From Halanaerobium salsuginis (lineage in GTDB: Bacteria > Bacillota > Halanaerobiia > Halanaerobiales > Halanaerobiaceae), in assembly GCF_900114545.1 (NCBI RefSeq), contig NZ_FOTI01000021.1, forward strand, positions 1 through 53,206: a stretch of 53,206 nucleotides of DNA, read 5' to 3'. Position numbers and translations under genes: made by a program. Below are positions 1 to 53,206 of this stretch, piece after piece. Position 1 is the first letter of the stretch; each line of letters opens with the position of its first letter. The notes beneath the pieces were generated by a model. That model made no database searches. It saw nothing but the letters and a program-made list of their open reading frames with translations, and was not told where the DNA came from.

Positions 1-857
1 AGTGGTGTTACTAATTCCCATCTACCTGTCCCATGACTTGGATCTGCTATTACCGGTAGATGACTTAGCTGCTGTACTAAAGGTATTGAACTTAAATCCA
101 GTGTATTTCTTGTCTCTTCTCCAAATGTTCTTACTCCTCTTTCACATAAAATTACCTGATGATTACCTTCGTTCATTACATATTCTGCTGCCAGCAGCCA
201 TTCTTTTATTGTTGCCGCCATACCTCTTTTTAGCATAACTGGTTTGTCTGTTTTTCCAATTGCTTTTAAAAGCGCATAATTCTGCATATTGCGGGCCCCT
301 ATCTGGATAATGTCTGTGTATTGACTAACTAATTCTAGATGTTCAATATCCATTAGTTCAGTAATTAACTTTAGGCCTGTCTCTTCGCGAGCTTCTGCCA
401 TTAACTTTAAGCCTGCCTCTCCCAAACCCTGAAAAGAATAGGGGGAAGTTCTCGGCTTAAAAGCTCCTCCTCGCAATATTTGGGCTCCTGCTTTTTTGAC
501 AGCTCGCGCTGTTTCCAGAACCTGTTCTCTGGTTTCAATTGAACAGGGCCCTGCCATTATTGTTAGTTCCTCTCCTCCTACTTCTACCCCATCTCCTAAC
601 TCAATTACTGTTTTTTCTTGCTTAAAATTCCAGCTTGTTAATTTATAGGGATCAGAAATTAAAATTACCTTTTCTACAGCAGACAGAGTCAGCAATTTTT
701 CTCTTAAATTTGATCTTCTTGCTGGGTCTCCTAAAACACCAACTACTGTTTTTTCCACTCCCTGAATTGGATGGACAGCAAAATCTTCTTTTTCTATCAT
801 GTTTATTACCTTATCTTTATCTGCCTCAGTTGCATTTCTTTTTAAAACTGCTATCAT
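1..857 (-). CDS. aroF: 3-deoxy-7-phosphoheptulonate (DAHP) synthase, 3' end cut by window edge
   Basis: Catalyses the first committed step of the shikimate pathway: phosphoenolpyruvate plus erythrose-4-phosphate gives DAHP. About 285 residues are present. The family is usually near 338, so roughly 50 C-terminal residues lie beyond base 1. Residues 1-70 look like the ferredoxin-like regulatory domain (starting MIAVLKRNATEAD). The TIM barrel follows, with AGPCSIE, LRGGAFKPRTSPYSFQG, QIGARNMQN, LKRG and DPSHGTG visible. Start is ATG at 857 behind GAGAGGAG. The gene is expressed from its own promoter and T-box leader (941-1200), whose specifier reads as Tyr. It lies downstream of pheA on the same strand. 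The family call is firm; the symbol aroF is by convention. Confidence 0.95.
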   Translation of the reverse strand, partial: MIAVLKRNATEADKDKVINMIEKEDFAVHPIQGVEKTVVGVLGDPARRSNLREKLLTLSAVEKVILISDPYKLTSWNFKQEKTVIELGDGVEVGGEELTIMAGPCSIETREQVLETARAVKKAGAQILRGGAFKPRTSPYSFQGLGEAGLKLMAEAREETGLKLITELMDIEHLELVSQYTDIIQIGARNMQNYALLKAIGKTDKPVMLKRGMAATIKEWLLAAEYVMNEGNHQVILCERGVRTFGEETRNTLDLSSIPLVQQLSHLPVIADPSHGTGRWELVTP

Positions 858-940
858 TATTTTTTCTCCTCTCTACTCTCTAAATTAAATTTAAGCATCT
901 AAAATTTAAATAATTCTTTAAATAAAACCCCTAAAAATAC

Positions 941-1165
941 AAAAAATCGCCCCTGAATCAGGGCGATTATAATCGCGGTACCACCTGTTTTAATCTTATA
1001 ATTAACAGATTATCTCTCTGGGAGCTAACACTCCCGCACCGGATAACGACGGTTTACGGCCTTTTCACTTACTTGTTAAAAACTTTCAGCTGGCAACTCA
1101 AGAGGTGTATTTCAGCTATTAGCTTACTGGGTCCTCTTTCTAAGTTATTAAAAATTATTTATTTA
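941..1165 (-). promoter_or_regulatory. T-box leader of aroF, Tyr specifier, truncated stem I
   Basis: Seen on the minus strand: the T-box sequence CAGGTGGTACCGCG (974-987), a stem II type GTCGTTATC word, and a GC-rich terminator hairpin followed by T6 (941-968). The discriminator-pairing bulge reads TGGT, which fits a tRNA with discriminator A. Stem I is only about 35 nt (1102-1136). It has GAGG/CCTC arms, an AGTA loop-E word on the 5' side, and GAAATACA on the 3' side. The likely specifier is TAC (Tyr, 1107-1109). The distal arm that binds the tRNA elbow in ordinary T-boxes is reduced to a 4-bp hairpin. Tyrosine control of DAHP synthase is a sensible pathway logic. Confidence 0.85.
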
Positions 1166-1171
1166 ACAAGT

Positions 1172-1200
1172 ATTATAGCAGTTGCTTTTTAACCTGTCAA
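1172..1200 (-). promoter_or_regulatory. Sigma-A promoter of the aroF T-box transcript
   Basis: Perfect consensus TTGACA (1195-1200) and TATAAT (1172-1177) with a 17-bp spacer, directly upstream of the T-box leader and just after the pheA stop codon. aroF therefore has its own transcription unit. Confidence 0.9.
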
Positions 1201-1234
1201 ATAAATTTTTTGTTTTCGCCCAAATATTTATTTT

Positions 1235-2110
1235 TCAAGTTTCATTTTTAATAACTGTTAGAGGATAAGATCCTAAACAGCGAAAATAAGCTGACATATT
1301 TTTGACTTCAGTTAGTGCTGAGCTAAGTTTCTGCTCCTGACTATTTCCTTTAAGATCAATGTAGAAAATATATTCTCCTAGACGCTGCCGACTGGGGCGT
1401 GATTCAATTCTGCTTAAATCAATATTTAAAGCTGCAAATTTTCCGAGTATTTCGTAAAGTATACCTGCTCGATTAACTTTTGGAGCACAAATAATTGATG
1501 TTTTAAACTCAGAAACTGCCTGAGTACCAAGATGTGTGTTGGCTGTAAAATCATTCTCCTGTCTGGCAGCTAGAACAAATCGAGTTGCATTAGGCAAATC
1601 GCCCTGCAAATTAGCTGCTATAATTTCTAAATTATAAATATCTGCAAGTCTGATCGAACCTACTGCAGCGCGACCGTCTGCTGTCATAACTTTTTTAGCT
1701 GCAGCAGCTGTACTATCTGTATAAATTATTTTGGCTGTTCCATAGTGTTTATTTAAATAATCTCCAGATTGAGCAACTGCCTGTGGATGACTATAAATTT
1801 CCTTGATTTCAATAGGCTTAGTGCCCGGTTTAGCTAATAGATATTGAGCAATTGGTAGAACTATTTCGCGATAAAGCTGTAGTTCAGATGTCTGATATAA
1901 AAGATCAAGGCTTAGATTAACTGATCCTTCCAGAGAATTTTCTAAGGGAAGCAAGCCTAAATCTACTTTGCCTTTTATAAGAGCAGTCACTATATCTCGA
2001 ATTGAATTTAACGGTTTTACTTCCCCACCATAATTTTGACAATAGTTAGCAATTGCCTGCTCACTAAAAGTTCCGGGCGGGCCAAGATAACCATATTTTA
2101 AATTTTTCAC
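1235..2110 (-). CDS. pheA: Prephenate dehydratase
   Basis: Converts prephenate to phenylpyruvate in phenylalanine biosynthesis. The 291 residues match the usual monofunctional length of 270-300. The N-terminal two-lobed dehydratase domain (about 5-185) carries GYLGPPGTFSEQA, LPLENSLEGSV, SHPQAVAQ and the catalytic NATRF motif near residue 175. A C-terminal ACT domain (about 200-285) has the Phe-binding ESRPSRQRLGEYIFYID region, so allosteric inhibition by Phe is expected. There is no chorismate mutase domain. Start is GTG at 2110 preceded by AGAGGTGG. A Phe-type T-box leader precedes it, and aroF follows as a separate unit. Confidence 0.96.
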   Translation of the reverse strand: MKNLKYGYLGPPGTFSEQAIANYCQNYGGEVKPLNSIRDIVTALIKGKVDLGLLPLENSLEGSVNLSLDLLYQTSELQLYREIVLPIAQYLLAKPGTKPIEIKEIYSHPQAVAQSGDYLNKHYGTAKIIYTDSTAAAAKKVMTADGRAAVGSIRLADIYNLEIIAANLQGDLPNATRFVLAARQENDFTANTHLGTQAVSEFKTSIICAPKVNRAGILYEILGKFAALNIDLSRIESRPSRQRLGEYIFYIDLKGNSQEQKLSSALTEVKNMSAYFRCLGSYPLTVIKNET

Positions 2111-2213
2111 CTTACCACCTCTATTAATATATTTTAAAATAACTTTCTCTTAAAAATCTGACAGCTAAACCATTCTAAACTAAACTTTAAATTTATCAGC
2201 TATCTAAATATGC

Positions 2214-2497
2214 AAAAAACCCCCGTTCTAGTTAAAGAACGAGGGTTTGAATTCTCGTGGTACCAATCTTTTTGGCTAAAAAGCCCACTCAACAATTACA
2301 GGATCAACTCCGATAATCTGCCTGGATAACGGTAAACAGCCGGTTAAGCTTACTTTTTAGTTCAGCTAACAACTCACAGGGGAACTTCATTAAATTAGTT
2401 ATTGACAGGCTCTCACTACCCCTGCTTCGCTGAAATAACTTAAGTTAACTACTTTCCCTGATCATAGTTTTTAGAATAAATTATTTTCTTTTAATTT
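2214..2497 (-). promoter_or_regulatory. T-box leader of pheA, Phe specifier
   Basis: On the minus strand this has a full-length stem I (2377-2460, 84 nt) closed by CAGGG/CCCTG. It contains an AGTA loop-E word, an apical CAGG/CCTG arm and a TTC specifier (2382-2384, Phe). ACCGTTATCC of stem II, the T-box core TTGGTACCACGAGA (2253-2266) and a terminator hairpin with T6 (2214-2248) follow. The TGGT bulge fits the A discriminator of tRNA-Phe. Uncharged tRNA-Phe should stabilise the antiterminator and switch pheA on. Confidence 0.9.
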
Positions 2498-2503
2498 TTT
2501 ATC

Positions 2504-2532
2504 ATTTTATCTTAAATTTTATTACTTGTCAA
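2504..2532 (-). promoter_or_regulatory. Promoter of the pheA T-box transcript
   Basis: TTGACA (2527-2532), 17-bp spacer, TAAAAT (2504-2509). The -35 box ends only 2 bp from the left target duplication of the neighbouring insertion sequence, so everything upstream of -35 was replaced by IS DNA. Confidence 0.85.
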
Positions 2533-2534
2533 GC

Positions 2535-2545
2535 TATTTACAAAA
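2535..2545. repeat. Left target-site duplication of the IS4-type element
   Basis: An 11-bp direct repeat TATTTACAAAA, matched exactly at 4039-4049. Duplications of 10-12 bp are typical of some IS4-family groups. Confidence 0.85.
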
Positions 2546-2589
2546 AAGACTTTCCCCATTTTTTAAAATAGCAAAAACTATCCTTACTG

Positions 2590-3852
2590 TCACAAGGGTA
2601 AAGAAAGCCTTAATATCTTTTGTGATCGTCGTTTTTTGTAATAACTCTTTAAAAAAGTAGCTATTCCAGTATAGGATTTAGACAGTATTTCCTTGATTCC
2701 ATCAGCTAATGCATAGTAATCAAAGTCTGGAAGATTATAGATTCTTTCTGAAACTTTCTTAACTATAATTCTTAGTTTTGTCTTTCGTTTTTTATCTGAA
2801 AATAAAGCTAAAAATCCTATAGTTATTGATAAAATTAAGTCTAAATTTCTAATTCTTTTTATTGATCTAACTCTGAAATTTTCTGAATTAAATTTTTGCT
2901 TTTTGAATCTGAAATATTCTTCTATTTTCCATCTTCTAATATATGCTTTTAAAATTGCCAGTGTAAGTTTTTTGGCATCAGGTTTTAAATTGCTAATTAA
3001 CAACATTGGTTTTTTGCCTAAACCTCTAATAATCACAAGAGTTAGTTTTTTATCTTTTAATGCAGGTAATTTAATCGGTGCATAGCTAAATTTTAAGTGT
3101 CTCTCTTTATTCTTTTTATTTTTATAATGATAGGCATATTTACCCTTGTAAAAAGCAGCTACCTTTTCTATATTTACACTCTTACCTTTATAGATAACAT
3201 TACGTTTTTTTGTAGCTCTAATTACAAAATCTTTATTGCCCTTAGTAAAGTATTCATAATACATGTTGGCGTCATAGCCTCTATCAAGGGCATAGATACC
3301 CTTTTTGCCAAAATGTTTTTCTACAAAATCTAGTCCGTTTAAAGCTTCAATATTTCGGCTTTTAAATCCTTTTTCCAGACTTGAATAGATACGAGAATAT
3401 ATTTCAATAGGCAATTCTTTGTTTTCAGTTAAAGCAGCAATTTCAAAAGTATCATAACCTTTTTCAGTTTCACCAGTACTGCCATCTCTAACCCTATCAA
3501 GCAATTCTAATTCATAGCTGTGAGGCTTAACTAAATCTGATTTGTCACAGCAAAAAACAGTATTATCATTAACGTGAGGTTTTAATTCATTTATATATTT
3601 TCCAATCAAGTCTTCCTGTTCATCAAAATTTTCAAGATTTCTGGATAATCTTTCAATAGTTTTTTTTAGCAATATGTCTTCTTTTAAAGCACGAGAAATC
3701 TCACTTAAAAGAACTGATTGAGAATTCAAAAAGCCATAAATCATCTGAGTAATGAACTTAGATTTTGGTTTTGACAATTTTTTAGTAATTTTTTTAGAGA
3801 AATTACTTACTTTTCGTTTCATTTCATAGATAAATCTGGTATAATTAGTCAC
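2590..3852 (-). CDS. IS4-family DDE transposase
   Basis: 420 residues. An RNase H-like DDE core is visible: first Asp in VFCCDKSDLVKP (near residue 102), second Asp in ALDRGYDANMYYEYF (near 193), and the Glu in a YREK-like signature YIRRWKIEEYFRFKK (near 313). The protein is very Lys/Arg rich at the N terminus, as expected for end binding. Start is GTG at 3852. Its SD AAGGAG lies inside the 3' arm of a 22-bp hairpin, so translation from read-through mRNA should be poor. The frame is unbroken. Subgroup assignment within IS4 is tentative; the DDE family is firm. Confidence 0.9.
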   Translation of the reverse strand: MTNYTRFIYEMKRKVSNFSKKITKKLSKPKSKFITQMIYGFLNSQSVLLSEISRALKEDILLKKTIERLSRNLENFDEQEDLIGKYINELKPHVNDNTVFCCDKSDLVKPHSYELELLDRVRDGSTGETEKGYDTFEIAALTENKELPIEIYSRIYSSLEKGFKSRNIEALNGLDFVEKHFGKKGIYALDRGYDANMYYEYFTKGNKDFVIRATKKRNVIYKGKSVNIEKVAAFYKGKYAYHYKNKKNKERHLKFSYAPIKLPALKDKKLTLVIIRGLGKKPMLLISNLKPDAKKLTLAILKAYIRRWKIEEYFRFKKQKFNSENFRVRSIKRIRNLDLILSITIGFLALFSDKKRKTKLRIIVKKVSERIYNLPDFDYYALADGIKEILSKSYTGIATFLKSYYKKRRSQKILRLSLPL

Positions 3853-3923
3853 GGTGAAACAACTCCTTTTTGGTGTTTTTTGTCTGTAAACTAATTATAC
3901 CAAAAACAGGAGCTTGTTTCACC
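3853..3923 (-). promoter_or_regulatory. Hairpin sequestering the transposase ribosome-binding site, with internal -10
   Basis: On the minus strand the 5' arm (3923-3899) and 3' arm (3874-3853) are complementary over 22 bp with a 3-nt bulge. The 3' arm holds AAAAAGGAG, and the GTG start follows at once. The loop contains TATAAT (3895-3900). A transcript started there, near 3888, would lack the 5' arm and leave the SD free. A transcript reading in from outside would fold and hide it. Confidence 0.75.
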
Positions 3924-3937
3924 TTTTTTACGTAATC

Positions 3938-3999
3938 TGTGGATAATCTATTTTAAGAGTTTCTAAGAGTTAATTATCCACAATTTTGCCTGTTGATAA
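3938..3999. other. Cluster of DnaA-box-like sequences inside the IS
   Basis: Two exact TTATCCACA words in opposite orientation (3938-3946 as TGTGGATAA, and 3974-3982). A one-mismatch copy sits at 3991-3999 (TGTTGATAA). All lie between the terminal repeat and the transposase promoter. Confidence 0.5.
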
Positions 4000-4038
4000 C
4001 TTTGAGTTTTTGCTATTTTAAAAAATGGGGAAACTCCT

Positions 4039-4049
4039 TATTTACAAAA
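4039..4049. repeat. Right target-site duplication of the IS4-type element
   Basis: Exact second copy of TATTTACAAAA. It contains the TAA stop of the symporter gene (4042-4044), so the insertion occurred at the very end of that gene without changing the protein. Confidence 0.85.
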
Positions 4050-5553
4050 TGTTTTTTTGCTGACATTCAGTTTTTAAATAACCGATAAATTGTTCTGCTT
4101 TTTCTTGAGGAGCTGTTGTAAATAAACTAATTATAATAAAGCTAAACAAACTAATCAGCAAAGTCCAGATTCCTGCCCCTAATCCGAAAGGATGCCAACC
4201 ACTAAACTGTAAATAAAGAGCGGTGAAAGAACCCAATAAAATACTGCTTAAAGAACCAGCAGCAGTAGCTGATTTCCAATAAAAAGCCCCGAAAATTGAA
4301 GGCACAACTACTAGAAGCCCAACTGAAGCAGCTACTGAAAGAGCAGCAATTAAATCCAGTTCTTGAATCGCAAAAAAGAATCCTAGTAAAGCTATAACAA
4401 AGATTACAATTCGGGCAATTTTTAGCTCCTGATGGTCTTTTTTTAGTCCAAATTTACGCTCTTTTACAGCCGGCTGTGCTGATTGATCTTTTTTGAATAA
4501 GTCCCGCACTACTAATGAGGCAAGTGTTAACATAATAGAATCAATAGTAGAAATTGCCGCTGCTGTTATTCCTACCATAGCTATCAAAGATAAAAGTGTT
4601 GGCACATATTCTGATGCCAGTAGAGCAGGAGTCGCAAGATCAGAGTTTTCTAAATCCGGGATCAATAATAGAGCTGAAAATCCCCAGATAACTGAAACTA
4701 GAGTATAAATAAAGCCAAAAGCTAAAAATCCTTTAATCATTGTTTTCATCGCTTTTAAATCTCGTGGAATAAAAAGACGCTGGCTAACCTGAGGATTAGA
4801 AATTGAAAAGAAAAACCAGGGTAAACTTAAACCTAAAAAAGTTTTAAAATTAAAAAAACCAGGGCCGGGCACAGTCAAAATTTGGCCTGAATGAGTACTT
4901 AATTGATTGAAAAAACTAATAAATCCTCCTAAATGATGATAAATAACATAAAATAAAATTAAAATACTAACAGTTATCATAATTAAAGACTGTAAAGAAT
5001 CAGTCCAGGTTACAGACTTCATACCAGCAATTAATACCCAGGCTATGGCAAGTAAAACAGCAATGATAACTCCTGTTAAAAAAGGAATGCTACCTCCTGA
5101 AAGTCCACTCAATAGATAGCCAACTCCCATCAATTGTACAGCTAAATATGGAATTAAAAAAATACAAGCTGAAAAAGATGCAGCAACTCCTATCCAATTA
5201 TTTTGATAACGATCAGCCAACATTTCATAAGGAGAAACATAATTATTTTTTTTACCAATTAGCCAGAAACGAGGACCAAAAAAAGCAACTAACGATAGAC
5301 CAGAAAGATAAACTAATTCAAAACCAAGTGCACCCACTCCTCCCGAGTAAGTAAAACCGGCCAGACCAATCATCATAAAAGCACTGTAGGTAGTTGCACT
5401 ATAAGATAAAGCAGCAATAATACCACTTGTATTCCGATTATTCAAAAAATATTCAATTGCACCTTTTTCCATTCCAGAACGAGCCTTAAACGCAACAATA
5501 AAACCAAGTATCATATAAATTAAAATTGCCAGATATAAATATGTAGTTGACAT
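4042..5553 (-). CDS. Sodium:solute symporter (SSS family), substrate unproven
   Basis: A 503-residue polytopic membrane protein with about 13 hydrophobic segments, beginning MSTTYLYLAILIYMILGF and typical of the SSS (LeuT-fold) family in length. FLNNRNTSGIIAALSYSATTYSAFMMIGLAG (residues about 36-66) is the conserved TM1-TM2 sodium-binding region. Later helices carry GMKSVTWTDSLQ and NPQVSQRLF, which resemble PanF-like members. It follows a 2-TM small protein by 4 bp, suggesting a two-gene transport unit. An upstream CTGTAAAGACA word is shared with the niaR promoter region. I infer NiaR control and so a possible NAD-precursor substrate; pantothenate or other solutes remain alternatives. Confidence 0.85.
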   Translation of the reverse strand: MSTTYLYLAILIYMILGFIVAFKARSGMEKGAIEYFLNNRNTSGIIAALSYSATTYSAFMMIGLAGFTYSGGVGALGFELVYLSGLSLVAFFGPRFWLIGKKNNYVSPYEMLADRYQNNWIGVAASFSACIFLIPYLAVQLMGVGYLLSGLSGGSIPFLTGVIIAVLLAIAWVLIAGMKSVTWTDSLQSLIMITVSILILFYVIYHHLGGFISFFNQLSTHSGQILTVPGPGFFNFKTFLGLSLPWFFFSISNPQVSQRLFIPRDLKAMKTMIKGFLAFGFIYTLVSVIWGFSALLLIPDLENSDLATPALLASEYVPTLLSLIAMVGITAAAISTIDSIMLTLASLVVRDLFKKDQSAQPAVKERKFGLKKDHQELKIARIVIFVIALLGFFFAIQELDLIAALSVAASVGLLVVVPSIFGAFYWKSATAAGSLSSILLGSFTALYLQFSGWHPFGLGAGIWTLLISLFSFIIISLFTTAPQEKAEQFIGYLKTECQQKNIL

Positions 5554-5557
5554 GACA

Positions 5558-5755
5558 TTATTCCCTCCAATAAGTAGTAATCTTAATTGTAAGTAAAATA
5601 ACTAATAGAGCAAAAATTGTCCAATATAAAAAACTTCCCCCAAAAATATTAATAGAACTAAGCAGTGTATAAGGTATAATAAAAGCAGATAAAACAAGTA
5701 AAAGAATCAAAGTAACAAATAAAAAACGTAGTTTTTTTAATTTTTTTTCTGACAT
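5558..5755 (-). CDS. Small two-TM membrane protein, likely symporter partner
   Basis: About 65 residues: a basic N terminus (SEKKLKKLR), a hydrophobic helix at about 10-32, a short loop, and a second helix at about 40-60 (FLYWTIFALLVILLTIK), ending TTYWRE. I do not recognise a named family with certainty. Small 2-TM proteins of the DUF3311/DUF997 kind are often encoded just before SSS symporters, and the YWTIFALL stretch resembles them. The 4-bp gap to the symporter implies co-translation. ATG at 5755 has better SD spacing from GGAGG than the adjacent ATG at 5758. Confidence 0.7.
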   Translation of the reverse strand: MSEKKLKKLRFLFVTLILLLVLSAFIIPYTLLSSINIFGGSFLYWTIFALLVILLTIKITTYWRE

Positions 5756-5862
5756 CATATTTCCTCCTGATTGAATTCAATTAACAAAACTTAATAATAT
5801 TTCTACTACAGCCCAGTACAAGTTTAAAAGTTATTTTTATCTTTACATATTAATTTTACAGG

Positions 5863-5873
5863 TGTCTTTACAG
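5863..5873 (-). promoter_or_regulatory. Candidate NiaR operator upstream of the symporter pair
   Basis: The minus strand reads CTGTAAAGACA, identical to the plus-strand word at 6498-6508 in the niaR promoter. It is followed by CCTGTAAA, so TGTAAA recurs at an 11-bp interval. It lies about 105 bp upstream of the small membrane gene. The exact promoter here is uncertain. Confidence 0.45.
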
Positions 5874-5920
5874 TAAGTATATAAATAAAGTAAATAAGCA
5901 TAATTAATTTATAATCTTAA

Positions 5921-6442
5921 TTAATCAGTCAGCAAGTACCCTTTATTTCCCAATTCTGTTTTTATTTTCTCTAAAACTTGCTCATTAACTGCTTCAATAG
6001 TATGAAGATGAACACCTTCTGTAAGTACGGAAAGTAAAGATGCATCATTTGATTGATAATTTTTTATGAAATTATTAATATCTTCTTGATTACTAATCAA
6101 TAAATTACCGCTTAATTCTCCATAAATTGGATGTTCAACTTTAACATCTATAATTCTACCACCATATTCGATAATAGTATTCAATTCATCTCTTAAAGCA
6201 GGCCCATCATCATGTTGGCAGGCAATTGAAATTCTAACAGTAGGTAAACGCAAATTCTTTTCATATAAATACCCTTGTGATGTCGCTATTATTTCTTCAC
6301 CTGCGGCTCTCAATAAAGCAATATCCTGGACAATAACCTGCCTGCTAACTTGAAATTCTTCAGCAAGTCTAGAACCAACTATAGGCTCTGCTGATTTTTT
6401 AAGACATTCTAATAAACTTTTTCTGCGCTGGTTAGCTTTAAT
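5921..6442 (-). CDS. niaR: NiaR-type transcriptional repressor of NAD biosynthesis (3H domain)
   Basis: About 173 residues. An N-terminal winged helix (RRKSLLECLKKSAEPIVGSRLAEEFQVSRQ, about 5-60) is followed by the 3H ligand-binding domain. Its three conserved His regions are visible: ACQHDDGP, KVEHPIYGELSG and GVHLHTIEA. NiaR family members sense niacin and repress its synthesis or uptake. No ATG, GTG or TTG lies between the in-frame TAA and the helix-turn-helix. The best start is ATT at 6442, 8 nt after GGAGG. A later TTG at 6313 would delete the DNA-binding domain. Its own promoter overlaps an operator-like word, suggesting autoregulation. Confidence 0.88.
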   Translation of the reverse strand: MKANQRRKSLLECLKKSAEPIVGSRLAEEFQVSRQVIVQDIALLRAAGEEIIATSQGYLYEKNLRLPTVRISIACQHDDGPALRDELNTIIEYGGRIIDVKVEHPIYGELSGNLLISNQEDINNFIKNYQSNDASLLSVLTEGVHLHTIEAVNEQVLEKIKTELGNKGYLLTD

Positions 6443-6475
6443 TTTAATTTCCTCCTTTCCAGATTATTATTCTAT

Positions 6476-6508
6476 ATTTTATCATCTGTCCTGTCATCTG
6501 TAAAGACA
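6476..6508 (-). promoter_or_regulatory. niaR promoter overlapping a candidate NiaR operator
   Basis: TTTACA (6499-6504), 17-bp spacer, TAAAAT (6476-6481). The -35 box lies inside TGTCTTTACAG (6498-6508), the word also found upstream of the symporter pair. The spacer adds ACAGATGACAGGACAG repeats. This fits repression by occlusion of RNA polymerase. Confidence 0.65.
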
Positions 6509-6563
6509 TAATTTAAATATCTATCATATTTTACAAACTTAAATCTCTTTTGAATGAAAGTAG

Positions 6564-6597
6564 AAAAGGTCTGGCAGTTTAAACTGCCAGACCTTTT
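6564..6597. terminator. Terminator after the exported COG3650-like gene
   Basis: Perfect palindrome AAAAGGTCTGGCAG plus its complement, flanked by A and T runs, so it could work on both strands. It separates the gene at 6611-7027 from niaR. Confidence 0.85.
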
Positions 6598-6610
6598 AAC
6601 TTTAAAACAG

Positions 6611-7027
6611 TTATTCCTGAACAGGAATTAACAGTTTGCCGCCTCCTGTATAGCTTTTATTTGGAAAAACAACTCTAACCTGATAAGGGAATTTTTCTCC
6701 ACTTATTTGATCTTGATAAGGTTTTTTCATAATTATTACCTGAAATTGAATAGCATCATTTTCTACATAATAAATTTTGTCTTCTCCAGCAGGACCAATC
6801 CACATATCATCAACTGGAGCTTTAACTTCCAACTTGCCAGAATCATTAATAAATTTAATCATCTGATCCTGTCTAATTTCTACCAGCCAATCCGGTTCAT
6901 TACCAATTCCCCGGAATTGAACACCAGCTGCTTTAGCCTGTTCCCAGACATCAGTAGCAGCTGCTCCAGCAGTAACAGTAATTAAAAGTGTTAATAAAAG
7001 TGAAAATAAAACAATTTTTTTAAACAA
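6611..7027 (-). CDS. Small exported protein, COG3650-like
   Basis: 138 residues with a clear signal peptide (MFKKIVLFSLLLTLLITVTAGAA, cleavage around residue 23). The mature part contains FRGIGNEPDWLVEI (about 39-52), which resembles the FRARGNEPFW signature of small COG3650 exported proteins, and then a beta-rich domain. No lipobox Cys is present. Start is TTG at 7027 behind GGAGGAG. It is followed by a strong terminator and preceded by a methyltransferase gene 14 bp away on the same strand, so the two may be co-transcribed. Function unknown. Confidence 0.7.
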   Translation of the reverse strand: MFKKIVLFSLLLTLLITVTAGAAATDVWEQAKAAGVQFRGIGNEPDWLVEIRQDQMIKFINDSGKLEVKAPVDDMWIGPAGEDKIYYVENDAIQFQVIIMKKPYQDQISGEKFPYQVRVVFPNKSYTGGGKLLIPVQE

Positions 7028-7041
7028 AAGCTTCTCCTCCT

Positions 7042-7674
7042 CTAAATTTTAAAAAGAATATATTTTTTTTGATCTGTATAAATTATTTTTAGATCAAAAA
7101 TTGAGGCTATCATCTTAAAGGTATTTAAATTATAAAAAGTTATATGAGTCAAATCTGATTTATACCACCAATCAACAAATTCTTCTGGCCCGGAATGAAA
7201 AGATGTCATCACAGCTAGATAACCCCCTTGATTTAACAGTGAAGTTAACAGCTCCAATTCTCGATAGGGATTACTCAAATGTTCTAATACCTCTGTGGCT
7301 GTGATTAAATCGTAGCTTTTTTTTATAAAAAATTTATCAGAATAAAAATAAGGATCATAATAATCAACCTGATTATCTTTAGCTGTCATAAGTTTAGCCA
7401 ATACTGGTGCTGATCCACAGCCGAAATCAAGAATCTGTTTAGAAGAAAGACTCAAATATGGTACAAGAACAGAATCAATAAAATCCCTAAACATACTGAC
7501 ATAACCTTTATTCTGAAAGCTATTGTTATGTTCTTCATATCTTGCTTTTTCTTTTTGGGGGCTGATAATTGCCTCATTTTCAAGAAAAATAAGTTCACAA
7601 TCTTGACAGTAATAATACTTCTGTTCAACTTCAATAAGTTCTAGTTTTTCACTTTGACAGAGTTTGCATTTCAT
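7042..7674 (-). CDS. SAM-dependent methyltransferase with N-terminal zinc ribbon
   Basis: 210 residues. The N terminus has two CxxC pairs (KCKLCQ near 3-6 and YYCQDCELIF near 22-27), a zinc-ribbon pattern. A class I Rossmann methyltransferase follows: motif I ILDFGCGSAPVLAKL (near 80-95), acidic VDYYDPY, and LITATEVLEHLSNP (near 125-140). The family resembles Methyltransf_23 proteins, whose substrates vary widely. The ATG at 7674 lies about 16 nt from GGAGG, longer than usual, but the promoter at 7787-7816 supports transcription from here. Substrate unknown. Confidence 0.8.
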   Translation of the reverse strand: MKCKLCQSEKLELIEVEQKYYYCQDCELIFLENEAIISPQKEKARYEEHNNSFQNKGYVSMFRDFIDSVLVPYLSLSSKQILDFGCGSAPVLAKLMTAKDNQVDYYDPYFYSDKFFIKKSYDLITATEVLEHLSNPYRELELLTSLLNQGGYLAVMTSFHSGPEEFVDWWYKSDLTHITFYNLNTFKMIASIFDLKIIYTDQKKYILFKI

Positions 7675-7982
7675 TATAACAGTTATTTAACCTCCAGTAA
7701 GTCTTCTTTTTAAAATCTTTTATAAATTCTCTTCTACTTATTAACTACATTTTTTAACCCAAAAAAATAATTATCTTATTATGTTCATTATATTACAAAC
7801 ACCAGAACTTTGTAAATCTTTTTTCCGATTTTTTCTTTAAATAATAAATAAATTTATTTAAAATAGCAGTTAAAAGTTTTGGATTTGTAAAATAGTAACT
7901 CGACAGCAGTAGTTAATCTTGATAAAATTACTATGTATTAAATAACCGCGGCTAATACTTATTAAAAGGAGGAAGTTTAAGA
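7675..7982. other. Divergent intergenic region (methyltransferase / rpsD)
   Basis: 308 bp, very AT rich. It holds the methyltransferase promoter (7787-7816) and a leader of rpsD with a GC-rich patch CCGCGGCTAATAC at about 7947-7959. No other gene is evident. A clear rpsD promoter was not identified. Confidence 0.5.
7787..7816 (-). promoter_or_regulatory. Promoter of the zinc-ribbon methyltransferase
   Basis: TTTACA (7811-7816), 18-bp spacer, TATAAT (7787-7792), directed toward the gene ending at 7042. Confidence 0.65.
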
Positions 7983-8579
7983 TTGGCCAGAAAAAGAGGT
8001 CCCCGTTTTAAGGAATCGAGACGTTTAGGAATTAATATTTATGGACATCCGAAAGCAATGAAAAGAGCTGATGGCAGCTTTAATCGCGCAAATAAAAAAC
8101 TATCAAATTATGGTAGGCAGTTATTAGAAAAACAGCGCTTACGTGCTTATTATGGGTTAATGGAAAAGAAATTCAGCCGGTATGTAGATTCGGCTAGTCG
8201 GGAAGAAGGAGTTACTGGTGATAATCTAATTAAAAGTCTGGAAAGAAGATTAGATAATTTAGTTTATAGAATTGGCTTTGCCCGTTCTATTCGTCAGGCT
8301 AGACAAATGGTAGTCCATGGTCATATCCTGGTTAATAATGAAAAAATAGATATTCCATCTTTTCAGATTGAAGTTGGAGATCAAATTACTCTTAGAGAAA
8401 AATATCGTAAAAATAATCTTTTTAAAGAAAACTTTCAGGAACGCTATTTAACTAAGCTAGCTTATCTTGATCGTGATTATGATAATTTTTCTGCCCAGTT
8501 AAGCTCAGAAATAGAAATTTCAGAAATTCCCATTGAAATAAATGACCAGCTAGTAATTGAATATTATTCGCGCAAGTAA
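7983..8579 (+). CDS. rpsD: 30S ribosomal protein S4, zinc-free type
   Basis: 198 residues, the usual S4 length. [20 protein letters not shown] at the N terminus and the S4 RNA-binding domain ([33 protein letters not shown], about 92-125) identify it. The N terminus has no Cys residues, so this is the C-minus form that does not bind zinc. Start is TTG at 7983, 10 nt from AAAGGAGG. It stands alone, not in a ribosomal operon, with its own terminator. In Firmicutes, S4 often autoregulates through its leader; the 100-nt leader here could do so. A second, zinc-binding S4 elsewhere is possible. Confidence 0.96.
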
Positions 8580-8586
8580 ATAAATT

Positions 8587-8614
8587 ATGGGATAACTCAG
8601 GCGAGTTATCCCAT
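8587..8614. terminator. Terminator between rpsD and the AraC gene
   Basis: ATGGGATAACTC, loop AGGC, GAGTTATCCCAT. It serves rpsD and, on the other strand, possibly the convergent regulator gene. Confidence 0.85.
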
Positions 8615-8628
8615 TTAAATTTACAATC

Positions 8629-9486
8629 TTAATTAGCTGTCAAAATATCTGCAGTTAGTTCTGCTTCGAGTCCAGCTAGATATTGTTTACGATATCTTCC
8701 AGGTGGAAGCCCCTGATACTTACTAAAGGTTCTATTAAAATGATGAATTGTTTTAAAACCAGTTAACTGTGAGATTTCTCGCAAACTGTAATCGGAATAT
8801 TTAATTAATTCAGCTGCTTTTTCTATCCGATATTTATATAAAAAATTCATCGGAGTAAGCTGATAATTTTTATCAAAACACTGACAAATATAACTCTGAT
8901 TAAAACCTAGATCTGATGCAATTGTTTTTAATAATAGATCTGCTTGATAGTTCTTTTTAACATAATTAATAAAAAGCTTACAGACACGATCAGCAGCTTC
9001 GTCCTGATCATCTGCTGCCAGGTCTATCAGTACATCATCTAAATTATTCTGTTCTGCTGAATTATGTTTTAAAATTTCAAGCAAAAGCTGCAGTAAAACA
9101 GTTTCACTAATTTGCTGGCTATAATTATCTTTATTCTTTACTGTCTGTAAAATTCTATTTAACAAATATTCCTGCTGAGTAAACTCTTTAAACTTTCTGC
9201 CAACATTTTTTATTTTATTTGCTAATTCCTGATTTAAAATCTTGAACTTAAGATCAATTGTCTGCAAAATGTTTTCTGAAGTTTTTAAATTATACTTTTC
9301 TCCAGGAACAATTAAATACATATTTCCGGTCAAAGCTTTAAACTGCTGATCTTGATAACAAATCTCCCCTTCCCCCTGCTGAATATAGATAAGCTGAAAG
9401 TAAGGCTGATAATGTTGGTTAGAACTCCATCCTGGCTGATATTCATAACGTGCGGCCCAAATTATCACTAATTGTTTAATGGACAT
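8629..9486 (-). CDS. AraC-family transcriptional regulator
   Basis: About 285 residues. An N-terminal cupin-like sensing domain (about 10-110, with QGEGEICYQDQQ and MYLIVPGEKYNL) is followed by a linker. A C-terminal double helix-turn-helix (about 175-270) carries LGFNQSYICQCFDKNYQLTPMNFL and ISQLTGFKTIHHFNRTFSKYQGLPPGRYR, the classic AraC signature. ATG at 9486 is preferred. The GTG at 9495 sits only 2 nt from the SD GGAG. The gene overlaps the response regulator stop by 11 nt, so translation is probably coupled. It is the last gene of the LysM-kinase-regulator group and may act downstream of the two-component system. Confidence 0.88.
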   Translation of the reverse strand: MSIKQLVIIWAARYEYQPGWSSNQHYQPYFQLIYIQQGEGEICYQDQQFKALTGNMYLIVPGEKYNLKTSENILQTIDLKFKILNQELANKIKNVGRKFKEFTQQEYLLNRILQTVKNKDNYSQQISETVLLQLLLEILKHNSAEQNNLDDVLIDLAADDQDEAADRVCKLFINYVKKNYQADLLLKTIASDLGFNQSYICQCFDKNYQLTPMNFLYKYRIEKAAELIKYSDYSLREISQLTGFKTIHHFNRTFSKYQGLPPGRYRKQYLAGLEAELTADILTAN

Positions 9487-10189
9487 TTTGCTCACTGCTC
9501 CTCATATTTTCGACTTTAAATTTATATCCCACTCCCCAGACAGTCTGAATATAAGCAGCAGCTCTATCGCCAAGCTTATTTCGAATGGATTTAATGTGGG
9601 TATCAACAGTTCTAATATCTCCAAAATAATCATATCCCCAGACAAGTTCCAATAATTTTTCCCGGCTAAATACAGTCCGGGGCGAAGATGCCATCTGCCA
9701 CAATAAGTCGAATTCTTTGGGCGCTAAAGAAATTTCCTGTTCAGAGGATCTTACTAAACGCTGATTTTTATTAATTAATAATTCGGGAAAATTCAGCTCT
9801 GCTTCAGACTGGCTTTTTTCCTTACTAACTCTACGCAAAACGCTTTTAGCTCTTAACACAACTTCTTTCGGACTAAATGGTTTAGTTACATAATCATCTG
9901 CTCCCAGTTCAAGTCCTTTAATTCGATCTGTTTCTTTATTTTTAGCACTCAAAATAATAATTGGCAAATGATTGTGAGGCCTTATTTCTTGACATATCTG
10001 TAATCCATCAAGTTCTGGTAACATTAAATCTAAGATCAACAAATCCGGTTTTTTTTCTTTTATCATTTTTAATCCTGCTTGACCAGCATGAGCAAGAAAA
10101 ACTTCGAAGTTTTCAAATTCAAAGTAATCACGCAGGATTTGACATATATGAAGGTCATCATCAATAATCAATATTTTATTTTTAACCAT
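9476..10189 (-). CDS. OmpR/PhoB-family response regulator
   Basis: 237 residues. The receiver domain (about 4-118) has the acidic pocket IIDDD, the phospho-acceptor Asp54 in LLILDLMLPELDG, and the conserved Lys in DDYVTKPFSP. A winged-helix effector (about 135-228) has FDLLWQMASSPRTVFSREKLLELVWGYDY and VDTHIKSIRNKLGD. Start is ATG at 10189 behind AGAGGTGAT; an upstream extension of 20 residues lacks an SD. It follows the sensor kinase by 97 bp, so kinase precedes regulator, the reverse of the common order. Resembles PhoP/WalR/ResD types; the target genes are not known. Confidence 0.94.
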   Translation of the reverse strand: MVKNKILIIDDDLHICQILRDYFEFENFEVFLAHAGQAGLKMIKEKKPDLLILDLMLPELDGLQICQEIRPHNHLPIIILSAKNKETDRIKGLELGADDYVTKPFSPKEVVLRAKSVLRRVSKEKSQSEAELNFPELLINKNQRLVRSSEQEISLAPKEFDLLWQMASSPRTVFSREKLLELVWGYDYFGDIRTVDTHIKSIRNKLGDRAAAYIQTVWGVGYKFKVENMRSSEQNVH

Positions 10190-10286
10190 GATAGATTCAT
10201 CACCTCTTAAATTAAGTCTAACAAAATTTTGTGATGAAACTTTGAGCAAATAATTAATTTTTGTCTAATTTAGAGAAAAAATTAAA

Positions 10287-12077
10287 TTAATCATCAGCTT
10301 TAAAGTCATTTAAAGGCAAATAAAAGCCAAAAATAGAACCTTTATTAACTTCACTTTTCACAAAAACATGTCCATTATGCTCTTCTACCAACTGCTTAAC
10401 AATTGCTAATCCCAATCCACTACTTTTTTTACCAGGAGTTCGGGCTTTATCTATTTTATAAAAACGCTCCCAAATATTTTTTAATTCCGACTGAGGAATT
10501 CCAGTTCCCTGGTCAGAGACTGAAAATTTTACCTCTTGGCCGATTAGCTCAACCTTAAGTTTAATTTTTGTTCCTGCTGGTGAAAACTTAACACTATTAC
10601 TTAATAAATTAATTAAAATTCGTCTCAATTTTTCTCTATTAGCTGTAATTGTTAATTCTAAAACTGAAATTTCTAACTGCTGCTCGTCTTTCTTGATATT
10701 TTCAAAAAATAATTTTAAATGGTTAATCATATCTGGCAGACTAATTTTTTCTTTGTTTAATTCTAGTCCTCCAGCATCAATTTCAGCCAGAATTAAAGTC
10801 TCATCAATTAAATTAGTTAAACGATTACTTTCAGTCAGAATCATTTCTAAATATTGCTGCTGACGTTCTTGATCCTTAATTACTCCATCAAGTAAGAGCT
10901 CAGCTGAACCTCGAATTGAAGTTAAAGGAGCTTTTAGTTCATGGGAAACATTAGCCACAAATTCCCGCTGCAGTTGTTCGAAACGATATCTTTCACTTAT
11001 ATCGTGAAAAAGAGCAACTGCACCTCGGTTTAGTTCATCTTTTAAACTAATAGCTGCACAGTGCACCAATAAATATTGATTGGTCTGTTCCTTTTTCGAA
11101 ATTATTTCCTGCCATTCTTCCTGTTCTGCTGTTAAAATTTCTTCAAAAGCTTTAATTATTTTCTCATCCTGAATTATCGAATTAATTTTTTTACCTCTAG
11201 AAGATTTTTCAAGATTAAAAAGTTCAACAGCTGTCCGGTTGATTAATATTATTTCTCCCTGATCATTAACTGCAATTAAACCTTCCTTCATACCTGAAAG
11301 AACATGCTGCAGTTTTTCTTTTTCTGATAACAAACTTTTAATAGTCTGAGCCAGCTTGCGTGACATAATATTAATACTACCTGCCAATAATAATATCTCT
11401 TTACTAACTTGTTTTTGATCAATCTTTACTTCTTTGCCAAATTTACCTGCACTAATTTGAGCAGCTACATAACCAATATTAGCCAACGGTCTGGCCAGTG
11501 ATCTTGACCAGAAATAAGAAATAAATAAAATTAATAATAAAGACAGGGTAGAAATTAAAAACATCAACTTAGTAATCTGATTAACTGTTGCATTTATTTC
11601 TTTAACTGGTGTAAAGACCAACAAAGCAGCAATTACATTAGACTCATAGATTACTGGAATACCCACCAGCATCATGGTATTATCAAAGTCAGCAGCATCT
11701 ACCTGACGCGAAATTGTCTGGCCAGCAAAAATGCTTTCATAACTAGAAAAACGCTTCGTTTCATCAAAAGAATAGGGATAGCTAAATTCAAGATAGCCCT
11801 CTGGATTAATCAACCAGGCCTGCCCATCATTTAAATTACCAATAATCCCCAGCCAATTAACTATTTCCTGTTTGTCTTCACTATTAACCGAAGCAGCTAA
11901 ATAATCTAAAACTGCTTCACTATTTTTTTGGATTTCTTCTTCTTTTTGATTAAGATAAAAATTATTGAAATAATAGATAACAGAAAAACCAAAAATTAAA
12001 ATTACAATCATTGTAATAGCAAAAAACCTTAATAGTAATTTGGTAAAAAAAGTTTTTTCCTGCCAGAATGAATTCAT
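10287..12077 (-). CDS. Sensor histidine kinase (TM-sensor-TM-HAMP-PAS-HisKA-HATPase)
   Basis: 596 residues. TM1 is about 13-35, the exported sensor region about 36-165, TM2 about 167-188, HAMP about 188-243, and PAS about 258-350 (GEIILINRTAVELFNL). The dimerisation domain has the phospho-acceptor His near residue 379 in VANVSHELKAPLTSIRG. The ATPase has an N box near 487 (LINLLSNSVKF), DQGTGIP, and SSGLGLAIV near 555. The layout is that of PhoR/WalK-type kinases. It lies 29 bp after the LysM protein gene and ahead of its presumed partner regulator. Signal unknown; the upstream cell-wall-binding protein suggests an envelope cue. Confidence 0.93.
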   Translation of the reverse strand: MNSFWQEKTFFTKLLLRFFAITMIVILIFGFSVIYYFNNFYLNQKEEEIQKNSEAVLDYLAASVNSEDKQEIVNWLGIIGNLNDGQAWLINPEGYLEFSYPYSFDETKRFSSYESIFAGQTISRQVDAADFDNTMMLVGIPVIYESNVIAALLVFTPVKEINATVNQITKLMFLISTLSLLLILFISYFWSRSLARPLANIGYVAAQISAGKFGKEVKIDQKQVSKEILLLAGSINIMSRKLAQTIKSLLSEKEKLQHVLSGMKEGLIAVNDQGEIILINRTAVELFNLEKSSRGKKINSIIQDEKIIKAFEEILTAEQEEWQEIISKKEQTNQYLLVHCAAISLKDELNRGAVALFHDISERYRFEQLQREFVANVSHELKAPLTSIRGSAELLLDGVIKDQERQQQYLEMILTESNRLTNLIDETLILAEIDAGGLELNKEKISLPDMINHLKLFFENIKKDEQQLEISVLELTITANREKLRRILINLLSNSVKFSPAGTKIKLKVELIGQEVKFSVSDQGTGIPQSELKNIWERFYKIDKARTPGKKSSGLGLAIVKQLVEEHNGHVFVKSEVNKGSIFGFYLPLNDFKADD

Positions 12078-12106
12078 CTATTTACCACCTTAAAATTACT
12101 GTTTAG

Positions 12107-13054
12107 TTATTTTGTTGCCTTAATTAAATCAGGAATTAGTAAGTTTTGCCCTGCATAAATTAAATTTTTATGTTGCAGCTGATTGAGTTCCATAATATTT
12201 TTAACTGTTGTAGCAAACTTAGTAGCCAAATTAGAAAGGGTATCACCTTTTTGCACTTGATAAGCATAACCATTTTCAAGATTCTGCAACTCAATAACTC
12301 TTGCCTGTTTTTCTCCCCTAATAATTTCCTGCTCAGCTAAATAATTAATAAAAATTTGATCGAGACGCCCAACTTCTTTAACAGTTTCTGCTTGAGCTAA
12401 CATTTCGAAGCCATCTCCGCCCCGGGCAATAAAATCATTAGTTGCCAGCAAATAAGACTTATCTGCTAAAATTTTTTCTCCATTAATCAAAACTTTAAGT
12501 ATCTCAGCCTGACCAGATTTAGCAAGAGTGAAAATAATTCTGACTCCACTAACCTGCGGAAAAGATCCTGCTGGTTCTGGATAGCGTGAAAGACTATATT
12601 CTAAAGCAGCACATAATTGACTGCCGCTAATTTCTTTGACAATTATTTGATCCTTAGCTGGCAAAGCTTTCCTGACATCTCCAATACTAATCAATCCTGC
12701 TGGAATAGAAGCCTGAATTGCTTTACTGTTAATTAAAGCTAAATTTGCTCCTGATATTTTCTTAATTGCATCAGCAATTAAGTCTCCTAAATTTGTTTCA
12801 CCAGTTCTAACATCATTTTTTTCTCCATTTAATTCACTTAGGCTGCTGCTAATTATTTTTGACATGTCTTCTTTATTTTGTGCTTCAATTTCTTTTTTTA
12901 AATTAACTATTTCCTGATCATTTTCAATATTAATAGAATCGGATGTTTTACTACTTTTTAGCTGACTTTCATTTGTAATTTTTGAATCTGCTGCCATAAC
13001 TGGCTGCATCAAAAAAATAAAGAGAACTAAAAATATGGCACTAGCTTTTTGCAA
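12107..13054 (-). CDS. Exported 5'-nucleotidase C-domain plus LysM protein, no catalytic domain
   Basis: About 315 residues. A signal peptide (cleavage near PVMA|AD) and a low-complexity charged stretch (about 25-85) come first. The 5'-nucleotidase C-terminal domain (about 90-235) has TNLGDLIADAI, LINSKAIQASIPAG, AALEYSLSRYPEP, VSGVRI and ARGGDGFEML. A LysM domain ends the protein (about 265-315, YQVQKGDTLSNLATKF). The N-terminal metallophosphoesterase domain that performs catalysis in full-length family members is absent, so I expect substrate binding, not hydrolysis. TTG at 13054 has ideal SD spacing from AAAGGA; the ATG at 13063 touches the SD. Upstream of the sensor kinase, likely same operon. 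Confidence 0.8.
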   Translation of the reverse strand: MQKASAIFLVLFIFLMQPVMAADSKITNESQLKSSKTSDSINIENDQEIVNLKKEIEAQNKEDMSKIISSSLSELNGEKNDVRTGETNLGDLIADAIKKISGANLALINSKAIQASIPAGLISIGDVRKALPAKDQIIVKEISGSQLCAALEYSLSRYPEPAGSFPQVSGVRIIFTLAKSGQAEILKVLINGEKILADKSYLLATNDFIARGGDGFEMLAQAETVKEVGRLDQIFINYLAEQEIIRGEKQARVIELQNLENGYAYQVQKGDTLSNLATKFATTVKNIMELNQLQHKNLIYAGQNLLIPDLIKATK

Positions 13055-13442
13055 GCTGATCATTCCTTTCAGAACTATATTTTTATCTTAATTATCATCT
13101 TACAGTATCTTAATAGTTAAGTCAATCAATTACAAAGTGCTCTTAATTATTTTAAAAAAAATTATTTTTTAAAAATAATTCATTTTTTAATCATAATTTG
13201 CTCATAAATAACTGCTATTATATTAGACAGAGGAGGTGAGATAATAAATTAAAGCAAGCTGATTGGCAGCTAGAGCAGAGTTTTAATTATCAGTTTTAAT
13301 AATCTCTGATTAATACTTAAAAAGCACATAATAACACTTTATTATTAACGTAAAGAATTAAATTTAAAAATCAAATTTAAAATTTAAGCAAAACAAAAAT
13401 TTAACTAAATCTAAAAAACTAAAATGCGAAAGGATGATTAAA
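13055..13442. other. Divergent intergenic region (LysM operon / Skp-like gene)
   Basis: 388 bp, strongly AT rich. It holds the LysM-kinase operon promoter (13097-13125). On the plus strand there is a weak promoter TTGCTC-17-TATTAG (13198-13226), then an isolated SD-like AGGAGGTG (13230-13237) not followed by any open frame. The remaining 200 bp could be a long leader for the Skp-like gene. Confidence 0.4.
13097..13125 (-). promoter_or_regulatory. Promoter of the LysM-kinase-regulator operon
   Basis: TTGACT (13120-13125), 17-bp spacer, TAAGAT (13097-13102), about 43 bp upstream of the LysM gene start. Confidence 0.65.
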
Positions 13443-13910
13443 TTGTTTAAGAAAAGTAGAGTAATAGCAGTATTATTAATTGTTTTAATTTTAGGTAGTG
13501 GAGCAGTTTTCGCTCAAGACGTTGATAGTGATATGGGAAATGCTCCTGGTGCTGACACAGAAAAAGCTCCTGTAACCGCAGGTAGATTAGCTCTAGAAAA
13601 TGTTCTTCAATTACATCCAGAAACTCAAGATCTTTATCAAAAATATACTGAAGACTTAGCCGCCATTCAAGAAAGTGGTGCTGAAGATATGGATAGTCAA
13701 ATTACAGAATTAAATCAAAAATATATTGCTTCTGTAACTGATAAAATTCAAGCTGATCTTGACCAGTTTACTGAAAATCAAAAGCTTGATGTTCTATTAA
13801 TTAATGACACTATTGTAAGCGGTAATCAGGAAATGGATCCTGCTCAACTAGCAGATGTTCCAGAACTTAGCTCAGAATTCGAAAACTATCTAATTGAAAG
13901 TAATAATTAA
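13443..13910 (+). CDS. Exported Skp/OmpH-like protein (divergent)
   Basis: About 155 residues. A signal peptide (MFKKSRVIAVLLIVLILGSG, cleavage after AVFA) leads to an acidic mature part. ALENVLQLHPETQDLYQKY (about 50-68) is followed by a helical stretch with TELNQKYIASVTDKIQADL. A terminal LDVLLINDTIVSGNQEMDP resembles the end of OmpH/Skp chaperones, where a VL...V..G..D pattern precedes the C terminus. The coiled-coil part is shorter than in classical Skp. Start chosen is TTG at 13443, 9 nt from AAAGG; the ATG at 13434 lies within the SD. Role in outer-membrane protein folding is inferred only. Confidence 0.6.
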   Translation: MFKKSRVIAVLLIVLILGSGAVFAQDVDSDMGNAPGADTEKAPVTAGRLALENVLQLHPETQDLYQKYTEDLAAIQESGAEDMDSQITELNQKYIASVTDKIQADLDQFTENQKLDVLLINDTIVSGNQEMDPAQLADVPELSSEFENYLIESNN

Positions 13911-13968
13911 ATAATTTTAGCTTCTAAGAAAGTCTAAGTTAATAAAGTATATTCAACCCCATAAAACT

Positions 13969-14019
13969 ACAGCCCCTCTGATAATCTGGAAATCAGATCC
14001 AGTTACCAGCAGGGGCTGT
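13969..14019. terminator. Terminator between the Skp-like gene and rlmH
   Basis: ACAGCCCCT and AGGGGCTGT arms enclose a structured 33-nt interior. It lies between convergent genes, so it can serve both. Confidence 0.75.
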
Positions 14020-14024
14020 TATAT

Positions 14025-14504
14025 TTATAGATGATATGGTTCATTATTATTTATTTTAAAAGCTCGATAAACTTGCTCTAATAAAATCAGTCTGATCATT
14101 TGGTGGGTAAATGTCATATGAGAAAAAGAAATTCGATAATCTACCTGAGCTAATAACCCGGAACTTAAACCTGTTGCCCCACCTATAATAAAGTTAAAAG
14201 AACTATAGCCCCGCAGCTGCAAGTTACTTAGTGAACGTGCAAAGCCTGTTGAGGTCATTGGTTTTCCTTTTATATCGAGAGCAAAACTATAACTTCTTGC
14301 TGAGAGATAATCTCTAATTTGCTCTGCCTCGTGTTCTCTAATTAGTTCCAGATCTTTCGGGGATGGGTTTTTAGGAATTTTTTCAGCTGCAACTTCAAAA
14401 AAGTTCAATTTACAGTAATTCTGCAACCTTTTTTTAAATTCATTAATTCCAGGCTCTAAAAATGCTGATTTTAAACTACCAACAGTAATTATATTAATCT
14501 CCAT
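14025..14504 (-). CDS. rlmH: 23S rRNA pseudouridine-1915 N3-methyltransferase
   Basis: 159 residues, matching the RlmH/YbeA family. It is a SPOUT-fold SAM methyltransferase with the knotted C-terminal half. Visible are LDIKGKPMTSTGFA, the FIIGGATGLS loop (near 105-115), and the terminal HQMIRLILLEQVYRAFKI...PYHL, where the final YH contributes to the active site. It modifies helix 69 of 23S rRNA on assembled ribosomes. ATG at 14504 lies 1 bp after the walJ stop, suggesting coupled expression. Last gene of the metG-rex-walJ-rlmH run. Confidence 0.97.
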   Translation of the reverse strand: MEINIITVGSLKSAFLEPGINEFKKRLQNYCKLNFFEVAAEKIPKNPSPKDLELIREHEAEQIRDYLSARSYSFALDIKGKPMTSTGFARSLSNLQLRGYSSFNFIIGGATGLSSGLLAQVDYRISFSHMTFTHQMIRLILLEQVYRAFKINNNEPYHL

Positions 14505-14505
14505 A

Positions 14506-15324
14506 CTAAAAAGCTTCCCTTTGTTGTTGTTCTTTGATTAGTTTAAACAAAGGGGTAGATTTTTTTTGCGAAGCACACCCAAGCTGAAGGTCTCGTCCAA
14601 CTTTTAAACCAGCTTCTTTTAGAGCATTATTAACAGTTATATAAGCAACTTTAGGATTGTTATTTTCTTCGCTTAAATGAGCTAAAACTACTGTTGGGAA
14701 GTTATCACGCACCAGCTGAGGCAGAATAGCTGCTGTATCATCATTAGATAAATGGCCCTCAGTTCCTTTGATTCTATTTTTTAAGAAGTAAGGGTATCTT
14801 CCCGTCATTAGCATTTCAAGATCATGATTTGACTCCAGCACAAAAAAATCAGCTCCTCTAAGCCGAGAAATAATTTCTGCTGACATCACTCCTGTATCTG
14901 TTGCCAGTACAATTTTACGATCAGCAGCCCGACAAATATAGCCAACTGGAGCTTCCGCATCATGAGAAACTGGATAAGCTTCAAAGGCAAGGTCTCCAAT
15001 CATAAAATCCTGCTCAAAAATTCGACAGTTTTCTTTTTTTACTCTTCCTATTTCTGATTCAGCTGCTTGCCAGGTTCCCTGATTAGCATAAATAGGCAGA
15101 TCATATCGACGTGATAAAACACCAATACTTTTAATATGATCTTTATGTTCATGAGTAATTAATAAAGCATCCAATTCAGCTGGATCGCGATCAAGCTGAC
15201 TTAAACGCTGCTCAATTTTTTTTCCACTTAGACCAGCATCAATTAAAACTGCATGCTCGCCAGCTCTAATATAAGTACAATTACCCTTGCTTCCACTTGC
15301 TAAAACTGATATTTCTACTTGCAA
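14506..15324 (-). CDS. walJ: MBL-fold metallohydrolase, WalJ/YycJ type
   Basis: 272 residues with a metallo-beta-lactamase fold. SVLASGSKGNCTYI (about 5-18) and the metal motif THEHKDHI (near 56-63) are visible, with VSHDAEAPVGY, LATDTGVM, ESNHDLEML and LAHLSEENNNP supplying further ligands. This is the WalJ/YycJ group, proposed as DNA-processing exonucleases tied to cell-wall stress signalling. Start is TTG at 15324 behind AGGTGAG. Here it is separated from any walRK operon and is co-directional with rex and rlmH, 2 bp after the rex stop codon. Confidence 0.93.
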   Translation of the reverse strand: MQVEISVLASGSKGNCTYIRAGEHAVLIDAGLSGKKIEQRLSQLDRDPAELDALLITHEHKDHIKSIGVLSRRYDLPIYANQGTWQAAESEIGRVKKENCRIFEQDFMIGDLAFEAYPVSHDAEAPVGYICRAADRKIVLATDTGVMSAEIISRLRGADFFVLESNHDLEMLMTGRYPYFLKNRIKGTEGHLSNDDTAAILPQLVRDNFPTVVLAHLSEENNNPKVAYITVNNALKEAGLKVGRDLQLGCASQKKSTPLFKLIKEQQQREAF

Positions 15325-15326
15325 AT

Positions 15327-15974
15327 TTACTCACCTGTTTCTTCCTGCCAGCTTAAATGATAAATCAAACTCACTATTCCAACTGCCAGATCTTCATTTC
15401 TTACTTCTATACCATCAGGTACATAAAGTCTGGTCGGAGCAAAATTCCAGATTGCTTTAACTCCAGCATCAACCATCTCATCTGCTACTTCTTGCGCTGC
15501 TTCGGCTGGTACAGAAATAACTCCTAATTTAATTTCATTTTTCTGTACAACTTTTGGTAGTTCCTGAATACTTTTGACTTCAAGGGTATTAATTACATTA
15601 CCAATTTTATTAAGATCATTATCAAAAACATTAGTTATCTTAAAGCCCATCATGGCAAAACTACCATAATTAACAAGTGCTCTCCCCAGGTTACCAGCCC
15701 CAACTAAAATAGCTTCCCAGGTTCGATCAACTCCCAGAATTTTGCCAACTGAACGTTTTAATTCATTTACATTATAACCAACACCCCGTCTGCCAAACTC
15801 ACCATAATAGGAAAGATCTTTTCTTACCTGGGTTGAAGGAATATCAAGCTTACCTCCCAGGTCTTTTGATGAAACTACTTCGACTTCTTCAAAAGTATCC
15901 ATTTTATCTAAACACCTATAATATAAAGGAAGCCGCTCAATTGTTGCCCTAGGTATATTTTCTCTGTTTTTCAC
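15327..15974 (-). CDS. rex: Redox-sensing transcriptional repressor Rex
   Basis: 215 residues. The N-terminal winged helix (about 8-78) includes IPRATIERLPLYYRCL and VSSKDLGGKLDIPSTQVRKDLSYYGEFG. A Rossmann NAD(H)-binding domain has the GAGNLGRAL motif (about 92-100), and there is a C-terminal swapped helix. Rex binds promoters when NADH/NAD+ is low and leaves when NADH rises, turning on fermentation genes. GTG start at 15974 with GGGAGG at 8 nt spacing. A matching operator-like site overlaps the nifJ promoter at 49833-49850 in this window. Lies 28 bp after metG. Confidence 0.97.
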   Translation of the reverse strand: MKNRENIPRATIERLPLYYRCLDKMDTFEEVEVVSSKDLGGKLDIPSTQVRKDLSYYGEFGRRGVGYNVNELKRSVGKILGVDRTWEAILVGAGNLGRALVNYGSFAMMGFKITNVFDNDLNKIGNVINTLEVKSIQELPKVVQKNEIKLGVISVPAEAAQEVADEMVDAGVKAIWNFAPTRLYVPDGIEVRNEDLAVGIVSLIYHLSWQEETGE

Positions 15975-16002
15975 TATTAATTCCTCCCAGCTTTCATTTG
16001 GA

Positions 16003-17964
16003 TTATTTCACCTGACTACCATTAGCTATTTCATCACTTACTGTAGAAAGTACCATATTTCCTTCGGGGTCAGATGCTGCCAGAATCATTCCTTCTGATT
16101 TAACCCCAAAAATAGTTGCTGGTTCAAGATTAGCTACGATTAGTATTTTACGTCCAATTACATCTTCAGCGCTAAAATGCTTGGCAATTCCAGCAACTAA
16201 TTGCCTTTCTTCAAGACCAATATCAACCTTTAACTTCAATAATTTATTACTACCTTCAATCTTTTCTGCTTCCAGAATCTCAGCGACTCTGAGATCAGCA
16301 TTCATAAATTCAGAAAAGGTTATTTTATCTTTAACTGCTACTAAATCCACTTTTTTATCCTCCTCAGCTTGAGCTGTTTTAACTGCTGCTTTTCTAGCAC
16401 TTACTTTAGAAAAATATTCATCTACATCAATACGAGGAAAAATTGCTTCCCCATTTTTTATTTTCAAGGCAGTTTTAAGACCTCCCCACTTACTATCCTG
16501 CCAGTCAGCTGCTTTTATTTCTGCCAACTGCCCTAACTGTTCTCCAATCTGCAGAGGTGTTTCTGTTAAGAAAGGTTTTAGCATTACTGCTGTAACTCTT
16601 AATGACTCTAATAAGTTATAGAGAACTGTCTTAAGTCTTGGTAAAGCTGCTTCATCTTTAGCCAGCAGCCAGGGAGTAGTTTGATCAATATATTTATTAG
16701 TTCTCCGGACAAAGTTCCAAATCTTTTCCAGAGCTACTGTAAAGCGAAGTTCAGTCATTTCACTTTCAACTTCATTTTTAGTTTGAGCTGCCAGATCAAT
16801 TAATTCCTGATCAAGTTCAGCTGTTTTTGCGGGCTCAGGAATAATTCCGTCAAAATATTGTTCTACCATAGAAACCGTTCTTTTTAGTAAATTTCCTAAA
16901 TCATTTGCTAAGTCAGAATTAATTCTCTGAATTAAAGCTTCAGTAGAGTATGTTCCATCTGTACCAAAAGCAACTTCGCGTAATAAATAATAACGAATTG
17001 CATCTTTACCAAAGTCATCAATCAATACCATTGGATCAACTACATTGCCTTTTGATTTGGACATTTTACCAGATTTGCTTAGCAGCCAGCCATGGCCAAA
17101 AACTTGTTTTGGTAATTCAAGTTCCAGGGCCATCAAAATTATCGGCCAGATAACTGTATGGAAGCGCAAAATATCTTTACCAACTAAATGTAGATCTGCT
17201 GGCCAATATTTATTGAAATTTGACTGATCATTTTCATAACCAATTGCGGTAATATAATTACTCAGCGCATCAATCCAGACATAGATAACATGATTATCAT
17301 CAATAGGAACTGGAATTCCCCAATCAAAAGTAGTTCGGGAAACACTTAAGTCATCAAGTCCACTTTCAATGAAATTTATCATTTCATTCCGTCTGCTTTC
17401 CGGCTCAATAAAACCAGGATGTGTTTTAATATGATCTAATAGTTTATCTGCATATTTACTCATTTTAAAGAAATAACTCTCTTCTTCAACCCATTCAACT
17501 GGTCTTTTACAGTCCGGACAAACTTTTTGCCCAGCAATTTCTTCTAACTGACGTTCTGTCCAGAAGGCTTCACAGGGGGTACAATACCAGCCTTCATATT
17601 TCCCTTTATAAATATCTCCTTTTTCAAATAACTTTTTAAATATTTTCTGAACAACTTCTTCATGCCTTGGTTCTGTAGTTCTAATAAAATAATCATAATC
17701 TATGTCTAACTTCTGCCAGAGCTCTTTAAAAGTAGCTACAATTTCATCAACATAGGTTTTAGGATCTTTCCCGGCAGCTTGAGCTTTACGTTCTATTTTC
17801 TGACCGTGCTCGTCAGATCCAGTTAAAAACATTGTATCATAACCCTGCATTTTCTTATAACGGGCAATAGTATCAGCTGCTACTGTTGTATAAGCATGGC
17901 CAATATGTAATTTATCACTTGGATAATAAATTGGGGTTGTTACATAATAAGTATCCTTACTCAA
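16003..17964 (-). CDS. metG: Methionyl-tRNA synthetase, long form with tRNA-binding domain
   Basis: 653 residues. The class I HIGH motif appears as KLHIGHAYTT near residue 18, KMSKS in SKSGKMSKSKG near residue 300, and a zinc knuckle as CTPC and CPDC near 127-149. An anticodon-binding helical domain spans about 360-510. A C-terminal EMAP/Trbp111-like tRNA-binding domain (about 550-653, FMNADLRVAEI and VANLEPATIFGVKSEGM) makes it the dimeric Bacillus-type form. TTG start at 17964 after AGAAAGGATGAT. Preceded 2 bp away by rsmI, the same neighbourhood as Bacillus yabC-metS. No T-box is seen immediately upstream. Confidence 0.97.
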   Translation of the reverse strand: MSKDTYYVTTPIYYPSDKLHIGHAYTTVAADTIARYKKMQGYDTMFLTGSDEHGQKIERKAQAAGKDPKTYVDEIVATFKELWQKLDIDYDYFIRTTEPRHEEVVQKIFKKLFEKGDIYKGKYEGWYCTPCEAFWTERQLEEIAGQKVCPDCKRPVEWVEEESYFFKMSKYADKLLDHIKTHPGFIEPESRRNEMINFIESGLDDLSVSRTTFDWGIPVPIDDNHVIYVWIDALSNYITAIGYENDQSNFNKYWPADLHLVGKDILRFHTVIWPIILMALELELPKQVFGHGWLLSKSGKMSKSKGNVVDPMVLIDDFGKDAIRYYLLREVAFGTDGTYSTEALIQRINSDLANDLGNLLKRTVSMVEQYFDGIIPEPAKTAELDQELIDLAAQTKNEVESEMTELRFTVALEKIWNFVRRTNKYIDQTTPWLLAKDEAALPRLKTVLYNLLESLRVTAVMLKPFLTETPLQIGEQLGQLAEIKAADWQDSKWGGLKTALKIKNGEAIFPRIDVDEYFSKVSARKAAVKTAQAEEDKKVDLVAVKDKITFSEFMNADLRVAEILEAEKIEGSNKLLKLKVDIGLEERQLVAGIAKHFSAEDVIGRKILIVANLEPATIFGVKSEGMILAASDPEGNMVLSTVSDEIANGSQVK

Positions 17965-17966
17965 AG

Positions 17967-18845
17967 TTAATCATCCTTTCTAAATTTTGCTTGATCAGCC
18001 TTAATTGCAATTGCTTCTTTATAAACTTTACTCTTGGGGAGATCCCTCAGACTGGCAACTTTCTTAATTGCCTGTTTTTTGGTCATTCCACTTGCAATTA
18101 AAAGCTGCAGGTGATCTAAAATTGTTAGATCTTCCCAACCTTCTTTTTCGAACTCACTTGCTTGCCTACCAGCAACAGCAATAACTATTTCGCCTTTAAT
18201 CTCTAGTTGCGCTATTTCTGCTGCTAATTCGGCTATAGTTCCATAATATTTTTCTTCATGTAGTTTAGTAATTTCCCGGGCAATCATTGCTTTTCTAGCA
18301 GCAAGTTCAGGGCTAAATTCTTTTAGGTCTATTAATGTTTCTTTTAAGCGATAAGGGGATTCATAAAATACAGTTGTTTCTGTCCTTAAAGCTAATTTTT
18401 CCAAAAACTGAGTCCGCTCTTTTCCAGAACGAGGAATAAATGCCTGAAAACTAAAAGAAGAAATGTCAAGTCCTGAAACTACTAAAGCCGCCAGAAAAGC
18501 GCTTGGCCCGGGAATAGGAATCACTTCTATTCCAGCCTGCAGGGCAGCTGTAACTAAAATTTGGCCTGGGTCAGATATCCCTGGCATACCAGCATCACTA
18601 ACCAGAGCAATGCTTGCTCCTGCTGTTAGCTTTGCCAGCAGTTCCTCAGTTCTTTTTTTTTCATTATGTTCATGATAACTAATTAATCGTTGCTTAATTG
18701 AAAAATAATTTAAAAGTTTCTGGGTCCGTCTGGTATCTTCACATGCTATCAGATCTACTTCTTTTAAAGTACTTAAAAGTCTCTGACTAACATCTCCTAA
18801 ATTACCAATTGGTGTCCCACAGAGAAAAAGTTTAGAGCTCTGCAA
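17967..18845 (-). CDS. rsmI: 16S rRNA cytidine-1402 2'-O-methyltransferase
   Basis: 292 residues of the RsmI (YraL/YabC) family, a tetrapyrrole-methylase fold. Motifs: LFLCGTPIGNLGDVSQR at the N terminus, LIACEDTRRTQKLLNYF, SYHEHNE, LVSDAGMPGISDPG (near 80-95) and GPSAFLAALVVSGL (near 118-130). It methylates the ribose of C1402 at the ribosomal P site. TTG start at 18845 behind GAGGAGGTC. It sits between the trmN6-like gene and metG, as in many Firmicutes. The yazA (GIY-YIG) and abrB genes found here in Bacillus are missing. Confidence 0.96.
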   Translation of the reverse strand: MQSSKLFLCGTPIGNLGDVSQRLLSTLKEVDLIACEDTRRTQKLLNYFSIKQRLISYHEHNEKKRTEELLAKLTAGASIALVSDAGMPGISDPGQILVTAALQAGIEVIPIPGPSAFLAALVVSGLDISSFSFQAFIPRSGKERTQFLEKLALRTETTVFYESPYRLKETLIDLKEFSPELAARKAMIAREITKLHEEKYYGTIAELAAEIAQLEIKGEIVIAVAGRQASEFEKEGWEDLTILDHLQLLIASGMTKKQAIKKVASLRDLPKSKVYKEAIAIKADQAKFRKDD

Positions 18846-18905
18846 AAAAAGACCTCCTCAATTGCTTAAAATACTGTTTTTATATTATAAATTAGATTAC
18901 ACTGA

Positions 18906-19628
18906 CTAAACACTCTGATAAATCTCTTTTACTTCAGGGGTATATTGATTACTATTTTGCTGATACATAATTAAAGCTGGCTTAACCCGCAATCCTGGAT
19001 TAGCACCTTTTTTAGCTTTTAACAAAAAAATATCGGATTCTTTATCCTGACGAGGCTGCACTAAACGCAGCTCTTTGGGCTGACAATTATGCTTAACTAA
19101 AAGTTCAATAACTTCTGTTAGCCTTTCGGAGCGATGAACCAGATAGAAATAGCCGCCAAACTTCACTATTTTTACACCCGTAGTTATTATATCAGTCAGA
19201 CTGGCCGCAATCTCATGTCTGGCCAGAGCAAGATATTTGCTTGACTTAATCTCTCCTGTTGCAACTGGAAGATAAGGTGGATTAGAAATAACTACATCAT
19301 AACGACCACTATTAACAGAATTATTTAATTTACATAAATCCTGATTAATAATTTTTATGGCATGCTCTAAGTTATTGAGCATTACATTACGCCGGGCCAA
19401 TTCAGCTACTTCAGGCTGAATTTCTACCCCAGTTATTTTAAGATTTTTATGTTTATATGCTAAAAGCAGTGGAATTACACCACTGCCTGTGCCCAGATCA
19501 ATTACCTTGCTGCCTGGATTTAATCTGGCAAAATTAGCCAGCAGTACTGAATCAGTTCCAAATTTAAAAAAACGGTCATCCTGAATTATTTTAAGTTCTT
19601 CTTCTATTAAATAGTTAGTTTCTTCCAT
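18906..19628 (-). CDS. trmN6: tRNA1(Val) A37-N6-methyltransferase-like protein (YabB)
   Basis: 240 residues, class I SAM methyltransferase. Motif I is VIDLGTGSGVIPLLLAYK (about 43-60), followed by GVEIQPEVAELARRN. The catalytic VISNPPYLPV motif (near 117) marks adenine-N6 or glutamine methyltransferases. Family members of this size in the tmk-metS cluster are annotated YabB/TrmN6. ATG at 19628 has AAGGAG upstream, and the gene begins 5 bp after yabA. The exact tRNA target in this organism is not proven. Confidence 0.88.
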   Translation of the reverse strand: MEETNYLIEEELKIIQDDRFFKFGTDSVLLANFARLNPGSKVIDLGTGSGVIPLLLAYKHKNLKITGVEIQPEVAELARRNVMLNNLEHAIKIINQDLCKLNNSVNSGRYDVVISNPPYLPVATGEIKSSKYLALARHEIAASLTDIITTGVKIVKFGGYFYLVHRSERLTEVIELLVKHNCQPKELRLVQPRQDKESDIFLLKAKKGANPGLRVKPALIMYQQNSNQYTPEVKEIYQSV

Positions 19629-19633
19629 ATAAG

Positions 19634-19960
19634 CTACTGCTCCTTACCCTGATTTTCCAGTAAGTTTAAGCAAAAAAGACAATCTCCTTTTCTTTTTTCG
19701 CCAAAACTTAACGGACAAACATGGTAGCCTTCATCATAAATATGAATTAAATTGCTATAACCTTCTTTTTTCACTACCGCTTCTTCAGCAGCCTGCTGTT
19801 CTTTAAAAAGTAATGCTTTAAGTTCTTCGTTTTCCTGCTGTAATTCTTCATTTTCCTGGTATAGCTGGTAAGTAATATCTTTCAATTTATGAAAGCGAAG
19901 CGAAAGTGCTTCAATCTGTTCCTGGAAATGCGCAAGAGTACTTAGTATTTCTTGATCCAT
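19634..19960 (-). CDS. yabA: Replication initiation control protein YabA
   Basis: 108 residues. A long N-terminal coiled coil (about 5-65, with YQENEELQQENEELKALL) leads to a C-terminal zinc domain (HVCPLSFG...GDCLFCL, with one His and three Cys). In Bacillus, YabA tetramerises through the coil and bridges DnaA and the DnaN clamp to block over-initiation. Its place between ricT and the methyltransferase gene is the conserved one. ATG at 19960 is preferred over the TTG just before it for SD spacing. Confidence 0.94.
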   Translation of the reverse strand: MDQEILSTLAHFQEQIEALSLRFHKLKDITYQLYQENEELQQENEELKALLFKEQQAAEEAVVKKEGYSNLIHIYDEGYHVCPLSFGEKRKGDCLFCLNLLENQGKEQ

Positions 19961-19982
19961 CAAATTAGCCTTCCTTTCGCAT

Positions 19983-20789
19983 TCAATCTAAATCGTAATC
20001 ATCCAATTCTCCAACATCAATTTCAATATTTTCATCTGTGCCGATATCTACCTCTATTGTATGTTTTACCAAGTTACGATCGACAATCTTACCATTGCCT
20101 ATTTCTAATTCTATTTTTTCTCCAACATTAGGCATTGATTCTTTTAAATAGCGATAACTTTTTGTTTCATATCTAAGGCAGCACATTAAGCGTCCACAAA
20201 GGCCAGATATTTTAGCAGGATTAAGAGAAAGATCCTGTTTTTTAGCCATTTTAATTGAAATAGGCTTAAAATCACGCAAAAAAGTGGCACAGCAAACAGG
20301 CAAACCGCATGGTCCCAGTCCCCCCAGCATCTTAGCTTCATCACGAACTCCAATCTGCCGAAGTTCAATTCTAGTCTTAAAAATAGCCGCCAGATCTTTA
20401 ACTAATTCTCTAAAATCTACTCTGCCATCAGCTGTAAAATAAAAAATTATCTTATTATGATCAAATGTATATTCAACATCAATTAATTTCATTGGTAGAG
20501 CATGTTTGTCAATTTTTTCTAAACAAATCTGGTAGGCATCTTTTTCTAACTCCAGATTTTTTTCATATACTTCGCGATCCTTTAAGGTTGCCTTTCTAAT
20601 CACATCTTTTAACGGGGCTACTATTTCTTTTTCAGAAACCTCTTTTTTGCCAACCACTACTTCTGCATATTCGATTCCCCGGGCTGTTTCGACTATTACA
20701 TAATCTCCTGTCTTTATTTCAAGTTCACCAGGATCAAAGTAATAGATCTTACCGGCCTTTTTAAAACTTACTCCAACTACCGTATACAT
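19983..20789 (-). CDS. ricT: PSP1-domain protein RicT (YaaT)
   Basis: 268 residues. PSP1/RicT domain with a conserved Cys-rich stretch: LGPCGLPVCCATFLRDF (about 145-160) and GLCGRLMCCLRYE (about 185-197). These residues hold Fe-S clusters in the Bacillus Ric (Y) complex, which influences RNA maturation by RNase Y and phosphorelay signalling. The partners RicA and RicF are not in this window. ATG at 20789 is chosen; the GTG at 20801 is part of the SD GAGGTG. Next to holB and yabA as in Bacillus. Confidence 0.95.
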   Translation of the reverse strand: MYTVVGVSFKKAGKIYYFDPGELEIKTGDYVIVETARGIEYAEVVVGKKEVSEKEIVAPLKDVIRKATLKDREVYEKNLELEKDAYQICLEKIDKHALPMKLIDVEYTFDHNKIIFYFTADGRVDFRELVKDLAAIFKTRIELRQIGVRDEAKMLGGLGPCGLPVCCATFLRDFKPISIKMAKKQDLSLNPAKISGLCGRLMCCLRYETKSYRYLKESMPNVGEKIELEIGNGKIVDRNLVKHTIEVDIGTDENIEIDVGELDDYDLD

Positions 20790-20813
20790 TAAAATAAACA
20801 CCTCAATTATTAT

Positions 20814-21803
20814 CTATTCTTGATCAGCCTGGCGTAATTTAAATAGCAAAACTTCTAAACTTAACTCTGCTTTTATATTTTTTTTAATATAAAGTTCACT
20901 TTTTTCTATTAGATCTAGATTTTTAATTAATTGTTCCTGGTTTGCTTCTCCGGCTAATCTATTCATATCCTGCAAATAGTCTTTATTCTTAAGTGTAGCC
21001 TGATAATTCTGTTTAATCATAATTATATCGCGATACCAATCTGATAGCAAATCAAAACAAGGAAATCCAGCTGAAATTAGTGAGACCAGATAATCTCTAA
21101 ATTTAAAAATTTCGATAGTATTTTTACTTTTAATATTTTTTACAAAATCATAAACTTTTTTTCTCACAGAAAAATAATCATCAATCTCAGCTAACTTTAA
21201 GGCCTGACCAGGACTGCCACCGGCAGTTTGACTCAGAATCTCTGCTTCTTCTGGTTGAAGACCATGTTCCAACAAAATATCTTTTATCTGTGATCGCGTA
21301 ACAGGTTGTAAGCTAAGCTGCTGACAGCGCGAGATTATTGTCGGTAACAATCGGCTAGTATCTTCTGCTAATAAAATAATGGTTGCAAAAGACGGCGGTT
21401 CTTCCAGAGTCTTAAGCAAACTATTAGCAGCTTCAGCAGTCATTTCTTCTGCTGATTCAATTAAATAAACCTTATGTGCACTTTCATAAGGCTTATAGGC
21501 AATTTCTTTTTTTAAATCTCTAATTTGAGTAATAGAAATTGAATTTTTTTCATCTGCAATTGCAATTCTTTTAAAATCAGGATGGTTTTGATGATCCATT
21601 TTACGACAGTTTAAGCAGTGACCACAGCTATCTGCTGGCGATTCCTGACAAAAAATAGCTTTAGCAAACTCAAAAGCCAATTTTCCTTTGCCAATTCCCG
21701 ATTTACCACTGAATAGATAGGCATGGCTAATTCTATTTTGCCTTATTTCTTCACTCAGAACATCTATTGCTTCTGCCTGTCCAATTATTGAACTAAAACT
21801 CAT
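20814..21803 (-). CDS. holB: DNA polymerase III delta' subunit
   Basis: 329 residues of the clamp-loader AAA+ family. Walker A-like FSGKSGIGKGKLAFEFA (about 31-47), a zinc finger CGHCLNCRKMDH (about 60-71), SENSOR-type TIISRCQQLSL (about 153-163), and a helical C-terminal collar domain. Delta' pairs with the dnaX product and delta to load the sliding clamp. ATG at 21803 behind AGAGGAG. The yaaR gene that sits between darA and holB in Bacillus is absent here; a 50-bp gap replaces it. Confidence 0.95.
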   Translation of the reverse strand: MSFSSIIGQAEAIDVLSEEIRQNRISHAYLFSGKSGIGKGKLAFEFAKAIFCQESPADSCGHCLNCRKMDHQNHPDFKRIAIADEKNSISITQIRDLKKEIAYKPYESAHKVYLIESAEEMTAEAANSLLKTLEEPPSFATIILLAEDTSRLLPTIISRCQQLSLQPVTRSQIKDILLEHGLQPEEAEILSQTAGGSPGQALKLAEIDDYFSVRKKVYDFVKNIKSKNTIEIFKFRDYLVSLISAGFPCFDLLSDWYRDIIMIKQNYQATLKNKDYLQDMNRLAGEANQEQLIKNLDLIEKSELYIKKNIKAELSLEVLLFKLRQADQE

Positions 21804-21853
21804 AATTGACTCCTCTAATTAATAAATTTATTTACCTGAGTATTTTACCAGTT

Positions 21854-22213
21854 TTACATTTTAAGAAATTGTTCAACATCAATAATAAATACAGTTGCGC
21901 CTCCAATTTTTATTTCCATTGGAAAAGAATAATATCCTTCTAGAGAATTAGCAACAGGTGACATCGGAGCGACAGTTTTCTTCCTTGATTCACAGTTTTG
22001 CTTAATTATAGCCAAAACTTCTTCGACATGTGCCTGATCAGATCCAATTATAAAGGTAGTATTTCCTTCTCTTAAGAATCCACCTGTGGATGCCATTTTT
22101 GTTGCCTGAAAACCATCTGTTGTTAACGCCTCTAAAAGATCAGCTGCATCATGATCATGAACAATGGCAATTATCATTTTTACTGTTTTACCAGTTTCAG
22201 CCTTTTTTTTCAT
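21854..22213 (-). CDS. darA: Cyclic-di-AMP receptor DarA (PII-like)
   Basis: 119 residues; the family is typically about 109. After an 11-residue Lys-rich N-terminal extension it reads KMIIAIVHDHDAADLLEALT and then ATKMASTGGFLREGNTTFIIG, the PII-like fold with the ligand-binding T-loop region. A terminal GGATVFIIDVEQFLKM closes the trimer. This family binds c-di-AMP, a messenger tied to osmotic and potassium balance. ATG at 22213 with GGAGG 10 nt upstream. It follows tmk by 1 bp, the conserved tmk-yaaQ order. Confidence 0.95.
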   Translation of the reverse strand: MKKKAETGKTVKMIIAIVHDHDAADLLEALTTDGFQATKMASTGGFLREGNTTFIIGSDQAHVEEVLAIIKQNCESRKKTVAPMSPVANSLEGYYSFPMEIKIGGATVFIIDVEQFLKM

Positions 22214-22214
22214 T

Positions 22215-22847
22215 TTAAGCTAACCTCCTGCTGATTATATTTTTTATTTTTTGATGAACTTCAGTTTTATCGCCAGCTGCTTCGACCAATTCAAAACGAT
22301 CATCTTTAGCAGCTAGATCTAAATAAGCATTTCTTACTTTTTGATGAAAAGCATCTGCTTCTCTTTCTACTCGATCACCAGTAAGATCTGCACTCAAAGC
22401 CCGGGCCCGCTTTAAACCAGTTCTAAAATCAAGATCAAGCAATAGTGTCAGATCTGGCCAACAGGAGTCAATAACCCAATCGTTAATTTTATAAACAAAA
22501 TCATAATCAAGTCCCCGGCCGACACCCTGATAAGCTAGATTAGAATCAACAAATCTATCAGAAATAACTATTTTTCCTTCTTTTAAAGCTGGCTTAATTT
22601 TTTCTTGAAAATGCTGAGCCCGATCAGCAGCATAAAGCAATATTTCTGTATGGTAGTCCATTGCTTCATTTTGAGGATCAAGCAAAATTTGCCTGATCTT
22701 GTTACCGATCATTGTTCCACCTGGTTCTCTGGTAACTAAAATTGGATAACCTGCTGTTTCTAAATAATTAGCCAGCAGCTCAATTTGAGTTGTTTTACCA
22801 GAACCCTCAATACCTTCAAAAGTTATAAAAAAACCTTTTGCCAACAC
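22215..22847 (-). CDS. tmk: Thymidylate kinase
   Basis: 210 residues, matching the family. P-loop FEGIEGSGKTTQIELL (about 9-24), the dTMP-binding TREPGGTMIGNKIRQIL (about 40-56), DRFVDSNLAYQGVGRGLD (about 97-114) and the LID region DRVEREADAFHQKV. Phosphorylates dTMP to dTDP. Start is GTG at 22847 or the adjacent TTG; the SD is GAGGGG. First gene of the tmk-darA-holB-ricT-yabA run, preceded by the trxB terminator and a 70-bp gap. Confidence 0.97.
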   Translation of the reverse strand: MLAKGFFITFEGIEGSGKTTQIELLANYLETAGYPILVTREPGGTMIGNKIRQILLDPQNEAMDYHTEILLYAADRAQHFQEKIKPALKEGKIVISDRFVDSNLAYQGVGRGLDYDFVYKINDWVIDSCWPDLTLLLDLDFRTGLKRARALSADLTGDRVEREADAFHQKVRNAYLDLAAKDDRFELVEAAGDKTEVHQKIKNIISRRLA

Positions 22848-22931
22848 AGCCAGCCCCTCTCAAAATCTTTGTTAAATAAATCTTATGTTAAAGTAATTAT
22901 ATAATATTAAGCAGGCTAATGCAATAACAGA

Positions 22932-22984
22932 AAAGTCGGCATTAAAGTACCAGCCATTGTCATGACGGGATAAATGCCGACTTA
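22932..22984 (-). terminator. Terminator downstream of trxB, long loop
   Basis: AAGTCGGCATT pairs with AATGCCGACTT, followed by T4 on the minus strand. The loop is about 30 nt and contains smaller complementary words. Confidence 0.75.
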
Positions 22985-23073
22985 ACTTGATATGGATATT
23001 TAACTAAAAGATTTTAATTTTAAGATAAAATTTTAATCTAACTAGTTGAAAAATTTATAAAAATTGAGTAAAT

Positions 23074-24117
23074 TTAATCAAGCTTAAGATTAAAACTTAA
23101 AGCAGGCTCCTGCTCAGTAGAAAAGTTTTCTGTTTGCTGGGCAGCTTCTGCTTTATTAATAACAGTTTGAGCAGCAAAAGTTGGACTATTTTTTTCCAGA
23201 TATTCTGAAGCTTCAATAGCTGCCTTAGCTCCTGAACCAGCAGCTATAACTACCTGACGATAATCAGGATCTTGTACATCACCTGCTGCAAAGATACCTG
23301 GAATATTAGTATGTTGATGCTTATCAGCAACTAAATATCCGTAACTATCAAGCTCGATCTCTGCTGGTAAAAAACTAGTCCGGGGTTGATGACCAATTGC
23401 CACAAAAAATCCATCTACTGCAAGTTTACTTACAGTATTATTTTTATTATTAAAAATCTTGAGACCTGATAATTTATCTTCACCCATTAATTCTTTTACT
23501 TCTGTGTCCCAGATGATTTCAATATTTTCTTTAGCCTTAACTCGATCAGATAATATCTTTGCACCTCTAAATTTACCTCTTCGATGAATAATATAAACTT
23601 GAGCAGCAAATTTAGCCAGAAAGGTTGCTTCCCAGAGTGCAGTATCGCCTCCTCCAACAACAGCAACTTTTTTATTCTTAAAGAAAGCTGCATCACAAGT
23701 TGCACAATAAGAAACACCATTCCCCCGCAGATGATCTTCACGTGGAAGACCAAGTGTTTTAGGTTCTGCTCCACTTGCAATAATTAGTGTTTCAGCTTCA
23801 TATTCATTAATTTCTGTTTTTACAATAAACTTATTATCAACTATTGCTATCTTCTCAGCACTTTCGTATTCCAGGCGAACCCCAAAATTTTCGGCCTGCT
23901 GAGTCATTTTCTGAGTTAATTCGAAGCCTCCAATTGGTTCTGGAAAACCCGGATAATTTTCTAATTCGGAAGTTGTTGAAATTTGCCCTCCTGGTTCTGG
24001 TCCATTTAAGACTAGTGGATTAACTCCATTACGAGCTGCATAAATTGAAGCTGATAAGCCTCCTGGACCGCCACCAACTATAATTAAATTTTCGTGCTTT
24101 CTATTTTGATCAGCCAT
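23074..24117 (-). CDS. trxB: Thioredoxin reductase with C-terminal extension
   Basis: About 347 residues; the family is usually 305-320. FAD-binding GGGPGGLSASIYAAR (about 14-28), redox-active CATCD (about 137-141), NADPH-binding GGGDTALWEA (about 155-164) and the second FAD motif AGDVQDPDYRQ are all present. About 35 extra C-terminal residues (after SEYLEKN) are rich in Ala, Gln and Glu and have no recognised domain. ATG at 24117 has GGGGG at 7 nt; the ATG at 24153 lacks a good SD. No thioredoxin gene is adjacent. A ferredoxin-dependent relative cannot be excluded, but the NADPH motif favours ordinary TrxB. Confidence 0.92.
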   Translation of the reverse strand: MADQNRKHENLIIVGGGPGGLSASIYAARNGVNPLVLNGPEPGGQISTTSELENYPGFPEPIGGFELTQKMTQQAENFGVRLEYESAEKIAIVDNKFIVKTEINEYEAETLIIASGAEPKTLGLPREDHLRGNGVSYCATCDAAFFKNKKVAVVGGGDTALWEATFLAKFAAQVYIIHRRGKFRGAKILSDRVKAKENIEIIWDTEVKELMGEDKLSGLKIFNNKNNTVSKLAVDGFFVAIGHQPRTSFLPAEIELDSYGYLVADKHQHTNIPGIFAAGDVQDPDYRQVVIAAGSGAKAAIEASEYLEKNSPTFAAQTVINKAEAAQQTENFSTEQEPALSFNLKLD

Positions 24118-24243
24118 TATGATTCCCCCTGTTATAAGACTGGTATTAGGCATAAAATTACTCTCTCTAACAGATATAATCTTAATACTATCTAACTATT
24201 TTTTCTGTAAAGTTAATAACAAATGTTTTTTATTCTCAAAACA

Positions 24244-24270
24244 AAAGACTCCCACTCAGTGGGAGCCTTT
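24244..24270 (-). terminator. Terminator-like hairpin upstream of trxB
   Basis: CTCCCAC, loop TCA, GTGGGAG, with a T-rich tail on the minus strand. It lies well downstream of the guaB terminator, so its transcript is unclear. Confidence 0.65.
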
Positions 24271-24467
24271 TAGTAGTGGGCTAAAAAATAATTAGTTATT
24301 CTAAAGACTAATTAAATTTAACATATACAACAAATTAGGCATACTAATTATTATAAAAAATCTATTAAATTAAGATTAACATTATTTAGCAAAAAATTAT
24401 ATTACCCAAAAGTATAATATTAATTTATTTTTATAGTAATTTAAAATAGGATTGAACATAAAAAAGA

Positions 24468-24503
24468 AAACCAGTTAATCTCCAACTGGAGATTAGCTGG
24501 TTT
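24468..24503 (-). terminator. guaB terminator
   Basis: AACCAGCTAATCTCC and GGAGATTAACTGGTT arms with a 4-nt loop, followed by a short T run, 57 bp after the guaB stop. Confidence 0.85.
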
Positions 24504-24559
24504 AAAAATCAACTAAATAAATTCAAAAACTAGCTAATTAAATTATATTTACATCTTTA

Positions 24560-26459
<1,900 letters not shown>

Positions 26460-27059
26460 TTATAACTCTCTTCTTCCCTCTAGAGCTTTAGAAAGAGTAA
26501 CTTCGTCAGCATATTCAAGGTCACCACCAACTGGAATACCATGCGCTATTCTGGTAACCTTTACTCCTAACGGCTTGATTAAACGAGCCAGATACAGAGC
26601 TGTTGCATCTCCTTCTGCATTAGGATCAGTTGCTACAATTATTTCTTCTACTGCTCCATTTTCTAACCTGGGCATTAAGTTGCGCAATTTAATCTGATCT
26701 GGTCCTATACCATCCATTGGCGAAATTGCGCCATGTAAAACATGATATAAGCCATTATATTCGCCAGTTTTTTCCATTGCTACTACATCACGAGGACTTT
26801 CTACTACACAAATTTGAGTCTGGTCTCTGCTTTCTGACTGACAAAAAGAACACTTTTCCGCTTCAGTTAAATGGTTACAAATTTTACAGTAGTTAATTTT
26901 TTCTTTTGCTTCAAGTAAAGCATCTGCCAGAGATTTAACTTCGTTTTTATTCTGACCTAAAATGTAAAAAGAAAGTCGGCGAGCTGTTTTAGGCCCGATG
27001 CCGGGCAGCTTACTCAACTCACCGATTAATTTTCCCATTGGCCTGGGATAAGGATTCAT
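26460..27059 (-). CDS. recR: Recombination mediator RecR
   Basis: 199 residues, the standard length. Helix-hairpin-helix [17 protein letters not shown] (about 14-30), a C4 zinc finger (CKIC...CSFC, about 57-72), and a Toprim domain ([16 protein letters not shown], about 82-97, with [16 protein letters not shown]). Works with RecF and RecO to load RecA at gaps. The ATG at 27059 overlaps the ebfC stop by one base (TAATG), so the two are translationally coupled, as in the conserved dnaX-ebfC-recR operon. Confidence 0.97.
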
Positions 27060-27367
27060 TAAGGCATCCCTGGTAGATTCATACCACCAGTTACTTTACC
27101 CATTTCTTTGTTAACCATTTCCTGTACTTCATGCATTCCCTGGTTTACAGCAGCCAGAACAAGATCTTCCAGCATCTCTACATCTTCAGGATCTACAGCA
27201 TCAGGATCAATTTTTAAGTCAACAACTTCCTGTTTTCCGTTAACAACTACTTTCACAACTCCACCACCAGCACTTGCTTCAACTGTCTTTTCTTCTAACT
27301 CAGACTGCATTTTAGCCATTTTAGCCTGCATTTTCTGAGCCTGTTTCATCATTTTCTGCATGTTCAT
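27059..27367 (-). CDS. ebfC: Nucleoid-associated protein, YbaB/EbfC family
   Basis: 102 residues. Met/Lys/Gln-rich N-terminal helix ([19 protein letters not shown]), central beta strands [27 protein letters not shown] and a C-terminal helix with VNQGMHEVQ. This is a dimeric DNA-binding tweezer-like protein. ATG at 27367 is chosen, 8 nt from GGAGG. The first 47 nt of the gene lie inside the 3' end of dnaX in another frame. It is the yaaK position of the Bacillus cluster. Confidence 0.96.
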
Positions 27368-29426
27368 TTTGAATTCCTCCTCTTTTAGCCAAAATTGATT
27401 CATCAACTTCTATTATTTCACCAGCAAACATTCTGGCAATTGTCTCTATATCAAGGTCATTATTTTGACCTGACTGATTTGATTTATTCTTAGTATTTTT
27501 ATTATTATCAGTATAACTATTTTGCTTTATTTTTTTCTGGTCAGGCTGACTAATTTCTTTTTTAGAACTAGTCCTAGGTGCAGAATTAGTTTTTGGAGAG
27601 GTTTTTTGTCCAGCGGACTCTGCCGGTACTTGTTCAGGAACTTTTCCTGAATTATCTGCAGTAGATTCTTGCAGCTCCCCTATTTTTAATTCTAATTCTA
27701 CATTCTGACGCAAAAGATTACGTAATACTTTATTAATTAAAGCCTTATTACTGCAGGCACCTTTATAATGAAATTTTTTATCTTCTGGAAATAATACAAA
27801 AATAATATTTCCCCGTACAGCTGCTGGATCGCCTTCCCTTAAAAGAGCCTGAACAGATATATCTAATTGACGTACTTGATTAAGTACCTCTCCCCAGATC
27901 TGTTTAACCTGAGCTAAATCTAGAACAGATTGAGAATTTGAACTATTAATAGAAGCATCTTTATTATTTTTGTTTTCAACTTTAACAGCAGCTTCTTGCT
28001 CTGAGTTTAGTTTAGATTGAGCTCCTTGTTCATGTTTTGGCATTTCCACTTTATTTTCTTTTCTCTGATTCTGACCTTCAGTTTCAACTTCAGCAGCACT
28101 CTGGTGTTCGCTTTTTTCTTCCTCAGGCTTATCTGCTGAATGCTGATCACTGATCTTTTGAGAAGATTTCAATTTATCAGCAAAACTATCCTTAACAGAA
28201 TTAGCTTTCTTTTCAAAAGCACTATCTTCAAGACTAGATTTTTCATTAAGAGCCGATAAGTTAGTGGTATCCTGCAATAAACTGTTAAGCCGATATTCTA
28301 AGTCTGCCAGGCGCTGCTCAAATTTATTTTCTGCTGGCTGGTTACTACTTAATTTTATAACACTTAACTCTAATTGTAAACGGGGACGAGCACTAGAACG
28401 CAATTTCTGCTTTAAAACTGCAAACTCATCAATAATTTCAGTAATTCTGACTGTACTTAAGCCTCCTGCAGCCTGAGCAAGTTCTTCCAGCTGACTAGCT
28501 GAATATTCAAGTATTCCAGATTCAAGCCCACATTCTTTAATTAACAGCAATTCCCGGCAATATTCAATTAATTCTTCACTTAAACGCTCAATACCAAGCC
28601 CAGATTCGAGCAGTTGCTCAAGCAGCTGAATAGCCTGCTGTGTATTTTGTTCGTTTAAACAGTAAAGCAGCTGCTGTAGTTGGTCTTTAGCGACTCTTCC
28701 CAGCATCTGACTAACTTTTTTTTCAGTTAAATCCCCATCACTAAAAGAAATAGCTTGATCAAGCAGACTAATTGCATCTCGCATTCCGCCACGAGCACTA
28801 CGGGCCAGAATATCAAGTGCTGGTTTCTCAATCTGATATCCTTCAGCATCACTAATATAAGCCAGCCTTGCCTTTAAATTATTTAAACTAAGCAAAGTAA
28901 AGTCAAAGCGCTGGCAGCGAGACATAATTGTTGTTAAAACTTTATGGGGCTCAGTAGTAGCCAGAATAAACACTACACTTGCTGGTGGTTCTTCCAGAGT
29001 TTTTAATAGAGCATTAAAAGCTCCTTTAGTCAGCATATGAACTTCATCAATAATATAAACCTTATACTTTCCTTCACCAGGATAAAATTTTACTTTTTCC
29101 CGCAGTTCACGAATTTCGTCAATTCCCCGGTTGGAGGCAGCATCAATTTCTATTACATCAAGCGAGTTGCCGTTAGCTATTCTCTGACAGGAGTTACATT
29201 CTCCACACGGCTCAAAGTCTGGCCCGGGATTAGAGCAATTAAGTGCCCTGGCAAAGACCTTAGCTGTTGATGTTTTACCAGTACCTCTTGGTCCAGCAAA
29301 AAGATAGGCATGTGCAACTCTGTCATTTTTTAAAGCATTTTTAAGTGTTCTGATAACCTGATCCTGACCGATTAGATCCTGAAAACCCTCCGGCCTGTAT
29401 TTACGATATAGGGAAAGAAAGGCCAT
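27321..29426 (-). CDS. dnaX: DNA polymerase III gamma/tau subunit
   Basis: 701 residues, a long tau-type protein. AAA+ clamp-loader core (about 1-215) has Walker A in FAGPRGTGKTSTAKVFARAL (near 45), a zinc finger CSNPGPDFEPCGECNSC, the DEVHML Walker B and TIMSRCQRFDF. The collar domain ends near 365. A long Ser/Lys/Glu/Gln-rich linker (about 390-510) leads to a C-terminal domain near 510-600. ATG at 29426 is preferred; the GTG at 29435 belongs to the SD GAGGTG. An A7 run near residue 632 exists, but it lies far past the usual gamma frameshift position. Confidence 0.96.
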   Translation of the reverse strand: MAFLSLYRKYRPEGFQDLIGQDQVIRTLKNALKNDRVAHAYLFAGPRGTGKTSTAKVFARALNCSNPGPDFEPCGECNSCQRIANGNSLDVIEIDAASNRGIDEIRELREKVKFYPGEGKYKVYIIDEVHMLTKGAFNALLKTLEEPPASVVFILATTEPHKVLTTIMSRCQRFDFTLLSLNNLKARLAYISDAEGYQIEKPALDILARSARGGMRDAISLLDQAISFSDGDLTEKKVSQMLGRVAKDQLQQLLYCLNEQNTQQAIQLLEQLLESGLGIERLSEELIEYCRELLLIKECGLESGILEYSASQLEELAQAAGGLSTVRITEIIDEFAVLKQKLRSSARPRLQLELSVIKLSSNQPAENKFEQRLADLEYRLNSLLQDTTNLSALNEKSSLEDSAFEKKANSVKDSFADKLKSSQKISDQHSADKPEEEKSEHQSAAEVETEGQNQRKENKVEMPKHEQGAQSKLNSEQEAAVKVENKNNKDASINSSNSQSVLDLAQVKQIWGEVLNQVRQLDISVQALLREGDPAAVRGNIIFVLFPEDKKFHYKGACSNKALINKVLRNLLRQNVELELKIGELQESTADNSGKVPEQVPAESAGQKTSPKTNSAPRTSSKKEISQPDQKKIKQNSYTDNNKNTKNKSNQSGQNNDLDIETIARMFAGEIIEVDESILAKRGGIQNEHAENDETGSENAG

Positions 29427-29489
29427 TTTTTTCACCTCAAATATTTATTATATAACTATTATATAACAAAAGCAGCTCAATATATAGCA

Positions 29490-29514
29490 AAAACACCCTT
29501 TACCGGGTGTTTTT
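29490..29514 (-). terminator. SRP RNA terminator
   Basis: AACACCC, loop GGTAAA, GGGTGTT followed by T-rich sequence on the minus strand, directly after the SRP RNA 3' end. Confidence 0.85.
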
Positions 29515-29524
29515 TAAAAAAAGA

Positions 29525-29795
29525 GGCCGCACACTGTGCTTCGAAGATTTTCTCCCAGGCGTTACCCTGACAGTTGGCTCGAATCAGGCACCCTCGCGGC
29601 ACATGAAGCGACTTGCTTACCGCTGCTTCCTCCCGGACCTGACGGGATTCACAAGACTTCATTGCGCGAGACCCAATTGTCAACACTACTTATCAGGGCC
29701 AGACCCTGAAAGAAAAAATCCTCAGCCACAGCCTCAATCCTGCTTTAGCGGTTTGCAGGTTACAGGGCACCGCTACCACCCCATCTAGTGCGGCC
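29525..29795 (-). ncRNA. ffs: Signal recognition particle RNA, large bacterial form
   Basis: About 271 nt. The 5' GGCCGCACT and 3' AGTGTGCGGCC ends pair, closing the molecule. The SRP54-binding helix 8 is visible as CAGGTCCGGGAGGAAGCAGCGG, split here as CAGGTCCGGGAGG then AAGCAGCGG, with the complementary AAGCGACTT/CGCTG region. The 5' GGGTGGTAGCGGTGCC fits the Alu-type domain. This long form with an Alu domain is typical of Firmicutes. Its position between tadA/tRNAs and dnaX matches Bacillus scr. Confidence 0.95.
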
Positions 29796-29823
29796 AAACT
29801 AATATAAAATTTTTTTAAATTTT

Positions 29824-29918
<95 letters not shown>

Positions 29919-30021
29919 TAAATAAAGAAGTTATAAATTTGGATGATCATACAAATTTTACATGTCTCTACTTTGAAAATTCTATTTAAATTTTTATTTT
30001 TAAAATAATCTAAAATATAAA

Positions 30022-30112
30022 TGGCGGAAGGAGAGGGATTTGAACCCTCGAGACAATTAAGCCTACTCGATTTCGAGTCGAGCGGTTTCAGCCAGACTCA
30101 CCCATCCTTCCG
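30022..30112 (-). tRNA. tRNA-Ser (CGA), overlapping the tadA 3' end
   Basis: 91 nt with encoded CCA. Acceptor CGGAAGG/CCTTCCG, long variable arm, anticodon stem CTCGA/TCGAG with loop CTCGAAA (anticodon CGA). Its first 15 nt are also the last four codons and stop of tadA, so RNase P processing would cut the tadA message. Confidence 0.97.
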
Positions 30113-30559
30113 TTGTCTTAGCTCACGGAAAAAATCTTTTAAAAGCTGGGCAGATTCTGCTGCCATAACCCCTCTTACTACTTCTACCTGATGATTAAAG
30201 CGCTGATCAGACAAAAGTTGATAAAGACTATCAACAGCTCCCGCTTTGGGATCACTGGCCCCATAAACAAGGCGTTTAATTCTAGCCTGCAAAATAGCTC
30301 CGGTACACATTGGACAGGGTTCTAGAGTCACATAAAGCTGGCAATTTTCTAAGCGCCAGCTTGCCTTATTTTTAGCAGCTTCTCTCAGAGCTATCATTTC
30401 AGCATGAACAGTTGGATCTTGAGCTTTCTCCCGGAGATTAAACCCACGACCAATGATCTGATCATTACAAACAACTAATGCTCCAACCGGAACTTCAGCT
30501 CTCTGATAAGCTTTCCTGGCTTCAGCCAGGGCCAATTCCATATATTTTAAATCATCCAT
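30098..30559 (-). CDS. tadA: tRNA adenosine(34) deaminase
   Basis: 153 residues. Zinc-dependent cytidine-deaminase fold: VHAEMIALREAAKN (His and catalytic Glu, about 52-65) and LEPCPMCTGAI (two Cys, about 80-90), plus N-terminal MELALAEARKAYQRAEVPVGA. Converts A34 to inosine in tRNA-Arg(ACG) so that it reads CGU, CGC and CGA. That tRNA gene ends only 20 bp upstream on the same strand. The tadA stop TGA (30098-30100) lies inside the downstream tRNA-Ser(CGA). ATG at 30559. A second in-frame ATG seven codons later is possible but less likely. Confidence 0.96.
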   Translation of the reverse strand: MDDLKYMELALAEARKAYQRAEVPVGALVVCNDQIIGRGFNLREKAQDPTVHAEMIALREAAKNKASWRLENCQLYVTLEPCPMCTGAILQARIKRLVYGASDPKAGAVDSLYQLLSDQRFNHQVEVVRGVMAAESAQLLKDFFRELRQRKDG

Positions 30560-30579
30560 AAAATACTCCTGTTTAAAAA

Positions 30580-30656
<77 letters not shown>

Positions 30657-30687
30657 ACGCTAAAACTTTTCTTAAGCAACAATAAAT

Positions 30688-30716
30688 ATTATAACAGTTA
30701 GTTCTATTATCGTCAA
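30688..30716 (-). promoter_or_regulatory. Promoter of the tRNA-Arg/tadA/tRNA-Ser unit
   Basis: TTGACG (30711-30716), 17-bp spacer, TATAAT (30688-30693), 31 bp upstream of tRNA-Arg. No terminator is seen between tRNA-Arg and tadA, so they are probably one transcript. Confidence 0.8.
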
Positions 30717-30776
30717 GTATTTTTTATGATAAATTTAACTACACAAAATAATAATCTTTTTTTATTTAATTTAGAC

Positions 30777-31556
30777 TTAAGGAATAAAATCATTCCACTC
30801 ATCTTTTTTTAAAGTTGGATCTGCAACAAACATAAATAAATCATTATTTTTTTCATATTGTGTATAAATTGGAATATTTTCTTTAATAGCAAAAGCCTTA
30901 TATTTATTAGGTGATTTAATAATAAGGTTGGAATTCTGATAACAATCATTTTTCTGCCAGATTATATTATTTTTTTTATCTAAAATTGGAAAAAAAGCTA
31001 ATCCATTATGCTCTCTAACAGCATTATATTCAAATCCATAATCACGAACACACCAGGCACCAAATGTTAAGGGGTTTGCTGGGTTTGAACTAATTGTAGA
31101 GTGAGCCCATCCAGGCGGTACTATTACTACTTCTCCTGGCTTACATTTAACAGCAAAACAGCGACCAGGATCATCTAGAGCAGTTTCTTGCATATAAATA
31201 ATGGCTTCTCCACTCCAGATTTCATAAACTTCTGGCGTAGACATATTACAACTTGCCGAAAGAGCATGAATATGCCCCTGTGATCTCACAGGTTCGTCAC
31301 CTAATCTTCCGGCTGCAAATCTAACAATTCCAAACAATAAGTTCCTTTTTTTTAAATCTTTAAGATGAATTTTTTTACCAACATCCATTGCAATAGAATA
31401 GACAACATCCGGGCCATTACAATCTGGATTTTTTAAACTCTGCCTAATATCATCTAGCTTTCTATTCTCAACTTCTGGTCCAAACAGATCTTCTAAATAT
31501 TCAAAGCCGATCGGATCATCAGTTAATTTTATATTTAAACCAGACTCATAATTCAT
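30777..31556 (-). CDS. Cupin-type (archaeal-type) glucose-6-phosphate isomerase
   Basis: 259 residues. The cupin metal site is visible in SQGHIHALSAS and PEVYEIWSGEAIIYMQ (about 88-122), and PPGWAHSTIS gives the later His ligand. This matches the cPGI family (PF06560), unrelated to the ordinary PGI fold. Interconverts fructose-6-phosphate and glucose-6-phosphate. An extra 60-residue C-terminal part follows the cupin core. ATG at 31556 with GGAGG upstream. Last gene of the PTS cluster, 83 bp after the ManA-like gene. Confidence 0.88.
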   Translation of the reverse strand: MNYESGLNIKLTDDPIGFEYLEDLFGPEVENRKLDDIRQSLKNPDCNGPDVVYSIAMDVGKKIHLKDLKKRNLLFGIVRFAAGRLGDEPVRSQGHIHALSASCNMSTPEVYEIWSGEAIIYMQETALDDPGRCFAVKCKPGEVVIVPPGWAHSTISSNPANPLTFGAWCVRDYGFEYNAVREHNGLAFFPILDKKNNIIWQKNDCYQNSNLIIKSPNKYKAFAIKENIPIYTQYEKNNDLFMFVADPTLKKDEWNDFIP

Positions 31557-31639
31557 CTTGCACCTCCAGCTAACTAAAGCTTATTTTAAGATTAGCTTTA
31601 TACTTTTTATCTTTAAAGACTTTATACTGTATTAATTTT

Positions 31640-33418
31640 TTATTTTAAAAATACTTTAAGAACTTTAACTATTTTATTACTTTCATTGATAAGTTTATAT
31701 TGTTCTGCTGCTGCAGGAATAACAAAGGTTTCTCCATAATTAAATCTGGCTCTTTTACCCGATTTAGTTTCTAAAATTATTGATTCACCTTCTACAACAA
31801 CCATAACATTACAAGAACCATCAGTAGTTGTTTTGATTTCATTTTTAAATTCCAAACGATAGACATCATAAAAATGTTGTTGATGAGTAGGCAAGTGTAA
31901 AATTTTGTATTCTGCATTTTTTTCTATCACATCTGGTTTTGACACTAATTCAGCTTTAACTTTTTCCCCTTTACGATCAAAGCAAAGATTTTCAAAGCCG
32001 CGTTCAATATTAATCGGACGGGGTTTACCTGGTGACTTTCTCAACCAATCATAAAGCTTAAAAGTAAATATATAAGGTGTACTGCTAATTTCTAATACTA
32101 AATTGCCAGAGCCTGAACCATGGATTGTTCCATTAGGAATTAAAAATAAATCATGTTTTTCAGCAGTAATTTTCTGGACATATTTTTCTATTTCAACTGG
32201 TATATCTTCCACCTGATCATTTTCCAATGAATCTCTACTATTCTCTAGAACTTTTCTAAATTCTTCTGGATCAATATTTTCCTGAAACCCTAAATAAACA
32301 CCAGAATTAGATTCTGAATCTATAATATAATAAGTCTCATCTTGAGTAAAGTTTTCGCCGAAATGTTTTTTAATATAATCTGTTTTGGGATGACACTGAA
32401 TCGATAAATTACCTCCTGCAACAGTATCTAAATAATCAATCCTAATTGGAAATTCATTTCCAAAACGTTCTGCTCCCTGTTCACCCAGAACTGCCTCAGA
32501 GTTATTATACATTAAAAAATCAAATGAAACCTCTAAGAGTTTTTTATTACTTTCGAAAATTATCCCATTTTCCGGAACAATCAATTCGAAAGACCAGGCA
32601 TAATTAGAAACATTTTGTGGTAAAGTAGAAAATCTTTTTTTCATCCACTGGCCCCCCCAGGAACCAGGTTCAAACCAGGGTCTAACTCTAAAATAATTTT
32701 TGCTAATTTCAGTTAAAGAAGTTCTGAATTCATCGCCAAACATAAATGTCAGCTGATCTGTCCTTTGACCATCTATTATTAAATCTAGCTCAGTTAGCAT
32801 AGCTTTTTTATGAAGGTTTAAAACAACCCAATCAACAAAATAAAACTGCTTATACATTTTATGTGGTTTTGCTGGACTTGATAGTCCTAAATTGTAGATT
32901 TCCTCTGCTCTAGCACGATATTGAATTTCATTTTTGGGAATATCAATATAAACTAGATATCCAGTCCAATCTACTAGTTTAGCACCAGTGCCATAAACTA
33001 TATTTAGATCTACTTTATTATCTTCAGATAGAGAATTTAATTTCTTTTTATCAAAAAAATCATTTATTTCCCCTGTAAACTTACTTCCAAAAATCGGATC
33101 ATCACCACCTAAAAATGGTGCAACTAATTCTGCTATTTCTTTTTCTGGAAGCAAAGCATCAGCTATATTATGCCAGGAAACTGAAATCCCTTTTGCTTTA
33201 AATATCTGATCTAGATTATCCTTTATTTCTTGCCAGAACACACCTCCATAACCATCCATAATAATTTTTTCATGTTTTACTAATTCTTTAGCTAATTTTT
33301 CAAAGCCAACGTTTATCTTGCCTGGACTAAGTTCATAACTAGGAAAAATATCATAATTATTTTCAGAGTTTATTTTTTTTTCAACTGGTAATAATAGTTG
33401 TTCAGTTTTTCTTTTCAT
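31640..33418 (-). CDS. Class I mannose-6-phosphate isomerase with N-terminal degenerate kinase-like domain
   Basis: 592 residues, about twice the usual ManA length. The C-terminal part (about 230-590) is a ManA-type double cupin: PWFEPGSWGGQWMK, GNLSIQCHPKTDYIKKHFG, FLIPNGTIHGSGSGNLVLEIS and a final cupin. The first 220 residues resemble a uridine-kinase-like P-loop fold: IIMDGYGGVFWQEIKDNL sits where the Walker A would be but lacks GKS/T, and TGYLVYIDIPKNEIQYRAR resembles the kinase core. So the isomerase is probably active and the kinase part probably not. ATG at 33418, or TTG at 33421. Between the PTS genes and cPGI. Confidence 0.8.
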   Translation of the reverse strand: MKRKTEQLLLPVEKKINSENNYDIFPSYELSPGKINVGFEKLAKELVKHEKIIMDGYGGVFWQEIKDNLDQIFKAKGISVSWHNIADALLPEKEIAELVAPFLGGDDPIFGSKFTGEINDFFDKKKLNSLSEDNKVDLNIVYGTGAKLVDWTGYLVYIDIPKNEIQYRARAEEIYNLGLSSPAKPHKMYKQFYFVDWVVLNLHKKAMLTELDLIIDGQRTDQLTFMFGDEFRTSLTEISKNYFRVRPWFEPGSWGGQWMKKRFSTLPQNVSNYAWSFELIVPENGIIFESNKKLLEVSFDFLMYNNSEAVLGEQGAERFGNEFPIRIDYLDTVAGGNLSIQCHPKTDYIKKHFGENFTQDETYYIIDSESNSGVYLGFQENIDPEEFRKVLENSRDSLENDQVEDIPVEIEKYVQKITAEKHDLFLIPNGTIHGSGSGNLVLEISSTPYIFTFKLYDWLRKSPGKPRPINIERGFENLCFDRKGEKVKAELVSKPDVIEKNAEYKILHLPTHQQHFYDVYRLEFKNEIKTTTDGSCNVMVVVEGESIILETKSGKRARFNYGETFVIPAAAEQYKLINESNKIVKVLKVFLK

Positions 33419-33482
33419 CAAATTATTAACTCCTTTGATTTTATAATTTAAACAATAAATTTTAAAATTTAACTATATTTTA

Positions 33483-33518
33483 TAGATGATCAACTAGAAT
33501 ATTCTAGTTGATCATCTA
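33483..33518. repeat. Perfect palindrome between EIID and the ManA-like gene
   Basis: 36-bp perfect inverted repeat (TAGATGATCAACTAGAAT plus its complement). On the minus strand it is not followed by a clean T run, so a stabilising or processing hairpin is as likely as a terminator; on the plus strand T5 follows. Confidence 0.7.
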
Positions 33519-33537
33519 TTTTTAAAAATATCTAAGT

Positions 33538-34353
33538 TTAAAATATTCCTAAGAAAACTCCAGCTGCTGCAAGCACAAGCATAAATAACATTATTTTAAT
33601 AGAACTTATTCTTTTTTTGCTCATTAAATACCAGGTAACAAATACAAGTATTAAAGGTAATAATTCAGGAAATATATTGTCTAACATATTTTGCAAAACT
33701 ATATTAACTTCTCCACTTTGATAAGTTAATGGAGTCGATAAGCTGACATAATTAGCTGCAACGCCCCCCATTACTACTGCTCCCAACATTGCAAAGGCTT
33801 CTTTTATCTTTTGAGCTTTCTCACCCATTAATAATTCTAAAGATTCTTCACCTAACTCATAGCCTTTCATATATAGATAATATGACCCAGATATAACTAT
33901 TAAATTAAAAGCTATAATGTAAAATAATGGCCCTAAAAGACTGCCTCCACTAGCTAAACCCATTCCAATACTTAATAAAATTGGAACTAACATTCCAGGA
34001 ATTAAAGAATCACCTATTCCAGCAAGCGGACCCATTAACCCAACTTTTATACCATTAATCATCTCTTCATCAACCTTTTCTCCATTAGCTCTTGCTTCTT
34101 CTAGTTTAGCTGTTATACCATTTACTATACTTCCTAGTTGTGGTTCTGTATTATAAAAAACAGAGTGTCTCTTTAAGGCTGCTATTTGTTCTTCTTTTTT
34201 ATCGTATAATTTTTCGATAATTGGCAGCATCGAATGACAAAATCCATAAGAGGCAAGCCTTTCGTAACTAATAGAAGACAGATTAAACAAGAACCATCTT
34301 AGCCAACTTGCAAATAAATCTTTTCTAGTTAATTTCTTTTTTTCATTATCCAT
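33538..34353 (-). CDS. PTS mannose-family EIID component
   Basis: 271 residues. N-terminal LTRKDLFASWLRWFLFNLSSISYERLASYGFCHSMLPIIEKLY is the family signature. GLMGPLAGIGDSLIPGML follows in the middle (about 125-143), and a C-terminal membrane segment ends the protein. With EIIC it forms the sugar channel of a mannose/fructose/sorbose-type phosphotransferase system. ATG at 34353 is chosen; an ATG 7 codons earlier lies inside the SD GAGGAGG. Only 1 bp separates it from the EIIC stop, so translation is coupled. Sugar specificity cannot be told from sequence. Confidence 0.95.
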   Translation of the reverse strand: MDNEKKKLTRKDLFASWLRWFLFNLSSISYERLASYGFCHSMLPIIEKLYDKKEEQIAALKRHSVFYNTEPQLGSIVNGITAKLEEARANGEKVDEEMINGIKVGLMGPLAGIGDSLIPGMLVPILLSIGMGLASGGSLLGPLFYIIAFNLIVISGSYYLYMKGYELGEESLELLMGEKAQKIKEAFAMLGAVVMGGVAANYVSLSTPLTYQSGEVNIVLQNMLDNIFPELLPLILVFVTWYLMSKKRISSIKIMLFMLVLAAAGVFLGIF

Positions 34354-34354
34354 G

Positions 34355-35128
34355 TTATAAAATCGCCTCCTCATTAGTATCTGCTGTAGAACTATATTTA
34401 AAATGTATTAAAGCTAAACAAGCACCAACTATTGCTAAAGCAATCATATTAAGCTGCAAGAAAACTATTGCTATATAGCCAACTAAGAAAAAAACAAATA
34501 ATGAATAATCTTTAATAATCTGTGTTAATAAAATTCCAACTCCCAGAGCAGGGAGCATTCCTCCCAATACAGCCATTGCATCTATTACAGTCTGGGGAAG
34601 AGAATTCATGATTGAATCAATATAAGGAGCGCCAAAATGCACTGCGATAACTGTAGGAATAAAGCGAACCAGGAAAGTTAAAATCTGTGGATAAACAGCA
34701 TTGGCCCGGACAATGCCTTTTAAATCTCCAGCTTCTACTGCTTTATCTCCCATATGATTAAAAGCTGAATTAGTTACCATTGTAAAATTATGAATAATTG
34801 TACCTAAAATACCAATTGTAGAAGCTAAAGTAACTGCAACTTTAGGATCAGATCCAGATAGTATTCCTAAAGCAATTGCCGGATAAGCTACAAAATTTAA
34901 ATCTGCTGGCATTGTACCACCTGGAGTAATCATTGCAATATAAACTGCCTGTACGGCTACTCCAATTATAATACCCTGTTGAATATCACCCAAAATAGTT
35001 CCAACAATCATTCCAGATACTAACGGTCTTGATAAGGTATACCAACCACCAGTAAGTCCACCTGCCCAGGGTACACTTAATGCACCAAGATAGCAGAAAA
35101 CCCCTATTAACATAGATCTTATTAACAT
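34355..35128 (-). CDS. PTS mannose-family EIIC component
   Basis: 257 residues, about 7 hydrophobic segments. Signature stretch LSRPLVSGMIVGTILGDIQQGIIIGVAVQAVYI (about 33-66) and GGTMPADLNFVAYPAIALGI are typical of EIIC of the mannose family. Forms the membrane translocator with EIID. ATG at 35128, 8 nt from GGAG, fits better than the ATG two codons upstream. Follows EIIB by 19 bp. Confidence 0.95.
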   Translation of the reverse strand: MLIRSMLIGVFCYLGALSVPWAGGLTGGWYTLSRPLVSGMIVGTILGDIQQGIIIGVAVQAVYIAMITPGGTMPADLNFVAYPAIALGILSGSDPKVAVTLASTIGILGTIIHNFTMVTNSAFNHMGDKAVEAGDLKGIVRANAVYPQILTFLVRFIPTVIAVHFGAPYIDSIMNSLPQTVIDAMAVLGGMLPALGVGILLTQIIKDYSLFVFFLVGYIAIVFLQLNMIALAIVGACLALIHFKYSSTADTNEEAIL

Positions 35129-35147
35129 AGTCATCTCTCCTATTGTT

Positions 35148-35636
35148 TTAAATATATTTTTTTCTAATATCTTTCCAGGTATAAGGTTTACTATTTGGTA
35201 CTAATTTAAATATAATAGTGATTCCTTGTTCATAGAAATATTCACATGCTTTAATTTCTTCTTTAGTCAAAGCAGCATTTGGACCAACATTTTCAGCGCC
35301 TTCTTTTGAACTAATTGGACCTATATTTATTTTTTTGATAAAATCACAACCATTTTCTAATAATGAAACTAACGTGGTAGGCGTTTTTACAATTAAAAAA
35401 TAATTTTCTTTTACCTGACTGGCTTTCTTTAGTTTGGGAAGAGCTTGTTCAACTGTAAATACACCTGCTTTTATTCCAGGAGGTGCAGCATTTTTCACTA
35501 CTGATTTTAAAATTTTATTTTTAGCAGTCTTATCATCTACTGCAATTATACCATCACATTTTCTCTCTCTAGCCCATCTTGTCACAATTTGACCATGAAT
35601 AATTCTATCATCAACCCTTATAAAAGACACTGCCAC
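35148..35636 (-). CDS. PTS mannose-family EIIB component
   Basis: 162 residues. The phospho-acceptor is His14 in FIRVDDRIIHGQIVTRWA. A Rossmann-like body follows, with KAGVFTVEQALPKL and INIGPISSKEGAENVGPNAALT. Accepts phosphate from EIIA and passes it to the sugar. GTG at 35636 is preferred, 8 nt from AAAGGGAG; another GTG three codons upstream is inside the SD. Lies 17 bp after EIIA. Confidence 0.95.
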   Translation of the reverse strand: MAVSFIRVDDRIIHGQIVTRWARERKCDGIIAVDDKTAKNKILKSVVKNAAPPGIKAGVFTVEQALPKLKKASQVKENYFLIVKTPTTLVSLLENGCDFIKKINIGPISSKEGAENVGPNAALTKEEIKACEYFYEQGITIIFKLVPNSKPYTWKDIRKKYI

Positions 35637-35653
35637 TTTTAACACTCCCTTTA

Positions 35654-36052
35654 CTATTTTTTGGCTATTGAAATACCAGCTTTCCCAGCTTCTATAGCTC
35701 TTTTAGTTAATTCCCCAAGACTTAAATCATCGCGTATTGCCAGACTTTCTATTAACATAGGCAGATTTAATCCTGATACTATTTCAATTGCAAGCTTTTC
35801 TTTTCTTTCTAGAGCATTTACTAAACTAACATTAAAAGGCGTGCCGCTTTTTAAATCAGCCATAATTAATACATCAGTACCTACTTCTAGTTCATCTAAA
35901 AAAGCAGCCAGCTCCTCATTAAAATATTCCATTCCCCCATCATTAGATAAAGTTATACAGCTAACATTTTCCAAATCTCCATAAATCATTTTACTAGAAT
36001 CTAAAATACCTGTAGCTAAATTACCATGAGAAACTAAAATTATTTCAATCAT
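35654..36052 (-). CDS. PTS mannose-family EIIA component
   Basis: 132 residues. Active His9 in IILVSHGNLATGIL. The conserved IMADLKSGTPFNVS motif (about 65-78) and GLNLPMLIESL follow. Receives phosphate from HPr. EIIA and EIIB are separate proteins here, whereas E. coli ManX fuses them. ATG at 36052 with GGAGG. The first PTS gene, 97 bp after gntR, with an AATGTCATAACATT palindrome in the gap. Confidence 0.95.
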   Translation of the reverse strand: MIEIILVSHGNLATGILDSSKMIYGDLENVSCITLSNDGGMEYFNEELAAFLDELEVGTDVLIMADLKSGTPFNVSLVNALERKEKLAIEIVSGLNLPMLIESLAIRDDLSLGELTKRAIEAGKAGISIAKK

Positions 36053-36078
36053 CTGTAGCCTCCTAAAATAAAAATTAT

Positions 36079-36092
36079 AATGTCATAACATT
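36079..36092. promoter_or_regulatory. Candidate GntR operator before the PTS genes
   Basis: Inverted repeat AATGT-CATA-ACATT. It abuts a TATAAT on the minus strand (36074-36079) that could be the PTS -10. AATGTCATAAC is repeated upstream of gntR. Confidence 0.6.
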
Positions 36093-36149
36093 TATTATTA
36101 AAAAAATTTTCCTCCTTTCTATCTAAATAAAAACCTCTCCGATAAAATT

Positions 36150-36878
36150 TTACCGATTCAATTCAACAAAATATCTGTATTTATCAGCTCTATAGAAACA
36201 TTCTGTATATTCTAATGGATTTTCATGGTCAGCATAACCTCTTCTAGTTGTCTTTAAAATTGCACTTCCAATCTCTACATCTAATTTTTCAGCCAGATTA
36301 TTATCGGCAATTATTGCTTCAATATATTCAGCCGCTTTACGAACTTCTTTATTGTTGGTTTTTTTAATTAGTTTATATAAAGAACCATAGTAGCTCTTAT
36401 CAGTTAATGGTAAACTTAACACTGGATTAAGATATGTTATAAATAAAACTATTGGTTCTCCATCAGCGCATCTTAATCTTGTAATTCTATAGACTTCGAC
36501 TCCCTCAGCCAGCTGCATAAATTCAGCGATTTCATGTTCAGGAACTAATTTTTCTATTTTAGCTAATTTAGTAGATGGTTTTATATTTCTAATCTGCATT
36601 TCTTCAGTAAAGGTCATTACTTTTGATAATTTTTCTTCTATTTTTTGCCTTCTGACAATTGTACCTATTCCTCTTTGACGTGATAAATAGCCTTCTTCAA
36701 CAAGTTCTAATACTGCTTTTCTAACAGTAATCCTGCTCACATCAAATATTTCCTGCAGTTCTTTTTCTGAAGGGATTTTTTCACCAGGTTTATATTCACT
36801 ATTTTTTATCTTTCTTTTAATATCTTTTTTTATTTGCGAATATAATGGAGGAGCTTCTTTATTAAAATTTAGTGACAT
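36150..36878 (-). CDS. GntR-family regulator with UTRA domain
   Basis: 242 residues. The N-terminal winged helix (about 8-75) reads PLYSQIKKDIKRKI, GEKIPSEKELQEIFDVSRITVRKAVLELVEEGYLSRQRGIGTIV. The C-terminal UTRA effector domain (about 95-235) has YRITRLRCADGEPIVLFITYL and ILKTTRRGYADHENPLEY. The HutC/TreR-type subfamily binds small effectors, often sugar phosphates. It heads the PTS cluster, and operator-like words occur both before it and before EIIA. Autoregulated repressor of the sugar operon is the natural inference. ATG at 36878. Confidence 0.93.
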   Translation of the reverse strand: MSLNFNKEAPPLYSQIKKDIKRKIKNSEYKPGEKIPSEKELQEIFDVSRITVRKAVLELVEEGYLSRQRGIGTIVRRQKIEEKLSKVMTFTEEMQIRNIKPSTKLAKIEKLVPEHEIAEFMQLAEGVEVYRITRLRCADGEPIVLFITYLNPVLSLPLTDKSYYGSLYKLIKKTNNKEVRKAAEYIEAIIADNNLAEKLDVEIGSAILKTTRRGYADHENPLEYTECFYRADKYRYFVELNR

Positions 36879-36921
36879 AATTAGACACTTCCTTCTATTC
36901 TACAATTTTATTTAATGTAAT

Positions 36922-36975
36922 AATGTCATAACTTTTAACTTAAATAATAATATCATAAATTTTTAATTAAGTCAA
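36922..36975 (-). promoter_or_regulatory. gntR promoter with downstream operator word
   Basis: TTGACT (36970-36975), 17-bp spacer, TATTAT (36947-36952). AATGTCATAAC (36922-36932) lies about 8-18 bp past the expected transcription start, a repressing position. Confidence 0.7.
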
Positions 36976-36983
36976 AATATTTA

Positions 36984-38768
36984 TTAAATCTCATTATCAC
37001 CCACTAAATATTTATTAATATTAGGTAATTTATCTGATTGAACCAGCTTACCAAATTTATCGACTTTATAATTTATATTCTTTTGACCAGGATCAATTAC
37101 TATTCTATCTTTTTCACTTTTAATAACTAGTGTACCCAGTGCTTCTTTAATAAATATTTGCTTACCAAGTATAAAATTAGTTCTCCCCAGCTGGCTGCCA
37201 GCAGATTGAGTATATATTATTTCTTCAGCCTGATATTCACCCCCCTTAACAAACCCCAGTTTATTTCTAGCAAAAATAGATCCCTTTGCTTTAATTGTAG
37301 AATTATAGCAGCCAGACCTGCTGATAATTACTGAACCTCCAATTTTAATTTCGGAGTTCTGTATATAACCTGCAAATATATTTAATAATCCTTTACTTTC
37401 TATTTGAGAAGTTAAAATTTCTTTTAAATTTTCTTTAAATTCATATAAAAACCTTTCATCTTTTATCCTTTCTAGATTAGCTATATTAGTAAAATAAGGA
37501 GTAACTTCTTCAAATTTTTCTTTAATTTTATCTGCTTTATCAATTTCTTTATTTGTATTTATAATTAGATTTTTTAAAGATTTAAATTTATTTTCTACTA
37601 AGAGCCTAATTACTTTTCCTGTTCTAAAACTGCTGACATCCATCTCTCTTTTACTAGCTTCTCCAATAATTTCTTCAACAGCTATTTTTAGATTTTCTAT
37701 ATCAGAAATTATTTTTTTCATATTAGCAACAACTTTTTTTTCAAGATAATTACCAATATATAATTTACTGGCAATTATATTATTCTTCACAAAGAGATCT
37801 CCATTAGTTTTAATCTCAGCGTTGGCTATATTTCCCCCTACTTTTAATTTGCTGCCAACACTTACATTAAAATAGTCCTGAACATTACCTTTAACTAAAA
37901 GATCTCCATCATATTTAATGTGACCTGTATATTTGTCAACATCACTGCTAATTATATATTGTTTATGAACATATACCTCAACTTTAGAATTTCTTTTAAT
38001 TAGCTGGGGCTGTCCCCCTTCTAAAGCAATTGCTTTCAAGCCATTATTAATAATCTGGACATTCTTTCCAGCTATAAGTTCTATATCTTTAACCAGAGGT
38101 GGAGAAATTTCTTCTGCAAAAACATTAGTCCCTGCTTTACCAGGAATTAGTTCCCTTTTAAAACAGATTAGTTCACCTTTATCAATTGAATCAATTTGTT
38201 TAAAAAAATTCTCATCTTGCCGGTCTTGCTGTTTATATTTTTCACTTTTGATTACTTCTGCATCTTGACCGGTTTTAGGTGCTTTCCCTTCTGCAACTAA
38301 GTACTCACCACTTAAATCATCACTTGCTGCTACTATTTGATTAATATAATCATGCTTGATGCCAAATTTAATATCATGGTAATCTAAAAGATCTATAATT
38401 TCTTTTTTATCTAAATCAGGATAAACCTTAGCTTTACTTTCAGTTTCAACTACTATATGATTACTTGCTTCAGTATCTTTTAAAATAAGTTCCTGCCGGG
38501 GAGTTAGAGAAATTATTAAATATGCTTTTAACTTGTCATCAGAAATTTCTATTTTAAGTTCTTTATTTGCTGTTATGCTTTCAAATTTAAATTCTATTTT
38601 GTCTGCTAAATCCTGATTAACAACTAATTCTTTACCTTCTTTTTTACCATTTATATAGATTCTTACATTTTCGCCAGTTTTAATACGCGGATACCTGCCA
38701 AGCCCTTCTGGATCAGTAATGTTTAATTTACCATTTTTTAGATAAACTACACCATCTTTATTTTCCAC
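36984..38768 (-). CDS. FapA-family protein (DUF342)
   Basis: 594 residues. N-terminal FapA domain (about 60-240) precedes a right-handed beta-helix with repeats of the GDLLVKGNV, GSKLKVGGNI and TNGDLFVKNNI type (about 290-345). A long helical coiled-coil segment (about 345-440) is followed by more beta-helix (GGSVIISRSGCYNSTIKAKGSIFARNK, about 485-520). This is the layout of FapA/DUF342 polymerising-type proteins, whose role in Gram-positives is unclear. GTG at 38768, 8 nt from GGAGG. It lies 24 bp after a PAS-domain gene and probably shares its transcript. Confidence 0.88.
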   Translation of the reverse strand: MENKDGVVYLKNGKLNITDPEGLGRYPRIKTGENVRIYINGKKEGKELVVNQDLADKIEFKFESITANKELKIEISDDKLKAYLIISLTPRQELILKDTEASNHIVVETESKAKVYPDLDKKEIIDLLDYHDIKFGIKHDYINQIVAASDDLSGEYLVAEGKAPKTGQDAEVIKSEKYKQQDRQDENFFKQIDSIDKGELICFKRELIPGKAGTNVFAEEISPPLVKDIELIAGKNVQIINNGLKAIALEGGQPQLIKRNSKVEVYVHKQYIISSDVDKYTGHIKYDGDLLVKGNVQDYFNVSVGSKLKVGGNIANAEIKTNGDLFVKNNIIASKLYIGNYLEKKVVANMKKIISDIENLKIAVEEIIGEASKREMDVSSFRTGKVIRLLVENKFKSLKNLIINTNKEIDKADKIKEKFEEVTPYFTNIANLERIKDERFLYEFKENLKEILTSQIESKGLLNIFAGYIQNSEIKIGGSVIISRSGCYNSTIKAKGSIFARNKLGFVKGGEYQAEEIIYTQSAGSQLGRTNFILGKQIFIKEALGTLVIKSEKDRIVIDPGQKNINYKVDKFGKLVQSDKLPNINKYLVGDNEI

Positions 38769-38792
38769 AAAAACCGCCTCCTCGTACTATAT

Positions 38793-40358
38793 CTATTTAG
38801 TTTCTCGATAAATTGCAAAAATACCAATTCTATTAATATGCAGTAAAATTGGAAAGGCAATCAAATTTAAATTTAATCTTTTCCCCTGTGAATCAGTTCT
38901 AACTACAGAATGATCAATTTTATCACCAGTTAGAACTAAATGAGCAAGATCTTTTGCTGCTTTATCTTCTTTATCAGCTATTAAGCTACTCAGCTCTTTG
39001 TTTTTAAGCTCTTTCATTTCAAAGCCAAACAATTGTCCAAACTTCTTATTAGAATTAATTATTTTACCTTCATTATCAAGTAAAACTAAAGCTTCCGGAA
39101 AATTATTAAAAAGCTGTAAATAAGGATTAGTTATATTATAATTACTTCTTTTTGAAATAAACTGCTGATTATGAAATGGAATTATCGAAATTACACTTTT
39201 CGAGTTATCTGTTTCATAATAAGGTAGTAAAATATTCTTATAAGAAAGTTGACGATTATTTTTACTTAAAATCACTCTGCAGTCTATTATTTTCTCTTCC
39301 TGTAATGCTTCAACAATTTTATCCTGGTAACTTTGGCTTTCTTCATTATCTAAAGTTAAACCCATAAATTGCTGACCACAGTCATTTGAGGTTAAATTGA
39401 AATTTTGGGCAGCTCTTTTATTGAAATAAATCAATTCTTGCTTTTCATTAAATTTCATTAATAATCCAGGCAGCTGGTCCAGAAGTGTTTCTGCTGCTTT
39501 TTGAGCAATAATTTCTTTAGTAATATCCTGATGAACTATTAAAATTTCATATTCACCAATTCCTTTAAAAGATGAGGCATGCATTCTAAACCATCTTTTT
39601 TTTCCAGCCGAACTCCAGGAATAGTCAAAAGTAAAATATTCTTTTTCTCGATTTAATAACTGTTTCAACCCATGATTTAATTCATCAAAAATATCGCTGC
39701 TTTCTCCAACTACTTCTTTGGCTGCTTTTAAATAATTTTTCCCTATTTTGAAAGCACGAGCTATTGCAATATTTTCAACAGCAAATCTATCCCAGGCAAG
39801 ATTAATATAGACAATATTTCCTGCCTCATTTAAAATTGCTACATTACCCGGCACAGAATCTAAAGCAGAAGCAGCAATATATTTTTCTCTTCTTAAATTA
39901 CTATTTTCTTTGCTTCTTTGATTTAGATAGATTTCTTTTTTTTCCTGACTATAAATATCTTTCAATAGAAATTGAAACTGCTTTTTGAATCGATTAAGAG
40001 CAGTTGAATTATGTTTAATATTTACTTTTTGATAAGGAAAATAAATAATATAAATATAATCATTAATATTTAACTTAAAAAACATTAGTTCATTTTTAAA
40101 ATCAGTCAAATATTTAGCCAAAAAGAGCTTAACCTTTTGTTCCTTTAAATCAAATAGTTTTTTATATAAATTATTAGTTACTGCAGATTCTATAACTGGC
40201 TTTTTAATATCATCATTTTGCTGAGTGAAAATTCTATTCCTATTATCTGAAGCAATCACACACATCTTTAAATCTTTTGTGGAAAAGAAATCTGCCATTA
40301 TATCAAGATTAAGTTTGATTCTTGGTCTTAATTTTGCGGACGTGATAATTTCCTTCAT
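38793..40358 (-). CDS. Multi-PAS-domain protein without an output domain
   Basis: 521 residues. A 150-residue N-terminal region (about 1-165) of unknown type resembles ligand-sensing domains seen in Firmicute signalling proteins. Three PAS domains follow: about 170-285 (SVPGNVAILNEAGNIVYINLAW), about 290-390 (QLPGLLMKFNEKQELIYFNKRA) and about 415-518 (FPEALVLLDNEGKIINSNKKFGQLFGF). The protein ends right after the third. No kinase, GGDEF, HD or DNA-binding domain is present. ATG at 40358; the GTG three codons upstream is within the SD GAGGTG. Possibly a sensor that works through a partner protein. Confidence 0.85.
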   Translation of the reverse strand: MKEIITSAKLRPRIKLNLDIMADFFSTKDLKMCVIASDNRNRIFTQQNDDIKKPVIESAVTNNLYKKLFDLKEQKVKLFLAKYLTDFKNELMFFKLNINDYIYIIYFPYQKVNIKHNSTALNRFKKQFQFLLKDIYSQEKKEIYLNQRSKENSNLRREKYIAASALDSVPGNVAILNEAGNIVYINLAWDRFAVENIAIARAFKIGKNYLKAAKEVVGESSDIFDELNHGLKQLLNREKEYFTFDYSWSSAGKKRWFRMHASSFKGIGEYEILIVHQDITKEIIAQKAAETLLDQLPGLLMKFNEKQELIYFNKRAAQNFNLTSNDCGQQFMGLTLDNEESQSYQDKIVEALQEEKIIDCRVILSKNNRQLSYKNILLPYYETDNSKSVISIIPFHNQQFISKRSNYNITNPYLQLFNNFPEALVLLDNEGKIINSNKKFGQLFGFEMKELKNKELSSLIADKEDKAAKDLAHLVLTGDKIDHSVVRTDSQGKRLNLNLIAFPILLHINRIGIFAIYRETK

Positions 40359-40665
40359 TATTTTCACCTCTTAATTATATTTATTCTTTATCTGAATAGA
40401 GACCTTCTGCTTTTATTAGACTATTTTAAATATTGTTAATATTATTCTATCACTTTAATTAGTAAATGTTAACATATAAGACATTTTTCGACAATAAAAA
40501 ACATTTAATTTATGTTGATTTAATAGCTATAAAATCCATCTTAGCATTTGAATTAAATAGTTTTAGATATAAAAAAGAGAATTCAACATCTCCTGGATGA
40601 GAATTCTCTTATAAACAATAAATTTTTTAATTAAGTTTTTAGCAGCTACTTGTTAATTAGTATTA
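40359..40665. other. Intergenic region between the HD-GYP and PAS genes
   Basis: 307 bp, AT rich. It contains the terminator at 40575-40610 and presumably the promoter of the PAS-fapA pair, which I could not place firmly. Nothing else is recognisable. Confidence 0.4.
40575..40610 (-). terminator. Terminator after the HD-GYP gene
   Basis: AAGAGAATTC and GAATTCTCTT arms with an inner CATC/GATG pairing, followed by T6 on the minus strand. Confidence 0.8.
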
Positions 40666-41712
40666 TTAATTTTTAATTAATTTTTTGATCTCAAGTTCTC
40701 TTTTCTCCTGTAAATCATATAAATTATTTTCAGTTTTAACAAAAGGAGATTCTGGTTTCAATGGATTAATAAATACAATTTTTCCAACTTCACCATTACT
40801 CAATTCTACTGTTTCTCCAATCAATGAAGCAGGAATTTTTTCTACAAAAATAGAATTTAATTTATAGTCATAACCAAAGATATTTTCTTCTAAAATTTTT
40901 AGGGCTTTAAAAGGCGAAACAGCTTTTTGATATGGCCTATCTGTAGTTAAAGCATCAAAGGTATCCAGAATAGCAATAACTCTACCAAATAAGGGTATTT
41001 CTTTACCTTTTAGACCAAGCAAATAACCACTACCATCAATTCTTTCATGATGAGTTAAAATAGCAGATAAAACTTCTTTTGAAAACCGATTACTTTTTTT
41101 AACAAGATCATAACCATATTTGGGATGTTTTTTTACTATATCAAACTCTTCTGCCGTCAGCGAAGCCGGCTTAGTCAAAATATCTTTATCGATTTTAGTT
41201 TTTCCGATATCATGAAGTAAACCGGCTGTAGTTAAATTATTAACTCTATTTTCCTCTAGATTTAACCATTTACCAAACTTATTAGCCAGAATTCCCACAT
41301 GAAGTGAATGAGTATAAGTATAGTCATCAATATCTCTCGTCATTTTTAAAATATCAGCCAGTTCAAGCTGTTCTGAAATTTTAATTGCTTCTTCAGACAA
41401 TGTTTTTACTGAATTAAACTCAACTTTTTTCATATAATAAGCCTTTTTAAATATAGAAGCAAAATTTTCTATTATACCCTGATATTTTTCTAAAGTATCT
41501 TCTTTATTTTCAATCTTCTTTTCAGATTCAGCAGCTGACTTGATTTTTACAGCTTCTAGATCAAGCCTAATTATCTTATCAATCATCCATTCATTTAGTT
41601 CAGTTCCCGGCGGAATAAGAATTCCACCAAACTCACTTTTAATTTCTTCATCAATAACCATTCCCTCTTTTAAATCATTAACTTTTACTTTATTACTTAT
41701 TTCAGTAGAAAT
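40666..41712 (-). CDS. HD-GYP-domain phosphodiesterase-like protein
   Basis: 348 residues. The N-terminal segment (KVKVNDLKEGMVIDEEIKSEFGGILIPPGTEL) is the usual HD-GYP lead-in. The HD domain has HSLHVG near residue 137 and the metal pair HDIGK near 167, then HHERIDGSGY where the GYP triad reads GYL, and FDALTTDRPYQKA. The family hydrolyses c-di-GMP or related cyclic dinucleotides. The first ATG (41661) would drop the conserved 17-residue lead-in and sits 2-3 nt from a GAGG. ATT at 41712, 8 nt after AAGGGGG and just after an in-frame TGA, is the likely start. Confidence 0.88.
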   Translation of the reverse strand: MSTEISNKVKVNDLKEGMVIDEEIKSEFGGILIPPGTELNEWMIDKIIRLDLEAVKIKSAAESEKKIENKEDTLEKYQGIIENFASIFKKAYYMKKVEFNSVKTLSEEAIKISEQLELADILKMTRDIDDYTYTHSLHVGILANKFGKWLNLEENRVNNLTTAGLLHDIGKTKIDKDILTKPASLTAEEFDIVKKHPKYGYDLVKKSNRFSKEVLSAILTHHERIDGSGYLLGLKGKEIPLFGRVIAILDTFDALTTDRPYQKAVSPFKALKILEENIFGYDYKLNSIFVEKIPASLIGETVELSNGEVGKIVFINPLKPESPFVKTENNLYDLQEKRELEIKKLIKN

Positions 41713-41900
41713 TTTAAAAACCCCCTTTTTTCAAGAAAAAGTTCAGTTATTCAGCCAATTTACTGTTTCTATCAGCTTAACTTATTTAAACTATGTATAG
41801 CTATTATACTCTTATTATATCATTTTTAGACAAGTTATCCACTAATCTAGCTAATTATTTATGCTAAATTTAAGAATTTTAACATAAATTGAATAAATTA

Positions 41901-43343
41901 TTATTTTTTAACCCAGAATTTCAATAAATGATAATTATTTATATCACTAACTTTTTGATAACTTCCATCAGGATAAATAATTCCACTATAGGCTAAATTA
42001 CCAGTTTTAATTACTATTTTTCTATTTTCAACTGCCCGCAAAACTGATGCCTGCCACATTATATTTTTAAGAAGACGGCTATTAGCAAACCAGGCTTCAT
42101 TAGTTTCATTTACTATGAATTGAACCTGAGCAGCCTGCTTTTTAACAAAATCAGGATAAAGGATTTCAGAACAAATAACTGTTTTCCATTGTAAATTATT
42201 ATAATTAAAAATCTTAATTTCATCTCCTTCTGCCAGAGAATTGAAATTAAATTCGCTAAAAACTTTATTTAAAATTCTTTCAAGTGGAAAATATTCACCT
42301 CCATAAACTAACTTAACTTTATTGTATCGATCTAAAAACTGACCAGCTGAATCAATTAAAAAAATAGAATTAAAATACTGATTACCTGTTAAATTATTTT
42401 GGCTGGCAAGACTGCCTACTTGAAGTGGAAAAGCAAAATTTTCTTTAACTAAAGTTAAAAATTTTTGTTGAAAATAATTATCTTTATTCAAGTCTATAGT
42501 TAAAGCAGTTTCTGGGGTTATAATTAAATCAGCTGAATTTAATTTTTCTGCTGCCATAGTTATTAAATTAAAATTATTATTTATCTGGTCAGCTCGCCAT
42601 TTGTCACTTTGCCTGATTCGAGAAGTTATAAGGCCGACCTTAATTAGTTTTTTTGGTCTAAAATCTTTTAAGCTAGTCTGATTTATTGCAAATTCAGCTG
42701 GCTTATATTTTTCTAAATTAAAACTACCATAACTAAAAATTAATAAAAAAACTAATAAAATAGCTAGTAGATCTCTTTTCTGCTGCTTTAAATAAAATTT
42801 AAAAAATAAAGCATTTATTAAAATCACAGCTAAGGTCAGAGACCAGATCCCCCCTAAACCAGCCAGCTGGACCATAAATTTACAACTAGCTTGAGTGTAA
42901 GCAGGATTCAGAAAAGGAAAAAAGAAAAATAAATGATAGCGGATAAATTCAAAAATAACCCAGCTAACTGCAAACAAATAAGGATTAAATTGCTCTTTTA
43001 ATTTTAAGATTCTAAAAGTTAAAAAATAATAAAATAGAAAAAATAAACCATAGACAATAGTTAGTAGAATAAACAAAAGCATTAATATTAGCAGTAAAAC
43101 CAACAATTTAAAATTAGTGTATATTTGAAGAGGATAATATAAAAAATTAACTGAAAAACAGGCCAGCAGAAATCCCCAGACTGTTCCTTGAATAAAAATT
43201 CTATTGAGCGGCTGATCAATTGCTTTAAACTGGACTATTAAAAAAGGAAAAAGAGCAAACCAGCTTAAAAAATATAAGTCGGGATAATAAAGTGGTAAAG
43301 AAAAAAACAAAGCTGAAATACTTAATAACAAAAATGCTGTCAT
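41901..43343 (-). CDS. lnt: Apolipoprotein N-acyltransferase
   Basis: 480 residues. About six N-terminal transmembrane helices (1-210) precede a nitrilase-fold catalytic domain (about 225-475). The catalytic triad is visible: Glu in LIITPETALTIDLN near 279, Lys in RYNKVKLVYGGEYFP near 340, and Cys in TVICSEILYPDF near 389. Adds the third acyl chain to lipoproteins in the inner membrane. This enzyme is typical of organisms with an outer membrane and supports a diderm Firmicute. ATG at 43343 with GGAG. Confidence 0.93.
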   Translation of the reverse strand: MTAFLLLSISALFFSLPLYYPDLYFLSWFALFPFLIVQFKAIDQPLNRIFIQGTVWGFLLACFSVNFLYYPLQIYTNFKLLVLLLILMLLFILLTIVYGLFFLFYYFLTFRILKLKEQFNPYLFAVSWVIFEFIRYHLFFFFPFLNPAYTQASCKFMVQLAGLGGIWSLTLAVILINALFFKFYLKQQKRDLLAILLVFLLIFSYGSFNLEKYKPAEFAINQTSLKDFRPKKLIKVGLITSRIRQSDKWRADQINNNFNLITMAAEKLNSADLIITPETALTIDLNKDNYFQQKFLTLVKENFAFPLQVGSLASQNNLTGNQYFNSIFLIDSAGQFLDRYNKVKLVYGGEYFPLERILNKVFSEFNFNSLAEGDEIKIFNYNNLQWKTVICSEILYPDFVKKQAAQVQFIVNETNEAWFANSRLLKNIMWQASVLRAVENRKIVIKTGNLAYSGIIYPDGSYQKVSDINNYHLLKFWVKK

Positions 43344-43494
43344 TTAATTCTCTCCAGACAAATAAATTATTTATTCTAAATACTTTCATCAGGATAATTT
43401 AGCTTATTAAGCTTAAATAGATATTAATTATAACTAATTATTATATCTTTGTAAGTCAAAAATAATTAAAAATTTAAAATAGATTTTTTAATAA

Positions 43495-43917
43495 TTACTT
43501 ATTTTTAATTGATGGAGAAATTTTTAAGCTAAAAACTATGACCAGAGAAGCCGCAATAGAAATATCATAAAGTCCATAGCCTATTGCAAGCCCCAGACCA
43601 GCTACTCCCCAGAGACTGGCAGCAGTTGTTAAGCCTTCTATTTTATCTTTATGCTTAATAATTGTGCCAGCTCCTAAAAAACCAATCCCACTAATTACCT
43701 GAGCTGCCAGTCGAGCTGGATCACCATTTAAACCAAATTTTAGACTATCCTGTGATACTTCTAACGATAAAATCATAATTAAACAAGAAATAATTGAAAC
43801 TATAACATTCGTCCTAATTCCAGCTGCTTTATTCGATTTTTCTCTATCATAACCAATAACTGCCGCTATTAAAGCTGAAAGCAGCAGCTTAAAAATACTT
43901 ATCCAATCAATTAACAT
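43495..43917 (-). CDS. MgtC/SapB-family membrane protein
   Basis: 140 residues, about four transmembrane helices. Conserved motifs: LIAAVIGYDREKSNKAAGIRTN (about 14-36), QVISGIGFLGAGTIIKHKDKIEGLTTAASLW (about 80-110) and AIGYGLYDI. This is the MgtC N-terminal membrane domain without the soluble C-terminal domain. Family proteins affect magnesium or ATP-synthase homeostasis. ATG at 43917, 8 nt from GGAG, fits better than the ATG at 43935. Confidence 0.92.
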   Translation of the reverse strand: MLIDWISIFKLLLSALIAAVIGYDREKSNKAAGIRTNVIVSIISCLIMILSLEVSQDSLKFGLNGDPARLAAQVISGIGFLGAGTIIKHKDKIEGLTTAASLWGVAGLGLAIGYGLYDISIAASLVIVFSLKISPSIKNK

Positions 43918-44053
43918 ACAGCTCACTCCATCCATTACCTTTTAAAAATAACAACTATTGGATTTAGATCCTAATAATATTAATATTATTCTCTAAATAA
44001 AAATTTTTTCCTGCTCTAATTATTTCAAAAAATAAGATTAGCTTAAAACCACT

Positions 44054-44956
44054 TTAAAACTGATCTTTAAAATTATTTTGAGCTAATACAAAATTATGGA
44101 ACTCAGTAAATAGAGGCGACCAGAATTTGTCTTTATGGAAAATGAGATTGAAATCACGTTTGAAATTTAAATTTGCCAGCTGTTTTTTTACAATCAAACC
44201 AGATTTAAGTTCTGCTGTAACTGCAATTTCTGGTAAAATAGAAATCCCTAGATTAGCAGCAATTGCTTTTTTGATAGCTTCTATATTATTTAAAACATGA
44301 GTAATTCGATAATCAATATTATTTTTTAATAAATTATTCTCAATTATCTGCCTGGTACCACTTCCCTTTTCTCGCATAATGAAGTCAGCACACTTTATCA
44401 TATCAGCTGTAATCAGCTCTTTGTCTGCCCAATTATGCTCAGCTGAACACATTAAATATAACTGATCACTATAAAATTTTTCAACTTGCAAATCTAAATT
44501 TGTAATCGGACCTTCAATTAAAGCCAAATCAATTTCATTTTCAGCTACCATTTTCGCAATTGAATAAGTATTATCAATAATAACTGGTAATTCAAGTTCA
44601 TGCTCTTCTGCTGCACGAAATTTAGCCAGCATTACCGGTAAAAGATAGGTTCCAATTGTCATGCTTGCTCCAATTTTTAATTTTCCTTTTTTCATATTAG
44701 TAATATTCTCAATACTAGTTTGAGCTTCAACTAATAAATTAGAGATTTGTCTGGCATATTTTAGTAATACTTCTCCCGCATAATTAAGGTTTAATTCTTT
44801 ACCGATACGATCAAATAATTTTATTCCTAATTCATCTTCTAAACTGATTATTGTCTGACTAACAGCTGGTTGAGTCATATAGAGGCTTTCGGCTGTTTTT
44901 GACATACTTTCCAGCTCACAAACTTTAATGAAAATTTTTAGCTGTCTAATATTCAT
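44054..44956 (-). CDS. LysR-family transcriptional regulator
   Basis: 300 residues. N-terminal winged helix: MNIRQLKIFIKVCELESMSKTAESLYMTQPAVSQTIISLEDELGIKLFDR (about 1-52, given here as the recognisable HTH). The effector domain covers about 90-295 (GKLKIGASMTIGTYLLP, LALIEGPI, FIMREKGSGTR). ATG at 44956 has AAGGAG upstream; a longer frame to 45034 has no SD. Divergent from the YeiH-type transporter gene, with a 14-bp-arm palindrome between them. Resembles CysL/YeiE-type regulators paired with YeiH; its effector is unknown. Confidence 0.92.
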   Translation of the reverse strand: MNIRQLKIFIKVCELESMSKTAESLYMTQPAVSQTIISLEDELGIKLFDRIGKELNLNYAGEVLLKYARQISNLLVEAQTSIENITNMKKGKLKIGASMTIGTYLLPVMLAKFRAAEEHELELPVIIDNTYSIAKMVAENEIDLALIEGPITNLDLQVEKFYSDQLYLMCSAEHNWADKELITADMIKCADFIMREKGSGTRQIIENNLLKNNIDYRITHVLNNIEAIKKAIAANLGISILPEIAVTAELKSGLIVKKQLANLNFKRDFNLIFHKDKFWSPLFTEFHNFVLAQNNFKDQF

Positions 44957-45081
44957 ATTGGACTCCTTAATGATTAATAAATCTAGTAATTTAGATTCTC
45001 TAGTTATTTTTACTAAATATAGTTGTTTAAGCAAATTTAAATTTTATTATAAATAATTACTTATGAATATTATAATAACAA

Positions 45082-45118
45082 ATTATTTTACTAATGTTAA
45101 ATTTATTAGTAAAATAAT
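45082..45118. promoter_or_regulatory. Palindromic operator between lysR and yeiH
   Basis: Perfect 14-bp inverted repeat ATTATTTTACTAAT / ATTAGTAAAATAAT (45082-45095 and 45105-45118) with a 9-bp centre. The inner part gives the T-N11-A symmetry of LysR boxes. Confidence 0.75.
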
Positions 45119-45162
45119 AGCTAAGTATAAATTAATTAATAAAAGTTTACAGGGAGGAAAAA

Positions 45163-46152
45163 ATGTCGTATTTAATATCATATTTAAAAGAAAATATTAA
45201 GGGGTTAACTTTAACAATTTTAATTGCTATCCTGGCTAACTACCTGGCAAAGTTAATCCCAAATCTAGGAGCAGTAACTTCTGCAATAATTCTAGGGTTT
45301 ATTCTTGGTAATTTAATTGATTTAAATGATAGTTATGGCCCGGGAGTTAAATTTGCCGAAAAGAAATTACTGGCAGCTGCTATTATGCTAATGGGAGTTA
45401 AATTACAATTAAATGTACTTAAAGAATTAGGCTTTACTTCTATTATGTTAATTATTTTCGTCGTAGCTTTAACTGTTTTTAGTGGTTTTATAATTGGTAA
45501 GTTGCTTGGACTTAATAACAAATTTGGACTTTTAATTGGGATTGGTAATGCAATCTGTGGTTCTTCAGCTATTGCAGCTTCAGCACCAGTAATTGGAAAT
45601 ACGGAAGAAGAAATTGGCCTTTCCGTTAGTGTAGTTAATTTATTGGGAACTATTGGTATTTTCACTTTGCCATTTCTAGCTAGATTAATTGGACTTAATA
45701 ATACAAATAGCGGTTTGCTAATTGGAACTACTCTTCAGGCAACAGGTCAAGTAGTAGCAGCTGGTTTCTCAGTTAACGACTTAGTGGGCAGAATCGCCAC
45801 AATTGTTAAAATGGGAAGAATTTTGATGTTAGGACCAGTTGTAGTACTTTTAAGTTTATTATTTAATGACAAGTCTAAGAGTAAACAAGCAAAAGTTAAA
45901 ATACCGACTTTTATTATTGGATTTTTAATTCTGGGTATTTTAGCATCTTTAAACTTAATTCCCAATCTTTTAATTGATTATTTAAAAATAATTAGTCACT
46001 TATTATTAATTACTGCTATGGCAGCAATTGGCTTAAAAATTAAAATTTCTGCTCTACTTAAGCAGGGCCCAAAAACCCTCTTAGTAGGATTGGGAACAGC
46101 CTGGATTCAGGTTGCAGGTGCAGCTTTACTAGTCATCTTATTTTTCAAATAA
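45163..46152 (+). CDS. YeiH-family (UPF0324) putative sulfate exporter
   Basis: 329 residues, about 10 transmembrane helices. Conserved LGAVTSAIILGFILGN (about 28-43), AAAIMLMGVKLQLNVLKELG and GIGNAICGSSAIAASAPVIG (about 125-144) mark the YeiH/PSE family. Members have been proposed to export sulfate or sulfonate-derived ions; the evidence is limited. ATG at 45163 with AGGGAGG. It is adjacent to a divergent LysR regulator, the usual pairing for this family. A terminator follows and is shared with nifJ on the other strand. Confidence 0.9.
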   Translation: MSYLISYLKENIKGLTLTILIAILANYLAKLIPNLGAVTSAIILGFILGNLIDLNDSYGPGVKFAEKKLLAAAIMLMGVKLQLNVLKELGFTSIMLIIFVVALTVFSGFIIGKLLGLNNKFGLLIGIGNAICGSSAIAASAPVIGNTEEEIGLSVSVVNLLGTIGIFTLPFLARLIGLNNTNSGLLIGTTLQATGQVVAAGFSVNDLVGRIATIVKMGRILMLGPVVVLLSLLFNDKSKSKQAKVKIPTFIIGFLILGILASLNLIPNLLIDYLKIISHLLLITAMAAIGLKIKISALLKQGPKTLLVGLGTAWIQVAGAALLVILFFK

Positions 46153-46172
46153 AATAAATATTTTAAAGCATA

Positions 46173-46206
46173 AAAAAAAGGTAGCGGCGTCCCGCTACCT
46201 TTTTTA
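46173..46206. terminator. Bidirectional terminator, yeiH / nifJ
   Basis: GGTAGCGG, loop CGTC, CCGCTACC with A and T runs on the two sides, between convergent genes. Confidence 0.92.
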
Positions 46207-46224
46207 TTTATTTTTATAGAAGTA

Positions 46225-49200
46225 TTATTCTTCTTCCGGAGCATAAGCTGCTTCAAGACGTTTATAAGATTCATAACGTTCTTTAGCATCTTGTTCAGAG
46301 CGTTCAAATAATTCTTCAGCAATTTCAGGGAATGTTTTCTGTAAGGAAGCAAAACGTACTTCACTAAGAATAAAGTCTCTGAAACTACCTGTAGGTGCTT
46401 TTGAATCCAGACTAAATGGATTCTTACCTGCTTTTTTAAGTTCAGGATTGAAACGGAATAAGTGCCAGTATCCTGCTTTAACAGCATCTTTTTCCTGAGA
46501 TACACTGCAACCCATACCTTTTTTAAGTCCATGTGAAATACAGGGAGCATAAGCAATAATAATGGAAGGTCCATCATAAGCTTCAGCTTCTGCAATAGCC
46601 TTAATGGCCTGATTCATATTAGCACCCAGAGAAATCTGAGCAACATATACATAACCATAAGTCATAGCCATTTGGCCTAAGTCTTTCTTCTTAATCTTCT
46701 TACCAGAAGCAGCAAATTTAGCAGCTGCAGCAGTAGGAGTAGCTTTAGAAGATTGACCACCGGTATTAGAGTAAACTTCTGTATCAAAGATCAGAACATT
46801 TACATCATCACCAGAAGCAATTACATGGTCTAAACCGCCATAGCCAATATCATAGGCCCAGCCGTCTCCACCAATAATCCACTGAGACTTTTTAGTCATA
46901 AATTCTTTTCTATCAACAATCTCAGCAATTACTTCGTTGTCACTATATTTAGCCAGCAAAGGCATCATTTCTTTTTTAATTTCCTGTGTCTTTTCTCCAT
47001 CTTTGAAGTTAGCCAGGAATTCTTTCATTAACTCTGTTAATTTAGCATCCAGATCTAAGTCAATTGCTTCTTTCATTAGATCAGAAATTTTAGCTCTAAT
47101 TTGTTGATTAGCTAAATACATACCATATCCATATTCGGCATTATCTTCGAATAAGGAGTTAGCCCAGGCAGGACCATGTCCTTCTGGATTAGTTGTATAA
47201 ACAGATACTGGTGCAGAACCACCCCAGATTGAAGAACAACCTGTTGCATTAGCAATCAACATTCTATCACCAAATAACTGAGTTACTAACTTAGCATAAG
47301 CAGTTTCTCCACAACCAGCACAAGCTCCATGGAACTCAAGTAGTGGCTGTTGGAATTGACTACCTTTAATGTTAACTGGATCCATTAGGTCATCTTTAAC
47401 AGTTATTTCGTTAATAGCATAATCCCAGTTATCTGCTTCTTGTTCTGCCATCTTAGCAAATGGTTCCATTTCAAGAGCATTAACAGGACAAACATCAGCA
47501 CAAACTCCACAACCTGTACAATCATAAGGACTTACCTGAATCTTGTATTGTAAACCTTCTAATTGTTTGCCACGAGCATCAAGAGTAGTAAATCCTTCTG
47601 GCGCATTAGCAGCTTCTTCTTCATCAAGTAAGAAAGGTCTGATAACGGCATGAGGACAAGCTAATGAACATTGGTTACACTGAATACAGGTATCAAAGTC
47701 CCAATCAGGAACATTAATAGCAATTCCACGTTTTTCGTATTTAGAAAGTCCAGGAGGGAAGTGGCCATCTTCACGACCAACAAAAGTGCTAACAGGTAAA
47801 TCATCACCTTGTTGAGCATTAACAACTTCCAGAACTTCTTTGACAAATTCAGGTTTTTCTTCAGTTTCTACTTCAGCTTCAGCTTCAGCATTTGCCCAAT
47901 CAGCAGGCACATCAATTTTAACTAAAGCATCAAGAGCCTTATCAACTGCTTTATAGTTCATTTCAACAATCTTATCTCCCTTATGACCATAAGTTTTCTT
48001 AATGGCATCTTTGAGATATTTAACAGCATCATCAACAGGAATAATGTCAGCTAGTTTAAAGAAAGCAGTCTGCATTACCATGTTAATTCTACCACCGAGA
48101 CCAACTTCCTGAGCAATCTTTACACCATCAATGGTATAAAATTTAATATCATTTTCAGCAATATATTTTTTCATTTCAGCTGGAAGTTTGGCAGCTAATT
48201 CATCCTCTGACCAGGTACAGTTAAGAAGGAAAGTTCCCCCTTTTCTGAGATCAGAAACCATATCAAAGTTTTCAACATATGATTCTTTATGACAGGCTAC
48301 ATAATCAGCTTCATCAATTAAATATGTAGATTTAATTGGTTGATCACCAAATCTTAAGTGAGATACTGTAACTCCACCAGATTTTTTAGAATCATAGGAG
48401 AAATAAGCCTGTGCATATTTGTCAGTATTATCACCAATGATTTTAACTGCATTTTTATTAGCACCAACGGTACCATCGGAACCAAAGCCCCAGAATTTAC
48501 AGCGAGCTGTACCTGCTGGTGAAGTATTAATATAATCCTTAGGTTCAAGATTAGTATTAGTTACATCATCTTTAATTGCTAAAGTAAAGTTATTTTTAGG
48601 TTTATCTTCTTTCAGATTATCAAAGACAGCTTTGATGTGAGTAGGAGTTGTATCCTTAGAACTCAAACCATAACGACCTCCAACAATTACAGGACGTTTT
48701 TCTTTATCATAAAAGAGAGCTCTTACATCTTCATAAAGTGGTTCCCCTACTGCACCAGGTTCTTTTGTCCTGTCAAGCACAGCAATCTTCTCAGCAGTTT
48801 CTGGAAGAGCCTTCATGAAGTATTTTTCGGAAAATGGACGATAAAGTCTTACTTTAATCAGACCAATTTTTTCTCCTTGTTCAACTAAGTATTTAACTGT
48901 TTCTTCAATAGTATCAGTTACAGAACCCATCGCTACAACTACATATTTAGCATCTTCTGCTCCAATATAGTTAAAAGGATGATATTCTCTACCAGTTAAT
49001 TTGGATATTTCCGCCATATAATCTTCTACAATATCGGGAACTGCTTCATAAAAACTATTAGCAGCTTCGCGAGCTTGGAAGAAGATATCAGGATTTTGAG
49101 CTGTACCCATTGTTACAGGGCGTTCAGGATTTAGAGCTCTGTGTCTAAATTCACTGACTTTGCCATAATCAACTAATTCTGCCAGATCTTCATAATCTAA

Positions 49201-49755
49201 AACTTCAATTTTTTGATATTCATGAGATGTTCTAAAACCATCAAAGAAATGGACAAATGGTACACTTGATTTAATTGATGCTAGATGAGCAACACCAGCT
49301 AAATCCATAACTTCCTGCACACTACCGGAAGCTAACATAGCAGTACCTGTTTGTCTAGCAGCCATTACATCAGAGTGATCACCAAAAATTGATAAAGCAT
49401 GAGTAGCAACAGTACGTGCACTAACATGAAAAACGCCAGGTAATAATTCACCGGCAATTTTATACATATTAGGCAGCATTAATAATAATCCCTGAGAAGC
49501 TGTAAAAGTAGTTGTCAAAGCTCCTGCCACCAGAGAACCGTGTACTGCACCAGATGCTCCTCCCTCAGACTGCATTTCAGTCAATTTAACTTCTTGATCG
49601 AAAATATTTTTACGACCATTAGCGCTCCAGGCATCAACTAATTCAGCCATTGGAGATGAAGGAGTAATAGGATAGATAGCTGCTACGTCTGTAAAAGCAT
49701 ACGCTACATGAGCTGCAGCAGTGTTTCCATCCATGGTCTTCATTTTCTTTGCCAT
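46225..49755 (-). CDS. nifJ: Pyruvate:ferredoxin (flavodoxin) oxidoreductase
   Basis: 1176 residues, the single-chain homodimeric form. Domain I (about 1-250) has the substrate region YPITPSSPMAE. Two [4Fe-4S] ferredoxin clusters are CIQCNQCSLACP (near 688) and CTGCGVCADVCP (near 746). The TPP part has CAGCGETAYAKL (near 811), NATGCSSIWGG, and the GDGWAYDIGYGGLDH motif near 968. Oxidises pyruvate to acetyl-CoA, CO2 and reduced ferredoxin, feeding hydrogen or acetate formation. Acidic Glu-rich stretch near 635-660. ATG at 49755 with GGAGGG. The promoter carries a Rex-like site. Confidence 0.98.
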   Translation of the reverse strand: MAKKMKTMDGNTAAAHVAYAFTDVAAIYPITPSSPMAELVDAWSANGRKNIFDQEVKLTEMQSEGGASGAVHGSLVAGALTTTFTASQGLLLMLPNMYKIAGELLPGVFHVSARTVATHALSIFGDHSDVMAARQTGTAMLASGSVQEVMDLAGVAHLASIKSSVPFVHFFDGFRTSHEYQKIEVLDYEDLAELVDYGKVSEFRHRALNPERPVTMGTAQNPDIFFQAREAANSFYEAVPDIVEDYMAEISKLTGREYHPFNYIGAEDAKYVVVAMGSVTDTIEETVKYLVEQGEKIGLIKVRLYRPFSEKYFMKALPETAEKIAVLDRTKEPGAVGEPLYEDVRALFYDKEKRPVIVGGRYGLSSKDTTPTHIKAVFDNLKEDKPKNNFTLAIKDDVTNTNLEPKDYINTSPAGTARCKFWGFGSDGTVGANKNAVKIIGDNTDKYAQAYFSYDSKKSGGVTVSHLRFGDQPIKSTYLIDEADYVACHKESYVENFDMVSDLRKGGTFLLNCTWSEDELAAKLPAEMKKYIAENDIKFYTIDGVKIAQEVGLGGRINMVMQTAFFKLADIIPVDDAVKYLKDAIKKTYGHKGDKIVEMNYKAVDKALDALVKIDVPADWANAEAEAEVETEEKPEFVKEVLEVVNAQQGDDLPVSTFVGREDGHFPPGLSKYEKRGIAINVPDWDFDTCIQCNQCSLACPHAVIRPFLLDEEEAANAPEGFTTLDARGKQLEGLQYKIQVSPYDCTGCGVCADVCPVNALEMEPFAKMAEQEADNWDYAINEITVKDDLMDPVNIKGSQFQQPLLEFHGACAGCGETAYAKLVTQLFGDRMLIANATGCSSIWGGSAPVSVYTTNPEGHGPAWANSLFEDNAEYGYGMYLANQQIRAKISDLMKEAIDLDLDAKLTELMKEFLANFKDGEKTQEIKKEMMPLLAKYSDNEVIAEIVDRKEFMTKKSQWIIGGDGWAYDIGYGGLDHVIASGDDVNVLIFDTEVYSNTGGQSSKATPTAAAAKFAASGKKIKKKDLGQMAMTYGYVYVAQISLGANMNQAIKAIAEAEAYDGPSIIIAYAPCISHGLKKGMGCSVSQEKDAVKAGYWHLFRFNPELKKAGKNPFSLDSKAPTGSFRDFILSEVRFASLQKTFPEIAEELFERSEQDAKERYESYKRLEAAYAPEEE

Positions 49756-49810
49756 TATAACTTTCCCTCCTATTAATAAGGTAAATTTTTTATTATTTAT
49801 TTCCTCTTTT

Positions 49811-49850
49811 AGTATAATACTTTACAATTGTGCTGTCAAATATTTCACAT
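49811..49850 (-). promoter_or_regulatory. nifJ promoter with overlapping Rex-like operator
   Basis: TTGACA (49834-49839), 17-bp spacer, TATACT (49811-49816). The plus-strand 49833-49850 reads CTGTCAAATATTTCACAT, which agrees with the Rex consensus TTGTGAAATATTTCACAA at 15 of 18 bases and covers the -35 box. Confidence 0.75.
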
Positions 49851-50021
49851 CTTTTAAACAGCTTTTTCCGGTATTCTAAATTGTTAGAATTCTTCAACTA
49901 TAATCAGCTGTTAAAGCAGGTCAATAAAGGCTTTAAATTATTTACTGTTAATTAATAAATTAATCATTTTATACCTATTGTAAAAAAAATCACATTCTTG
50001 ATAAAAGAAAATAAGTTAGTC

Positions 50022-50078
50022 AAAAAGAGACTTTCCAATAATTAATATTAACTATATTTTTAGCTGAAAAGTCTCTTT
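50022..50078 (-). terminator. ugd terminator, long loop
   Basis: AAAGAGACTTT and AAAGTCTCTTT arms separated by about 30 nt, then T5 on the minus strand. The long-loop design resembles the trxB terminator. Confidence 0.7.
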
Positions 50079-50095
50079 AATTAGTCTGTCTTTAA

Positions 50096-51262
50096 TTAAT
50101 TATTATTAAATAAATCTCTAGTATATACTTTTTCTGCTACATCTTTAATTTCAGCAGCCATTCGATTAGTAATAATTATATCTGATTCTGCTTTAAAATC
50201 AGCTAGATTATTTACTACTCGCGAATTATAAAAGTCTTCTTCCTTTAATGTTGGCTCATAAACAATAACTTCAATTCCTTTTGCTTTAATTCTTTTCATA
50301 ACTCCCTGGACTGAGGACTGACGGAAATTATCTGAATTCTTTTTCATAGTTAAACGATAAACACCAACAATTTTAGGGTGCTGTTCAATAATCATATCAG
50401 CCACATGGTCCTTCCTGGTTCGATTGGCATCCACTATAGCCTGCATTATATTGTTAGGAACATCTTTATAATTAGCTAATAGCTGTTTGGTATCTTTCGG
50501 GAGACAATATCCTCCATAACCAAAAGACGGATTATTATAATGGTCACCAATTCGTGGATCGAGCCCTACTCCCTGAATTATTTGTTTAGTATTTAGATTT
50601 CTCAATTCGGCATAAGTATCTAATTCATTAAAGAAAGCAACCCGCATTGCTAAATATGTATTGGCAAATAGTTTAATTGCTTCTGCTTCTGTGGAATCAG
50701 TGTACAATACTGGAATATCTTCTTTAATTGCTCCCTCTTTAAGTAAATTAGCAAATTTTTCAGCTCTTCGAGACTGCTCACCTACAATAATCCGAGATGG
50801 ATATAAATTATCATAAAGCGCCTTACCCTCTCGTAAAAATTCTGGTGAAAAAATAATATTTTGTGTATCAAATCTTTCTCTTAATTCTGCTGTATAACCA
50901 ACTGGTACTGTAGATTTAATAATCATAACTGCATCTTCATTAAATGATAAAACATTGGCTACTACAGCCTCTACAGTTCTTGTATTAAAATAGTTTTGTT
51001 CTGGATCATAATTAGTTGGAGTAGCAATTATTACATAATCTGCTTCTCGATAAGCTTTTAAAGCATCAGTTGTAGCTCGCAAATTGAGCTCATGATTAGC
51101 TAAATAATCTTCAAGCTCACTATCAACTATTGGTGATTGACCCTGATTTATCTGCTCTACTTTTTCTTCAATTACATCAACAGCGATTACTTCATGGTTC
51201 TGGGCCAGCAGCACTGCATTCGATAATCCAACATAACCTGCCCCTGCAACAGTAATTTTCAT
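50096..51262 (-). CDS. ugd: UDP-glucose 6-dehydrogenase-type nucleotide sugar dehydrogenase
   Basis: 388 residues, the length of short bacterial Ugd enzymes. NAD-binding [20 protein letters not shown] (about 2-21), [11 protein letters not shown] (near 115), [14 protein letters not shown] (about 140-153) and the catalytic Cys in [16 protein letters not shown] (near 250) are present. A C-terminal UDP-binding domain has [19 protein letters not shown]. Oxidises UDP-glucose to UDP-glucuronate for envelope polysaccharide. ATG at 51262 with AAGGAG. Monocistronic; a Wzz fragment 1.5 kb away suggests a former polysaccharide locus. Confidence 0.93.
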
Positions 51263-51475
51263 CTTATCAGACTCCTTAAGTCATATTCATATTAAGTATA
51301 ATTCATCAAATTAATTTTATTACAAAGAACACTAAGATTCAACTCCAGTCAAAAAGATCTCACAATTAAAATAAATAAACTTTAGGTAGTCAATTAAAGC
51401 AGGAATTTAGTTAATCAGCGCTAAGTTTATATATATGACTAAAATAATCAACAATCTAGATAGAAAGGATGAATT

Positions 51476-52756
51476 ATGGAATACTCAAAGCAGATTAAAG
51501 CATTAGTTAATTACATAAGACAGGCTGAAACTAAGGCAGCTGACTTTAAACTAGGTCTAGAATTTGAAAATCTTGTCCTCAATCAAGATTTAACTGCTGT
51601 TAGTTATAGAGGAGAACATGGTATAAGCTCAATTTTGGAAAAATTATCAGTTAATAACTGGCAAAAAATTTATGAAGCTAAAAACTTAATTGCTCTCCAG
51701 AAAGATAATTGCACAATCACTCTCGAACCAGGAGGACAGCTAGAACTAAGTATTAGTCCTTATCAAAGTTTAAAGAAAATAGAAAAAATTTATTTAGCTT
51801 TCTGGCAGGAAATAAAACCTATTTTACAGGAAAATAAGCAAATATTGATGGCGGTTGGTTATCAACCGATAACTAAGATTAGTGAAATACCATTACTGCC
51901 TAAAAAACGCTATCATTATATGTATAAATATTTTAATAATAAAGGTGAGTTTGCTCATCATATGATGAAAGGGACAGCTTCTCTCCAATTAAGTATTGAT
52001 TATGAAGATGAAGCAGATTATCAGAAAAAGATAAGAGCTGCTTATTTTTTAACACCTATGATTTATTACTTATTCGATAATACAGCCTTTTTCTCCAGCA
52101 AAATAACTTCTGGGCCTAGTGTCAGAGCTAATATATGGTCTCACTGTGACAGTAATCGTTCTGGCATTATTAATGGTGTTTTTTCTGAGAATTTCAGCTA
52201 TAAAAGTTATGCTGAATATATTTTGAATACACCTGCTATTATTGATAAAGACAATAATAAATTAGTCTATAGTAAAGAGACTTTGATTAAAGATCTGATG
52301 AAAAATAATAACTCTCAGCAGATTGAACACTATCTCTCTATGGTTTTCCCTGACATCAGAACTAAAAAATATATTGAAATTAGAACAGCTGATGCTGTGC
52401 CTTATCCTTATAATTTTGCTTTTGCAGCCTTGTTAAAGGGGCTTTTTTATCAAAAAGAAAATCTCAATTATCTTTATCAAGAATCATTAAAATATAATCA
52501 AGCTGAATTCTTGGATTTTAAAAATAAAATGTTATCAAATAATAGTTATCAGACCAGAAAAGCTCTAATTAGTCTATTAATTGAAAAAGCTGCCAGTGGA
52601 TTACCAGCTGTTGAGTCAGCCTATCTAGACCCGCTTAAAGATATCCAACAGCAGTATGGTAATTTTAAAAACAAAACACTAGCTTTATTTAAAGAAAAAA
52701 TTAATAAAAAATCAGCTCTTCAGTGGTGTATTTTAGATAATAAAACCTGCTCTTGA
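51476..52756 (+). CDS. Glutamate-cysteine ligase-like protein (GCS2 family)
   Basis: 426 residues. GLEFENLVL (about 27-35) supplies the metal-binding Glu region. EPGGQLELSISPYQSL (about 85-100) and MMKGTASLQLSIDYEDE (about 161-177) are typical of the plant-type/EgtA-like GCS2 fold. SGPSVRANIW and RTADAVP follow further down. It should ligate Glu and Cys to gamma-glutamylcysteine, though related GCS2 ligases use other amines. No glutathione synthetase is nearby. ATG at 51476 after AGAAAGGATGAA. The stop codon lies inside the terminator hairpin. Confidence 0.87.
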   Translation: MEYSKQIKALVNYIRQAETKAADFKLGLEFENLVLNQDLTAVSYRGEHGISSILEKLSVNNWQKIYEAKNLIALQKDNCTITLEPGGQLELSISPYQSLKKIEKIYLAFWQEIKPILQENKQILMAVGYQPITKISEIPLLPKKRYHYMYKYFNNKGEFAHHMMKGTASLQLSIDYEDEADYQKKIRAAYFLTPMIYYLFDNTAFFSSKITSGPSVRANIWSHCDSNRSGIINGVFSENFSYKSYAEYILNTPAIIDKDNNKLVYSKETLIKDLMKNNNSQQIEHYLSMVFPDIRTKKYIEIRTADAVPYPYNFAFAALLKGLFYQKENLNYLYQESLKYNQAEFLDFKNKMLSNNSYQTRKALISLLIEKAASGLPAVESAYLDPLKDIQQQYGNFKNKTLALFKEKINKKSALQWCILDNKTCS

Positions 52757-52771
52757 TCAAGAGCAGGTTTT
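52742..52771 (+). terminator. Terminator overlapping the end of the GCS2 gene
   Basis: Perfect palindrome AAAACCTGCTCTTGA plus its complement; the TGA stop (52754-52756) lies at its centre. Confidence 0.9.
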
Positions 52772-52779
52772 ATTATCTA

Positions 52780-52882
52780 CTATTCTGACTTAATAAACTC
52801 AGTAAAAAACATTATAAATATAGCTAGCATAAAAGCAAGTACTGCTGCAATAACTAAATTTAATTTTAAATTAGGGTTGTAT
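52780..52882 (-). pseudogene. C-terminal fragment of a Wzz-type chain-length determinant
   Basis: About 32 codons read PNLKLNLVIAAVLAFMLAI, then FIMFFTEFIKSE and a TAG stop. This is the typical end of Wzz/GNVR chain-length proteins: a Pro-Asn entry to the last transmembrane helix plus a short basic tail. The frame is broken upstream by a TAA, and the ISL3-type element begins about there. No start codon or upstream domain remains. Most likely the tail of a polysaccharide gene cut off by the insertion. Confidence 0.6.
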
Positions 52883-52935
52883 AATTAATGTTGTGAAGAA
52901 AAAACTGTAAATCTAAAAATATCTAAATAAAAAAG

Positions 52936-53005
52936 GCATTTGCCTGGCTCCGTTGAATTAAATAGTTACAACACCAAAAATTCAATAAAGGAGTCAAGCA
53001 AATGC
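52936..53005 (+). promoter_or_regulatory. Hairpin covering the ISL3 transposase SD and start codon
   Basis: Arms GCATTTGCCTGGCTCC (52936-52951) and GGAGTCAAGCAAATGC (52990-53005) pair at 14 of 16 positions. GTTGAATT and AATTCAAT add 8 more pairs. The 3' arm holds GGAG and the ATG (53002-53004), so the folded mRNA would block translation. Confidence 0.7.
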
Positions 53006-53206
53006 ATAATAATCTTATCACAGATTTAATGGATTTACCAGACCTAGTTGCAACAGATTTAATTAAAACGGAGGAATATTTAGTTTTTGTAGCTGACTAT
53101 AAAATAGATCATGTTAAATGTCCTGTCTGCGGCAAAAAAGCAGAAAAGATTCATGATAGAAAAACTCAAATGATTCAGGATACTTCTCTTCGAGATAAAA
53201 AAACAG
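53002..53206 (+). CDS. ISL3-family transposase, N-terminal part (cut by window edge)
   Basis: 68 codons present. The sequence begins MHNNLITDLMDLPDL, and a zinc-binding pair CPVCGKKAEKIHDRKTQ lies near residues 41-57, followed by MIQDTSLRDKKT. This Cys-rich N terminus ahead of a DDE domain is characteristic of ISL3 transposases; the catalytic residues lie outside the window. ATG at 53002 behind AAGGAG. Whether the element is intact cannot be judged here. Confidence 0.85.
   Translation, partial: MHNNLITDLMDLPDLVATDLIKTEEYLVFVADYKIDHVKCPVCGKKAEKIHDRKTQMIQDTSLRDKKT

Follow-up and report, generated by a model that had tools for sequence, protein, structure and literature searches.

A predicted sodium-coupled nicotinate symporter under NiaR control in Halanaerobium salsuginis

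At the left end of the 53-kb stretch of Halanaerobium salsuginis DNA analyzed here (the window), three genes on the minus strand encode the niacin-responsive repressor NiaR, a small two-helix membrane protein (TM2), and a member of the sodium:solute symporter (SSS) family. The question raised by this locus is which solute the TM2–SSS pair carries. Membrane proteins that are regulated by NiaR and that have been proposed or shown to import niacin are NiaP (MFS), NiaX, and NiaY (PMC5343564, PMC6593275). A survey from 2019 named only these three families of vitamin B3 carriers, called the field incomplete, and reported that they covered only 25% of the predicted B3 auxotrophs among gut genomes (PMC6593275). 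A first-pass annotation of the window pointed out that known niacin carriers belong to other families. It also proposed a NiaR-controlled sodium symporter for an NAD precursor. The evidence presented below, which comes from operators, the conserved pairing with niaR, an operon with nadABC, and nicotinate-catabolic (nic) clusters, supports this proposal. We estimate a probability of roughly 85% that TM2–SSS is a Na+-coupled nicotinate importer that is repressed by nicotinate-bound NiaR.

The features of the locus are listed in Table 1. As the first-pass annotation described, the symporter and its partner lie just downstream of niaR, and only 4 nt separate the 3′ end of the TM2 gene from the SSS start. 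An IS4-type element (2542–4042; transposase gene 2590–3852) with 38-bp inverted repeats (2542–2579 and 4005–4042) is inserted directly behind the symporter stop codon, and the symporter C terminus still matches its relatives. Elsewhere in the window, a T-box leader (2233–2474) lies ahead of pheA, and a T-box-like leader (∼950–1160) that is not reported at the gathering score precedes a DAHP synthase gene.

Table 1. Features of the niaR–TM2–SSS locus, in window coordinates
Feature	Position	Strand	Basis or remark
SSS symporter gene, 503 aa	4042..5553	−	PF00474, E 1.2e-36; predicted nicotinate:Na+ symporter
TM2 membrane protein, 66 aa, two helices; presumed accessory subunit	5558..5758	−	No Pfam/NCBIfam family
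Further half-site copy near TM2–SSS operator	5838–5848		
NiaR operator of TM2–SSS, TGTAAAGACA-CC-TGTAAAATTA	5851..5872	−	Sequence; relatives with equal layout
niaR, niacin-responsive repressor, 173 aa	5921..6442	−	HTH_11 + 3H; probable ATT start 6442–6440
niaR ribosome binding site AAGGAGG	6451..6457	−	Sequence
niaR promoter: −35 TTTACA, 17-nt spacer, −10 TAAAAT	6476..6504	−	Consensus match
NiaR operator of niaR, TGTCTTTACA-GA-TGACAGGACA	6487..6508	−	Overlaps −35 and spacer; kept in congeners

The repressor carries an HTH_11 domain (PF08279, 54 bits) and a 3H domain (PF02829, 114 bits), and it aligns over its full length with the NiaR protein of Bacillus halodurans (7cv0; E 1.9e-41). The metal and niacin residues of the latter protein are His83, Glu91, His150, and His152 (PMC7713382), and all four are kept in the window protein when the two are aligned. 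The niacin pocket is likewise kept, except that M88 is replaced by L and M134 by Y. The protein therefore resembles the NiaR proteins of B. halodurans and Thermotoga maritima in its domains and ligand residues, and its operator is of type I, as in Bacillus. In contrast to those systems, strong noncoding operators were found in the window genome only before niaR and the symporter unit.

The first-pass annotation observed that one short word occurs upstream of both units and overlaps the niaR −35 element. Exact copies of CTGTAAAGACA are indeed present at 5863–5873 (minus strand) and 6498–6508 (plus strand), and the −35 element of the best sigma-70-like promoter for niaR occupies positions 6504–6499, with the −10 element ending at 6476. 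Frequent occurrence of the word throughout the genome had been named as grounds for dismissing the proposal, but the whole 2.99-Mb genome holds only three copies, the third of which resides within a penicillin-binding-protein gene. Because two of these three copies fall in two intergenic regions that are 635 bp apart, their placement is not due to chance. The word contains TGTAAAGACA, which is a type I NiaR box. The consensus of this operator type is TGT-N4-ACA (PMC7713382), and it is found in both target promoters. Both operators closely resemble the PpnuC site of Streptococcus pneumoniae, TTTTACTGTAAAGACAGTTGAC, which has been proven by mutation (PMC5343564), and the corresponding sites in Halanaerobium congeners read TTTTACTGTAAAGACAGCTGTAAAG. 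In front of TM2–SSS, a second copy of the box (TGTAAAATTA) begins 2 bp further on, and congeners have an identical tandem layout. At niaR, the −35 element is covered by one box and the spacer is occupied by a further box-like element, an arrangement that fits autorepression.

When the motif model was applied to the H. salsuginis genome, the two promoters and one match in a transketolase-like gene were recovered, followed by background; there was no further strong NiaR-box match outside of coding sequence. The match in the transketolase-like gene (G000:C58:20600) was rejected as a regulatory site because it is located inside the gene, and a match in genome G382 was rejected because it lies inside a coding frame. 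The NiaR protein of this organism thus seems to be dedicated to its own gene and to the symporter.

No in-frame ATG, GTG, or TTG codon precedes the HTH domain of the window niaR, and an AAGGAGG sequence is positioned 8 nt upstream of an ATT codon. For these two reasons, the ATT is probably the true start codon. Use of ATT seems to be common to Halanaerobium (the window and loci L004–L009), whereas the start codon at this position is ATG or GTG in other Halanaerobiales.

A Pfam search with the SSS protein yields only SSF matches, so the protein is not a member of the MFS family to which NiaP belongs. Its predicted structure (mean pLDDT 72) is matched by Foldseek to SGLT2, SiaT, and SMCT1 (7sl9). 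Residues A53, A332, S335, and T336 align with the Na2-site residues A53, A337, S340, and T341 of Escherichia coli PutP, and the Na2-site residues are invariant or nearly so in 36 members of the symporter family. Transport by this protein is predicted from its sequence to be coupled to Na+. In a maximum-likelihood tree, the symporter family stands apart from PanF, PutP, and ActP (support 100/99), and nic-linked proteins from Proteobacteria are nested within it (support 88/82). Human SMCT1 (SLC5A8) is an SSS carrier that takes nicotinate among a broad range of monocarboxylates. It shares the SSS fold with the window protein but is eukaryotic, has no NiaR, and is only ∼18% identical in the structural match.

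The small partner TM2 matches no Pfam or NCBIfam family, including Pfam DUF997. Small partner proteins are conserved ahead of the symporter in Bacillota and Proteobacteria, and they carry the motif (I/V)P(Y/F)...G(A/S)FL(F/Y)W. The constant position of the gene and this conserved core suggest that TM2 may be a working subunit of the symporter. Like NiaP, NiaX, and NiaY, the TM2–SSS pair consists of NiaR-regulated membrane proteins, but it differs from them in its SSS family membership, its Na2 site, and its two-helix partner.

To evaluate conservation of the locus, 38 whole genomes of Halanaerobiales and a sample of 398 genomes of the phylum were scanned. The order niaR–TM2–SSS occurs in all nine Halanaerobiales loci that were retrieved by protein similarity. 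Half of the genomes of the order (19 of 38) encode the symporter, and niaR adjoins it in at least 16 of these 19. Exceptions are one congener (G227) without a 3H protein that keeps the box, and one genome (G398) in which the symporter is a fragment (L151) whose neighbors cannot be judged. The box before TM2–SSS in the former (L016, L102) is perfect, and therefore either the loss of niaR is recent or a different regulator recognizes this site. In Halanaerobium congolense (L008; G405 contig C22), the niaR–TM2–SSS unit is tandemly duplicated.

The symporter is found in 19 of the 398 genomes of the phylum sample. In distant families, niaR lies beside TM2–SSS either upstream and codirectional (f40, f45) or divergent (f98, f126). 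Inherited gene order alone can hardly explain a pairing that occurs in both orientations. The linkage of niaR and symporter is thus conserved across Halanaerobiales and in distant Bacillota, as would be expected from the first-pass proposal. We also conducted a held-out test of the operator, for which a weight matrix derived from Halanaerobiales sites only was applied to 15 distant TM2–SSS upstream regions and to 200 shuffles of each. Nine of these promoters score 20–25 bits, a value reached by 0 of 200 shuffles in each case, whereas the other six (L013, L024–L028) score like shuffles and have no box. The distribution is clearly two-peaked, and the symporter family therefore comprises members that NiaR controls and members that are free of NiaR. 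Four of the six genomes without a box retain NadA. Two NiaR-free copies from Bacillota (L025, L026) adjoin larE, a gene for synthesis of the nickel-pincer cofactor, which is made from nicotinate adenine dinucleotide.

A direct connection with NAD synthesis is evident in two congeners (G406, G408), where the order is niaR–[NiaR box]–TM2–SSS–nadA–nadB–nadC and nadA starts 33 bp downstream of the symporter. In G406, the products assigned as NadA, NadB, and NadC score above the corresponding NCBIfam cut-offs. A second NadA paralog is encoded behind nadABC in two Halanaerobium species (L153, 7460–8386; L154, 2963–3874). Where members of the class do not have the symporter, niaR directly precedes nadA, and in another genome (G202) niaR–TM2–SSS is followed by a 33-aa nadA remnant. 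The H. salsuginis genome yields no NadA match and no full-length NadC match. Together, these states suggest insertion of the symporter between niaR and nadABC, followed in some lines by loss of the nad genes. Given that NadA and full-length NadC are not detected, nicotinate uptake is probably essential for H. salsuginis. Its genome contains a PncB-like gene (L090) that scores 208 bits, which is below the NCBIfam cut-off of 378. The Pfam family PF04095 (PncB) has no match in any of 29 genomes; these species use another type of PncB.

Within the order, 3 of the 19 genomes with the symporter and 5 of the 19 without it encode NadA, indicating that the symporter does not track the loss of de novo synthesis at this level. 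In the phylum sample, NadA is encoded by 5 of 19 symporter-bearing genomes vs. 213 of 379 others (Fisher p 0.016), and by 1 of 14 in the NiaR-linked subset (p 4e-4), a grouping that was made after the data had been seen. Since the effect is missing within the order, the absence of NadA was set aside as a main argument for the role of the symporter.

A protein search of plasmids revealed relatives in marine Proteobacteria with ∼53% identity. TM2–SSS relatives reside in nic clusters of five genera (Sagittula, Pannonibacter, Pseudosulfitobacter, Thioclava, and Halomonas). In the first four, a 60- to 62-aa partner is encoded directly upstream of the symporter, and the clusters include a molybdopterin hydroxylase, MarR and TetR regulators, an alpha/beta hydrolase, and an M29-like "leucyl aminopeptidase" (which carries no name in Pannonibacter). 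Enzymes of the maleate isomerase and isochorismatase types are found in three of these four clusters, and the gene set in Halomonas is similar. Comparison with solved enzymes identifies proteins of Pseudosulfitobacter as NicX (2,5-dihydroxypyridine 5,6-dioxygenase, 305 bits) and NicE (maleate isomerase, 402 bits) and a Halomonas protein as NicC (6-hydroxynicotinate 3-monooxygenase, 581 bits), all of them enzymes of the aerobic nicotinate pathway. The nic clusters of Pseudomonas contain NicT, an MFS protein; the marine clusters are also nicotinate-catabolic but have an SSS protein with a small partner.

Control by NiaR does not by itself fix the vitamer, because NiaR of S. pneumoniae regulates the riboside transporter gene pnuC (PMC5343564). 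TM2–SSS might accordingly carry nicotinamide, nicotinamide riboside, or quinolinate under the same control. We consider this improbable, however, given that the nic clusters begin from nicotinate and that symporter-bearing genomes have PncB-type enzymes, which use nicotinate; most of these genomes also have no NadC, which argues against quinolinate in particular. Among NAD precursors, the class named in the first-pass proposal, nicotinate is thus the most likely substrate, and we favor it over nicotinamide.

Two other readings place the substrate outside of the B3 vitamers. A Sulfitobacter relative adjoins protocatechuate (pca) genes, and aroF or aroA lies near some copies, as might be seen if TM2–SSS were a general symporter for aromatic compounds or monocarboxylates and its association with NAD genes were secondary. 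This is very unlikely, since a single substrate is indicated by the five nic clusters, by the operon with nadABC, and by NiaR operators in several distant families, and the neighboring pheA in the window has its own T-box leader. The same nadABC and nic linkages make it unlikely that an unrelated solute is carried independently of NiaR, which is the outcome that the first-pass annotation regarded as fatal to its proposal. More improbable still is a pantothenate symporter of the PanF type that NiaR has come to regulate. Among NCBIfam models, PanF gives the SSS protein its highest score, the E. coli Na+/pantothenate symporter PanF is similarly encoded behind a small membrane protein (YhdT), and H. 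salsuginis has no PanB. However, the score (TIGR02119, 155.3 bits) falls far below the equivalog cut-off of 328.05, the two symporters are only 26% identical and occupy separate clades, and BLAST gives no alignment of TM2 with YhdT. Moreover, PanB is present in 12 of 19 symporter-bearing genomes, and the linkage seen is to nadABC and nic genes, that is, to NAD rather than CoA, with none seen to pan genes.

If TM2–SSS is a nicotinate importer, its regulation and function can be envisioned as follows. When nicotinate is plentiful, NiaR would bind it at the metal site of the 3H domain and occupy the TGT-N4-ACA operators, thereby turning off niaR and the TM2–SSS unit. When nicotinate is scarce, NiaR would release the DNA and the symporter would be made. 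The inward Na+ gradient, which is large in the habitat of this halophile, could then drive nicotinate uptake through TM2–SSS, and the PncB-like phosphoribosyltransferase would channel the nicotinate into NAD. Both repression by niacin at this locus and transport of nicotinate by TM2–SSS are predictions made from sequence comparisons.

More broadly, we consider it likely that this two-component system, composed of a two-helix subunit and a Na+ symporter, represents a fourth family of bacterial B3 importers. Bacillota would use it for NAD salvage controlled by NiaR, and marine Proteobacteria would use it to catabolize nicotinate; the niaR–TM2–SSS–nadABC order of two Halanaerobium species would be an intermediate state that can still be seen. 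No bacterial SSS carrier for niacin is described in the literature that we searched, which did not include the 2008 paper on the NiaR regulon (PMC2330245); that paper may already predict this symporter. Both the superfamily and the regulator are already known; what is new is their pairing, which would define a new B3 carrier family if confirmed. Knowledge of how bacteria take up B3 has an acknowledged gap (PMC6593275), and members of this family are now labeled merely "sodium:solute symporter." If the assignment is true, B3 uptake could be annotated by sequence in Halanaerobiales, in other Bacillota, and in marine nicotinate degraders.
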